From Spinellus fusiger (taxonomy: Eukaryota > Mucoromycota > Mucoromycetes > Mucorales > Phycomycetaceae): 64,000 bases of DNA. The translations under genes and the position numbers were made by a program. How positions within the stretch are numbered: position 1 is the stretch's first letter; the number at the start of each line of letters is the position of its first letter. Positions 1-64,000 of this stretch are shown here, in pieces. The stretch spans positions 124,001-188,000 of the forward strand of contig JALLLS010000002.1 in NCBI GenBank assembly GCA_025094145.1. Reading direction: 5' to 3'. Under the pieces are notes generated by a model. The model made no database searches. It was given only the letters and a program-made list of their open reading frames with translations, and was not told where the DNA came from.

Positions 1-929
1 TAATGATAAACGAACAAAATGTATTGATACTACCTAAAACATATTCTAGATGTGTAAGTATAAATATCAAAAAGAAAATCATCATTAATACATGACTACA
101 GCTCGGATAAACAAACCAAGATTTTATTAAAGTACACTTTTCTGACTACTTTTTCAAATATGGATCATATCATTCTATCAGATTTTTTTTAAAGAAAAAA
201 TAGAATCCTTGATGGTGGTAATGTTGCTTATTCTTCTCTTTATAATAGATGCTATGGCTCATGCTGTGGTTATACAGTGTGTTTAGTAAAAGATAAGTTT
301 ACTACTTTAATTAATTGGATCACTTATATCTTATTCTATTGCTACACAGACAGCCCTCTTTCTAAAATAAACCATGATCTCTCTTTTCAATGATATGTTT
401 AGCTTGATACCTTTATAATATTCTCTAGATACCAATAGCTAAAGTAGAAAATATCAATTGCTAATTATTTTTAATCATAAACAAATATTCTCCTAAATTA
501 TACACTTTGTCGTCTTTGGGTTTAACCAAAGGAAATCCGGACAGTTCAAAGAGTAAACAAAGTCTGATCTTTATTGATGGGTCTTTCTCTCTTCTTTTAT
601 ACTTTTCTAATTGATATTTTCTACTAATAAAAGCTATGGAAAGGCCCCTGTTACTACAGTATCATCCCTGAGATATACGCCTTGCTACTAACTCATCTTC
701 TACCATGTGGTCCCGTTTAGGCAATTTGTGTTTCTGTTGACTGGGATGATCGATAGTTCTGTTTATGGAAATATGATTATCCGACAACTTTTGTAAATTA
801 TATATTTCGGTATTTCAAGCTATTCTGAGAAAGACAGCCATTTTCTCACTGCTTTTTACTAAAAAAAATAAGTATAATAATCTCCGACTATGTAATGAGG
901 ATTAGTAGTTCAAGGTCCAAATCTCTTAG
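1..929. other. AT-rich intergenic DNA, no gene seen
   Basis: No open frame with coding character, no RNA gene and no TIR were seen. The only recognisable content is a short dispersed repeat near 486-600, listed separately. The stretch ends at the TA dinucleotide (930-931) that flanks the first Fanzor-type element. Confidence 0.5.
486..600. repeat. short dispersed repeat fragment, copy 1
   Basis: The stretch starting TTTGTCGTCTTTGG and running through CCAAAGGAAATCC to TTCTTTTATACT recurs with moderate identity at about 25379-25500, in the same orientation. No coding frame or terminal repeat is visible, so the class is unknown. Confidence 0.45.
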
Positions 930-931
930 TA

Positions 932-1138
932 CACACCTAAAGATCTTTAGGGTATAAAAATAAATAGTCGAGATACAATTGTTTAAAAATGACAAATCGA
1001 TTTGAAAAGGTGTGAAAATAGATTGAGACATATTTATGTTATTTTTTAAACAAATAAAGATTATTATGTAGATTTACCTGTAAATATCTGAATCCTGGAG
1101 GAAACTACCTTCGATGTAGCGATATATAACATGAATAT
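932..1138 (-). other. conserved 3' flank of the Fanzor-type gene, candidate guide-RNA region
   Basis: About 200 bp between the nuclease stop codon and the element tip is kept in all three nuclease-bearing copies (932-1138, 11290-11508, 63110-63315), although it is non-coding. In TnpB and Fanzor systems the guide (omega) RNA is made from just this position, overlapping or following the 3' end of the gene and ending at the element boundary. It contains a perfect 16 bp palindrome at its outer end (CCTAAAGATCTTTAGG, 937-952). That it is a guide RNA is an inference from position and conservation only. Confidence 0.3.
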
Positions 1139-1801
1139 CTATTCTTCTCGACAGAAGAGAGTTTGTCTGTGGTGACCATTCAAAGCCTCTTCTGTAATTG
1201 TATAGATATTCTTTTCAGCATTCACATCCCTGTTCCAAACAATTCCACAACTTTGGCAAGCGCGGATACTGTTGAAATTTACTAATACCTCGGTGAGATT
1301 ACGTGCGCTACAATTGTGGCGGATCTTTAGAACAAAAAAAGAAAACAGAGTAACTGTTAGAAGAGCTTTTCATATTGGGTAAGAGGTCAATCAGGTTTAC
1401 TCTCGATGTAAAGAACTCATCAACATCAACCATAAGAAGATCTCCATCTTTTTGTCTCTTTTTTTCAATGATTGATATAAAATTCTCGTCAAACCAACAC
1501 GATGACCTTTAAACTTGACAGCATCTTTTACCTTTATTCCTGTGCCATAAGCAACGACTGGTAGTTTGGTAGGATCATACTCCAATCCTTTTAGGTGCCA
1601 ATACCCCTTTTCAATAATAAAACAGTAAAAATAATTAGTTTGAGATGTATTAACGTACTCTCTGTCTGTTTGTGTCGCATTACCCTTGCACTGGCACCTT
1701 CTTTTTGCCTTTGTCTTTGTAACGGATTCATTGGGTTTATTATAGTAAAAGAATATAAAATAGAAACTGACTAACATGTCAGACATAATAAACATACACA
1801 A
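1139..1801 (-). pseudogene. TnpB/Fanzor-type RNA-guided nuclease, C-terminal half, broken (copy 1)
   Basis: Read on the minus strand, the frame gives a basic segment, then LPVVAYGTG, a KGHRVGL segment, VDVDEFFTSR, and after an intron NCSARNL...CQSCGIVWNRDVNAEKNI and a stop at 1139-1141. E-x2-TS is the RuvC-II motif, the paired CxxC the zinc ribbon, and NRDVNAEKN the RuvC-III motif of TnpB and Fanzor proteins. The intron (1325-1400, 76 nt, GTAAAC...AAAG) joins TSR to I-x-HNC. Two defects are visible: a 2 nt frameshift near 1455-1465 relative to copy 2, and Cys to Arg at the first zinc ligand (RHNC, where copy 3 has CHNC). I could not find RuvC-I or the N-terminus next to this piece. Known family: eukaryotic homologues of IS605/IS607 TnpB, captured by several DNA transposon classes. 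Confidence 0.85.
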
Positions 1802-2045
1802 ACACTCACCAGATCACAACTGTTGGTTTATATGCCAGACAAAGGCAAACAAGTTAAAGAGGATGGAAGTTATGAAGAACAACAGACAGTGTGGTTGGCA
1901 GGTATTAATATCTGAGCAGAAAAGAATAAATCGAATTTTCACAAGTCATTTGCTTAATCAGAACTACCAAAGTAATGCAGACTATAACAACATTCTAGAA
2001 AGAAAAGAATTGCTTAAAGAACAGTTGCCTAGTTACCCGTTGTGA

Positions 2046-2800
2046 TCAAATCGTGTGTTGTGTTCCTGTTCATGTACTCTCTTTGATTTCCCTAGACTAG
2101 CCTTTGTATCCAATACTCTATTTCGTTGTCCCTGCTAGAGACCAAACTACTACCAATTCATCTCTCTAGTAGTCCTGTTGATAACCATAGTGCCCTTTAT
2201 TGCAAAATAAAGGATATATTTTTACAAAGTTAAATAGTATATATCTTGAGGCTACTTTCATATATATCTCATCAAGCTATAAGGATCAAAGTTATACAAT
2301 AATAACATCTCAGTGAATTCAGAGATGGATTTCCTCCTCTTGTTCTATGTATGTTTCAAGGGAAGAGAGAAACCTTATTTACAATAAAATCACTTTATGG
2401 AATTCTATGGCCTTGAAATACATGACCAAGATTATACACACTATAGAACAGAACAGTTACCCTTCCCAGTCTGCTTGGATGTTCTATGAAGACCATATCT
2501 ATTGATTGAGAACAGGAAATTAGACAAATTCATAGTAAAAAAAAAGAAATACCAAACTAATATAAAAGTTTAGTTATCTACATCTTTAATAAAATAGACT
2601 TTGATCCAAATAGCTTCCTAGAGTATAAACAAGATAATCTTTAGGAACTTGAGTAGCTGACTGTTTCTTATTCTCGACTTGTTTTTTTGGTTGGTTAATG
2701 TGTTTGAAAAGAACCTTCTCACTGTCTGTCTGTTTTAGCATTGACTATGAACTGTGTAATTAAACACTATAAAGTTGGATAAAAGGAAGAGGTAAACCTG
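2046..2800. other. internal segment of element copy 1, no assigned gene
   Basis: This stretch is not shared with the other element copies in the window. A plus-strand frame runs up to 2045 (from about 1776) and shorter plus-strand frames follow around 2390-2510, but none matches a family I recognise. It may be a decayed insertion inside the element. Confidence 0.35.
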
Positions 2801-2866
2801 ACATTGCAACTCAATCACTGAATTTATTGTTTAACATAGTTTGTTATCCATAAGCCCACAATATTT

Positions 2867-3088
2867 TCAGCATAACATTGATTGAGAAAGATTTATTATA
2901 GAACACACTGAATCAACTTTAGTGGTCATTGTCCATAAAATAGAACCAAACTTACTTATATTAAGAACATTATAGCCATTTATTGACTCAGTATTCATAA
3001 TCACCTCAATTATCTCATTGTAACTGGTATCAACAATAGTACTTAATGATAACAAGATATTGTTTCTAATACTGGACTTTAGGCTCAA
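2867..3088 (-). pseudogene. conserved minus-strand frame in element tail, possible N-terminal exon of the Fanzor-type gene
   Basis: A 73-codon minus-strand frame contains LNISKFGSILWTMTTKV. The matching stretch of copy 2 (about 12515-12690) keeps LNISEFGSILWTITTRV in the same frame, with stops elsewhere, so the frame looks once coding. It lies upstream of, and in the same orientation as, the Fanzor-type gene. In copy 2 it is followed, after a stretch ending in CAG that could be an intron, by the minus-strand frame covering 12218-12420. Belonging to the nuclease is an inference from order and orientation; the segment itself carries no motif I recognise. Confidence 0.4.
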
Positions 3089-3310
3089 GGCAAATAGAGT
3101 GTGAATTGTTTGACTTGTGAATTTTATGAGTGGAGGCTAATGAATGCATCACTAAAATAATAGATGAAACATTATTATTTGTTTTGATATTCCCCTCCTT
3201 TTGTTATTTCTCACACTGTCTATACAACTTAACACCCAAGTACTTTTCAAGATGAGCATAAGTGAGCAAGTTAATATGCTATTATTAACAAAGAAAAACA
3301 ATAGAGGGAG

Positions 3311-3535
3311 GTGATAGACACTACCAAGGACTATTCTAGTGATAAAAAGGTAAGCAGTGTCTTCATCTGGGCTATGGCTTATTCTAATCCACAAGACACT
3401 CATTGTATTGTTATTAGGCAATTAAAGACTCCTTTCAAGTCAGTCTTAGGTGGTCTTCTATACTGTCTAGGGTCTCTAGGGTATACTCCTGAGCTTATTT
3501 ATCTATCTCCCAAGGATAAAGCACAAGGCCTTTAG
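3311..3535 (+). CDS. 74-aa conserved ORF in element tail, unknown function
   Basis: The ORF begins MIDTTKDYS and ends SPKDKAQGL. An uninterrupted homologue of the same length occurs at 46154-46378 in another copy of the same tail, differing at about ten residues. The opposite strand has many stops here, so the plus strand is the coding one. A GTAAGC after codon 15 could be a splice donor, so it may be one exon of something larger. I do not recognise the family. In the copies at 8058 and 11290 the corresponding frame is degraded (ends like PLKNKSQVI). It may be a remnant of a second element protein. Confidence 0.35.
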   Translation: MIDTTKDYSSDKKVSSVFIWAMAYSNPQDTHCIVIRQLKTPFKSVLGGLLYCLGSLGYTPELIYLSPKDKAQGL

Positions 3536-3813
3536 GGTGTGGATTCTATTTCTATAAGGAAATTTACTTAAGCAGTAGCTACAGTCATAATATTCATTAG
3601 CTATATTATTATAATAAACAATTTTATTCATAAACAATATATTCTATTGATAATATAATTTGATAGTAAGATATCCACAAAAAGAAATAATTATTTGGAT
3701 ATCCGCAAACCTTTTGATTTTAAACAGCTTTTCATATAAGGGCAAAACCGCGTTGTGACATAAAACGAAGGTTGTATCACTGCTTCAAAGCCAGAAGAAT
3801 CTTTGGGTGTGTA

Positions 3814-5653
3814 GAAAGCCAACAAAAAATTAATTTTAATTTTACTGCTCAAGTAGTTTTTTACTTGATTAGTTTAGGCTACATACTAGGCAATACTAGG
3901 AAATATTATTATTAGTATTATTATTAACAATACTATCAGTATTATTTATATATAAATATATAAATATATTATTGAAAGGTACATATTTATATTCATAATG
4001 TGAAAATATACATTTTATGTAACCAGGTAAGTAGCAGCTCATGGCCAATTGCCTCATGAGCCTATTTACCTTGGACCCTGATATTCGGATTAATAAAACT
4101 CCGGTGACTTTGTAACTGTCACCTCGAGGCAAAATGCTTGTCTGCCTTTTTCCTGAAAGCTACTATGGAAATACTTTTTCCGATGACCTGTTTAAACAAG
4201 GTGGTTTTATTTAAGCAACCCCCTGAAGAGCATATCTCTTCTTCTATAGTTCCTATATTGTTCTGTTTAGGTTAAAGTATCTGTAATTTTTCACTCGACA
4301 GACCGTAGGTATCTTTCAGCCATTTACAAAGAATACCGACCATTTGCCATTAACTATTATATAAATAGAGTTAATTATGAATAGGTTACTTCTCATATAA
4401 AATATTAAGAGCCTATAGTAGCCTTAAATATACTTTATTTTGGGATGTCTAGCCTTCGAGTTGTTTTATTCTTTTTTATTCTTTTTGCAAATGTCACACC
4501 ATAAGAAGGTATCTTTCTATGGCTTATCCTACGGATAAATTGCCACTATGTAGTTATGTCTCATCTGCTTACTTGAGGAGATTGAGATGCACTTAATTTT
4601 GTCCTCATTTACTAATGTAATGGTGGCAGATCTCACAAGCACATTTCATATTACGGGGTTTTATTTCTGCCCAACGAATAATACCCGGCAAAACCGAGAC
4701 ATCAATATAGCCATTAATGATTTTTTTTTGTTTTTTTTATATTAATAATATTGGTCTCTATTTATTGAATTGATCAAAAGACTTATCAAAAAATAAGATA
4801 AAAAGATAATAATAATAATAATTTATATTTATAAACTAATACAGGTCAATATATTCTCCTTATTTTTTTTATCTCTACTTAATGTAATAAAATCATCAAT
4901 AAGTTACTCAATTCAAAATTCATTGATGATATTTTTATTATAAATCTTCTGGTTGCACGAGAACTTCCTTTTTTATCACAGTTCTTCGTACTTGTGAAAT
5001 TCAGCAACTGTGTTTAGTGTTTATGCATGCATTTTGAAGTTTATGAAAATAGAAACACGTCGATGTTGACCGTGGTAAAGGTACATTATATCTCTGAGAA
5101 TTTCAGAGCATGAGAAAGTAAATAAGCTCTTTTAAAGCAATGATTACATAAACTGTGGCTTTGCCTCTTTCCATGGGTTCCAGTTTACTATTAAAAGAAG
5201 AGGAGTCTTGTGCTGGCAGTATGTTACGTATGTGCCTAGTAGTTAATTAACAGGAAAGGAAATGAGTTGGAAAGGAAACCACTGGTTGGTAATTACACAG
5301 TTTAAAATTAGTAACAATAGATCCTATGTGTTAGTTTGCGTAGTTTCTTATCAGTTGACACATATCCATACATAGCAATTGAAATGTAGCCCAAGTACTT
5401 TACCTGATGTTTTATAATAAAAATAGTAAATAATAATACTAATAATGTCGGTAAATAATAAGTATAGTGAGACTCCAGTCACTAATACCCTATGAACTAA
5501 AGAAAGACAGATCATAAAGCGATTTAATCCTTTTAAGGCCAATTTATCTTACCCAATTAAGCGGGAATCTCAAACTAAATAAAGTACACTCGACCTTGAC
5601 TTGAACCTCTTCTTCACTTCACCTCTTTTTCTCTTTTATTCACTCCATTAACA
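3814..5653. other. AT-rich intergenic DNA
   Basis: No supported gene. There are low-complexity ATT/AAT runs around 3900-3970 and 4735-4830. The short frames here lack coding character. The last 80 bp before 5654 is C/T-rich (CTTCTTCACTTCACCTC), as is common just upstream of fungal start codons. Confidence 0.5.
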
Positions 5654-7941
5654 ATGAAGTTCTTGAGCGTTACTGCTGCTGCCTTGTCTTTGTTATGTCT
5701 TACACAGACTGTCATTGCTCAGGATGGCGCTGGAAGCATTCCTGCTCAATCCGCTCCCAGCACCTATTCCTGTGACCCCAATACATGTAAACTTCCAGCC
5801 TGTCTTTGTGCCTCTCAATCTCCTCCTAACGGTCTCCAGCCAAAGGATGTCCCTCAGGTAAATCCATATTATTTATTTTATTGGCTAACATTTCTAGTTT
5901 GTTACTATCACATTTGATGACAGTGTCCAAGCTTCTTTGATGACCACCGCTAATCAATTGTTGAATGTAAAGTAAGTATCTCCAATTATTTGAATAGAAA
6001 ATAGTTTGAATATTTATTCATCTTGTGATTTCTTATAGGAACCCCAATGGCTGTACCGCAAAGGTAAATAATACATTTTAAATATTTCACATTACAATTC
6101 AAATTGAGAAGAAATCACATCAAGTGATTTCTATAATAATCAACAATGTTTTTGATGCTAATATTATCATTTGCTTAGGGATCTTGGTATGTCTCCATGC
6201 AGTACACCGACTTCTCACTTGTCCAAGAGTGGTACGCCAACGGAAATGAGGTTGCAGAGTAAGTGCATTTTTATGCAAGTATAGAACATCTCTTTTATCT
6301 CCCTTTTTATGTACTAATAACTTGTTTTCTTTTATTATTATTACAATAGCCATACCTTCACTCATGTAGGCAAGTAATTGAAATCATTTGATAATTGAAT
6401 TTTAGCTTACCTTTTTATTATATTTTTTTACAGGCTCTCCTTCTGCACAGTAAGTTATTATAACTATTATATTTTAAAAGAATTTGTCAACTCATTACTA
6501 TTGATGTTTTAGAGAAATCGCAGCTGCCAAAGCCATGCTGCATGAATATGCAGGTGTACCCTTAGGAAAAATTAAGGGATTCAGGGCACCATTCTGTGAG
6601 TAGTTCTCCCGCCTAACAGATTTATTTGTTGATCATATAGACTTACATTGCCTGCTTCTTTCTTTTCTTTAAATAACTTCAAAAGTGAACTACACAGCAG
6701 AAACCTTATCTGAGATTAGCCAACAAGGTTTCCAGTATGATAGTTCTTCCTCAGCTGTGGTTGATGATTGCTACTGGTAAGTTTATTCTATCCCTGGTGA
6801 CTGTACAGCCTTTAACCTATGCATTCTAGGCCTTACACTCTTGATAATGGTATGGCTAACGATTGCTGGACTGGTATCTGTGCTGCTGGTGCTGTTAAGC
6901 TTCCAGGTAAACCATCTTGAACACTTTATCAAGAGTCCATGTTACTTATGACTTGTTATAGGTGTCTGGGAAATTCCTATGTACGCTGTCAATGATAATG
7001 CCAGTGTTCCTCAACTGATGGACAACTACTTGGCTGGCTCCGTAGCTGATGTGACCCAATGGTCTAACACTAACTTTGATCGTCACTACAATGGCAACCG
7101 TCAACCTTTCGGTATTTACGTTCATCCCACTCACCTTACAAGCTACCCCGGATTGCCCGACCCTGCTCCATTGAAACAAGGAGTCATCAGCTTCATCCAA
7201 TCTCTTGCCAGCAAGCCTGACGTTTGGTTTGTTTCCAATGATCAGTTACTCCAATGGGTAAGTTTAGAATGCTATGAAAAAAAAAAGACAAATAATTAAC
7301 TTTGATACTACTTTAGATGAAGAACCCTGTACCCGCTAGCCAATTGGCAGCTCAGGACTATATGAAATGTGAAGTCCCCAACCCCGGCAAAGAGATCTGT
7401 AACGGTCTCCAGAACATCACTATCAGCGATGTTGGCCTTGTCTCTTCAAGCCTTTTGAATATGTGCAATTTTAACACTAGCACATGGGGAACTTGCTTCA
7501 ACTGCCCTGCTACCGCACCCACTGTCGATACACCCATACCTCCCACTGCCGTTCAACCCACAGATCCTAAATACCGCCACCCTGTTCCTGACAACTGTGA
7601 TAGCATCTGGTGGGATCCCAGTAAGTTACTTTTTTATTTTATTTATTAGATAGCACTGGCAATAAGTAGATTACATATTATACTAAATCATTGCTATTTT
7701 AAAACTCACAAACATCCAACTCTTCTAAATAGTTGCTGGGCAGTGTTTGTGTACTACTGCTAGCTGTGCTTACAAAGAAGCTGCTGCGCCTGTAAGCCCA
7801 TCTTCACCCAATGCTGTCAACAGCTCAAGTGCTGCCGCTGCACAGTCAACCCCTAGTCTTCGCTCTGCAGCCTCTGCAAAGGCCCTACCTGCTACAGGTG
7901 CATTGCTTTTGTCTGCATTTGTGGCCTCTGTTGTACTTTAA
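5654..7941 (+). CDS. polysaccharide deacetylase (chitin deacetylase, CE4), secreted, GPI-type tail
   Basis: Spliced gene with many short introns. The start gives a signal peptide (MKFLSVTAAALSLLCLTQTV, then IAQ). A Cys-rich stretch follows (CDPNTCKLPACLC). Exon 2 (5898-5971) starts FVTITFDDS, the NodB catalytic/metal motif 1. Later exons give DHTFTHVG (metal-binding H-x3-H, motif 2) and RAPF (motif 3). The C-terminus is Ser/Ala-rich and ends in a hydrophobic segment (ALLLSAFVASVVL), as in GPI-anchored wall enzymes. The family removes acetyl groups from nascent chitin to make chitosan, abundant in Mucoromycota walls. Clear exons: 5654-5857, 5898-5971, 6039-6063, 6179-6258, 6350-6369, 6434-6449, with further exons up to 7941. 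The intron at 6370-6433 uses a GC donor (GCAAGT). All three catalytic motifs are intact, so it is probably active. Confidence 0.92.
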
Positions 7942-8057
7942 TTTATAGACAGAAACAAGTCTTTTGTTACCTTAGTCATGTCTCTCACCTTACACACAAA
8001 CACATTCATAGCTTCTTTTTTTTATTTTTTCTTCATTTCTATTTTTATTTATCACTA

Positions 8058-9199
8058 CACACCAGGAGATTTTTGGGATATATAAGATATCCTGAGAATA
8101 AAATCACAATATTCTTATGATTGGCTAATGTTTTTTAAAATGCCTTTTCGCTGTCTAAATGAGCTATTTCAAACTTTATTGCCTGTTTAAGCAATGGCTA
8201 TTGACTTTGCAATTAAAAAGTATAGAATTGGCTGTAAAGATAAGAAATAGAACCAGAATCACTCCAAAATTACAACTCAGTCATTGAGTTTATTGTTTAA
8301 CATAATGTGTTATCCTTAAGCCCACAGTATTTGCAGTATAACACTGCTTAAGAAAGATATATTATAGGACTCACACGGAATTAACTCTAGTGGTTATTGT
8401 CCATAAAATAGAACCAAACTCACTTATGTTAAGAGCAGTATAGATATTCATTGGATCAATATTCATAATCACTTTAACAGCTAACTCATTGTAACTGTTC
8501 TCAATAATAGTACTTAGTTCCTACTAAGTATTAGAGATAATACTATCCTTTAAGCCCAAGACAAATAGAGTGTGAATTGTTTGACTTGTTTGACTTGTGG
8601 ATTTTATGAGTGGAGGCTAATGAATGCATCACTAAAATAATAGATGAAACATTATTATTTGTTTTGATATTCTCCTCTTTTTTTATTTCTCACATTGTCC
8701 ATACAACTTAACACTCAAGTACTTGTCAAGATAAGCATAACTAAGTAAAGTAATTAGTGTCTTTATCCAAGCTTGAGCTTATTGTAATCTAAAAGACACT
8801 CATTGTATTTTTTTTTTGTTAAGTAGAGGCTTTCAGGTCAGTTCCAGGTGATATTTTCTTCCCTCTATACTGACCATGGTGTCTAGGGTATACTCCTGAG
8901 CATAGTTATCTACCTCTCAAGAACAAATCACAAGTAATTTAGGGTATAGATTCTATTGCTATGAGGAAATTTACTTATGCAGTGGCTATAGTCATACTAT
9001 AGTATTAGCTATATTATTATAGTAACTAATATATTTTTATTGATAATACAATTTTATATTGAGGTATCCACAAAAAGAAATAAAAATTTGGATACTTGCA
9101 AACCTTTGATTTTAAAGGAGCTCTCCATAAGAGAATCATTTGCATTATTTAAAAGGAATGTGTGTTACCTCTTGAAAGCCAGAAAAGTCTCCTGGTGTG
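8058..9199. mobile_element. MITE-like deletion derivative of the Fanzor-type element family
   Basis: Flanked by TA (8056-8057 and 9200-9201). The left tip is CACACCAGGAGATTTTTGGG and the right tip CTCCTGGTGTG. It has the left tip and the tail of the family but no nuclease sequence, and is 1142 bp long. Positions 8291-9199 align without net gaps to 12426-13334 and look almost identical, so one arose recently from the other or they were homogenised. It encodes no intact protein and would need a transposase in trans. Confidence 0.75.
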
Positions 9200-9201
9200 T
9201 A

Positions 9202-11287
9202 GTAAACCTGTTGTACTAAAGATATTTATTTATTTATTTTCAACTTTCTATAATCACGGATAACAAAATGACATTTTATTGTTTAGTCTTTATAGTCAAT
9301 TTTTTTATATATAAAAAAAAGGAAAAAAAAAAGTTGACTAACCTCCTATATCTTGACTTGTCTTGAAATAAAAATAAAAGGGTTATGAATCGTACAGCCG
9401 TTGTCTGTTTATTGTATTCTTCTGTAAAATAATATTGGTGAGCTCCCTAAATGTTTATTCTTCTAGAACCTTAAAGATAATAAAATAACTAGATAATAAC
9501 AAGATAAGATAATAAAATTAAAATAATGAATAGACAGTTCATTGACAGAAAATGCCTCTATGAAAATGCCTCTGAAAATGACAATGTAACTTTCCACACT
9601 CTATTCGTCTCGCCCATCAATTTTTTAATAATACACAAATCATTCCACCCGATAAGTATCTATCTTCATTCAGAACTCTACTATTTACAGGTATCTATCC
9701 TCGTGCTGTTTCTGGCAGTAGAACTACTTCAACAAAGAACTCAGCTTATTATATTTGATATTCATATAAACCAATAGATAAGAGCCAATGAGCCACGGAT
9801 GGCTGTCAATTATTTATCCTCCATTATCAATGAATATAACCAAACTGAAATTCATCTTGAAAATATATTTGGATACTAATGTCTACTAAAATGGCCTGTT
9901 CATCCACAGTATATGTTGTAGAGTGTTCTTTACTAAAGAAGAAGAAAAGAGAATTCATCTTTTACTAAGCTATGGTTCTCTAGAATCATTCTTATATATT
10001 GTTTCATATTGTTGTACGTCTATGCTCACTCTTACTATTTTATAAAGAAAAGAACAAATGTCACATCCTTGGTTGCTATTCCATCTATTTTTGTTATAAA
10101 AGAAGAGCATAAAAGGGCATTTATCTTCAAAGAGCGATAGACTATCATTTGAAATAATATGTCTTCCAGATCTTTTTGTAGTCAAACAAGAAAAATGAAT
10201 AATGGTATGTTGTAAGAAAACACCTCAAAGACTTGAATATACCAACTCTTTTAGTACTGTTTATCTTTCCTTTTTTAGTGCATATTGCTAAATATTGAAT
10301 GTGAGTGCCCTTTGACTGTAGCTACTCTCAGCCCCCTCTTTTTTTATATCTATAATTATTTTACTGTTTTATGGTTAGAATTCGACATCATCTTTAAGTA
10401 TGGCACTAGCTTTTCTTTAGCCTTTCCTTATTCATCCTATATTCATTTTCCTCTCTCTCTCAATTCTGCTTGAGGCATTTGTTGATGAATCTTATACCAC
10501 CAGAATTGCAATTGCAAAAGAGAAAATCAGGTACATATTCATTCTACAGCTATGCAACGCCCTGAAGACAAGCGAAATACCTTTTTATTATAGTTGGTGG
10601 TGAAAGGCCCCTAGAAACAGGGAATAGGTGGTCATAGTCATTTTATGTTACTACGCAATGGGGCAATAAGGACATTGCATTTCAAGAAAGATCGGCATTA
10701 TTGCGAGTCGATCAGATTTATGGATTCTGACAATTTCATTCAAGTCCATGCATACAATGCATGACTGTCTTATATCTATCTTCATAAAGACTTGAATCAT
10801 TTTACAACTTTTGACCTTTTTAATACCTTTTTTAATACCTTTTTTATTATAAGGTATACTAATAATTGTAATACATAGACACAACAGAAATAGACAAGGT
10901 TCACTTGTCATTGTCAGTATAGTTTGAGATAGTATACAACTGAGTAAACTATGAGAGTAGGTCTGATATCAACCATTGAGTTGCAATGTGTCGATAGAAT
11001 ACGGGTCATGAATCTCCTAAATGCATTCAGGCATCATGATTTCTGTGCAGGGAATACATTGGAGTACTAAAACTGATATATTTGCTTTCTGATCAGACCT
11101 CTTGACCATGGATAGCACACATTAATGTAATATTGAGCGGATGAACATTCTCTTAATCTACTGATCTATTGATTAATTCAATCAAACCTATTCAACTAAG
11201 GAAATAATATGGCATTCAGATCCTATAAAGCACAGTTCTATTTATCAATTGATAACAGTAACTTGTTTTATTGTACTCTATCCTCAT
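9202..11287. other. intergenic DNA, no supported gene
   Basis: Only short, compositionally biased frames. One minus-strand frame (10651-10911) ends with two Cys-x2-Cys pairs (CIVC and CPYC, about 30 residues apart), but it lacks a plausible gene context and I do not call it a gene. Confidence 0.45.
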
Positions 11288-11289
11288 TA

Positions 11290-13334
11290 CACACCCAAAG
11301 ATCTTTAGGGTATAAAAATAAATAGTCGAAATACAATTGTTTAAAAATGACAAATCGATTTGAAAAGGTGTGAAAATAAATTAAGACATATTCATGTTAG
11401 TTTTTTAAATAAAGATTATTATGTAGATCCATCTGTAAATATCTGAATCCTGGAGGAAACCACCTTCGATGTAACGATATGATATAATATGAATACGAAT
11501 AAGAAGATTTATTCTTCTCGACAGAAAGGAGCTGGTCTGTGGTGACTATTCAAAGCCTCTTCTGCAATTGTATAGATATTCTTTTCAGCATTCATATTCC
11601 TGTTCCAAACAATTCCATAACCTTGGCAAGCGTGGATACTGTTGAAATTTACTAATACCTTGGTGAGATTATGTGTGCTACAAGTGTGGCAGATCTTGAG
11701 AACAAAAAACAAAACAAAACAAAAAACTATTAGAAGAGCTTTGCATATTAGGTGAGAGATCAATCCTGCTTACCCTTGATGTAAGGAACTCATCGATATC
11801 AACTAGAAGATGATCTCCATCTTTTTGTCTTTTCTTCAATGATTGATGTAAAAATCTTGTCAAACCCTCTTGATTCATTCTTTGTGTTGTTTGTTTTTCT
11901 TTTCATGTAAGTGGAGAGTCTCATGTATACAGGTGGATATTTTTTGTCTACCCGTCTATCTTGAGTCCTTTCAAGTCAAAGACTGTATTGAATAGATATA
12001 GATTCTCTTGGTAAGTGCTTTTTGATTTTAAACCAGATAGCAGTGGAAGATTTTTCAAATCTATTATTATGAATCTCCACTTTAAGGAAGGTACTGGAGA
12101 CAATGAGAATAGATGAGGTAGTCTTTCTTGTGAGTTTTGCTATTGATCTTGCTCTTGAGTTTCTTGCGGTTGTGGTTGAGCTTGTCGGTGATTTTAGTGT
12201 AGTTGCTCACATATTCTTTAAATCTCTCTGAGCATTAGAATGTAAGCACCAGGATTAGTAGATAAACGAGCTTCAGTAAATGGTTTAGGAGTATTAATTA
12301 TAGACAGCTCTGTAGATAATGCGTCTATATTAGCCTTTTGATCATTTGAAGTAAGTACAAACCAGGAATTATTTTGAATATAAAAGAAAGAATCGAAGCC
12401 AATGTTACAACTCAATCCCTGCATTTATTGTTTAACATAATGTGTTATCCTTAAGCCCACAGTATTTGCAGTATAACACTGCTTAAGAAAGATATATTAT
12501 AGGACTCACACGGAATTAACTCTAGTGGTTATTGTCCATAAAATAGAACCAAACTCACTTATGTTAAGAGCAGTATAGATATTCATTGGATCAATATTCA
12601 TAATCACTTTAACAGCTAACTCATTGTAACTGTTCTCAATAATAGTACTTAGTTCCTACTAAGTATTAGAGATAATACTATCCTTTAAGCCCAAGACAAA
12701 TAGAGTGTGAATTGTTTGACTTGTTTGACTTGTGGATTTTATGAGTGGAGGCTAATGAATGCATCACTAAAATAATAGATGAAACATTATTATTTGTTTT
12801 GATATTCTCCTCTTTTTTTATTTCTCACATTGTCCATACAACTTAACACTCAAGTACTTGTCAAGATAAGCATAACTAAGTAAAGTAATTAGTGTCTTTA
12901 TCCAAGCTTGAGCTTATTGTAATCTAAAAGACACTCATTGTATTTTTTTTTTGTTAAGTAGAGGCTTTCAGGTCAGTTCCAGGTGATATTTTCTTCCCTC
13001 TATACTGACCATGGTGTCTAGGGTATACTCCTGAGCATAGTTATCTACCTCTCAAGAACAAATCACAAGTAATTTAGGGTATAGATTCTATTGCTATGAG
13101 GAAATTTACTTATGCAGTGGCTATAGTCATACTATAGTATTAGCTATATTATTATAGTAACTAATATATTTTTATTGATAATACAATTTTATATTGAGGT
13201 ATCCACAAAAAGAAATAAAAATTTGGATACTTGCAAACCTTTGATTTTAAAGGAGCTCTCCATAAGAGAATCATTTGCATTATTTAAAAGGAATGTGTGT
13301 TACCTCTTGAAAGCCAGAAAAATCTCCTGGTGTG
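11290..13334 (-). mobile_element. TA-flanked TIR element carrying a Fanzor-type gene, copy 2
   Basis: Bounded by TA at 11288-11289 and 13335-13336. The left tip is CACACCCAAAGATCTTTAGG and the right tip CTCCTGGTGTG, giving an imperfect TIR of about 20 bp. It contains, on the minus strand, both a central and a C-terminal portion of a Fanzor-type gene (11509-12424), followed by the shared tail (12426-13334). At 2045 bp it is the most compact complete copy here and shows the family layout best: tip, 3' flank, nuclease gene reading toward the left end, tail, tip. Confidence 0.78.
11509..12424 (-). pseudogene. TnpB/Fanzor-type RNA-guided nuclease, broken (copy 2)
   Basis: Read on the minus strand from 12424: a frame ending PGAYILMLREI; a very basic helical stretch in another frame (NHNRKKLKSKINSKTHKK); then a frame with LFSLSPVPSLKWRFIIID and FNTVFDLKGLKIDG; then GLTRFLHQSLKKRQKDGD and VDIDEFLTSR. 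After an intron (11695-11773, 79 nt) come ICHTC, ACQGYG and NRNMNAEKN, with the stop at 11509-11511. The central part resembles the pre-RuvC region of Fanzor proteins. It is clearly dead: several frame changes and stops, one zinc Cys replaced by Tyr, and the RuvC-III catalytic Asp replaced by Asn. The stretch between the central and C-terminal parts, where RuvC-I should lie, appears deleted. Confidence 0.82.
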
Positions 13335-13336
13335 TA

Positions 13337-15159
13337 GATAGGAAAAGTGGTAAACATGGAAAGATACGGAACAGTCCTATCTTAGTATTCTCAGATACCA
13401 AGCAATGATTACTCTATAGTGCATTCATTGTACCCTGTTCCATTATGTTATTTTCTGTTCTGTTCTTTGTTTAGATAGGCACGTCTTGTTAATAACACTG
13501 CTTACCAAGTCAAAAGGGTCAGTTGTAGGAGTTTGCTGTGAGGTTTTTTCTTTGACTCAAGTCCTGCACAGTACTAGAATCTCTACTTGTTAAACTATTT
13601 AGAATACAAATAAAACTGGACATTTCTTATGGGTGTTTCTAAACTAGCTATATGTTCAATAGAAAATAGAAGAAAAAGGTATATGTGTCTGCTGTTAGTG
13701 CTGGAAGGGGGAGGGGGTTCCCTTTGATTTTTCTCTGATAAAAATCTCAGTCTTACATTGGACTTGAAAGAACACTACACCACCTAGAGTTGGCATTGAA
13801 TTTTATCAGGTTCATGCTAAAGCCAGTATTGTTGTTATCGGGGGCAATAACCAAATGATATAGAAATTCCAGTAATGAAGATGACGCCTCTGTTTTTGTG
13901 ATATGTAAAAAAAAAAGGATCTAGACACTAACCTATCTATCCATACTCTGTCTATTTTATCCCATCACTAGTGCTATCTCTCTTATTGTGTTTTTCACTC
14001 AAGAGCATTGATTGGATCAGTCTTTCGTGTCCATCCACCAAGAACTAAAGAATGAATTCTATCCATAAAAGATAAGAGTGAGCTTTTGTTTTTATATATA
14101 TATATAAAAGAAAGTATGATTAAGTACATGATATTGTCCACTATGACATTCTCTCTAGAGTATGGCGTGCAGATCCCATAGTGTTGATAGTTTTTATTGT
14201 AGGGTAGCAGTGGAGATAACAAAATGCATAACTTTCATTTCTTAAGTCACTATGAACACTATCAGGTGCTCCGGAATACCTCCCTTTGTCTTGGCATGGA
14301 CTTGTTAGGCAATAATATTTATTTTTGGTATCTCTGTCTAAACATACAGGCCCATAAGGATTACGTTCCAGTGAATGAAAAATAGACTCCATCGTGGGTG
14401 AATCACCAGTATCGTATGTTCCCCACCATTCTATTGTTGAAAATGTAGAGGCATTAATGAAGTGGGTGCAGTAGATGTGAGTATTAAAAAATACATTAAA
14501 GAAATGTGTTTATGGAGATGGGCAGCTGAGCTTGATGGAGTGGAAGACTGTATGTACTATGCCTGTTCTTTATCATTGTTTCCTATGTTTGCTACGAAAG
14601 ATAAGCAAGATATCTTGAAAATTCATGATAGTTATACACAGTGGCACCATGTTTGCCATAAGATGTGTGTATCTATCAATACAGTATTTTCGGTTGTGTT
14701 TGAGACGATTTGGAATTCTCTTAGACCAAGTTAAAATTGTCTTTAGACATTTGTAAATTTAAGCAAGACGAAACTAATTAGAAACGAGACGTTATAGCAA
14801 CCTCCTGGGATATATTGTACAAGATTGGGAAGCCTATGGGCACTGTGGTCGGCTTATCGTCTACTATTCCTTAATGTCTTAAGATTTACAGTTTAAATCT
14901 GCATAGGTATCCAAGATTTTTCATAGTTTAAATGAGTGAATTACTTTTGTTTTATTATATGTTAATTTTAAATAATAACAATTTACAGTAGTCGCGGAAA
15001 ATAAAGCCTCAAAGGGTAGTTTTTAACCTCAATTCCCAACGGACGGCTTTTTTTTTTCTAATAAAGGGCGGTTTTTAGTTTTAAGAGTGATATAAATAAA
15101 CATTCTAAATAGGCTCACTCTTCAAGCATTATACAATGTATCTGATGAATGCTGATAAA
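13337..15159. other. intergenic DNA with possible decayed coding fragments
   Basis: Two short frames look slightly gene-like but are not supported: a minus-strand Cys-containing frame at 14141-14392 and a plus-strand frame at 14462-14734. Neither matches a family I recognise nor has a convincing start or splice context. Confidence 0.35.
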
Positions 15160-15717
15160 TTAATTTAAGATAATTGAGAGAGAGGCAGTTGGCAATGCTA
15201 CTACATAAATTTCCCTCTGTTTCTGTTTTGTTTTGTTAGAGTAGAATAATGGAATAATCAATGGTCTTTGGGTTAGTGTTCTAGGCGGGCTAGTGAGTAA
15301 TCGGAAGGAGGTGCTTACACCCAAGACAATATATTTCTTTTTTTCTTTATATACTGCCAATCTGGTCTCATTGCTTAACTTGACCACACTATCTCACCAA
15401 AAGCAAAGGTATTAGAGAGTGTTTCTGAAATCATTGGGCTCTATAAAGTCTTTGAGTATATAAAGAGTCTCAACAAAATGAGATACTGTTGTATCCAAGG
15501 TCAATACAAAGACATATGTAATAGAATGAGTGCTAGTCCATTGAATATTATTGATAAATAAAATCACTGATAAATAAGATGAAACCTGTACGTAGATCCA
15601 AGATACAGAGAGCACAACCAAGTACAAACACCTGTTTGTACTCTTATAACTACTAGACGAGAAGTCAGCAGTGTAACAATGGCAATCGAGAAGTATATAA
15701 AGTGTTGTATTATTCAC
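15160..15717 (-). CDS. possible small membrane protein gene, two exons, unrecognised
   Basis: Two consecutive minus-strand frames (15412-15717 and 15160-15387) could be exons of one gene. The first has two hydrophobic segments (around LYLVVLSVSWIYVQVSSYLS and THSITYVFVLTL) typical of membrane helices. The second is basic and ends in a hydrophobic stretch. The junction near 15370-15420 is not a clean GT-AG intron, and I recognise no family. It may be a real small transmembrane protein, a decayed one, or chance. Confidence 0.2.
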
Positions 15718-15729
15718 TAAAAGTCATCT

Positions 15730-17842
15730 AATTTCTGATAAAGTTCTATCATCTTTAGTCTCTTTATTTGCAATTTGGATAAATCAGACACTATAATGTC
15801 TTTAAACTGAAAATATGTGCCAAGTAACCCCATCTTCCTCTCAAATCCATGTATAAAATACTCCTTAATTGCTTGTTGATATTATTTATTATGCATATTT
15901 TTCTTCTAGTTTTTTCTTCTTCTTTCGATTGTTGTTGCTTTAAAATGGTATTGTTTGCACCTTGTATTTTTCTGATTATTTATTTTTCTATGCATTTTTC
16001 CCCTAAATAACTAAGTAATCCTACATCGTCCTCATCAAACTGAAAATGTAATAATTCATCAAAAGAGTTCATTGATAGTAGACAGATTCAAAAGGCTGGA
16101 TGGAGAGACTTTATTTGATCACATGCTTTTAGAATTTCATTGTAGGTTGATGCTGAAATTAATTGTATATACGAAGCCAAAATGTTCAGAATTCAATAAG
16201 TTAGCTGTCTGTGAGAGACAAAGTCTTAACAATTTTGTCCATATCCAATCTTCTTTTTTTTTTTTTTGACAAACTAGGCTAGCAGCCTTATGCAATAAGA
16301 TAAATGGCAGAGTTGGATAACTAGAAATTGGAATATTTATGTGCTGATAGATTTCGGTATTCAGCAATCTTTGTTTTACTTTTATTGCCAAAATACTTGT
16401 GTAAAAATTCAATATTCTATCAGGATCCAAAAACTATTATTACTTTGTTCTTCCTCACTATCATATTCAATGTTATCATCTTGCTGTACAAAATTGTTGA
16501 GAAATGACTGGGCGCGATAAGTGTATTTTCCTAGAGCAATCATTGTGTTGACAGTGCATTGGAGATTTACCTCTCTAGGCGCTGAGAATATCTGAAGTAT
16601 CTCTTTCGAAACAAATACTGGCAGTTTTGGGGACTTTCATAAGTTTTACAGTTGATCTTATGCTAAATGTTATGTGGTTGTATGTATTAACCCAGTGTCA
16701 CATTAGAGTTATAGCGTTAGAAGCCACTTTATTTGCTGATGGATGAACTATTTCAATTTTCTTTTTTGATTAGACCTTTGGCCATGTCCTTGGTGAGATT
16801 ATAAGTTGAAAATGAGATGTTTTTCTCTTGTCTTGAGACAATAAAAGTAGTGTAGTAGCTATTCGATGCATTTGAAAAAACCCCGGTGTTATCTTTTGAA
16901 CTGGAATTTATATTTATTTATATATATATTGCTGGATCGTCTTATGGAATAGGGTATAGAGTCAAATGAAGTCAGATTGAGCAGGATGTCGATAATGAAG
17001 AAAACATATATTATGTATTGTCTAGGATGTCAGCTTTTTTCTTTCTTTCTGTAAGTCTTTTATTAGTCTAGTGAAGATCTTCAACACAATGCTCAATAAT
17101 TATTTCGTTTTTTCCACATGAAAAAATAAAATAAAAACGAAGCTGCTTAATTCTATTTTGTTTTTGCCTAATATAACTTTCCGTAATAGCTGAATCCATC
17201 TCATGTAGTGACTTTTTCATGCCTACTTATGAATAAATGTATAAATATATAAATATATAAATGTATCAATGTATCAATCTATAAAACCCCACCCATGAAT
17301 GTGAATAATGTTCTAGAATGGCTTCAAGAATGAACTGTTTTATAACCCATGAACATGTCAAGTCGAGGAATTCCCGTGAGAAATGAAAATAAACAATCTT
17401 TCTATTGACATTCTCAGTGAGATATCCCTGCCACAAGACATGCCCATGAAGATGCACACACGCGCGCAGAGAGAGAGAGATGTAGGGAGAAAAAGACGTT
17501 ATTCTGTTTGTCTCCAACCCACTCGACACCAAGCCTAAGCGTTTTTACTGTTGTCCAAATATACTCATACTCCCCTTACATGCAATGCTCTCTCCTGCAT
17601 GCAGTCACTCATCGCACCCAGCAGCGAATTATATATATCTTTATGAAAAAGACTAACGTATAGGCATAAAGAAGTACAAGGACAGAAAGAGAAAGAAAAA
17701 AAAATCAATGATCTACATATTTCAAGTGACATGGACAATGCAAGAGAAGCTGGGAGAAGAGAGTGGTGGTGGTGGTGGTGGTGGTGATATTGGTGATGAA
17801 AGAAGAAAAAGGTGGTGGTGGTGGTTGGGAGGCGAGTGTTGA
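15730..17842. other. intergenic DNA with a decayed minus-strand coding trace
   Basis: Between about 16430 and 16640 the minus strand reads LPVFVSKEILQIFSAPREVN and then a frame ending in an acidic stretch (SEEEQSN). This looks like old coding sequence of unknown origin, followed by stops. The stretch 17760-17830 is a GGT-rich microsatellite beside the 3' end of the next gene. Nothing else is supported. Confidence 0.3.
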
Positions 17843-19339
17843 TTAGCGAGAAGGAGATGCTGAAGATGTGTTGGACCACAGAAAGGAAGTAGCCCAATGA
17901 GCAATCTGTCCCATAAAAGAGCTCCTTTGCTGGTCCATACGCTGAATATGCACCACCTTTTGGTAACTAGAGGGTGGGGCATTGGGTTTATCTGCATCCA
18001 CAGCATCCAGAGTACAAGATTCACTCAGAGGTGGAGATTTGGGGGATACCTGAGGACCAGGTGGGCGGACATGAGTTGGGCTGAAAACAGGTGGGGTGGA
18101 TGTAGGAGGATTCTTGGAGACAGACTCGGCAGTATTTTCTATTTGAAATAGTTGAACACTCCTGGGTCCTGCCGACACAACTGTCTCCTGAATGAGTACA
18201 TCGTCTTGCTCATCGTTGGTGTCCCAGTCGTCCTCCTCATACGTCTCTACATCTGTAGGGGGAATGACATCGTACACACATGACTGTCCTTCCCAATGAA
18301 TGGCCTGTACATGGGATGATGTTTGAAGTGACTGGGTGGGATTCACTACTGACATGATGCTTCTATCGTCATCCTCGTCACCCCACGAGGAGAGAGAGTC
18401 TCTTCTTTCGCACTGAATACCAGCCAGAGTCCCGTAAGACACGGGAACAGAAGAAGAGGCAGAGGAGAGAGAGGAGACGTCTGTTTCGTGCTCAGAGTGG
18501 GAGCTGTTCTTAAGGCGTGCTGGTGCAATCATCTTAATAGAACGAACCCGGTGGTGTGCAGTAGAGTTCTCTTCCTCATCGCTCTGATTGATTTCTAGAC
18601 GACCCCCATCAGTTTCTTCTGAGTTTCTTCTTGAGTTGAGGTCTTTTTTATCATTCAAGGCAATGCATTGCTCCACCTGCTGGTTGAATCTTAGTTTTGG
18701 TTGGCGGTGAGTAGCAATCACAGAAGGAGAAAATGCCTCGAGCTGCTTGTTAGCCTCTGCTATAGAAAGAGACTGTTTCGAGGTGGAGAGGGTGTCCATG
18801 TGTATTTCTGACGCAGATCGCTTGAGAATGTCTGACATGGTCACTCGTTTAAGGGCTGATTTCAGTGGACGGGTCTTTGGTGTGGAATGGAGGGGTGGAA
18901 ACAGTGGAGCGGGTGCAGGTGAAGTATTTGCTGTCATAATAAGACCAAGTGTATCCTGTGTACAGGACACCTTTGGCTTGGCGTATCTATCGTCATGATT
19001 TCTAATCACAGTGTGAAGTGGACCGTAGAGCCATGTCACGTCGCTGTCTTTGAGCCTGTGGTTTGGGTTTACTCATAAGAACAACCAACAAAAGACCACT
19101 CACCAATTCAATGTCTCTGGGCTTATGGTCTTGAGTTTGTTCTTTTGTTTAATCCATGTGCGCCAAGAAGCGTTTTCCAGCCGAATACCGTTGATAATGT
19201 CCTTTTTCTGCTTTGTCATGACTCTCCATGAGGCTGCCAAGTCCATCTCATCAAATTTATACGAGAGATAGTCCACGCACATTTCTGGTGACCGTACGTT
19301 GCGCTCATAATCGTCTTCTGCTGCTAATTTCTTTGGCAT
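17843..19339 (-). CDS. Reg1-like PP1 (Glc7) regulatory subunit, DUF1752 domain
   Basis: Two exons: 19104-19339 and 17843-19055, joined by a 48 nt intron (19056-19103) that restores LNWLKDSDVTWLYGP. The N-terminal 100 residues are a DUF1752 domain (CVDYLSYKFDEMDLAASW, RLENASWRTW, SPETLNW), as in Reg1 and the AreA N-terminus. About residues 180-195 hold LRFNQQVEQCIAL, matching the PP1-binding region of Reg1 (F-x2-x-VEQCIA). The rest is acidic and Ser/Pro-rich, likely disordered, with a GDEDDD block and YEEDDWD. In yeast, Reg1 directs Glc7 phosphatase to Snf1 and so controls glucose repression; the same role here is inferred. At about 480 aa it is shorter than yeast Reg1 (1014 aa). It is transcribed away from ETR1. 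Confidence 0.87.
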
Positions 19340-19556
19340 GACAAAGAAGGATGAGGTCAGATGGCGTCTTGATGGACTGTGATTTTATTTTTATAACTAT
19401 TTTATTTTATTTTATTAATTTGAACCTCCGATGATGAGGCGTGTGGCAGGTGGGATGAAGGACAAGTTCAGATTCTTTTGAGAAAGAGAGCGGACATTGA
19501 CGCCGCCTTCTTCACTTGCGCGTAGATTTCTTTATTTCTACAAGTGATCTGTTGGT
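19340..19556. promoter_or_regulatory. shared divergent promoter region, Reg1-like gene and ETR1
   Basis: The two start codons are 217 bp apart and face away from each other, so both promoters must lie in or near this gap. An AT-rich core (TTTTATTTTATTTTATTAA, about 19402-19420) could serve as the nucleosome-free region. No TATA box with the usual spacing was found for either gene. Confidence 0.5.
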
Positions 19557-20948
19557 ATGGCTTGTCTTGGAGTTCTCAAGTCGTCTGTGTTTCTGCGTCG
19601 TCAAGCCCCTGTAGCCATCCGACATTACTCGAGTACTGCTCAGTCTGTTCAAGCACTCGTCTACAGTCAGCACGGAAGTCCTTCTAAAGTGTTAAAGTAG
19701 AGTGCACCTAGCCTGCAGACCTATCCCACCTAGCCTAGAGAAATGGTTCTTGTGCATTTAGTAACCTATTCCATGGCATAGATGGCATACCTATCCACTG
19801 GCACCACTGACAAAATCAACTGTGCATGTCCAATTCCTGGCGTCTCCTATCAATCCTGCCGATGTGAACCAGATACAGGGTGTGTATCCTGTCCAGCCTC
19901 CGTTTCTCCCCCTCCACGGTCTGGAGGCTGCGGTGGGTGGTAATGAGGGCGTGGCAAAGGTCGTGGCTGTGGGTGAATCTGTCCGTGATGTGTGTGTGGG
20001 AGATCATGTCCTTGTTGCAAAGCCAGGCTATGGCACTTGGCGTACTTATGCTGCTGGTCCACCTGAGGATTTCCAAGTGATCCCCAAGAGCCATGCATTG
20101 TCTCTCGTGCAACAAGCCACTCTCTCGGTGAATCCATGCACTGCGTATTGTATGCTCAAGGATTTTGTCACTCTCCAACCAGGTAAGGGATCAAGGTAGG
20201 ACAGAGATCTTTTGCTGATGAATTTGACTCAGGGGATTTCATCCTTCAGAATGGAAGCAACAGTGCTGTTGGACAGGCTGTAATACAAATAGCCAAGGCA
20301 TGGGGGCTAAATACAATCAATGTTGTGCGTGACAGGTATTGGAAAATACAAGACATACAGCAAGGATGATATCTATGTGACTGTATAAGTGAGTGTAACT
20401 AATGCAAGAGTGTAGGCCTGACTTGGAGTCACTGCGCAAAAGATTGACAGCCATGGGAGCTACATACGTCATCACCAACGAACAGCTGACTTTACAAGAG
20501 ACAAGAGCAAAAGTAAAACAGTGGGTGGGAGACAAGAAGCTACTGCTGGCATTGAATTGCGTGGGAGGAAAGAGTGCAACTGAAATGGCACGGTATCTAA
20601 GGTAACAAATCACACTTCAGGAAGACTTCATACTCAGCTGTTAGTGACAATGGACAGTATGTGACATATGGAGCCATGGCACGCGCCCCTCTGTCGCTTC
20701 CTGCCTCCATGCTGATCTTTAAAGATATTGCTTTTCGTGGGTTCTGGATGACTAAATGGGCAGAAACACACACAAAAGAAGAAAAAGAGAGGATGCTCTG
20801 GGATCTTGTGTCACTTATGGAAACCAAACAACTGGCAGAACCGCATTGGACTCCAGTGGCGTGGCATCCTGACATTACTCTTCATGCGGTAGACCAAGGC
20901 ATCCAAGCATTTGGCAAGGGTAAACAAGTCATTCTGTTTGAAGAATAA
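19557..20948 (+). CDS. ETR1: mitochondrial trans-2-enoyl-thioester reductase (MECR/Etr1)
   Basis: The start at 19557 gives an Arg/Ser-rich mitochondrial presequence ([16 protein letters not shown], then RHYSS). The first intron joins KVLK to WHTYPLAPL. The main exons give [38 protein letters not shown], the nucleotide-binding loop [31 protein letters not shown], and the end [11 protein letters not shown]. This is the quinone-oxidoreductase-like MDR family member that carries out the NADPH-dependent last step of mitochondrial fatty acid synthesis (needed for lipoate and respiration). Four introns are inferred, for example after LQPG and before DFILQNG. Catalytic and cofactor motifs appear intact. 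[11 protein letters not shown] matches the conserved substrate-site segment of Etr1. Confidence 0.93.
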
Positions 20949-21121
20949 AGAATAAAATTGAGCCTTCAAACCCATCCATAGACAAAGAAAAAGAAAAGAA
21001 AAAGAAAGAAAAAGAGAGGGAGAGAGGGAAAGTGGATGGTTGCCATGCCATCATGCATTTGCTATAAACAGACGATTCTGTGGCACATGAACTGTGCGAC
21101 ATGGACCTGTGCTACTGTAAA

Positions 21122-21128
21122 TATAAAG
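21122..21128 (+). promoter_or_regulatory. TATA box of the Q-rich small protein gene
   Basis: TATAAAG lies about 80 bp upstream of the ATG at 21203, followed by a C/T-rich leader (CCTTTCTCCCTTTTTC), a common fungal promoter arrangement. Position and context only. Confidence 0.4.
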
Positions 21129-21202
21129 CACAGCCCTTTTCGCCTTTCTCCCTTTTTCTTTTCTTTTCTACTTTCTATTTTTCATTCTTCTCTTGTACAT
21201 AA

Positions 21203-21631
21203 ATGGTTATTCTCATTCTTGCCCCTTACCCAAAGAAGCCTTCTACACTTCGAACCGACCACCACGATCAGGCATTTGAATTTATTGGTGAAGATGTTCA
21301 GGATGCCTGTCAAGAATTAAGGCAAATTCTTGCCCATTCTAGACAGCAGCACCAACAGCAACAATATCAACAGCAACAGCAACAGTATCTCTATCAAATG
21401 CAACTCCAACAGCAGCAGCAGCAGATCATGGTGCGTCCTTGTAAGCCTATGGAGCAGCCTATTGTCCGTACGAGCAATCCTCTTCCTCAAGACTCTAGTT
21501 TTATTCCTCTCCATCAGGCTGTGTCTCATTTGCAAGTCTCAGAATGCCCTGTGAAGCACCGTCCCAGATCCTACAGTGTAGGGGACCATAGAAACCAACT
21601 CATTTACAAGTCCACCAGTCTTGTCCACTAG
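21203..21631 (+). CDS. small glutamine-rich protein, unknown function
   Basis: Single exon, 142 aa. Residues about 1-45 form a possible folded part (HDQAFEFIGEDVQDACQELR), followed by about 35 residues of Gln with Tyr/Leu (CAG/CAA mix) and a basic, Ser/Pro-containing end with HRPRSYSVGD, a possible kinase site (RxxS). The codon mix in the Q tract includes both CAA and CAG. It lies 254 bp downstream of ETR1 with its own TATA-like box. I do not recognise the family. The protein could be a small regulator, but no function is claimed. Confidence 0.6.
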   Translation: MVILILAPYPKKPSTLRTDHHDQAFEFIGEDVQDACQELRQILAHSRQQHQQQQYQQQQQQYLYQMQLQQQQQQIMVRPCKPMEQPIVRTSNPLPQDSSFIPLHQAVSHLQVSECPVKHRPRSYSVGDHRNQLIYKSTSLVH

Positions 21632-22553
21632 ACAATCTAACTGAACACATCCAAGCTGTGTGTATATATCATACAAGACGAGAGACATCATCTCGCATTG
21701 CCTCTGTTTAAACTTTCTCTTTCTCTCCTTATAACTCAAATCCCCTCCCCTTTTTTTCTCTTCTAAATTTTCATTTTCTTTGTGTTCATAACCCAATTTT
21801 GATTTGATGTGGGCAAAAATCCCCAAGAGTATATACACCTATATATCATCACCTAAATAAAACAAGTTCATATATCCATTGCCAAGACAACACAGTAACA
21901 TGAGTTAATGTTATCTGTAAATACATCCAAGTATGGGATCATTTATCAAGTGTAAGCGGTGTACATTCATAAAAAAAAGGGGAAGGGAGGGGAAGGGAGG
22001 GGGGGGAGAATCAAGGCAAGACCCACTGGAGTCAATTTATCAGTACTCTACACTAGATAGAGAGTTCAACGCATCTATATCCATGTCAGCTCATATATCA
22101 ACTGTAGTAATAATACCTTTATCAAAATATAGATTGAAAATATACTAGTGGTATATTGAGCTATTTTGCATGCAAAAGCAAAAGCAAAAGCAAAAGCAAA
22201 AGCAAAAAACAAACTGCAAATAAATGTCATAAGAGACAGACTCACTTTTACTCTTCACTCTACAATCTACTTTATATATTTATATATCAAATACACTCGT
22301 CTGAACTGCTACAATGTTATCTCTCTTTAATGAAGAATAGGAGATAAGAAAACCAACCATCTTCTCATCTTTTTACTTTTTGCATAGGGTGAGTGGCGTC
22401 CACATCAGGCTAACGATACTTTGGCACACGCTTTAGTAATACTTAAGATTTTATTTTATTTTTATTTTCGAATAATTAGAAGACACAGAAAGATTTCTTT
22501 ATGGAAAAAATAGATATATCACTAAAAAATCATATAAAAATAGTGAAGTGCTA
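21632..22553. other. intergenic DNA with simple repeats
   Basis: Contains a G-rich AGGGG run (about 21975-22010) and an (AGCAAA)n tract at about 22170-22207. No gene is supported. Confidence 0.5.
22170..22207. repeat. (AGCAAA)n hexanucleotide tract
   Basis: Six tandem AGCAAA-type units directly visible. It lies in non-coding DNA. Confidence 0.7.
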
Positions 22554-22909
22554 TTCCCGTAGAATAACTGAGGTTTAAAGCTAGTGTATTTTTATACTGC
22601 CAATAAGGTTTTTGCAGTGATACTATGAGATATCTGCTCTGAACAAGGACAATGTCAATTTAGAAAACATTGCTGGCCATCCCAGTGTCTCTTTCAGAAG
22701 AGTGAGTTATACCTGTCTTTCTACACTGAATTATGAGGCATAATTGGATGCAGTGCTTGTGTTTAGAATAATAATAAATACATTTGTAACTAAGAAATGG
22801 ATCTCTTATGATGCCAAAGTAAATATAAGACAGGTGTAGACTACAGAACACAGTCTATGGCAAATGCACTTTCTGTAGGCTGTAGTATCTTTCCTTTCTT
22901 CTGTTATTC
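22554..22909. repeat. dispersed 356 bp repeat, copy A
   Basis: From TTCCCGTAGAATAACTGAGG to CTTTCTTCTGTTATT this stretch is almost identical to 39902-40259, in the same orientation. No TIR or TA flank is obvious. One plus frame is open across about 70 codons in copy B but has a stop here (GCATAATTGG versus GCAGAATCGG). The class is unknown. Confidence 0.8.
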
Positions 22910-25629
22910 CTTTCCATGAGAGGATCCTACTAAAGATAGTACATTTATTCTTATCAAATACATTATCTGAATTGAGCTCAGTAGAAAGGATTAGACCCTG
23001 ACTACTCTTGTCACCCTCTTACTGCTGTAGGTTCAGATATAGATTCCACCGGGTGTCATTTCCGCTGAGCAACTCTGTTTATGGAAGAGAATCACATGGC
23101 ATCTATTCTTGCTCTGTCTTTTTTACGACCTGCCTTTTATATCTCTACACTCTATCTGAGTTTAACTTTAAAGCAGAATCAAGGTTTTGAGAGTGGCGTA
23201 TCGATTGAAGGTCACTAGTCATTTTTGGATAGACCCATTGGACTGTTTCTAGAAGCATGACTATTTATGTAGGTAGGTAGGTAGAGATATGTAGGTAGAG
23301 ATGCACCCATGCATGCATTATGTAGGTGGTTGCGTAGGTATAGATAAGCACATTTGGGAATGCTTTTGGTCAATACAGGAACCCACCTAGAATGGAAACA
23401 ATTCTAGTCAAAACAAATACTCTGTCAGCCATAAAAGAAAATAAAGGTCGAGACTTGTACCAATCAATTATCCTAAACAGGGTCTTTTCAAATGTGTGTA
23501 AAGATCACTACAGAAATACACACTCCGCTGTAACTCATATTGGCCTTTCTTTTTCTTTTAAAATCCTAAGCACTGTGTTCACTCCATGGCGCCTTGTAAA
23601 GTATTCACGTGGAAACCCAATCTCCCTATGTAGGTTGGCTATTGAGCATGACCACTGCTATTTGTAACCATGCTGTTTTCTACAGATCAAAAAGACTATT
23701 TCTCTTCTATCTTATAACAATCCTTCTGGAAAAAGAAAACAAGGGGAGAATGTCACAATAATTGTCAATAAAATAGCTGTGTCCACATCGTCTCTACATT
23801 GCCTTTACAGAGATTCTATTCTATTTTTACAGGTATTCACAGCTCATCTTATTTTATTCTCTATTTCATCGATCACTAAACTAAGCTATGTGTGTGGTTC
23901 CTTTTTCTTTCTTTCTAGCTTGTTCTACTGCATAGATTTCTATTTAAAGTAGCTATTTGGCCTACTTTAATAAATGAACAGAAGAAAGAACAAAACATTA
24001 AGATAGTGCGGCTGGTAATTTTTGTCTGTTTTGAAAAGAAAAAAAACAAATGGCTTTTACCTAATTTTATTTTTGTATGAGAATTTTCTTCTTGATGCTT
24101 CAACTGCGAATCATCATTTGGAAACTTTTTTTTTAAAATAAATAAATAAACAGGGCTAAACCTACAAATAAACAGAATCTATCGCAAAGAATTGCAGATG
24201 CATGTTACAAGCCACACTGTAAATCGTTTTAGACTGCCTTCTCCCTCGAGACATGACTGTCAGGGGAAGGAACCGTCATGGGAGAACAAGTACACCATAG
24301 CACAAGCTGTATGCTATGGTAGAAAATCTATAGAACTAGAATATTAAGACATGAAGAAAGGTTGCTTGATTTTGGTATCTTTGAAGTGGTTGTGTCTGTT
24401 GGTAGTATTCTTGCAGTAGATATCCATGAAGTCAGAGCCATTTTTTTATTTTCCATTGCTCGGTATATATCTGAAATTCATCTTGCTGCTGGTAGTTGAT
24501 CCAATGACAAGAATCCAAAGTGTCATGTGGTAGTTGTTCATATTATTCTTGTTAAGTACCTTTCTAGTCTGTTAACTCTCCAACGTAATTGTGTTGTAGA
24601 CAACTCCTTCATAAGCTCCACTAGTCTCTTTTATCTTAAAGTGCCCCCTATTACATTGCCATTAAGAGCACCTGCATCGAGTATGGCTTCAACAAATGCA
24701 ACTGAATCATCCCTTAAGTTTTCAACTACACTCTTTCTTTTTCTTTCAAAACCTCTTCTGAGGGACTATCAACATTGTTTGAACTACATATAATTTTTAA
24801 AATGTAATATTTTCATGATAATAAATATTGATACTGTCGTATTTCTCTTCTTATATCGAACTCAATTACACCTCTTATGAAATAACTAGACCTTCTAAAC
24901 AAAGAAGCTCATAGTTAAATCATACAATCGATACTTTGATCTATACGTAAATTACAATGCCTTATTCACTATTTTCAACATCTATAGCGATAATTCATTA
25001 TATATCTAATCCATGAGATTCAGATATAGATTAACAGCTATGCTTGGATGAATACTTTTTTTTCTATTTTTGATATTAAAGAACAAACTCATTTGTCATT
25101 ATTCTCTCCTCACTTTGTTAATTAAAAAGATTAGAAAGAGACTCATTCTATTATCACCTTATTTTGCAAAGACACTTTTTGTTCTCTAATATCACAGATA
25201 CTACTTTTTATAAACCCCCTTAAACTATTTGTTTTTGGTATTTTATCAACAAATATTTAAATACTAATTTATTTAAGTATTAATGATTGAAAAATCCTTT
25301 TACCAATCATCTCTCACTTATACCAATAATAATTCTTTTCAGGCAATAGAAAATTCATTTTATTGATATATTTTTAACTTTGTCGTCTTTGATCTTAAAT
25401 ACCAAAGGAAATCCTGACAGCTAAACGTGTAGTAGAACTCTGATTTTTATTCATTCAATTCAATACTTCTTTTATACTATTTTCTAGACACTAATTATGT
25501 TAATTTATGATATAATCATTACATGGTTAATTAGTAGTCTTTTATATATCAATGAATGTGTTGATTATAAAATAAAGAAAGTTTTAAATAAAATAATAAT
25601 TTAGAAAAAAAAAATTGTTTAGAAAGTAA
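22910..25629. other. intergenic DNA, no supported gene
   Basis: Includes a GTAG/GTAGGT simple-repeat stretch (about 23265-23340). A minus-strand frame near 24590-24790 reads DSVAFVEAILDAGALNG, preceded after a frame change by EEVLKEKERV, which looks like a decayed coding fragment of unknown type. Confidence 0.4.
25379..25500. repeat. short dispersed repeat fragment, copy 2
   Basis: Matches 486-600 (TTTGTCGTCTTTG... CCAAAGGAAATCC ... TTCTTTTATACT) with moderate identity, in the same orientation. Confidence 0.45.
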
Positions 25630-26522
25630 TACAGTTCAAAGTATTTATTTTTATTTATGGGTGTTGGTTACTATTCGCGCATTGGGCATGTTAGCCACCC
25701 TATGACAACTCTTGAAAAATTAAGATATACATATCAACACTTTCAAATGCAAAAGTGGAAAAGTAAATGCAAGGAAAAAAGAAACAGAAAGATATGAGTA
25801 AATAAAACCTCGAAATGAGGAAAAATAATAATGAAGAGAAATATGAGAAATAAGAGAAAATGACAATGCAGACATAGACATTAGTTTGAGCCTAATCCCA
25901 CAAGCTTTCAATAGACCAAAGATTGGTCTATTTACAAGTCTTGTTGGGTGTGGCAATGCTTCAGCCATAGTGGCGAGCAATGCTGTACCCTAAATGAGTG
26001 GAGGTGTGATTATTCAGACAAGTAGGAAATAGCGAGACTGAACAAAGATGCGTTTTATTAAAGTGAAGAGTGGTTCCTTATTTATACTTTTTGTGGGTGC
26101 TTATCCTTCGGTGGCCTTCTACCTTTTGGTTGTTAATAATTAGTCCATGGCATAGCTTATTGATAGATGCAACCGTATGGTTGGTGTAGATGATCTATCC
26201 TATGGTAGTTTACATAGGTGTAGCTTTATGGTTGGTTCATTGAATAAACACACCATTATAGAGCCATCAATTATATGTCTTTACTCAATTAACACTAATA
26301 GCTCATTATTGTCTTTATTAGGATTTATAGATGATAGTTGCTCTGATTAAGTGTCTAATAGTACACTGAGCTTAGAAGGTTCATTTGTAGTTACGACCGA
26401 TCAGTGAGATGATACAGAGATGTACTATGGTACTTGTGTGCACTCAAGATTTCATAGAGTATTCTGAATGTCACAGCATACTACTCGTGTTGACCAATTC
26501 ATGAAGAATCTTTGGATTAAAG

Positions 26523-27357
26523 TCAGAACACGACACTTGCTGGGGTCATTCTCTTCCAAAGTGCTCTGTCCAGATTCTCCCAAAGATGCTCAACTGGGTT
26601 CAGGTCAGGGCTTTGTGAGGGCCATTCCTCTATTGTGACTATGCCTCTCTCATCCTTCTATTTCCTAGTCTCCTTACTAGTATGACAACTAGCATTGTCC
26701 TTTTGAAGAACATAGCCTACCACTGGATTCAGTGCCAAAAGACAAGCCAGCTTGGGGCAATAAGTCTTCTCTAAAATACTGGTATATTTGGTACTATTGA
26801 TAGACCCCTCCACTACAGCAAGTCTACCAACACCTTCACCAGAAAAGAGAGCCCCACACCATCACCTCACCACCACCACCAAACTTCATCGCCGGCTTTA
26901 AATTCTTTGGGAGCAACCCCTCCTTCTTCCTGCGCACTACTCTGGTACAGTGATTGTTTGAGATGAATTGGAACTTGGACTCATCGGACCAGATGACTGT
27001 CTTCCATTCTTCATCTGTCCAATGAAGGTAGGTCCTAGTCCAAGTAAGCCTCGACTTCTTGTGTTTAATGTTGAGAGAAGGTTTCTTAACAACCATGAAA
27101 GAATAAAGGCCAATCCTCTTTATCATTTCTCTAAAAGTGCTCATGCACACTTTGGTGGTCATCTATTTGTAAAGTTGATCTATTGTCTGAAATGAATCCC
27201 TTTTTAATTTACATCCAACCTCTCTCTCGTCCTTCTCTATCAGAATAGGCTTGCGCCTAAAGCCCATTCCTGCTTTGAAACAGTCAGTTTCCCTGTATCT
27301 CTTCATAATAAGGCTGACAGCAGAATTACTGATACCAAACATAGCTGCAATATCCAT
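26523..27357 (-). pseudogene. Tc1/mariner transposase, decayed (DDE motifs visible)
   Basis: On the minus strand the N-terminal part (27163-27357) has a helix-turn-helix-like stretch (MDIAAMFGISNSAVSLIMKR). The catalytic part has WSDESKF (first Asp), QKDNASCHTS (second Asp) and WPSQSPDLNPVEHLW (third acidic residue). At least one stop (after KETRK) and frame changes break it. The 5' end of the element on this strand is CAGTGTCCGGTGTAAAACAT, ending at 27493 with TA outside (27494-27495). The matching other end was not found. Tc1 transposases cut and paste at TA. Confidence 0.87.
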
Positions 27358-27514
27358 TTATTTGGTGCCATTTACAGTAGTATTATACATAATAGATATA
27401 GCGGGAAAAAAAAGAATAAGCAAAAAAAAAAGTTATTTTGAGCAAAATAAAGGTCAGAAAATGAAACCTTTATATGTTTTACACCGGACACTGTACATGC
27501 CGTACTAATCTGTC

Positions 27515-28399
27515 AGTCTGTTTGTCTGAGGCTTTGTCTCGCTAGATCTGCTACTGCTAGGTTTGTAATGATCCAGGTTGCCCAATTAGTCGCCCTCTCT
27601 AACATATACTCTCGTTTCCTTTATCTGCAAGCCAAATTTGTTGAGCGCGCAGCTACCCTTCCTGAAAACACCTTCCTCTGGTGCCTTGTCCCGCAGCTAG
27701 AAACACCCCAGAGTAAAGCCAGATAGATTAAGCTATGTGGCAATGTACTCTGGCAAAATGCTCAAAGAATAGGACGGTCTTACAACCCTCCTAAATATCC
27801 ATTAAAAGCAGCTTATCTTGAACGTCTTCAAAGTGAAAATTACTAGTCTAGTGCATGGCAAGAATCCGCTGGTGACGGTAGCCCGTGGGCTATGTAGACC
27901 TGTTTGGGATCCAATTCTTCTACTACCGTGCACTCACAAAGAGAGACATTGTCTATTAAAATGGAGGATTGCTTGGTTACCACCAACACCTTCAGTTCCT
28001 TGCCAATGTGGCCACCCATCTGCCAATCGGGACCACTTTCTCACTTGCACATTCGTTGACCATGAACGCTCCATGTTCTTGTTCTTCCTAGTTCCTGCCC
28101 CACTACACGACTTTCATCCTATTGACTATTGTCTAAATCTTTTGCCGCGTATGGTTAAGGCCTTTGTCAAATGGCGAGATCTTTGGCCCAGTTTGTTAAT
28201 ACTGCTGCAAGCCATTGATCGAGCCACGTCTACTCGAGACTTTAAGGTAGAGCCATCAGCTGGTAGCTTGCTCATTGAGGCTGCTGATGGGTGTGTTGAG
28301 CGGGAATGCCAACGCCGCCATAGAGTGCAAAGACTCCTGCAGCAACAGACGCTGTATCCTCACTTCTCCTCCGATCTCTCCTCTACCACCCATTCTTAA
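27515..28399 (+). pseudogene. LINE (non-LTR retrotransposon) ORF2 C-terminal fragment
   Basis: Two frames. The first reads LSNIYSRFLYLQAKFVERAA and the second (27818-28399) has HCLLKWRIAWLPPTPSVP followed by CQCGHPSANRDHFLTC, a Cys/His knuckle typical of the region after the reverse transcriptase in fungal LINEs. A stop (after SKAR) and a frame change show it is dead. The reverse transcriptase itself is missing, as expected of a 5'-truncated LINE insertion. The DNA after 28400 to about 28735 could be its 3' untranslated region. Confidence 0.7.
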
Positions 28400-28821
28400 C
28401 CCGTTTAGTAAAGCCAGAAGCTGCAAATGTAGCTGCTGTATTTATTTTCAGGATTGTCCGAGTTGCTCTAAGTATCCCTCGTTGGATTTCGAATTGCCAC
28501 AGAATGACGGTTATCTTTTTGGTGTCCTGGTTTTCTTGCTGACTTTATGGCCTTTTGGATGTTTATTCATAATTCTCATTTTACCATCATTTCCACTCAT
28601 TTTCATTATCATTTTTCCCTCACTTGAGGTTTTGTGTTTCTCTGTCCTTCTGTTTCTTTTTTCTTCAATTTTTTCTTCCATCATTTGGGTATTTATAGTG
28701 TTTATATGTATATCTTAATTGTTCAAAAGCTATCAGGTGGATAACATGCTCAATGTGCGAATAGCAACCAAACACCCAAAATTAAAAATACTTTGAACTG
28801 TATCAATCCTTGAATAAATAC

Positions 28822-30168
28822 ATCCACACCCAATTGAATTTAATAATTACCAAAGACTTCATAATATAAAACTCTTATTTTTGCATAAAACTCTTATTCT
28901 TTCAAAATAGTGTTAAACTAACACAATATTTCATATACATTGTCAGAAACTCATATTCTCCACGAATAGAATAAAGCAAAAGATAGAAGATGATGGGGCA
29001 TCTATTACCAGTTTAAGGCTGGATTAAAGTTGACTGTGATCATGGGTATAGTTAAGATATAAAAAAAAACACAGTTCAGGATAGTATTAGAAAAGTTAAT
29101 AAACACATATCACTATTACATTTGGAGTCATAAAAACCCCAAAAAGTTAATGAGAAGGGCCTTGGACACTCGGAAAGGGTCATTAGAAAGGATCCATTTG
29201 CCTCATATAATCAGCTGAAATCAGAAATGTTAAAGATTCAGATTGATGGATGTAGAAACACCATTATCAGTTACTGCAATCAGTTAGGGTTTGGATCTTT
29301 TTCTTCAGCTCACAGGCTAGCTTTAACTGTAAAACACAAAGATAAACGGCTTTGTTGGGCTAAGGAACATGCCAATTGGACGAACGACCAGTGGAAGGGC
29401 GTCATCTGGTCTGATGGGTCGAGGTACACCGTGAGAGGGAACAATGGAGGTGCCCTTGTCATCAGAAAAGTTGGAGAAAGGTATGATATTAATCATAGTG
29501 TTCTAACACCGAAGTTTGGTGGCGGTGGGGTCATGATTTGGAGCTGATTTCGAGAAGATAGATTTGTCCCATTAGTCTTTGTTGATAGCAATGTAAACTA
29601 AGGCAAATATATGAATATTTTGGCTGGTGAGTTTTATCCTTGGTTAATGGAATTGCATCAGAAAGAGGACAGGGAGTTTCTGTTACAAGAAGAGGGTGCG
29701 GGAGGTCATACTAAGGCCTATGCTAGATGATGGAAAGAGACACATCAAATTAGAGTACTTTGATAACTATCCCACACAAAGTCCTGAATTAACTCCAATT
29801 GAACACGTCTGATATGCATTGTAAAGATGAATTGAAGCAAGAAGGGTATCTATTACCAATGTTGAAAGTTTGAAGGCTCTACTTGCAGAGGAGTGGGAGA
29901 GGGTTGGTATTGAACTTGTGCAACAATAAATTAAAAGTATGACAGATAGATGCCAGGCTGTCATTGATACCAAAGGAGGCCATAAAAATATTAACTATAT
30001 TATCATTATTATCATTTTATTCTCAATAATTAAATATATTAAGCTTTGGTATGCTTAAGTCTGAAGCTTCTATATCAAATTTGGAGTGTTTTATGTAATG
30101 TTGAACATATCCTAAATATTTTGTCTTGAAATATATTTTCAAAAGTATTTAACTCAATTGGGTGTGAC
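28822..30168 (+). mobile_element. Tc1/mariner-like element, decayed
   Basis: The left end near 28824 reads CCACACCCAATTGAATTTAA. The reverse complement of the right end (about 30148-30167) reads TCACACCCAATTGAGTTAAA. TA dinucleotides lie close outside both, but the exact boundary is uncertain by 2-3 bp. A plus-strand transposase pseudogene fills the centre. The left end is only about 20 bp from the end of the element at 25632-28800, so the two are immediate neighbours. Confidence 0.65.
29027..29985 (+). pseudogene. Tc1/mariner transposase, decayed
   Basis: The longest frame (29227-29547) carries HKDKRLCWAKEHANWTNDQW, WSDGSRYTVRG (first Asp) and PKFGGGGVMIWS. Further on, in shifted frames with stops, are GEFYPWLMELHQ, PTQSPELTPIEHV (third acidic residue) and LLAEEWERVGIEL. 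This is the order expected of a Tc1 transposase. Many stops and frame changes make it non-functional. The second Asp region (around EEGAGGHTKAYA) is degenerate. Confidence 0.85.
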
Positions 30169-30170
30169 TA

Positions 30171-32317
30171 TAGTATTCATTTTTATAATGAAATTATTTT
30201 AATTTATTGCCATGCCAACAGAGGATGATTGCTGTGCAGCAAATACTCCTTGTTCATAGACATGTGAACAAAGACAGGTGAAATGAAATAAATAGGATGA
30301 ACAGGAGCTGTTTATGAAGAATAAAAAAAATACAGATAATTTGACTTTTTCTTTATAAATAGTATTCTTATCAGAAAGTGAGGATCCATTCTCAAATGAC
30401 AATTTCTATTACTGGTGTGTAAATTTCATGGGATAATGTTCTGTTAAGATAGAATTTTCGGTATTTTATGTAACAGAGTGCCAATGATGAATAAATATAC
30501 ATTGAAAAGTACAAGAGAAACTCTGCCTATGAATGAGCTTGTTATAGGCATATACAATTCAATCAAGATCATGTAACTTTCTTTTCTTTCTATTAAGGGT
30601 AGAGACAGCATCAGATAACTACTATTCCTGTGTGTATTATTTGCTTTATTATTGTTATTATCTGATGGGTAGGAAGATAAATGGATAGATTCTTTTTAAA
30701 CAATTTCCCTAATAAGATTCTGTCATGTTATATAATAATGATATTGGATACTAGCAATAATAGGGTAGCAGTAATAGCATTATCAACAACAGTAGCAATA
30801 GCAGTAATAATAGAAATAAAAACAACAACAGCTACAATAATAATGATCATAACAGTAATGACAGTAATGACAGTAATGATATTAATTAATCACAATAAAA
30901 CAACAACAACAGTAACAGTAACAACAACAGTAACCTTGGTAACTTGTCTCTATCTTTATTAACTCATACTATGCATAGATAAAAGAAACAGAGACAGAAA
31001 CAGAGACAGAGAATAGATAGTCAGATAACCTTATGCTTTTCTTTGTATCCAAGTCATTGACTCTTTAGAATAGGGAGATGAGTTGAATATGAGGAGCCAA
31101 AAAGAAATGTGCAAGTGCAGGATTTTTGCAGTACTAGAGGGATACCTTGTCCATTTACGGAAAAATGAAATTCCAACTCCTTTGCTATTTCAAGCAGGAA
31201 GTAACATGGATCAGCATGCTTTGTTACTTGTCCTTGGAATAAATAGAGCAAATAAAGTAAGTATTTAAAATGGCGATGGTCACACTTCATTTTAGAGGAA
31301 AGGAATTACATATTGAAATTATTTATGACAACGAACAATCCATAGACAAGTAAACTAAACCCTTAATTCATATAGGGTTTCTACTCTTTGTTGGATTTTC
31401 TTCCATTGACTATTAATTTCTCTATTAATTTCTCTGGTTAGATTCATAGGAGTATCCATGGACATGTATAATGTACAATTATAATGTGCAATTGTAATGC
31501 ACAATGCCCATAGCATTATAATGTATGCAGTGCATGTTAATGTGAACAGATGTATAGATTTAAAAGAATATTATAGACCAATATTTCATAAATTACTCAC
31601 TTGAATATACAAAGTGTGAATAGATTGAGAAAAAAGAAAAAATGTGTGTATCTATGCATTTATATACATTCACACATACATGCACATACACATATAAACA
31701 TACATATCCATATATCTATAAATATATAAGTGTGTATATGTTTTTTATACTCGTATGGATATATGTTTTTGTATATCTGTATATCTGTATATCTATATAT
31801 ATGTATATATATATGTGTGTGTGTTTGTGTTTACAAATACATGTGTGTGGGTGTGTTTATATGCGTGTGTGCAAATATGTGTATAGATGTGCGTGTAGAT
31901 GTATGTATTCACAGTGCAACTTGACCACGTGTATTTTTAGGAGAGAAATGCAACTGCAGCTAACATGGTAAAAGAACTGGCCGTAACTACTGAATGTTAC
32001 CAGTAAATACTCTCCTTTAACTGAGGAATAACCAATCACAACAAGTAACAAGCCAAACTAACTGATAATATAATTGCTAACTATTATTCTTTTTATTTCA
32101 CTTAATATCCCGAGAAGACACACCTGCATCCTAAAGGCCTTCTTCTTGGTTCTAGGGCTTTCACTTACAGTCACCCTTTCCCAATTTATATATATACTTA
32201 TTGCTATTAGAGTAAAGAAAGGAGAATAGGAAGATGTTGAATAGATATCTGAATTTCTTTTGGCCATTGTCTAAACATAATAGTGTCTGTGCATTAGCTA
32301 AACAGGCAGAGTGGCTC
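30171..32317. other. intergenic DNA with simple repeats
   Basis: Contains AAC/AGT trinucleotide runs (about 30770-30945), an AGAGACAG tract (30985-31015) and a long TATA/GTGT tract (about 31640-31900). The open frames over these tracts are low-complexity artefacts. No gene is supported. Confidence 0.5.
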
Positions 32318-32325
32318 TATAAATA
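32318..32325 (+). promoter_or_regulatory. TATA box of the CxxC small protein gene
   Basis: TATAAATA lies 65 bp upstream of the ATG at 32390, with a pyrimidine-rich leader (TTTTTCTTCTTTCTTTCTC) in between. Confidence 0.6.
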
Positions 32326-32389
32326 CAAGCTTATTAGACAAGTTTTTCTTCTTTCTTTCTCTTTCATTTCACTTTTTGTTTAAACTTCC

Positions 32390-32725
32390 ATGCAATTTCT
32401 TCCTTCACCACCCACGTCTCCTCGACAGCATTACCTTGATGATAGCGTGATATGTGGTTCTTGCGACAAAGTTCTCTCTTCAGACTGGTTCTGCTCTGAC
32501 TGCCATACCAAATGTACCATATGCAATCGATTTCTTAGCCCACAAGAGCACTGTACTCGGTGTTGGACATTCAGTACACTAAAAAATCATTACATTCGCA
32601 AACACAACCATCAGCCTTCTCACAATTCTTACTGCTCACATGCTTACATGTCTGGATTCACAACCGACATTCATCACTCTTCTTCAAATATAAAGCATGA
32701 TCCGCGTTATGCAACATCATCCTGA
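32390..32725 (+). CDS. small protein with four CxxC pairs, probable zinc binder, unknown function
   Basis: Single exon of 111 aa. Cysteines come as CGSC, CSDC, CTIC and CTRC within residues about 20-60, spaced like two interleaved zinc ribbons (FCSDCHTKCTIC). A His/Ser/Asn-rich tail follows (KHNHQPSHNS). The start is chosen as the first ATG after the TATA box and leader. The N-terminus (PSPPTSPRQ) is disordered. I do not recognise a named family. Zinc binding is inferred from the cysteine pattern. Confidence 0.68.
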   Translation: MQFLPSPPTSPRQHYLDDSVICGSCDKVLSSDWFCSDCHTKCTICNRFLSPQEHCTRCWTFSTLKNHYIRKHNHQPSHNSYCSHAYMSGFTTDIHHSSSNIKHDPRYATSS

Positions 32726-34198
32726 GCTCCATCCCTTTTATTAAATTAAATGGAACACTATGAAAAGGGAGCAGACAGAGAACAGCAAGATTCTCTCTCT
32801 TTTGTTTCACGCCAGAACAGTTTTGCATTGAATTATTCTCTAGCTTAGCAATAGCTTTGTTTAAAGATCGTCTTCAATCCACCCCGTTTTTTCTTTCTTA
32901 ACCGCCTAGCCATATACACATTTACAATCCATACACTCCCTTCTCCTCCTTCTCTTGTAACTCTTCCCGTTTTCTATTTGCATTCAAATGCACACACATA
33001 CACACACACATATATACATACATCTATACACACATATACATACACCTACACCTACACCTACATTTGCACCTACACTTATATCCACATCCATATTCACATC
33101 TACATCCGCATCTACATCTATGTATAAATATATTTATAAGTGTTTACAAATGATTTATTATAGATGAATGCTTTTGTCTGTTTCTTCCTAGAATGGTGTT
33201 TGGTGATTATCTCATGTATGATCTTTTGCTGCAATAGTCATCTCTTTTTGTATATCAATTCATTTTTCTATCAATTCATTCATATGCTATAGTTTTAATT
33301 AAGAAAAAGTTGCTAGTAATAATAACAATAAAAAGATAAACGTGTAGATATGTGATCAAAGTTCTATCTATTTGTACATAGAAAAAGCAGAGAAGACATT
33401 CCATTTCTTCTATACAAGCATTGCCTACTTAATTTTTATCTTTCTATTTTCCCCTTGACATTATGATTTATAGAGATAGCGTATATACTTATATGGAGAG
33501 TTATATTTATCCAAGTAAGTAGGTGTTAATACAAGTCTCGATCAAATAGTACCATAAAAATAAAAATAAAAATAAAAGAAGCATGAATGTTGATAATTAA
33601 CACACTTGGAATAAGTAACTCTAGGGTTATTTTTGTCTACCCCCACATCTCTCTCTCTCAAGTTCTTCCATCCCCTCTTTTTTAATTTAATCTTTTTACG
33701 GTACAGGTATCTGATATTGCTGCTTCTTATCCTAAAACTCAATCTATCAATGATAGATAGCCACTTATTTTATCTGTTTCTCTTGGGATGATGTCATTGA
33801 TCTCTTTAAAAAGAAGCAACTGATAGAAGGGTTCTAGATTGGATACTTGCTCAGCATGTAATTATTTAAACAAAATCCTAATGAGAGTGTTTTAAAGACA
33901 TTGGGTGTCTTTATCCTTTATCCCCTTTTCTCTTGTTCATTTTTTCATCAATATATAAAAATGATAATAATAATAATGATAAAAATAATAATAATAAAAC
34001 AATAATAATAATAAAACAATATAAAAAGACAATAAAACAATATATAGAGAGGGCAAAACCATAGATAAGAAAGAGAACTTTCTTTTTTTTTATATAATAT
34101 GATGTGATGTGGTGTTTGCGCTTGTTTGTTTGTTTGTCTGTTTGTCTGTCTGTTTGTCTGTCTGTTTGTCTGTCTGTTTGTTTGTTTGTTTGTTTGTT

Positions 34199-34239
<41 letters not shown>

Positions 34240-34475
34240 GCGTGCCTGTCTGTACGTATACTTGTAGTATGTGTAAGTATGTAAGTGAGTGTGCGAGTGT
34301 GTGGGTGTCCTTGTGTTGGGGTGAGTATAACGAGAGGCGTGCGTATTTGTCTCTCCGTGTAAGTAATTGTGTGAGATGATATGTGTAAAGTATAGGTGTA
34401 GAGTGTAGTGTGTGAGTATGAAGATTGTCCTTTTATATATATATATATCCTTTCTTCTCCTTTTCAAATCTTCAC
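32726..34475. other. intergenic DNA with several microsatellites
   Basis: Includes CACA/CATA runs (about 32990-33130), AAATAAAA (33555-33580), AAT runs (33960-34030) and the TTTG/TCTG tract listed separately. Frames over these are artefacts. No gene is supported. Confidence 0.5.
34123..34240. repeat. (TTTG/TCTG)n tetranucleotide tract
   Basis: About 30 tandem TTTG and TCTG units. It lies a little over 200 bp beyond the stop codon of the LisH-WD40 gene, so it is in or near its 3' region. Both strands give long open frames here only because the unit has no stop. Confidence 0.85.
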
Positions 34476-37400
34476 TTAAATAGTCCACAGCATAAGATTC
34501 TTTTCTTTTTGGCTACTTGCAGAGGCAACCACTGTCTGGCCTCCTGATCGAGAACAAGCAATGCCAACCACCATGCCTGCCTGTGAGCCTGCCTTTTTAG
34601 GTTGTGCACCAGGAACACCGCACTGCCAAACATAAATGGCCTCGTATTCGCCATATACCACACGAAGCTTGTCCACACCGTTTGTACCAGTGCCGGCACT
34701 GGCCACAAACGCACAACTCGATATTTTGGTATGAGCTGAATGCATTGTTATGGCCTTCCAGTGGGATGTTTCATAAACACAAATCTGTTCATCGGAAGAG
34801 GTAACCAAAAAGTTGCCATCGTCAGACCAATCGATACAAGAGATGTTTTTTGCATGGTCAGTAGTAATGGTTCGAACAGCTGAGTTGTCTGCATAGGTGT
34901 TGGATGTGCTGCTCTTGGCAGCTGCAATGTCAATGGCATAGAGCTGGTTTCCAACAGCACAGGCCAAATAGTTACCAGCATGTGGGTGGAAACGCATAGG
35001 ATTAGCAGAAAAACCTGATTTTGATCCATTCTGTCCATGAAGAAGCGGGAAACACACTAGGATAAGTCTCTCGTTTCTTAAATATATCTCTTCCCCCCTC
35101 CCACTTTCTTACCAATCGTAATGTCTTTTCACACTTGGACGACAAAGTATTCCATACTTTAAGTTCTCCTTCCGCATCTAAAGAACAAATAATCTCTGAT
35201 CTTGCAGAGTCGAAATCCACCGCAGTGACTTGTGCCTTACAATCAAACTTGTTTACTTGCTTGGCGGAAAGCACACCTTCTGACAGAGCCGCACCCACGT
35301 CCCAAATACGCAAGCTCATATCATAGGAGGCTGTGGCCACCATATTGCGATTGTCTGGAGACCATCTTGCACAGGTAATTTGTGAAGTATGACCCTCCAG
35401 TGTCAATCGTGTCTGTTTGTCTTGTACAGCCCAGATCAACACCTTCTTCTCGTGGCCTGCACTTGCCATCCACTGGCCGTCAATGGAAAACCCGACCGTC
35501 GATACCTTATTGGTATGCCCTTGAAGTTCTCCATAAAGTTGCAAGGATTGTCCAGCTGCTGGTAAAGAAAGGGCATTGTCTACGTTTAACCCACCTCCCA
35601 TACTGGCAAGAAATCCACCTCCAAAAGGATCCAATTCGTTTCCGTCCGCCCCCATCATCAGTGCTTGATCCGGATTGTCGTCGCCCGGAACAAATATACC
35701 AAACTCACCATCACTCATCATAAACCGTTCAAGGTCAAAAGACATCATGGCATTCCCACTAGCTGCATTGGCTGCATTGGAGGACATGGTAGGGGCAGGA
35801 GACTGGGCATTCTCATTTGCAGATCCCAAGGCAGGTGAGTCAAGCTCAACATTTGAATTCCATGCCATGCGTTGTTGTTGTTGCATTTGCTGTCCTTGGC
35901 CCTTTTGCTGTCCTGGTGGGTTGCCTCGATTGATTTGGGGTGACTGACTGGCCTTGACAGCTAATTCTTGGTTAAACTGCTGCTGTACCCTTTGCTGTAA
36001 TTGACGCTGGTGGAGTGCTGCAACGGGAGAATCTTGAGGTCCTGAAAGATGACTTCTGTCAGCAGAAGGATGAGGTTGATTGGCGTTCATAACAAGAGGA
36101 CTCCCCATTGTATGAAGAGGAGGAGATTGACCTGCTTGAGATCCAGAAGCATTGATATCTTCATGGTTTTGCTTTTGTTTTTTTTGAGGGTGAGTCAATT
36201 GCTGTTGTTGCTGTTGAGCCTGGGCCTGTGCTTGAGCCTGCTGGGCCTGTGCTTGAGCTTGAGCTTGAGCTTGAGCCTGGGCTTGAGCCTGAGCCTGGGC
36301 TTGAGCCTGGGCTTGTTGCTGTTGATGCAATTGAGCCTGTTGCTGTTGCTGCTGTTGAGCATAGTGCTGTTGTTGCTGGTGCATCATACGCTGCATATGT
36401 TGACGTTGGTAATTGGCCAATGCCTTTTGTTTTTCGGGATCTTGAGGTGATTCAGGCATCACAGGGTTAGGGCTTACCATAGTATTAGGTGATCCTTGGC
36501 TGGCTTGCATTTGCTGCTGTTGCTGCTGTTGCATCAGCCGACGGTGGTTATTTACTAACATTCGCTGTTGTTGTTGTGCTGCTGCTAACTGTGTAGGTAA
36601 TTATCATATCAACACACAATACTCCATAAGTGTCATTTTTCTTTCTCATTTTCATCTCCATTGAACCTACTTGTTGTTGCTGTTGTGCTTGAGCAGTAAG
36701 AGCGGCTGGCATATGCCCCTTGTTCATCATTTGTTGGGCTATTATAAGACTCATTGCTATAAGAATGTATGAGAGACAATAACAAAACTTATCGCCTTAC
36801 AGTCTCCTGCAAAAGAAGAGCCTGGCATCATACCAGGACTTTGCATGTTTCCAACAGCTGTCATTTGTCCTGGTCCAACAGAACCTGGAATGCCCACATT
36901 TGAGTTTCCTGGAGTTCCTGGTTGTCCATTTCCTATCATTACGAATATGTTTGTTAAACTGTTTTTAATGGCATTGTATATATAGCAAAAGAACATATTT
37001 ATAATGATCTATACGGAGCATTACCTGCTTGAGGAGCAGCACCATTACGGCCATTGGAGTCAACACCAGAAGCCGGTCCCATCTGTTGTTGGTGCGGTTG
37101 CTGTGCCTGTTGCTGTTGATGTTGCTGTTGCTGCACCTGTTGATGTTGCTGGGCTTGTTGCTGGGCTTGTTGCTGGGCTTGCTGTTGCTGAGGGGTAGAT
37201 TGCAACTGTTGCTGTTGAGCATGCTGTTGAGCATGTTGATGTACCTGCTGCTGTTGAACCTGATGTTGGTGTTGACCCTGTTGTTGGAGCAACTGTTGGC
37301 TCATCAGAGCCTGTTGTTGCATTTGCATACGTGCTTGAACAGTATTGCCTTGTGCCATTCTTTATGCACGAGTTAGAAAAGAGATAGCCACGAATACCCC

Positions 37401-39265
37401 TTTTTAGATAACTCACGCGTTTCGCATCATATTGTTATGGGCCATCTGGGCATTGTGCTTTCTGAATTGAGTATGAAGAAGAGCCTGTTATATGATATTA
37501 GTTATCTCATCCATGGACTGAGAGAAGAAAGTAAGTGTTCTCTTGTAATTTGAAGAACAGTTGCAAGATTATATTCTAAAGACATCTTGTCAAAGCACCG
37601 ACAGCTTTGATACTTGAGTCATAGTATAGATCCTTTCGATTCTCCACACATACACACATGCACATTGGTCCCGGTGTTTACTTTTCATTTACTACTCTTC
37701 TCTTCTATTTATCTTCCTTCGTACTACTACCAGTGGTAATAGAGAGAACAAAAGAAAGAGAGAGAGAGAGGAGCTATTTTACTTACTCGTTCGTCAGGGT
37801 TGAGCGTTTGTGGATCACGTCCACCAAATCCAAGCGATGACATGGCAGAACTAATAATGGCACTGTGCATATTAAGAGTATTGGGATGTCTGTTCATTAT
37901 TGGCTGTCCCTGTGCATTCAAATGAACACCTTGTACACCTGCCATGGGTGAATTCATCATTCCCTCTGTCATTGGGTGAATTCCTTCATTTCCAATAGCA
38001 TTTCCTCGCTGCATTTGTTGTGGAGAGAAAGAAGGCGACGCAGTATGTCTACCTTGTATATGCTGTTGAGGCAAAGAAGCAGGTAAGCTTTGCGGTGTAT
38101 GTACAATATTATTCTGAGGAGGTGGCATGACATTGGTGGGCAAAGATGCCACACTGCTTGCGGGTGATGGACGGGGATCCCGTGACATAGGAGTATGCTG
38201 CGATGGCATACTTTGCAGGTGAGTTGTCTGACCTACGTGCTGTGAAGGGTGAGGGTGTGAGTGGTGAGGATGTTGCTGTGGAGATAAAGCTACCCTTTGT
38301 ACTTCAGAGGCACGCCTTTGCTGTTGCTGTGCCTGTGCCTGGGCTTGTTGGGCTTGCTGGACTTGCTGATGTTGTGCTTGTTGGGCTTGTTGTGCCTGTT
38401 GTGCCTGCTGGGCCTGCTGTGCTTGTTGGGCTTGTTGTGCCTGTTGTGCCTGCTGGGCCTGTTGTGCTTGCTGCTGTTGGGCCTGCTGCTGCTGGGCCTG
38501 CTGTTGTTGTGCCTGTTGCTGTTGTGCTTGTACCTGCTGCTGTTGTGCCTGCTGCTGTTGCTGCTGCTGGGCTTGTTGTACTTGTTGCTGCTGAGCCTGG
38601 GCTTGCTGTTGCTGCTGAGCCTGTTGTACTTGTTGCTGCTGTACTTGCTGTGCTTGTTGTGCTTGTTGCTGCTGGGCCTGCTGTTGCTGCTGGGCTTGGG
38701 CCTGCTGTTGTTGTTGCATATTGAATGTCCTTTGTTGCTGGAGAGCTTCTTCTCGACGGGCACGGAGAAATTCATGGTACTGAGATCATATATATACACA
38801 CAAAAAAGTGAGACACGATATACTAAATACTACTCACTTCGTCGTGCATTACTGCTTCCTTACTAGCTTGAGCGTCCTTATGTTTTGCGTGGTACACATC
38901 CCAAAAGACACCCCACCAGTCGGAAAGAAACCCTGTTGGAACGTCTACCGGAGGAGAATGGTCTGCAGAGACATTTGCTTCAGCAGAAAAGGCTCGAGCT
39001 GCTTGTTGGTAGTTACGTTTCTTGCAGTAGTCATAGATGTATAAGTGCAATAGCTCTGTTGCTCTGTCTACAACCGGCCGATTGTTTTGTCTATAGAAAC
39101 AAAATTCAGTCCATCTCATACAGATACCCTTCATTGGAAACATTCAAGAAAAAAAAAGACACTTTTGGTTGGTGCCTTCATCAGGACCATGGTTCTTTTC
39201 TCTCTTTATTCATTCTGATCCACATACCCCTCCCAGTTACTCCTCCTTATTTGCGACTGTGCCAT
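34476..39265 (-). CDS. LisH + Q/A-rich + WD40 transcriptional corepressor, LEUNIG type
   Basis: About nine exons. Exon 1 (39228-39265) encodes MAQSQIRRSNWE; exon 2 (38838-39090) has ATELLHLYIYDYCKKRNY and PTGFLSDWWGVFWDVYHA, a LisH/LUFS module as in LEUNIG, SSDP and Flo8. Exon 3 (37787-38779) is a long Gln/Ala tract, then Pro/His/Gln-rich sequence. Later exons (37417-37484, to about 37025, about 36794-36944, about 36660-36754) are Q- and G/P-rich. The last two hold WD repeats (GELQGHTNKVSTVGFSIDG, LEGHTSQITCARWSPDN, YDMSLRIWDVG, GELKVWNTL, ISCIDWSDDGNFLVTSS, ending LMLWTI). LEUNIG-type proteins recruit corepressor machinery through LisH and Q-rich parts and bind partners through WD40. That it acts so here is inferred from domain order. 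The gene appears complete. Confidence 0.88.
38330..38719 (-). repeat. coding (CAG/CAA + GCN)n Gln-Ala repeat
   Basis: Minus-strand CAG/CAA and GCC/GCA/GCT codons repeat for about 130 codons (units QQAQ, QAQ). A second tract, a run of QA dipeptides, lies at 36215-36330. The other frames of these repeats are also open for over 150 codons, which explains the long Leu- and Val-rich antisense frames. Confidence 0.85.
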
Positions 39266-39901
39266 GTGTGATGTCAAAGTAGGACCGGTGATTTCTCTAT
39301 TTTTAAGCACTGCTGTATTTTGGGATAACAAAAAAAGCACTGTTAAAGGTGAACGTGCAAGATTTGATCGCGAGTTTGAGCCCAAGCTAAAGGAAAGGGT
39401 GAAGAGGGGGTTGAAAGAAGAAACGCCGCAGATTGGACACATATATTTCCACCCATTGATTGACGTCACGATTCCAGACTCAAATTTCGTATGCTTTTGC
39501 TATTCAGCTTTTTTTTATATTTTTTATTTGTTATTTTTGCTGGTGTATTTGATAAAGAAAGGGTGTTTTTATGCATAAACAAGGAAAAGAAAAAAAATAC
39601 AATGGGTATTGCATAGACATATATGGTTCATTTGACTGTTTTCCAATGACAAATCAGGCAAGAATGATTGGCTCAAATATATCTATTTGTATGAGTAGGT
39701 GTAGTTTGGAAAATGAAAAATAACTATTTAATCTTCCGACTATCATTGTGTCTTAGGAATTGAATCTCTTCCACTGTTTTCTCTTTCCCTTGAGAAATAG
39801 AATCGATACAAGTCTTAAAGAAAATACTACAGGGAGATAAGAAAATAACCCTATAAGAGTTGCCTAATAGATCTATTCAGTAAAACTATGCAGAAGCACT
39901 G
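39266..39901. other. upstream region of the LisH-WD40 gene, no other gene seen
   Basis: A plus-strand frame at 39264-39578 overlaps the first exon and runs into an AT-rich stretch. I see no domain and treat it as a shadow. The area should contain the promoter of the minus-strand gene; no clear TATA box was found. Confidence 0.4.
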
Positions 39902-40259
39902 TTCCCGTAGAATAACTGAGGTTTAAAGCTAGTGTATTTTTATACTGCCAATAAGGTTTTTGCAGTGATACTATGAGATATCTGCTCTGAACAAGGACAA
40001 TGTCAATTTAGAAAACATTGCTGGCCATCCCAGTGTCTCTTTCAGAAGAGTGAGTTATACCTGTCTTTCTACACTGAATTATGAGGCAGAATCGGATGCA
40101 GTGCTTGTGTTTAGAATAATAATAATAAATACATTTGTAACTAAGAAATGGATCTCTTATGATGCCAAAGTAAATATAAGACAGGTGTAGACTACAGAAT
40201 ACAGTCTATGGCAAATGCACTTTCTGTAGGCTGTAGTATCTTTCCTTTCTTCTGTTATT
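39902..40259. repeat. dispersed 358 bp repeat, copy B
   Basis: Near-identical to 22554-22909 (see there). The plus frame reading NLENIAGHPSVSFRRVS is open for about 70 codons in this copy. Confidence 0.8.
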
Positions 40260-43200
40260 TCTTTCTTTTCTTTTTAATTCTTTAATGGTAAGAATACATG
40301 CAGTGATAGCGCTATTTTTATTACATAAAGAGAAAGTACTGTGATTTACAATGACAGGTGGGCCATTTAACAGCAGTGTATCTTTCATTCTCATCACTGC
40401 ATATCTCTGTTTTGATTTTTCTATCCCTGTATTTAAGCTGTTTTCTATATATGTCCCATTGTATTCCGCGTTCTCATAAAACAGCCAATATGTCCAATGC
40501 GCTCTTGTCACTCACTACCCATGTAAATGAAAAATACTTAAATTGTATATATGTCAGTGGACAATGATCAAAGCCTACACATTTTATCATAGTCTTATCC
40601 CTCAAACCCAAAGCATATGTGCAAAACAGAATTGATCTGATACCTGGGCCTCAATATCAGTTGGATTAAGACGTGTAGAGCCAAGAAAAAATGTTCTAAA
40701 AGGTAGAGAGAATATCTTATAAATGAAACAGACAATATGATGACCAAAATAAAGGCTCGTCTTTTGTTGATTGGGCAAAAGGAGACTAAGAACGCCGATT
40801 GGTTGCATCAGGAGTTCTCTGGAGGATAACTAATGTAGAATTAAATATAGTTTCAGATATTTATGTTCTCATGGGCTTTAAAGTGCTGGGCAAACAGTCA
40901 AGTTTAGGGATCATCACTCTATGATGGCACCTATAAAAGAGAACATTAAAAGAAGCACACAATAAAAGTGACAAAGGAAAGTGCACAGGGAAAAGGGCTT
41001 TGGAAACAGAGACACTGAACAGTACGCATCAATAGTGATTTCTTTTCTTGGTAAATTAGTGTCAGCAATGAAACACTCATAACTGTGCATGACTTTTTAC
41101 ACAAATGATAAATTCAAAGAGATATGCATTTATTAAATGAGGTATATATACAGAACAAAGAAAAGACACAACAATACATACTGTTGAATTCAAGGAGTAC
41201 AACACCAGATAACCTACTACTGGAATTATCAATGCCTTTGTTTGAGTGTACACGGTATTATAAAAATTGAAATCCAAACCGGTGGATAATGTCTACCAAC
41301 AATGACTATCGGCGGATTTTCAATAGACACTAGACTGTCCATTCTATACATTATGGGTAATCATAAAGAGCCGTGTCAGTGGATCCTTCGATACCACAAA
41401 GCCAATAACTTCAAGTAACTCTCTATATTCCATTGTTACCGAGATATGTTCTTTTATAGTTATTCTCTGGTGATCCAAGCTACAAAAATAAAAATAAAAA
41501 GACCAATAGAGTGTGCTTTGAAGGAAAGTAGCCGATCGCCCACTTAAATTGATTTAGAGAGAAAGAAGCAGGAGGGTTTATTAGAAAAATGGACTCATTG
41601 GACACACTTGTTCTATTCAAAAGCCTTTACTGGTCGTTCATAATGACATATCCTTGGATAGGCAAATGAGTCTGTTTTTATTGAAAGGTAGATTAGTCTA
41701 CGAGCATCACAGTCTACTGATCTGTACTCAAGAATAGGCCAAATAAAAACAGTATAAGCTCTAAGAGCGGCTTTGGCATCACAGCCATTTATATACATTT
41801 ATATACATTTGTACACACACATACCCCCTCCTCCCCCCCTCTCTTCTTTCCTCTCTCTTTCTCTCTCTCAGCTTTTGCATTACTGTAAGTGTTTTAAGCT
41901 ATGAGTGGGAGAAATATGCACCCTGGTAAGGACCCTGATGTGAGAGGGGGGATAATGAGATACTTGTATCCATTTCACATGATAGTCTTGTTGTCATAGA
42001 AAGTATGCACTAGGAGTAGTGGATACGTTGCACCTGAAGGGAGTCCATTTGTAACCAAGGAGAATACGGGAATCCCAACAAATACCAGCCTGTGATGTAT
42101 GCCTTTTTTGGGGTGATTCATAAAGTCCAAATAACAGAGAAATAATACAGTTCTAAACAAAGATCTAGTAAAGGTAGAAACATATTATAGTATGTACATA
42201 CATTTATCCAACAAAAAGGCCACATTTCTATTCATTGAAAAGTATGTAGGGTAGGCTTGTTTGAAATGTAAAAAAAAGAGATACTATTGAATCTATATCT
42301 ATTACTACTTGTTGAATTAGTATGGGGTGCAATTGAACCTAGAGACACTTCAACAGTTGCATGGGTATACTATGGTTTCTATCACTCAGAAAATATCAAC
42401 AGCATTCTTTCTATATGCATGAGTACTCGTTGAGCTGGACATAATTTCATAGTCACCTTTATCAGTGAAACAATCTTTATTCATTGTTGATGCTTATATC
42501 TTGGACATTTCGTACTACCCTATTGTATTTTGTCTTTTGTTTGACAAAAGTAGCAATATAGGCATTATTTTGGTCAAAGTATCTGTGAGCTAGGACTTAC
42601 CCATGTATCCGGATTCATTCTAAAACTACACATGTTCAACAAAAGACAAAAAAAAACAAAGAACTATCTAATAATCGACACTTTATATGAGAAAGAGCAA
42701 AGGCAGGGATTTGACATTTGCTGATTAAAGAGATGCCCTGTCCTTTCTTGAAGATCACTTTTAGTTATTCCAAAAAGCAAAATCGCTGTTTTGGATTTTG
42801 ATGTCGTGCAAAAAACAATAATCCATGTGTCTAAAATTGAAGCCGTATTCACATATCATAAACTTTGTTGGGTTTTACTTGCCACTTAGTAGCTGCCGTA
42901 TAAATCTCGTAGTATTTTTATTTTATCTATAAAAGAAGCGATAGACCCCTTAGTCTTTTTCCTTTTTCCTTTTTTTTTTTATCTATTTACAATTGTTTTT
43001 TTTTACAAAGATAGTCACGGGCCTGTTGGTAAGCACAGAATTGAGCCGGCAGATCTTGTTGTTGGCTATTTGTTTATCATAGAAATAATAAGGTCATATA
43101 TTCTACTTTTAATGAATAAACCTCCGCAAAGACCATCTATTCCTGCAACGCATTCAGCTGCAGATGAAAAAAAAATATTAAAGATGTTGATATGGAGATA

Positions 43201-44980
43201 TACAATAAGTGTTGCTATATAGCTTACTCCGATGATGTGGAAAGAAAGAAAAAACTATATTAATTCACCTATTTTTCAGTAGAAGTTCAATTGTTTCTGC
43301 AGTAACAAAACAACTCAGTATTCTTACTCGTGCAGCCCAGAGATAAGTCAAAAGCATGTTCGAGAAATAATAATAGTCAGGTCGACATCACATTCTTAGG
43401 GGGAGTATAAGCAGTCTCTTTGCAAATACACTGATGAGAATCCTTCTGTTATCTTGACTAAGATGGTGGTCCAATTAACCTATACTTTACAGTATATTAT
43501 GTCTTTTCTGATGAATGTTTCTCTCCTTAGTTTAATTGGCATAGAAGAAATGTATTCACTCTCGAGAATATCTATCCATCTTTCTCTGTGCTCTCCTGAA
43601 CTGAACTGAAACTCAATTGAGCAGGTTTTGGTCAATTGTCAAGAGTAGAGTGAAATAAAATAACTTGATAGAAATAGAACCTCCAATGACTAAAAATATT
43701 GAAACATGCAACAGTTTATATTTAATGGAATTGAAAGGATTTATTTCTAATTCAGTTGAATCTTTTTAGTAGGTGCCTTAACAAAGAAAGATGATAACAC
43801 CTCTATACCAATCTCAGGAAGCCAGAAATCACTTTTTATTAGTATAGAAATAAGATGATATGATATCTAGTGTAATGTAGGCCTTAAAGTGAATAAAAAA
43901 GCAAATAATATGAGTCATATACAAGTACATGTAATGAGATGTTATTTTTTTTTGAAATGTTCGTGTAGTTTATTGTTTATTTTTAACATTCCAAATACAG
44001 TCTTTATATAGGAATGTATTGTCAAGCATTAGATACTAGTAGTAGACTATCGTTATTTCAAAGGTAGTAGAGTAATGACAGCTCAATTATGAACAACTTT
44101 TTCATAAAAACCACAACTCTGAAATACGTTTCTGCTTTGACTTTTTTTTTATATCAATAACAATGAATACTTTTTTTTATTACTATTTATTGAGGCATAA
44201 TTTTTTATTTTTTATTTTTTAGTGTAAACATAATATCGTCTGTCATCATGGAATTACGACACCAACAAAAGATAGCATGCAATGAGATCCAGACATATGG
44301 ATAACATCTCTTAGACGACTGAAGTTTGTTAAGTAAACAGACACTTCCAAAATAGACATTAGGTATTGCACATGAGACAATTTAGTTATGATATACAACC
44401 TATCTTCATGCAGTTTGTTTTTTATCGATTGATTTCATCTCAAACACTGAAAGCCATAAAGAGTTCCAATAGACCCAAATTTTTTTGCCATTGAAATTTA
44501 CTTCACATCACCATACCCAATGCTCATACTGTCATATGCTTGGTGTGAGAAAGTGGTGATGATACAATCTGGACAATCATTAAAACTGTATAGTCGTTTA
44601 TGTTTGTCAGGGAATTCAGTGGACATGTCTTCCGTGCGTATGTTCTGTCGTATACACTCTTTGCAGTTCTAGAGAATCTATTCTTATCATATTAATATAT
44701 AGTTATATCTTCAGATATGAACTTATACCTGTTGGTATTCCTTTTTTTAGTATAAAATACAATGGCATTGAATCTATTTGATAGACATTATGATGCTATT
44801 TGGAATCCAAAGCATATTATCTCATCCAAGTTATATCATTCATCTGGTAAACATATCGGAAGTCTTAATACTGATCATCAGATAATGAATTTTACTATAT
44901 GTATTTATGGATTTTATGTTCTATAACAGATTTTATTATTATATACTCTAAATATAGGTATCTGAATAGCATAGACCTAT
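40260..44980. other. long intergenic region, no supported gene
   Basis: AT-rich throughout, with a CT-rich tract (41825-41870). A minus-strand trace near 41613-41798 is listed separately. The frame at 41975-42160 and shorter ones show no recognisable domain. I see no RNA gene. Confidence 0.45.
41613..41798 (-). pseudogene. possible LINE reverse-transcriptase tail fragment
   Basis: The minus-strand frame contains AKAALRAYTVFIWPILEY, which resembles the L-x-AYKTLIRPILEYG-type segment at the end of LINE reverse transcriptase domains. The surrounding frames have stops. The match is one short motif only. Confidence 0.4.
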
Positions 44981-45072
44981 TGGCATGTAAATCAAATAAT
45001 AATAGCAAGAATAGATCCTCGCACTAGTTCTCGGTAAGATTTCTCCGTAGATATATTTCCATCAAAATAATA

Positions 45073-45998
45073 GTGTATGATATGTTTATTAGTGGTCAAA
45101 TCATAGTACAATGGAAAAGAAATGTTACTTATCAAGAGATTGCTGACAATATTGACATCCCAAAGAGCACAGTGGGCACGATCGTCTTATTGTATAAAAA
45201 CAAAGGCAAAACTCAACTCAAAATACGTACAGGAAAACATGAAAAGGTGTTATCTACTTCAAAACTGGCAATAACCTTGTATATTTGCAGAAACCCTATG
45301 CAAACAATTGCATATCATTTGAAAAATATTAATGATACAGGCATGAATATTTGCCGTAGGACATTTTTAAAATACATTAATAAACTCGGGGTTTTTTCAT
45401 GCTCACCACTAAGAAAACTTAGTATGACACTTAATCACAAGCAAAGACGATTAGAATAGTCTAAAAAATGTTGATTGGCCAGTGGAAAGGTTGGGTAACA
45501 TCGTTTGGTCTGATGGGTCTCTTTTACAGTTGTGGCAATGATAAAGGGACTAGAGTAATCAGGAAGATAGGTGAAAGGTATGAGAAGCATCATACACAAT
45601 AAACATACAAGTATGGCAAAGGCTTGGTCATAGTTTGGAGTTGCTTTTGGAGGGAGGGTGTAGGATCTCTTGTACTCTTAGAGGGATCAATTAATCAAGA
45701 CAAGCATGTCAATGTACTTGCCAAATACTTTCTTTCTTAGTTCCAAAAATTGCAAAAGGACTTTAAGACTATGCTCTTTCAAAGTGCCCCATTGATTAAG
45801 AATAAAGACTTTGCTACAAAGTACAGAACACTTTTTTTATAATGAGAATGTAGACAATCATTTAGAGCAACTGTTTCAAATCTTGTGTTATTCTATGAAC
45901 TTTTTATTATGAACATTTTAGACTGATAGATATGCCTTTATTTTTCAAAATAAAATAAAAAATTGGTTTTCTGTCCACTCATTTATTGCATGGGACTG
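45073..45998 (+). pseudogene. Tc1/mariner transposase, decayed, with 3' terminus
   Basis: The frame at 45073-45459 is the N-terminal paired-like HTH region (WKRNVTYQEIADNIDIPKST; RRTFLKYINKLGV). Beyond its stop, shifted frames give NIVWSDGSL (first Asp region), GTRVIRKIGERYE and YGKGLVIVWSCFW. The third acidic region is missing. The element end at 45998 reads, as reverse complement, CAGTCCCATGCAATAAATGA, then GTGGACAG, with TA outside (45999-46000), a typical Tc1 terminus. The matching left terminus was not found upstream of 45073. It lies directly beside a tail of the Fanzor-type element family, but its terminus differs from theirs, so it is a separate element. Confidence 0.8.
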
Positions 45999-46019
45999 TA
46001 TACCTCACCAAAATGAAAA

Positions 46020-46658
46020 TATTTTTATTCTTTAGGCTATTAATATTTTTTTATTTCCCACACTGCACATAGAACTTAACACTCAGGTACTTTTCAAGAT
46101 GAGCATAACTAAGCAAGGTAATGTGATATTATTAACAAAGCAAAACAATAGAAGTGATAGACACTACCAAGGACTATTCTGAAAGTAAAAAGGTAAGCAG
46201 TGTCTTCATATGGGCTATGGCTTATTCTAATCCACAAGGCACTCATTGTATTGTTATTAGGCAATTAAAGACTCCTTTCAAGTCAGTCTCAGGTGGTATT
46301 CTGTACTATCTAGGGTCTCTAGGGTGTACTACTGAGCATAGTTATCTATCTCCCAAGGATAAAGCACAAGGCCTTTAGGGTGTGGACTCTATTGCTATGA
46401 AGGAATACGCCTAGAACAGCAGTAGCTATAGTTATATAGTATTATCTATAATATTATAATTGTTTTTATTTATTTATAAACACTATATTCTATTGATAAT
46501 ATAATTTTATATTGAGGTATCCACAAAAAGAAATGAAAACTGGATACTTGCAAACCTTTTGACTTCTTTAAACGCAGTTCCATAAAAGGGCAAAATTCGG
46601 GATGGACGTAAAAGGAAGATTGTGTCACTGCTTAAAAGCCAGAAAATCTCCTGGTGTG
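46020..46658. mobile_element. truncated tail of the Fanzor-type element family, copy 4
   Basis: Matches about 3180-3811 and ends CTCCTGGTGTG with TA at 46659-46660, the family right tip. The left part of the element, including any nuclease, is absent, with a Tc1 remnant just to the left. It carries an intact version of the 74-aa ORF. Confidence 0.7.
46154..46378 (+). CDS. 74-aa conserved ORF in element tail, second copy
   Basis: Same length and reading as the ORF at 3311-3535, beginning MIDTTKDYSE and ending SPKDKAQGL, with about ten substitutions and no stop or gap. Function unknown; see the first copy. Confidence 0.35.
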   Translation: MIDTTKDYSESKKVSSVFIWAMAYSNPQGTHCIVIRQLKTPFKSVSGGILYYLGSLGCTTEHSYLSPKDKAQGL

Positions 46659-46660
46659 TA

Positions 46661-47630
46661 GGCAAAAGAATCTGATATTTAAGTGACAGTCTCCTGCCAA
46701 ATATAGGTATAACCATGCATTACCTTTTTAGGGCATTTTCTCTAGAGGAGAAGCTCTATTGATTTTCTCGATAAAGATTTGTCACACTTCTGTGATATTT
46801 ATCACAAACCTCACCACTCAAATATTGCACTCTATTCTTTAAATCCTGAATAGACATGCATAATATTAGTATTTCTTACTGAATGAGTTTGAAAGATAGA
46901 CAAACCTCTACAAAGGTATGGACTGGATTTAGTTTTATGTTCTACTGTCATTTGAGTGATTTATGAAGATTTACAATAGCAACTATAAACACTCTCAGGA
47001 CCTTTAGATTATTTTATTTTATTTTATTTTATTTTATTTTTAAAAAAAAAAAGAAAAGGTTTTGAGTGGAAAATTAGCTGTAGATTTAATCAGATACAAG
47101 TAAATCCATTGGAACTTTCTTTTGGTCCAGAAATATTTAGTTTCTATTCAGTAGCAATTCCAATATGAATAGAAACATATAATTATGGAAAATATATCCT
47201 TTCTATTAGTTACCATGGTCCATTGTTTTTACAATTCTTAATATAATATAACCAGTTCACATCATGAATCTGAAAAATAAAAGCAGTTTTATATGTGCGA
47301 AAACACCCCAAGTTTAATTATGAGTTCAAAAACATGCAAGTTTCTTTTTTTTAAGGAATTTAATTTTATTAAATCTTTAGCAACGGGCACACGTCACACT
47401 GAGCGGTGATACCGTGGGAAAACTGTTAAAAAAAGAATATCTATGTAGAACTAAGAAATAATTATATACACTTGGCCAACAACATTCTTTTCTTTAAGAG
47501 AGAAGCTGTTGCAAAAGAAAAAAGAGATATGTATAAAGAATACAACATGTAGGTCACTTGGCTGAACACACCCCTAGAAAGTGCTCAATAGTGCCAGTAA
47601 ATTGAGAAAGATTCGACACTAGGGGACTAT
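46661..47630. other. intergenic DNA, no supported gene
   Basis: Contains a (TTTTA)n run (about 47010-47041) followed by a poly-A stretch. No gene is seen. Confidence 0.5.
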
Positions 47631-47834
47631 ATTCTCTTTCTTAGCATCATTGTCCGCTTCACTACCAATGACTGCTGCTCATTCAGCACGATAGATAGGC
47701 ATTCTGTATTCTATAAAGACAGTCTGTTGGCCCAACTGCCAATGAGAGAAAAGCTCACTCTTTATGATAAGGACTATAGCTGAAGAGACTAGTATTATGA
47801 AAAGACAGTCGATTCTTCACTCTCAGCCTGTCAA
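47631..47834 (+). repeat. 204 bp inverted repeat, left arm
   Basis: Reverse complement of 49268-49471, same length and nearly identical, except that the 13 bp core at 47653-47665 reads the same way on the plus strand in both arms. See the right arm. The two arms enclose the wall-protein gene. Confidence 0.88.
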
Positions 47835-48145
47835 GGAAGTAATTAAATGAGAGATATCGAGTGATTGTTTATGTTTAGCGTCTATTTTATTCTACTCAGG
47901 AATATAATTTTTTGGTAATGGTCGAATTATCAAATTTTTTCTAAAACAATAATGAGACTTTATGCCGCTAAATTCTAACACTCAGCCAAGTAGACCATGA
48001 AGAGGGCTCTAAATATCGAGAATAGAAGAAAGAATAATGTCTATGTTAGTATATCATGTCGTTTTTCTATGTCATTATTATTTAATCGAATAAGTTGTTA
48101 ACCAAGAAAAAGAGTTTTAGTCTATCGGAGAGGTATTCAAAAGAG

Positions 48146-48152
48146 TATAAAA
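48146..48152 (+). promoter_or_regulatory. TATA box of the Ser/Ala-rich wall protein gene
   Basis: TATAAAA lies 67 bp upstream of the ATG at 48219, with a C/T-rich leader (CTTCACTTTTTACTCTTATC). Confidence 0.6.
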
Positions 48153-48218
48153 GTAAGTAACATTCTTCACTTTTTACTCTTATCCACAATTCATATTTTG
48201 TAAAGTTCAATTATCAAC

Positions 48219-48822
48219 ATGCAGTTCAAAACACTCAACATCTTCATTGCCATTGTCTGTGTTGCCGTGGTGAATGCTCAGGGTAGGCTTATTTCATAAG
48301 AGATCAGTAAATTAACACTATTCTCTATAGTTCCTGCTCTCTCGTCTCTTGCATCCAAGTAAGTATCAATAATAATTTCATGTACAACAAATAAATTAAC
48401 CTTTTGTTCATAAAAAAACTACACTCTATAGAATTTCTTCCCTTGAAAACTCGGATAACCCTCAAAAAACATCTTTATTGGCTTCTGCTTCTTCCGCTTA
48501 CAGTCGTATTTCTGCTGCTGTAGCTACAAACAGCGCTACCCAAGACCCTACATCTGCCACCAGTATAGCCTCAAGTGTTGTTTCTAGTGCATCTTCTAGC
48601 ATCACTTCTATTTCTTCCGCTCTTTCTTCCGCCTCTCAGGCCAGCTCTTCTGTTGAAAGCGCCATTAGCTCATTGTCATCAGCAGCCAGCAGTGCGACTG
48701 CAACCCCTACTGTTGTAGCTGCTCCTCCCAACAGTATGGGTACTCAGACTGGCTCAGTTGCATTACAGTTTGCTGTTCTTGGTGCTATTTTCTCTGCAAC
48801 ACTCATCTTTATGACACTCTAA
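48219..48822 (+). CDS. small Ser/Ala-rich secreted protein, probable GPI anchor
   Basis: Three exons. The first encodes a signal peptide (MQFKTLNIFIAIVCVAVVNA). A short second exon gives VPALSSLASK. The third holds ISSLENSDNPQKTSLLAS, about 75 residues rich in Ser, Ala and Thr, then a hydrophobic C-terminus (LQFAVLGAIFSATLIFMTL), as in GPI-anchored wall or surface proteins. Both introns are GT-AG and restore the frame. The Ser/Thr-rich part would be heavily O-mannosylated. It has its own TATA box and lies inside a pair of 204 bp inverted repeats. I do not recognise a named family; the surface location is inferred from both hydrophobic ends. Confidence 0.8.
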
Positions 48823-49267
48823 ACAATCTACTCTATAGAATGTCTGTCATTATTACGATTATTATTATTCAGTTTTTAAATTAAATAAGCCTAATAAGCT
48901 ATGTTGAGTATAATAAAATATTTGAAAAATATTAATGTTTGCTTTATGGTGCTTGGCTAGTTGTAAGATAAAACCAGCAATGCCTAATCTTCTATGATGG
49001 ACATCGTTTTTATCAGTTGTAGTGGATTGATAATACTACCTAACACTACATATTGTAGGCCAATATAAAGGCTATTGTTTTTATTTAGGTTACCATCAAG
49101 AAAAAGACCTGGATTACTCTTCTGTATGGATCAATATGTATATTAGATCCCTTTTCTTTCATTAAAAAACACTAGGCGTCACTTTAATGTAAATATTCAC
49201 AATGTATTTGTACTAAATATTATTGTACACTTATAAACTATGCTCTGCATTTTATCCACTGCTTTAA
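48823..49267. other. intergenic DNA between wall-protein gene and right repeat arm
   Basis: AT-rich, with no gene or RNA seen. Confidence 0.5.
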
Positions 49268-49471
49268 TTGACAGGCTGAGAGTGAAGAATCGACTGTCTT
49301 TTCATGATACTAGTCTCTTCAGCTATAGTCCTTATCATAAAGAGTGAGCTTTTCTCTCATTGGCAGTTGGGCCAACAGACTGTCTTTATAGAATACAGAA
49401 TGCCTATCTATCGTGCTGAATGAGCAGCAGTCACTGTCCACTTCACTACCAATGATGCTAAGAAAGAGAAT
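49268..49471 (-). repeat. 204 bp inverted repeat, right arm
   Basis: Inverted copy of 47631-47834. Core at 49437-49449 (TCCACTTCACTAC) flanked by CACTG and CAATG; the left arm has TCCGCTTCACTAC flanked by CATTG and CAATG. All else is inverted between arms, but this core is not. Confidence 0.88.
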
Positions 49472-49782
49472 CCATGGCTATACCTGTGATTTTCAATAGT
49501 CACTCAAATATCAGACTTCTTTGTCTATATCTCCATGAGAAGTTATTCTATAGAAATTCTCGTTAATAAGATTCTAACAATAGAAAAAGAAAGCTAAAGA
49601 CATTTCTATCCAATGACAACTAAAGGAATGTCTTTGCATGAATTTATTTTTAAAAAGAGAAATACCAACGAATAGAAAATCAAGCCAAGTTCTAGTCACA
49701 TGATCCACATGTCAAACTGAATCCCCACTATCGGTCTTTTGAATAAGATGACTCACTGTGCAAAAGTGTATTCTTCTGCTTT

Positions 49783-51267
49783 ATGATTTACAAAAACCAA
49801 CAAAATAGCCGTCGCTCCAACGACTCGTCGCTTACAGTCGTCATAAAAGTGGGAACAACCTCCATCTGTGATGAAAAAACACATTTTCCATTATTGTCCA
49901 GTCTTTCTCTTCTTGTAGAGGCTGTCTTGAAGCTAAAAAGCCATGGTCATCGCGTAGTGATAGTGACAAGTGCAGCTGTTGGCACTGGTTTAAGACGTCT
50001 GAATATTTCTGAAAAGCCTTCTAAATTAACTGCTAGACAGGTACAAGGGCTATTGTCTTATTCTTTATAACTAACAATAGTCTATACTTCTTTTTAGGCA
50101 GTAGCTGCAGTGGGTCAAGTTAGGCTAATGGCCCTCTATGATAACCTATTTGGTCAATTCCGTCAGCCTATTGCTCAGCTTCTATTGACAAAGAATGATT
50201 TAGCAGATGTAAGATAGTGTGTAGAGTGGTTGTCTTTTATTCTTTATTCTTTACTCTTTATTCTTTATTTATTTATTTAAAAAAGTGTGTCTAATGTAAT
50301 CTATAAGCGCTCCCAATATTTGAATGCTGTGGGTTGTCTTGAAGAGCTGTTAGATATGGATGTAGTCCCTATTGTTAATGAAAACGACACTATCTCTACC
50401 CAGGTAAGGAAGCCTATAGATGTTCCTGTCAATGGATTTCTTCGGGGCAAATATCTAATAGAATCCAGGGTATTCGCTTTGGAGACAATGACACACTCTC
50501 TGCTATTACAGCAGGAATGATCAAGGCAGACTATTTGTTTCTATTGACAGATGTCGACTGTCTTTATACAGATAATCCACGCAATAACCCAGACGCAAAA
50601 CCTGTCCATGTATGCGACAATATCCACCTCTTGAGAGAAACAAGTAATTAGACTGTGTTTAACATCAATCTCTTATAAGCAAACAATAGTCTCTATTAGC
50701 ACAAGTGGCTCCATGTTGGGTACAGGTGGTATGGAAACAAAGCTGGTGGCTGCTGATCTGGCTACTGCTGCTGGCGTCACTACTATCATCACTCATGGCG
50801 CTAAACCCTTTAACATCCTAAAGATCATTGAATCTGATGGCACTCTGCCTGAGAATAACTCAGTTCCTCTTAATACTCGATTCATTGCAAAAAACAATCC
50901 ATTGATTGATCATAAGTGGTGGATTCTACATGGCCTTCATACAGCAGGAAGTATTGTCATAGATGAAGGCGCTGCAAAAGCAGTAACATCATCTCTCCGC
51001 TCTAGTCTGTTTGCAGCAGGCATTGTGGAAGTCAAAGGAAACTTTGTAGCCCAGCAAGCAGTTCAGATTGTGTTTAGGAAATCAGTGGAAGGTGGTGATT
51101 CTATTGACACCATCATTGGAAAGGGTCTTGTGAACTACTCAAGCATTGAGATATCAAGAATCCAAAGATGCAAGAGTCATGAGATCGTTGATATACTTGG
51201 CTATGTAAATTCTGAATGCGTTATCAATCGATCCAACTTGGTCAGAGTAGTTGACGCTGTATGTTGA
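49783..51267 (+). CDS. PRO1: glutamate 5-kinase (first step of proline synthesis)
   Basis: Spliced gene of about five exons. Exon 1 (from 49783) has [17 protein letters not shown] (ATP site, amino-acid kinase fold) and [12 protein letters not shown]. Later exons give [78 protein letters not shown], and [20 protein letters not shown]. The last 80 residues form a PUA domain ([27 protein letters not shown]). It phosphorylates glutamate at the gamma-carboxyl, feeding glutamate-5-semialdehyde and proline. The ATP- and glutamate-binding motifs look intact, and the PUA domain matches the long fungal/bacterial ProB form. It is not fused to a reductase. Confidence 0.93.
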
Positions 51268-52530
51268 GTCTGGTCTAAATACTTTTGCTATAATAAAACA
51301 TTGACTCCTACCGATATTCTGTACAAAGGATGATATGGTAATAGTACGTCTCAAATAAAATACTGGATTTGGAATTAAACATTACTTAATAGTCTGTTGG
51401 ATACATTATAAAATAGAGAGTGAGGGAGAGGAGGAAAATGGTCTGCTTTATCATCTGAGGATACTACATTAAAATTAAGCCATTTATCAAACAAAATAAT
51501 AGAAATTTATATAAGATAACAAGTTAAGACCATCTCCCTCTTTATTATAGTTTAAAGGTGTGTGGCTGCATGTACATATTGAACAGTATCAAAGTAGTCT
51601 ATTATGCTTGCAAGGTGGGTAGATGATTCCTCTCTTGACACTATTTAAAGACTTATCAACTACATTAAAGAGGTTCTATTTCATTTTTCAACAAAATTAG
51701 TCTACATGAGAAATGGGGAGTAGTGGCAGAAAATAAGTCTTCTTTCTAGTTCTTGTTATCCCTTTTATTTGAATCGTTTAATATTCTTAATGTAAAAGTA
51801 CAAAAGCAGTATTATCATAGCGTGCCATTGCCACATAATGACACAAAAATAAAAATAAAAATAAAAGAATAAAAAATGAGATGGATTCACTGTGTTAAAA
51901 GGAGTCTGTCATTAGCACTAAATCTTCTAGTATAATCCCCTTATCGATTCTGACCTCCTTCCAAAGACTGCCCCTATAGCAGGTGTCTACTGTACTGCTG
52001 TCATACACCTTTACCATTTGCAACAGTACTGCCCTTGCCCCTTCTCTCTCTCCGTAGAGCAAATGCCCCTTTGCCTGTAGAGATGCTTTATCATTTCTAT
52101 TGTCTTGCTTTTCCTTGTCTTTTTGTTTCGGTTTTTTGTTTTGTTTCCTTTTGATGTTCTTGTTCTTGTTCTTTTTATACTAGAAAACTACTAAAAAAAA
52201 AGAAGAGAAATAGACTAACCAATATCATTCTCTTGTCTGGTGTGCTAATACGGCTATTACCATTACTGCTACTACCATTACTATTACTACCACTATTACC
52301 ATTACTATTAATATTACTACCACTATTACTACTATACTTTACTCTTCTTCTGTTCAAGGTATTATTCATATCAAGTCTTTTTTGTTTTGTTTTGTTTTGT
52401 TTGTTTGTTTGTTTGTTCCACTATCTCATCAGACGTATCAGACTTACCAAAATCATCCAATTCATCATAGGGCCAAGTAATTCTTTTGTATTGTTATAAT
52501 TAGTAATACTGTTGTGACGAAGTACTCTCT
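51268..52530. other. intergenic DNA with microsatellites
   Basis: Includes AAATAAA repeats (about 51845-51875), a TTG/TTTTG run and an (ATTACC/ACTATT)n trinucleotide-type tract (about 52250-52335). Frames over these are artefacts. No gene is supported. Confidence 0.5.
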
Positions 52531-54822
52531 ATGATATTGTCTTCTGTGGGATGCTGTTTTGTTCGCAAACGCCGTCTACGCTCAAAAACGTTTGACAGTG
52601 TAGATACTGTCCGGGAAGATCCTCTTAAACCACTGAAAGGCCATCTAATACAAACAGATCCAAGCATAAGCATAGACACAGCCAATACTGTAGGAATATC
52701 GAGTCCTGGATCGGAGAAATATTTTACTTCAGAGCTCTCTTCTCCAAAACTACATGAGACAAAACTCACATTGCCCCTTCTGCCGCCTTCTACCTCTTTG
52801 TTTTCAGACAAAATGGAGCTCAACTCTGACGAAGCCTTGGAGCTATACAGTAACTGTATGATAGCTAGCCAGGAGGTGGCAGAATCAAAGCAGGAGCGTG
52901 GTTTTGTTTCTATTGAATTCGAGAGGATCCAACAAAAGGCAGCAACGATAAAGAACACACTTCATCAATCTATCCGTCGTCAAAAGTCATTAAAGCTCTC
53001 TACAGATGTCCACCACCTATTTTCCTCTAGTGAAGACCCTCTCTCTCCTCCTATCAATGCCTCTCTCTACCCACAGAGAATTATAGAGACAAAGTCCAGA
53101 GATGTATTGCCAAAGTCCCCCATAGAAGGTGCTTCGGCAGTGGAGTCTCTTGCTGTTCGTTCACAAATCAAACCATTCAACACTTTTAGTATCAGGTCCA
53201 CACCACCCGAAGACTGGGTCTCTAGTCCAGTAAGTATAAAAAGCCAACACATGCCAAGTGAAGAAAAGAAAGACCAAGATGGCTGTGATTTGGCTGACAC
53301 TCCTCTCAAGGAAGTTACTGCTGTTCATGCTGCTCGGCGTGTGATTCGATCTGCCTCTAGGAAAATGAAAACACGCTCTGTACTTATCAACGAAGATGCT
53401 GTTACCATCATGTTTTCCCAGCCTTTGGAAGAATTGAAAAAAGAAGGCACAACTTCTCGTATACCACCCATTCCAAAGACAGAGGAATCCAACTATTATG
53501 CAAGCGTACGGAGCCGTGACCCAACCACACTTGAAAATATTACTATTACGTCTGGGTCTGTCAGACGTTTGGTCCGAGATAGTATTGTAACAGAAGGAAG
53601 AGCAACTGTATCGGCAGGTGTCTGCAGAAGCCCCAATCCGGGTGCTCGGGAGATTGCTAATTGGTGGCATAAGGAAGCAGAAGAGGCCCAGACCCATAGA
53701 GAGGAGGAGGAGAAAGAGCCCTCCATGTCAGTTGCAGGTTTATCTCGTCTTGCACCTCCTGTGGGAACATATTCAGCCGCCTCCAAGACACTAGCGGTTC
53801 GAGACATGCACATCCTTAGTAATAAGGGAGAAGGTGTCACGCGTAGTGGTTCTAAACGAGCCAGCACCTTGGGCCGTAGCTCACAAAAGCCGCCTGCGAG
53901 TCTTAATGGTGTAAAGTCCCTTAAGAACCTGTTTGAGTCCCCTTCTAAAACCGTGAGCCATCAGAAACCTCCATTGTCCCAACGACCTGTATCACTGTGG
54001 GGTGAGAGGAAACAGAATGCCTCTTATCCTCCAGAGATCTGCTCTGAAACAGAAACACAAGCATTGGACTCTGCTAAATATGCAATCACAGATCAAGATA
54101 TGGCAATGCGGGCCAATGATTATGCAACAAAAGAAAAGCCTACTGGATCCAAGAGGGGAAGTGGCTCTGTTTCTGCAAAGAAAGGAGGTGAAATAGCCAC
54201 CCTCCGTCGTATGCTACAGTCTACCTGGACAAGTAGCATGAATGGGAGTGAATCTACTACAAGCATCCATTCAGAAAGGAGCAGTGCTTCCCAAGCCTAT
54301 GCAGACTCAGCACACTTTGTTTCAGTGCGAGGACAGTCAATACAGCGACCTAGTGTGACCCATGCCTTTTCAGAAGACGGACAGACTTCTCTCTACAAAA
54401 ATGAATCCACTAGGGACATGTATGTTCGTGGTTTATCGGATACTCTTGACCCAACACATCAACACCCTGTGAAAGATGGTTTTCCTGGGATGCCACGAGT
54501 GACTTCAAATAATGCGGCCCAGACATGGAGTGGAAGGGCTCACAAGAACAGATCTGGGCCTAGTCAATGTGCACCCATTGCAGAAGTGTCACGTGCCTTG
54601 GAGGCTACAAGTATTGGTCGTTCCAAGGGACGAAAAGCCATTTATAATACTCTGCGTACAGGATCCCAACAGAGAGGAAGTATTCCCTGGAATAGTCCGG
54701 AAGAGATAGGTGTTACAAGTCAAGTCGAAGAAGCTGGGTGCTACACAGGTGCGCCTAATGTCCGTTCTTCAGCTACTGCCTCTGAGAGGTCTTCTTGGGC
54801 TACAATTAGACCTATGAGTTAG
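52531..54822 (+). CDS. large disordered protein of unknown function
   Basis: Single exon of 763 aa with no known domain that I recognise. It is rich in Ser, Thr, Pro, Lys and Arg throughout. The N-terminus has a Cys pair next to basic residues (MILSSVGCCFVRKRRLRSK), which could be lipid-modified and bind membranes. Two patches look more ordered: EKMELNSDEALELYSNCMI-type sequence near residue 95, and REIANWWHKEAEEAQTH near residue 375. Many SR and RxxS sites suggest phosphorylation. The long uninterrupted frame and coherent codon use support a real gene. It sits about 1.9 kb upstream of the myosin gene in the same orientation; no functional link is claimed. Confidence 0.75.
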   Translation: MILSSVGCCFVRKRRLRSKTFDSVDTVREDPLKPLKGHLIQTDPSISIDTANTVGISSPGSEKYFTSELSSPKLHETKLTLPLLPPSTSLFSDKMELNSDEALELYSNCMIASQEVAESKQERGFVSIEFERIQQKAATIKNTLHQSIRRQKSLKLSTDVHHLFSSSEDPLSPPINASLYPQRIIETKSRDVLPKSPIEGASAVESLAVRSQIKPFNTFSIRSTPPEDWVSSPVSIKSQHMPSEEKKDQDGCDLADTPLKEVTAVHAARRVIRSASRKMKTRSVLINEDAVTIMFSQPLEELKKEGTTSRIPPIPKTEESNYYASVRSRDPTTLENITITSGSVRRLVRDSIVTEGRATVSAGVCRSPNPGAREIANWWHKEAEEAQTHREEEEKEPSMSVAGLSRLAPPVGTYSAASKTLAVRDMHILSNKGEGVTRSGSKRASTLGRSSQKPPASLNGVKSLKNLFESPSKTVSHQKPPLSQRPVSLWGERKQNASYPPEICSETETQALDSAKYAITDQDMAMRANDYATKEKPTGSKRGSGSVSAKKGGEIATLRRMLQSTWTSSMNGSESTTSIHSERSSASQAYADSAHFVSVRGQSIQRPSVTHAFSEDGQTSLYKNESTRDMYVRGLSDTLDPTHQHPVKDGFPGMPRVTSNNAAQTWSGRAHKNRSGPSQCAPIAEVSRALEATSIGRSKGRKAIYNTLRTGSQQRGSIPWNSPEEIGVTSQVEEAGCYTGAPNVRSSATASERSSWATIRPMS

Positions 54823-54904
54823 AACTATTTTATAGAAGCTAAATGTCTTTATTGTTGATCTCCTTGCCTCGCCTTTTCTTTCTCGATATTTCCCATTCTC
54901 TTTC

Positions 54905-55022
54905 ATTCCCTACCTGTCTACCTGCCTGCCTGACTGCCTACCTACCTGCCTACCTGCCTACCTATCTACCTGTCTACCTATCTACCTGTCTACCTACCTG
55001 CCTACCTACCCACCCACCCACC
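54905..55022. repeat. (CCTA/CCTG)n tetranucleotide tract
   Basis: Tandem CCTAC/CCTGC/TCTA units over about 120 bp, just downstream of the stop codon at 54822. Confidence 0.8.
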
Positions 55023-55029
55023 TATCTAT

Positions 55030-56714
55030 ATAAAATATCAAGACATAGAATTGTATGTGTTCAATCTAAAGAATAGGCAACTCAAATAAAATTGTTTTAT
55101 TCTAACAAGTGTATATTATTTGTGTCTTGGTGCATAGAGTGGTTGCAGTTGGAGGACATATGTCTATCTGTATGTACTCTGTTGATACTTTAGAAAAGAG
55201 AAAGAGACAGTCTTGGTCTATTCTTTCGATGCCTACACAAGGAATAGGCGGTCCTTTATGAAGGTGTGTTAATGATTAAAATAGACACAAATGCTGCTAA
55301 AAAAGAAAAAAGAACACTGGAGACACTCCGTCTTTTTCGTTGTGAGTTTATTGAGGCAGTTCTTACTACTGCTATTGAATAGATACATATGGTGTTCACT
55401 CCCCTTACAGGTAGGACTTTGGTTTTCTATCCTTAATACTGTATGCACATAATAGTTGTGGGTTTCTTTTTAACGATACATATCTTTATTTTTTTCTTCT
55501 TTCTTTTCTCTTTAAAATTCAAGCGTGCCTCTCCTTCACTGCACTGTGTTTTATACTACACTTTATACTACACTTTATACTACTTTTTATTCTTTGTATG
55601 TCTTCTCCAAGGGCAGATACTAGTCATTATAATGAATTGCAAGAATAGATAGACTCTTTTGCCAATAACATTCACCAGCTGACAGTCTGTTCTATAGAAT
55701 AAGAACCATGTCTTCTATTTGTATGTATCCTACTGCAGAGCCATGACAGCTTATTTATATTTAAATAACAGGGAGTTCTGTAGTGATGTTTATGAGTATT
55801 AGGATTTCCTTATCACTTTGCTCAATGTGTTGAATGTGCTGCTATTGACTATTGCTTGGGACTGACATATAGAGTGTCCGAACAGAGTCACGAGGCAAGA
55901 GAGTGCATACTAGAAAACGTACCACAGGAATATCTGCGTAAGGCTAAAATAAATAAAGTAACCAACCAGTTCCAAAGCACCTGAGCTCCTTGCAATGGTG
56001 GCTGTTGGGCTGTTTTAGCTCTCCGAAGCTGAAAGAAATGAAAACATTGTGTGACCTACTTAGATAAAGTATACCTAAACGCCTCTCATAAAAAACATAG
56101 CCTTAAAGTGAGTTCACTGGCAGGAACTGGAATCTATCTGCCAATCACTTGAACTCGACAGAATCCCATGCCATCTAAACGCATAGCTCACTACGGGTTT
56201 ATTGACTTGTCCTAGAGTCATAAAAGATGCAATGATGAAGAGGGAAAAGAAGAAGAAAAAAGAAGGAAGGGACGATCCTAAACGCAGTTGAAAATAAATA
56301 AATAAATAAACTTAAAACTGTTCTCTTTATTATTCTCTTATTTCTTGTTCTGTTGGCTATGCACTTTAGGGTGCTTCATAGCAAAGCACCTGTTTGAGTT
56401 TGTATGCCTGGTCACTTTGAGTAACTCCAAAATGTCACACTGTCCATGTTGGCTGTGATCTATTCTTTGACTCCCCGAAGCAGAGTCAATGGAAGTAGCT
56501 AGTGTTTAGCCCTACTGCCTCTTTTTCCTCTTCTTCCTCCTCCTCCTCTTTCTTTTCTTTTCTTTCTTCTGCACCCAATTTCTTCTGTTAATAAGAAAGG
56601 AACACTCTTTCACTTGACTCTACTCTGCTGTCCATAGAACACATATCTATAGAGAAATCTGTCTATTATCTGTCTATCCATTTGTCTCTCTAAAAAGAAG
56701 GATTAGAGCTCACT
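55030..56714. other. intergenic DNA upstream of the myosin gene
   Basis: No gene is supported. A C/T-rich stretch (56520-56575) and the sequence just before 56715 may be promoter and leader of the myosin gene; no clear TATA box was found. Confidence 0.45.
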
Positions 56715-59700
56715 ATGGCAGTCATTACTAGTGCTCAGCAGTCTGTAGAAATATATACAAAGGGAACCAAGGCTTGGTTCGAAGACAAGCGAGAGGCTTG
56801 GGTGTCAGCTACTTGCTTATCCAACACAGTCAATGATCAGTCTGTACGCCTTGTGTTCCAGAGCGACAATGAAGACGAAAAGGTAAATGAAAATAGGTTC
56901 AGTTTGAAAAATATGCATTATTTATGTCCTTCTTCTATTTCTGTTGTATCAGGAATATGTCTTTGAAGCCACTTGGGCAGATATTGAAAAGACGGCAGGG
57001 TCAAAACTACCACCCCTTCGAAATCCACCCAAGATGGAGGCTACGGATGATCTGACGAATCTAAGTTATTTGAATGAACCTGCAGGTAAATAAATAGATA
57101 GACAGAGTGGATAAATAGATGTCCCTACACCATGAATACTAACTTTTGGTCTACCAATCCAAGTAATGAATACCATCCGTACGCGTTACCTACAGCATCT
57201 CATCTACACCTATTCTGGCATTGTACTAATTGCCATGAACCCATTTGACCGTTTGGCACTGTACGACCCGGATATTGTCCAACAGTACTCCGGAAGAAGG
57301 CGGGGAGAATTGGAACCACATCTGTTTGCCATTGCTGAGGATGCCTACCGATGTATGATCCGAGAAAAGACGAACCAGACCATTGTTGTTTCTGGTGAGA
57401 GGTGAGTTACTAGAAGAAATAGAAATTAGGCTGGGAAGATTAAATACTCTCCATGCAGTGGTGCTGGTAAGACAGTGAGTGCCAAATACATCATGCGGTA
57501 CTTTGCCATGGCCGATGATCAAGATACAAAAGCGAGAAAGAAGAAGTCAGATGGAGGAATGACAGAAGTAGAAGAACAGATCCTTGGTAAGCAACCGATA
57601 GAAATGCATAGGCATCCCAGTGTTCTGACTCCTACGATGGAATAGCCACCAACCCCATTATGGAGGCCTTTGGTAATGCCAAAACCACCAGAAACGATAA
57701 CAGTTCTCGGTTTGGTAAATACATTGAGATCCAGTTTGATAATGGTGCCAATATTATTGGAGCAAAGATCAGAACCTATTTGCTTGAGCGCTCTCGATTG
57801 ATATTCCAACCAGAAACAGAGAGAAACTACCACATATTTTATCAGGTAAGGAGTGTTGGGTGTGTAGATCTTTATGAGTCACTGACTCATAAGACTTGTA
57901 GCTGTGTGCGGGTGCACCTTCATCAGAAAAAAGAGAACTTGGGCTAGGAGACTTCTCCAACTTTCATTACTTGAATCAGAGCGGTACAGGCACAGTCCTT
58001 GGCATGGATGATGCAGCAGAATTCGAAGTAACTCAAAGAGCACTCTCTACGATTGGTGTTTCTGTTCAGTTGCAATGGAAGATATTTAGACTGCTGGCTG
58101 CCTTGTTGCATCTTGGCGATATTCAAGTGACAGGACGTGGGGATGCTATGCTCTCTGAAAGTGATCCTGCACTACTCACTGCTACTCGTCTACTTGGGAT
58201 TGATCATAATGAGTTCAGAAAGTGGATTATTCGTAAACAGATTATTACTCGTAATGAGAAGATTGTCACCAACCTCAGCCCAACTCAAGCTGCAGTAGTC
58301 AAAGACTCGGTGGCTAAATACATCTATGCCAATCTCTTTGACTGGCTTGTCAATATCATCAATGATAGTCTATCTTGTCCAGACGATAGCAATGTGTGCA
58401 ACTTTATTGGTGTTTTGGATATTTATGGATTTGAACACTTTAAAAAGAACTCTTTTGAGCAGTTTTGTATCAATTATGCCAATGAAAAGCTACAACAACA
58501 AGTAAGTGTGTTTGTAATTTATTTATACTCACCATTGTAGTTCAACCAACATGTATTCAAACTCGAGCAAGAAGAGTACATTCAGGAGAAAATCAACTGG
58601 ACATTTATTGAGTTTAGTGACAATCAGAAATGTATCGAATTGATTGAGGCCAAGATGGGTGTTCTCTCACTGTTAGATGAGGTGAGTTTTGCTAGGCATA
58701 GAATAAAATAAGGCTCATTCATCTGTATACAGGAATCTCGCCTTCCTTCTGGAACAGATCAAGGCTTTATCCAGAAGCTTTACTCCAACTTTGATAATGC
58801 TGCCTTTCGAAAAGTATTCAAAAAGCCTCGATTCTCCAATACTGCATTTACAATTGCTCATTATGCACATGATGTCGAATATGAGGCAGAAAACTTCTTG
58901 GATAAAAACAAAGATACCGTGCCTGATGAACACCTGACATTATTACAAACATCTGAATTCGACTATCTTAAAGAAATTATGGAGAAGGCAGCATTAAATC
59001 AACCAGTACCTACTGTAAGAGATACTGTGGATAGACAGAAACAAAGGAACAAACTTTTGTATTTACTCTTTTGTATGGACATAGCCAGAAGCCAGCAAAC
59101 GCCTAAGCATGACATCTAGAAAACCAACGTTGGGATCAATATTTAAGGTAGGCCCAAACAAATAATGCAGTCTGAATGTTAAATAACTCTATTGTTGTTT
59201 GTAAATAATAGCTTTCGCTTATTAACCTGATGGACACTATTGGCAATACAAATGTCCATTACATCCGTTGTATTAAACCAAATGAAGCCAAGGTTGCTTG
59301 GGAGTTTGATCCCAACATGGTGCTTTCACAGTTACGTGCATGTGGTGTACTGGAGACGATTAGGATCAGCTGTGCTGGTTATCCTTCAAGATGGTCCTAT
59401 GAAGAATTTGCTGATCGTTACTATGCACTTGTTTCTTCCAAGCATTGGGATCCAAGGATGAAGCCAGAAGTTGAAAAACTCTGTTTTATCATCTTAGAGA
59501 CATCTATCAAAGATGTTTCAATGTACCAAGCAGGTATTTCAAAGATCTTCTTCCGGGCTGGTCAAGTAAGTTGAATAGCACACATGGTGTATTATTGTAT
59601 AGCACTATATCCCATATGCTATTTATTTATTTTTTAAAAAAAAAAGCTTGCCTATCTTGAAAAGCTACGCACTGATAGATTCAATGAATGCGCTGTCCTG

Positions 59701-62700
59701 CTTCAAAAAAACATTCGACGATTTGTATACCGTACACGCTATGTTCGTATGCAGGAACTTGCCGTCAAACTACAATGCATTGCAAGACGCAGAGTGGCCT
59801 GTGCAAATATGCTATCTTTGTTAGAAAACAGAGCAGCCCTCACCATACAAAAGAACTGGCGTAGAGTAGTAGAGAGAAGAAAATACCTTGCTATACAGGC
59901 ATTCATCTTCAAACTCCAAGCAGGTCAGTCTATTGAATGAATCAACCATGGAGAAAATCTAATATGAGTTGACCTTTTCTAGTATCTCGTGCTTACAATG
60001 GTCGTCGTCAGTTTGAATTACTGAGAGAGAATCATGCTGCAGTTCAAATCCAGAGACTTGTTAGAGGATGGTAAGCTATCAATCTATACATATATACATA
60101 TATACATGTACATATATATGTATAAATGTATATGCATCCACACCTATAAATATGCACATAAACATACACATGTGTGTCTTTGAAAATACTTATACAAATG
60201 TCTAGGTTTGCTCGGAAACATTACAAGAAGCAGATCAGTATGGTTGTTCATCTTCAATCATGCATCCGAAGACGAGTAGCACACAAAGAGTTGAAGGCCA
60301 TGATTACAGAAGCTCGCTCTGTCGTACATTTCAAGGAGGTTTCTTATGCTCTTGAGAACAAGGTGGTGGAGCTAACACAGACACTGACAGCTGTAAGAGA
60401 TGAAAGAAAAGCAGCCCTGGACAGATCACTGCAGCTAGAAGGTCAAGTAAAGAATTGGTCTGATCGGTATGAAAAGATGGAACGAAAAGCAAAAGGATTT
60501 GAAGAGAGATTACAAGAGCCCACGGTTCCTCAGGCTCAATGGAATACCCTTCAGTCTGAAAAAGACAGCTTAGCAACAGACTACAAGAAGGCTATGGACA
60601 AGATAAAGTCCCAAGATAAGGAACTTTCCCAGATGTTGGAACAGATAGCTGCTCAAAAGGAGAACGTAACCGAACTTCAAAAGTCATTGGAGGAAGCCAA
60701 TGAGCGTGCTAACAAACCATCCAATGAAGCAGAGATAGCCGAACTAAAGAGTCAGATAGCAGCTCTCAAGACTCAACTAGGACAGGCTCTTAATATGTCA
60801 CGTAAACCACAACCACAACCACAGCCTTCAGCAAGTACAAGCAGAGGATTGTCTCCTGCACCTAGATCTATAAGAAATCTATCCCCATCACCAGCTAGCT
60901 TCTTAGATACAGATTCACTCAAGGAGCCTATTCACAAACGTAGTATTTCACCTGCTACTATAGCCATGCCTAGAAGATCACGCCGTAATAGCTCTACAGA
61001 TGTAGTGAAGACACGTCCAAAGACATCTATTGATGCCATTCGACAGACAGATGTATTGAGCAGTAACAAGACACCACGTCCAACTTCTGTCGACCATCTT
61101 ATTAATATTCTGGGTGGTAAAAGTGTTACTGGTGAAAATGGAGAATCCCCTGAAGACGAGGTAATGCATACACACTATCTTAGTATTCCTATTCTTGCTA
61201 ACACCTGTGGAATTAAAGATTCATAGCATACTTCGCGATGAAGATAGCCTTCAAGAAGAAATTCATGAAGGTTTAATCAAGGCATTAAAAATGCCATTGC
61301 CTAGTCTGCAAAACCCTCCTTCACAGAAAGAGATCTTTTTCCCTGCACATATGATCAGCATGTGTGTGACTGAAATGTGGCGACTGAAATATGTTCAAGA
61401 GTCCGAACGCCTTATGTTTACAGTCATGGATACCATCCAGAAACAGTGCCTTGTAAGCATTGCTTTATATCTACCTATGGGTAGAGAGAGAGAGAAGGAA
61501 AAAAAAGGAGCAGAAAGAGAGGGAGGGAAAGGAGAAAGAAGAGAAGAAAGGAGGGGGATACGGATGAGGGTAAGGAATGACAGTAATAGTAACTCGTGTT
61601 CTTGATAGAGCTTCACAGGCGATGATGCTGTTGTTCCCTGTGCTTTCTGGCTAACCAATGTCCATGAATTGTTATCCCTTCTATGTCAAACACTTGAGGA
61701 AATGGAGCAAGGAATGTTCCAAGGAAATGTAAATGGACGTCGTTCAGCAGCTTGGCAGGACTTTGAGAAGCTAGTGAGATCAGTCAAGTATGAAATGCAG
61801 TGCCTGGAAGACAATATATTCCATGCCTGGATGAAGGAGCTCAAAAAACGCTTAAGCAAAATGGTTGTTCCCGCCATTATTGAAGGACAATCACTCCCTG
61901 GCTTCATCACCAGTGACTCTGGTCGATTCTTTAACAAACTCTTGACAGGCTCCTCACAGCCTACCTACAATATGGATGAGCTGCTTAATTTTCTGAACAA
62001 AGTATGGCGTACCATGAAGTGTTATTACATTGAAACATCCGTATCTACACAAGTCTTGACTGAACTTCTCAAGTTGATTGGTGTCACTGCATTTAATGAC
62101 TTGTTGATGCGTAAAAACTTTTCATCTTGGAAGAGAGGTAATTTAACTATATGCGTAAAAAGGGGATATCACTAAGCAATATTTTCCTCGTGTACTATAG
62201 CCATGCAAATACAGTACAACACTACACGTATTGAAGAATGGTGCAAGGGCCATGACATCTCAGAAGGAACCCTACAGCTAGAGCACTTAATACAGACAAC
62301 CAAGTTGTTACAGTTTAAAAAGGCATGTGTTAGCTTGCTGTATTAAACACAGCATAATTAACCATTCTATCCTACCAGGCTTCTTTGGAAGACATTGAGA
62401 ATATCTATGATGTTTGCTGGATTCTTTCACCCACACAGATCCAGAAGCTGATATCACAGTACCATGTTGCTGATTACGAGGTAAAGTAGATGAGTTATGT
62501 GCATTTATAGTCATTTATTTTATTTATTAACATGATTATGATGACCTTTATTTATTTAGAATCCTATTCGACCAGATATATTGAAAGTAGTAGCATCCCA
62601 TGTCGTTAGTGGTGACAAGAGTGACGTTCTACTTCTAGACTCTGTTGCTATTGATGATACCACAAATCCATTCGAGATACCAGGTCCTCGTGAAACACGG

Positions 62701-62901
62701 TCTCAGAAGTACTTGCCTGCATGGGTTAGTGTCTTTTCTCTCTCTCTTTCTCTCAAATGTTTTATGTTTGTCCTTGTAACTTATGTACTCTGCTTTTAGT
62801 TAAATCTAAAACGCCTTCGTCGTCTCACTATAATAACCCAGGCAGCAGCTGCGGCAGCAGTAATCGCAACAACACCTGTTGCCGTAGAAGTTCCGTGCTA
62901 A
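56715..62901 (+). CDS. class V myosin (cargo-carrying actin motor)
   Basis: Many-exon gene, complete here. The motor starts with an SH3-like region, then [15 protein letters not shown], the P-loop GESGAGKT (about residue 178, cut by an intron in its Ser codon), switch [13 protein letters not shown], switch [10 protein letters not shown], the actin-binding part (KPTLGSIFK) and [10 protein letters not shown]. The neck (59648 to about 60330) has several IQ motifs ([34 protein letters not shown]). A short coiled coil ([15 protein letters not shown] to about 60790) and a Ser/Pro-rich linker follow. The tail is a DIL domain (about 61200-62500; [32 protein letters not shown]) of the class V globular tail. 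Fungal class V myosins carry vesicles and organelles along actin to growing tips. The tail ends with an Ala-rich stretch and VEVPC. All key ATPase motifs look intact. Confidence 0.95.
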
Positions 62902-63109
62902 TCTAATTCTTATTATACCAACGAAGCCCTCTTTCATGTTTAAACTTTTTATATATACACACATATATACTGAATATTGTATAAATAGCCCTTATATAGT
63001 CTAATAATTTTACTTTTACCATCAAATGACCTTATACTATGTGTTCTTTTTACAATAATAAGTAACTTTTATCCCAACTATTTTTTAATGGTGTTTGGAG
63101 CTATGCTTA
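62902..63109. other. 3' flank of the myosin gene up to the next element
   Basis: AT-rich, no gene. Ends at the TA (63108-63109) that flanks Fanzor-type element copy 3. Confidence 0.5.
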
Positions 63110-64000
63110 CACACCAGGAGATCTTTAGGATATAAAAGGAAATAGTCGAAATACAATTGTTTAAGAAATGACATTGATTTGAAAAGGAGCAAAAACAAAT
63201 TAAGATGCATTCATGTTATTTTTTAAACAAATAAAGATTATTATGTAGATTTACCTGTAAATATCTGAATCCCAAAGGAAACCACCTTCGATGTAGCGAT
63301 ATATAATATGAATATCTATTCTTCTCGACAGAAGAGAGTTGGTCTGTGGTGACCATTCAAAGCCTCTTCTGTAATTGTATATATATTCTTTTCAGCATTC
63401 ACATCCCTGTTCCAAACAATTCCACAACTTTGGCAAGCGCGGATACTGTTGAAATTTACTAATACCTCGGTGAGATTATGTGCGCTACAATTGTGGCAGA
63501 TCTTTAGAACAAAAAAAGAAAACAGAGTAGCTGTTAGAAGAGCTTTTCATATTGGGTAAGAGGTCAATCAGGTTTACTCTCGATGTAAAGAACTCATCAA
63601 CATCAACCATAAGAAGATCTCTATCTTTTTGTCTCTTTTTTTCAATGATTGATATAAAATTCTCGTCAAACCAACACGATGACCTTTAAACTTGACAGCA
63701 TCTTTTACCTTTATTCCTGTGCCATAAGCAACGACTGGTAGTTTGGTAGGATCATACTCCAATCCTTTTAGGTGCCAATACCCCTTTTCAATAATAAAAC
63801 AGTAAAAATAATTAGTTTGAGATGTATTAATGTACTCTCTGTCTGTTTGTGTCGTATTACCCTTGCACTGGCACCTTCTTTTTGCCTTTGTCTTTGTAAC
63901 GGATTCATTGGGTTTATTATAGTAAAAGAATATAAAATAGAAACTGACTAACATGTCAGACATAATAAACATACACAAACACTCACCAGATCACAACTGT
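63110..64000 (-). mobile_element. TA-flanked TIR element carrying a Fanzor-type gene, copy 3 (runs off window)
   Basis: The left tip CACACCAGGAGATCTTTAGG follows TA. It matches 932-1822 with essentially one net indel and very high identity. The element continues past the right edge of the window, so its tail and right tip are not seen. It lies in the same orientation as copy 1, 62.2 kb away. Confidence 0.75.
63316..63978 (-). pseudogene. TnpB/Fanzor-type RNA-guided nuclease, C-terminal half (copy 3, 5' end outside window)
   Basis: Same layout as copy 1: LPVVAYGTG, KGHRVGL, then VDVDEFFTSR, an intron (63502-63577, 76 nt), ICHNCSAHNL, ACQSCG, NRDVNAEKN, stop at 63316-63318. Here all four zinc Cys, the RuvC-II Glu and the RuvC-III Asp are kept. 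The 2 nt frameshift in the KK-R region (about 63632-63642) is shared with copy 1, so this copy is also broken unless the shift is bypassed by splicing. Its N-terminal part lies beyond the window. It is the best preserved C-terminal domain of the three. Confidence 0.85.

Follow-up and report, generated by a model that had tools for sequence, protein, structure and literature searches.

The window, by which we mean the whole 64,000-nucleotide stretch of DNA from the mycoparasite Spinellus fusiger (Mucorales) that was analysed, contains three copies of a TA-flanked element with CACACC tips, here called family A, and an element of a sister family, M. The features are listed below; FL64 is the full-length family-A element described further on.

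912..931, minus strand: copy 1, candidate guide stretch beside the 3' end of the element, TA included, predicted from its position
932..3811, minus strand: copy 1, non-autonomous family-A element with CACACC tips; TA at 930-931 and 3812-3813, read directly
932..1006, minus strand: copy 1, candidate omega-RNA scaffold of about 75 nt, placed by analogy with SpuFz1 as reported in PMC10432273
932..1720, minus strand: copy 1, tail in common with full-length Fanzor-A elements (gene 3' end and 3' UTR; element positions 1-789 against loci L062-L065)
1139..1324, minus strand: copy 1, last Fanzor exon, with a degenerate zinc ribbon RHNC..CQSC and NRDVNA; stop codon at 1139-1141
1325..1400, minus strand: copy 1, putative intron, GT donor at 1400, AG acceptor ending at 1325
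1401..1680, minus strand: copy 1, RuvC-II exon, VVAYGTG..KGHRVGLTRILYQSLKK / DLLMVDVDEFFTSR, frameshifted; 5' limit approximate
1717..2204, minus strand: copy 1, block that lies 5' of the Fanzor exons in full-length FL64 (element positions 786-1273 = FL64 2931-2443)
3812..3815, minus strand: copy 1, candidate TAM, TCTA in gene sense, from the family flank statistics
8058..9199, no strand assigned: M-type sister element with a similar right end; 5' flank TTACTA; 3' end with homology to the Fanzor-B 3' end
11290..13334, minus strand: copy 2, family-A left part and M-type right part; 5' flank TCTA
63110..64000, minus strand: copy 3, ending at the window border; 96% identity to copy 1

A preliminary description of this DNA had reported remnants of a TnpB/Fanzor-type nuclease within a TA-flanked element with terminal inverted repeats (TIRs). 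The CACACC tips with TA on both sides were confirmed at 932 and 3811 in copy 1, and likewise at 11290 and 13334 in copy 2. The protein motifs DEFFTS (E-x2-TS), zinc ribbon and NRDVNAEKN do follow each other in this order on the minus strand, split by an intron, but the CxxC pattern is broken in copy 1, where the first zinc pair reads RHNC. The repeats of these features noted at 11509-12424 and 63316-63978 belong to copies 2 and 3 (11290-13334 and 63110 onwards), with damage in both. The second zinc pair of copy 2 is CQGY and its NRD has become NRN, so that a zinc pair and the catalytic D are gone. Copy 3 retains the motifs but is cut by the window end and has a frameshift ahead of the DEFFTS stretch that is common to copies 1 and 3. 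Lesions were thus present in each of the three window copies. A search of the contigs of the genome with the RuvC-I-side exon gave no match anywhere in the window, and the window copies have no RuvC-I exon. In the M-type element (8058..9199) no Fanzor coding part was seen. All three features are dead copies that derive from a Spinellus fusiger Fanzor-A transposon by internal deletion.

Copy 2 is chimeric: the right part (approximately 12389-13334) shows 98.8% identity to positions 8255-9199 of the M-type element 3 kb away, which suggests a recent gene conversion or recombination between the families. On the plus strand, a 93-codon open frame at window positions 1764-2045 runs antisense to the Fanzor gene, and a similar frame of 134 codons is present in FL64; no Pfam match exceeded the cut-off.

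When the loci L076 and L064 are joined, they give FL64, an element of 3,469 bp that has its two tips, a TA at either side and Fanzor exons interrupted by stops. In the full-length elements the Fanzor gene has multiple exons and its 3' end abuts one of the CACACC tips. Comparison of 23 loci to L064 showed that the shared 3' stretch starts at L064 position 2104-2127 in 22 loci and at 2071 in L061; in the coordinates of the window, 22 of the 23 stop within about 25 bp of position 1720, and L061 extends approximately 35-45 bp further. The boundary at L064 2104-2127 corresponds to the terminal 789 bp of the window copy. Copy 1 also has the 5' block and the right end of FL64, and alignment to FL64 indicated that the block at 1717..2204 is joined to position 1720 by a deletion with a 4-bp overlap. 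Because both the 5' block and the right end are shared, the form of about 1.4 kb corresponds to FL64 minus approximately 2.1 kb, with a 4-bp overlap join; it is an internal deletion of the full-length element in which the last 789 bp were kept.

In the derivatives compared, the upstream exons are gone, the last 790 bp or so are retained and the copies lie at TA sites. They retain the ends, the 3' part and the YC flank and are candidate ghost elements. Smaller forms were found as well, namely copies reduced to about the first 97 bp and foldbacks of two left ends, indicating that an element can lose most of its length. The C-terminal exons of the derivatives showed no codon-position bias (28 copies), so these exons are not retained for a protein, and selection at the protein level was rejected for them.

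The family-A left tip had 358 + 338 = 696 genome matches when up to 2 mismatches were allowed, the right-end pattern gave 735 and the left tip of the sister family M gave 637; the backward control was 0 in all three cases. The exons on the RuvC-I side of Fanzor-A yielded 54 candidates, 51 of which were matches, representing about 24 loci and 10 short matches (counted from the list). Family A is therefore large and mostly non-autonomous, with 696 left tips against approximately 24 RuvC-I-side loci. The NCBI database lists family-A copies among the hypothetical proteins of Spinellus fusiger, as partial sequences.

An HMM search had been proposed as a check on the nuclease assignment, and its outcome differed between the genome and the window. 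A genome search with PF07282, the C4 zinc ribbon followed by RD that characterises Fanzor1, produced 457 first-look candidates; of the 150 that were scored, 147 exceeded the Pfam cut-off, 2 of them only with their neighbours in frame. The window exon alone stayed below it (23.9 bits, E = 4.8e-5; cut-off 26.3). Longer copies at L062-L065 contain RuvC-I (GVDPDR/GVDLGR), RuvC-II (VDVDE..), the zinc ribbon and RDVNAS in order, each copy being damaged somewhere. A family-A profile, built from 17 members and relatives from Spinellus, Mucor, Cokeromyces, Rhizopus, Basidiobolus and others, had SpuFz1 as its best PDB match (E = 0.0019), aligned at the RuvC-I motif DPN, and the best NCBIfam match of P0001 was guided_TnpB (E = 2.8e-4, far under its cut-off). 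Single family-A sequences gave no significant Fanzor1 match in the PDB, and a comparison of the family-A profile with Fanzor-B, the second Fanzor family described below, by hhalign was not significant. The latter result and the low score of the window exon would fit a zinc ribbon that came from an unrelated protein family, but such an origin is highly improbable given the ordered RuvC-I, RuvC-II and zinc ribbon of the longer copies, the SpuFz1 match of the profile and the guided_TnpB match, far under its cut-off as it is. The evidence that family A encodes a Fanzor is good but not overwhelming.

Two elements that had first been counted as M, L118 and L119, encode parts of another Fanzor1, designated Fanzor-B; L118 has the RuvC-I exon of Fanzor-B and a B-type 3' end. 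A complete Fanzor-B element is present at L140, with tips from 17 to 3918 (gene sense) and a 479-aa open exon containing IDPGRRD and LIDEFKTS. The Fanzor-B exon aligned to PpFz1 (E = 6.4e-128), SpuFz1 (1.3e-44) and GtFz1 (2.6e-7), which makes Fanzor-B a candidate nuclease. A search for relatives of Fanzor-B in the genome gave 407 candidates, of which 150 were scored. The right ends of the families are similar: FL64 shows 84.9% identity to L119 over 106 bp and 74.8% to L118 over 115 bp. Three Fanzor1-like matches with 58-61% identity to Fanzor-B and open frames of 550-663 aa, at G000:C2:336734, C110:855150 and C121:236853, may be intact. The prediction that this genome holds a Fanzor-bearing, TA-flanked TIR family was thus borne out by the 24 or so RuvC-I-side Fanzor-A loci, the complete 3,469-bp element and the second family. 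The accompanying expectation of intact copies elsewhere held only in part; there are longer copies and the 479-aa open exon of Fanzor-B, but L062-L065 are each damaged and FL64 contains stops.

The elements have TIRs and a TA target-site duplication, as Tc1/mariner elements do, and we tentatively place them in this superfamily on the basis of the TA flanks and of the precedent reported in PMC3627910. By eye, FL64 contains no open frame of at least 80 aa that resembles a transposase. Upstream of the exon in L140 lies an HTH-like fragment with sub-threshold matches to HTH_23, the Sleeping Beauty HTH, the IS630 transposase and unrelated HTH regulators. A DDE_3 search of the genome gave 1544 first-look candidates, including Tc1/mariner-like transposases, some with open frames of 440-495 aa. 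Among the 12 of 174 DDE_3 matches that were examined (L049-L058, L060 and L074), several lie in or beside elements with CACACC tips, and none was seen to be bounded by such tips; these transposases are not supported as autonomous partners. L052, L056, L057 and L074 are example loci of the Tc1/mariner-like transposases, and the ends of L056 and L057 read CACCTTTTTCGGAAAG.

At the 3' end of the element, diversity in the last 75 alignment columns was 0.079, against 0.105 and 0.144 in the two adjacent blocks. These columns include the TIR, so low diversity alone is no proof of an RNA. No stable or covarying RNA fold was detected at the 3' end (z-scores from -0.57 to 1.80 in 7 sequences) and an Rfam search of window positions 500-4200 gave no match; a conserved RNA structure at this end is thus not supported.

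We then compared the flanks in gene sense, that is, the bases before the TA at the 5' end of each element. In a set of tips classed by a fixed rule, YC preceded the TA in 36 of the 48 family-A elements, 4 of the 20 M elements, counted as M only when shorter than 1.8 kb, and none of the 13 family-B elements (A versus M, p = 3.8e-5). TTAC was found in 8/13 B, 0/48 A and 0/20 M elements (B versus A, p = 4e-7), and C at -3 in 39/48 A against 5/20 M (p = 1.9e-5), both arms of an inverted pair on contig C90 being counted in A. The set comprises 195 of 200 listed right tips, 5 being dropped because their TA was changed, and the lists gave the first 100 of 735 and the first 100 of 441 matches. A class could be given to 84 tips according to whichever listed left tip or gene match lay closest, and 111 of the 195 were left unclassed (YC in 56, TTAC in 11). 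The gene matches used for this purpose were most of the PF07282 matches and, for Fanzor-B, relatives with at least 69% identity. Class assignment therefore uses the tips, the gene matches and the length, with a minority of the elements read from end to end. The second tip set alone gave C at -3 in 20/23 A and 2/7 M elements (p = 0.007). Separately fetched flanks had C in 12/14 A and 7/19 M elements (p = 0.011), windows with no clean tip, no TA or a duplicate arm having been excluded (6 of 25 in M and 1 of 15 in A). From another batch of flanks, one duplicate and one arm of the C90 pair were excluded.

In a set in which both sides were read, and which overlaps the fixed-rule set through a common tip list, family A had YC on the gene-5' side in 35/50 and on the other side in 21/100 (p = 9e-9), and C at -3 in 42/50 against 49/100. 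This set excludes L029 and L046 and includes L005 and L042, whose right tips are damaged; leaving out the latter two gives C in 40/48. The two sides of M did not differ (YC 8/36 versus 12/96, p = 0.18); M (n = 36) in this set still included L118, L119 and one 3.2-kb element. At the 7,766 TA sites of the window, the background was 19% for C, 10.6% for YC and 0.37% for TTAC. The C content of 49/100 at the other flank of family A, against this 19%, indicates that part of the C reflects a two-sided site preference. By eye, 18 sites selected for TTAC were unrelated beyond TTAC, which points to separate insertions and to nothing more, since the sites had been picked for this motif.

Statistically, the counts show that the gene-5' flank is mostly YCTA in family A and mostly TTACTA in family B, and neither in M. 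The pattern has exceptions. TTAC is absent in 5 of the 13 B elements; the flanks of other B matches read ATAC, AGAC, GTAG, AAAG or TCTA. The Fanzor-B derivative L118 has a YC flank (TGTC) and falls outside the 13, as it had no match listed there in the search for Fanzor-B relatives; with L118 added, B has TTAC in 8/14 and YC in 1/14, still different from A (p = 9e-7 and 7e-6, respectively). Three elements with M tips are longer than 1.8 kb, were kept apart from the classes and all have YC; one is L118 and the contents of the other two are unread. When all three are counted as M, YC rises to 7/23 (A versus M, p = 6e-4). M is an imperfect control because it shares 3'-end homology with Fanzor-B. 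It lacks TTAC except in the window copy, and an element with a Fanzor-B-like 3' end yet no TTAC means either that the M RNA no longer works or that the model set out below is incomplete. Tips reading AGGA and CAAA were each found next to TTAC as well as next to YC.

Retention of elements through RNA-guided cleavage of the empty sites has been published for TnpB. For Fanzor, such retention is proposed in the discussion section of PMC10432273, a paper which also reports that in Spizellomyces punctatus CA is conserved upstream of the 5' IR of SpuFz1 and ghost loci and that the measured TAM is CATA. The Spinellus motifs occupy the same position as this CA and end in TA, and their occurrence at the expected TAM site suggests that Fanzor helps the elements to persist. 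We consider it probable that the flank motif is a natural TAM record left by RNA-guided retention, including the following steps as a whole. Families A, B and M would be moved by a transposase in trans, which was not found. The 3' end of the element would make the guide RNA, with the flank beyond the 3' end as the guide. After excision, the empty site would offer both the TAM and a match to the guide, Fanzor would cut it, and repair from a copy still carrying the element would restore the element at the cut site. Copies at TAM sites would thus be retained and copies at other sites lost, and deletion derivatives would rely on Fanzor made elsewhere. The fullest statement would have each of the two Fanzor families marked by a TAM of its own among the insertions, the survival of a copy determined by RNA-guided cutting of empty sites, and hundreds of derivatives served by Fanzor in trans; we regard it as an almost evenly balanced proposition. 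The predicted TAMs are YCTA for family A and TTAC/TTACTA for family B.

The flank motifs could instead stem from transposases, with A, B and M moved by enzymes that differ in their one-sided preferences and Fanzor uninvolved. A two-sided site preference does exist, as the C-rich other flank of family A indicates, and no transposase with these tips was found. However, the three families resemble each other in right ends and TA sites, and the motif is family-specific: A and B have different motifs beside similar right ends, M has neither, and the AGGA and CAAA tips do not travel with one motif. Transposase preference alone is thus not the natural reading, and as the upstream motif of the same kind in S. 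punctatus is a measured TAM (PMC10432273), we think this origin rather unlikely. Decay of the ordinary MITE-like type, in which a functionless Fanzor 3' piece hitchhikes in a non-autonomous element, agrees with the absence of codon constraint in the C-terminal exons and with the 97-bp and foldback copies, but leaves the one-sided, family-specific flanks unexplained; we judge it unlikely. It is very unlikely that TTAC belongs to the family-B element itself, with TTACTACACACC as its 5' end, and is no flank motif. The exactness of TTAC in most B copies (8/13) would agree with this, but families with similar ends lack TTAC, L119 and L118 are flanked by TA at both ends with no duplication beyond it, the remaining B flanks diverge, and the YC of family A varies as a site preference would. 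The similar right ends and TA sites of the two Fanzor families and of M, in which no Fanzor gene was detected, allow an effect of the nuclease to be separated from that of the transposase by sequence alone. The fullest statement of retention by Fanzor, the reading that we prefer, would if true amount to natural evidence, at population scale, of the role of eukaryotic Fanzors, whose biological function is described as little known in PMC10711439.

Fanzor1 elements with ghosts are a known kind of system. The Spu-1/SpuFz1 element likewise has a Fanzor1 gene between inverted repeats, many Fz-less ghosts and conserved bases 5' of the element (PMC10432273), and the same source gives 42 loci with full or partial Fz and 134 ghosts for S. 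punctatus. As far as that account goes, Spinellus differs in having two Fanzor families and a third family with similar right ends and differing flank motifs, in its higher copy number and in the many derivatives that still have two Fanzor exons. The Fanzor-B exon aligns over almost all of its own length to PpFz1 from Parasitella parasitica, a mycoparasite (PMC11423790; PDB 9cf0); the TAM reported there is ATN, whereas the predominant Fanzor-B flank is TTAC(TA). The Fanzor1 elements PUl-1 and PUl-4 in PMC3627910 resemble those of Spinellus, with Mariner-like TIRs, TA TSDs, Fanzor only and no transposase. That paper treats elements of Mucor, Rhizopus and Phycomyces, and the Mucorales elements ROr, PBl and MCi are given as MuDr-like with 9-bp TSDs or as unclassified, unlike the TA-flanked Spinellus elements. 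In the sections of PMC3627910 consulted, a flank motif is discussed for the Helitron-type CRe elements and none is noticed for the TA-flanked ones. Within the open-licence literature, no paper matched for Fanzor with Mucoromycota or for the Spinellus fusiger genome and, as far as these papers go, comparing two Fanzor families and a sister family inside a single genome is new.

Similar-scoring copies of several transposon families were often inverted on one contig, and direct pairs looked rarer by eye. Examples of inverted pairs are C141:37095/52016, C90:297671/298745 and C79:264761/297982. The C141 pair shows 96.5% identity over 1,621 bp; the two C90 arms show 100% identity over 291 bp, and their flanks differ.
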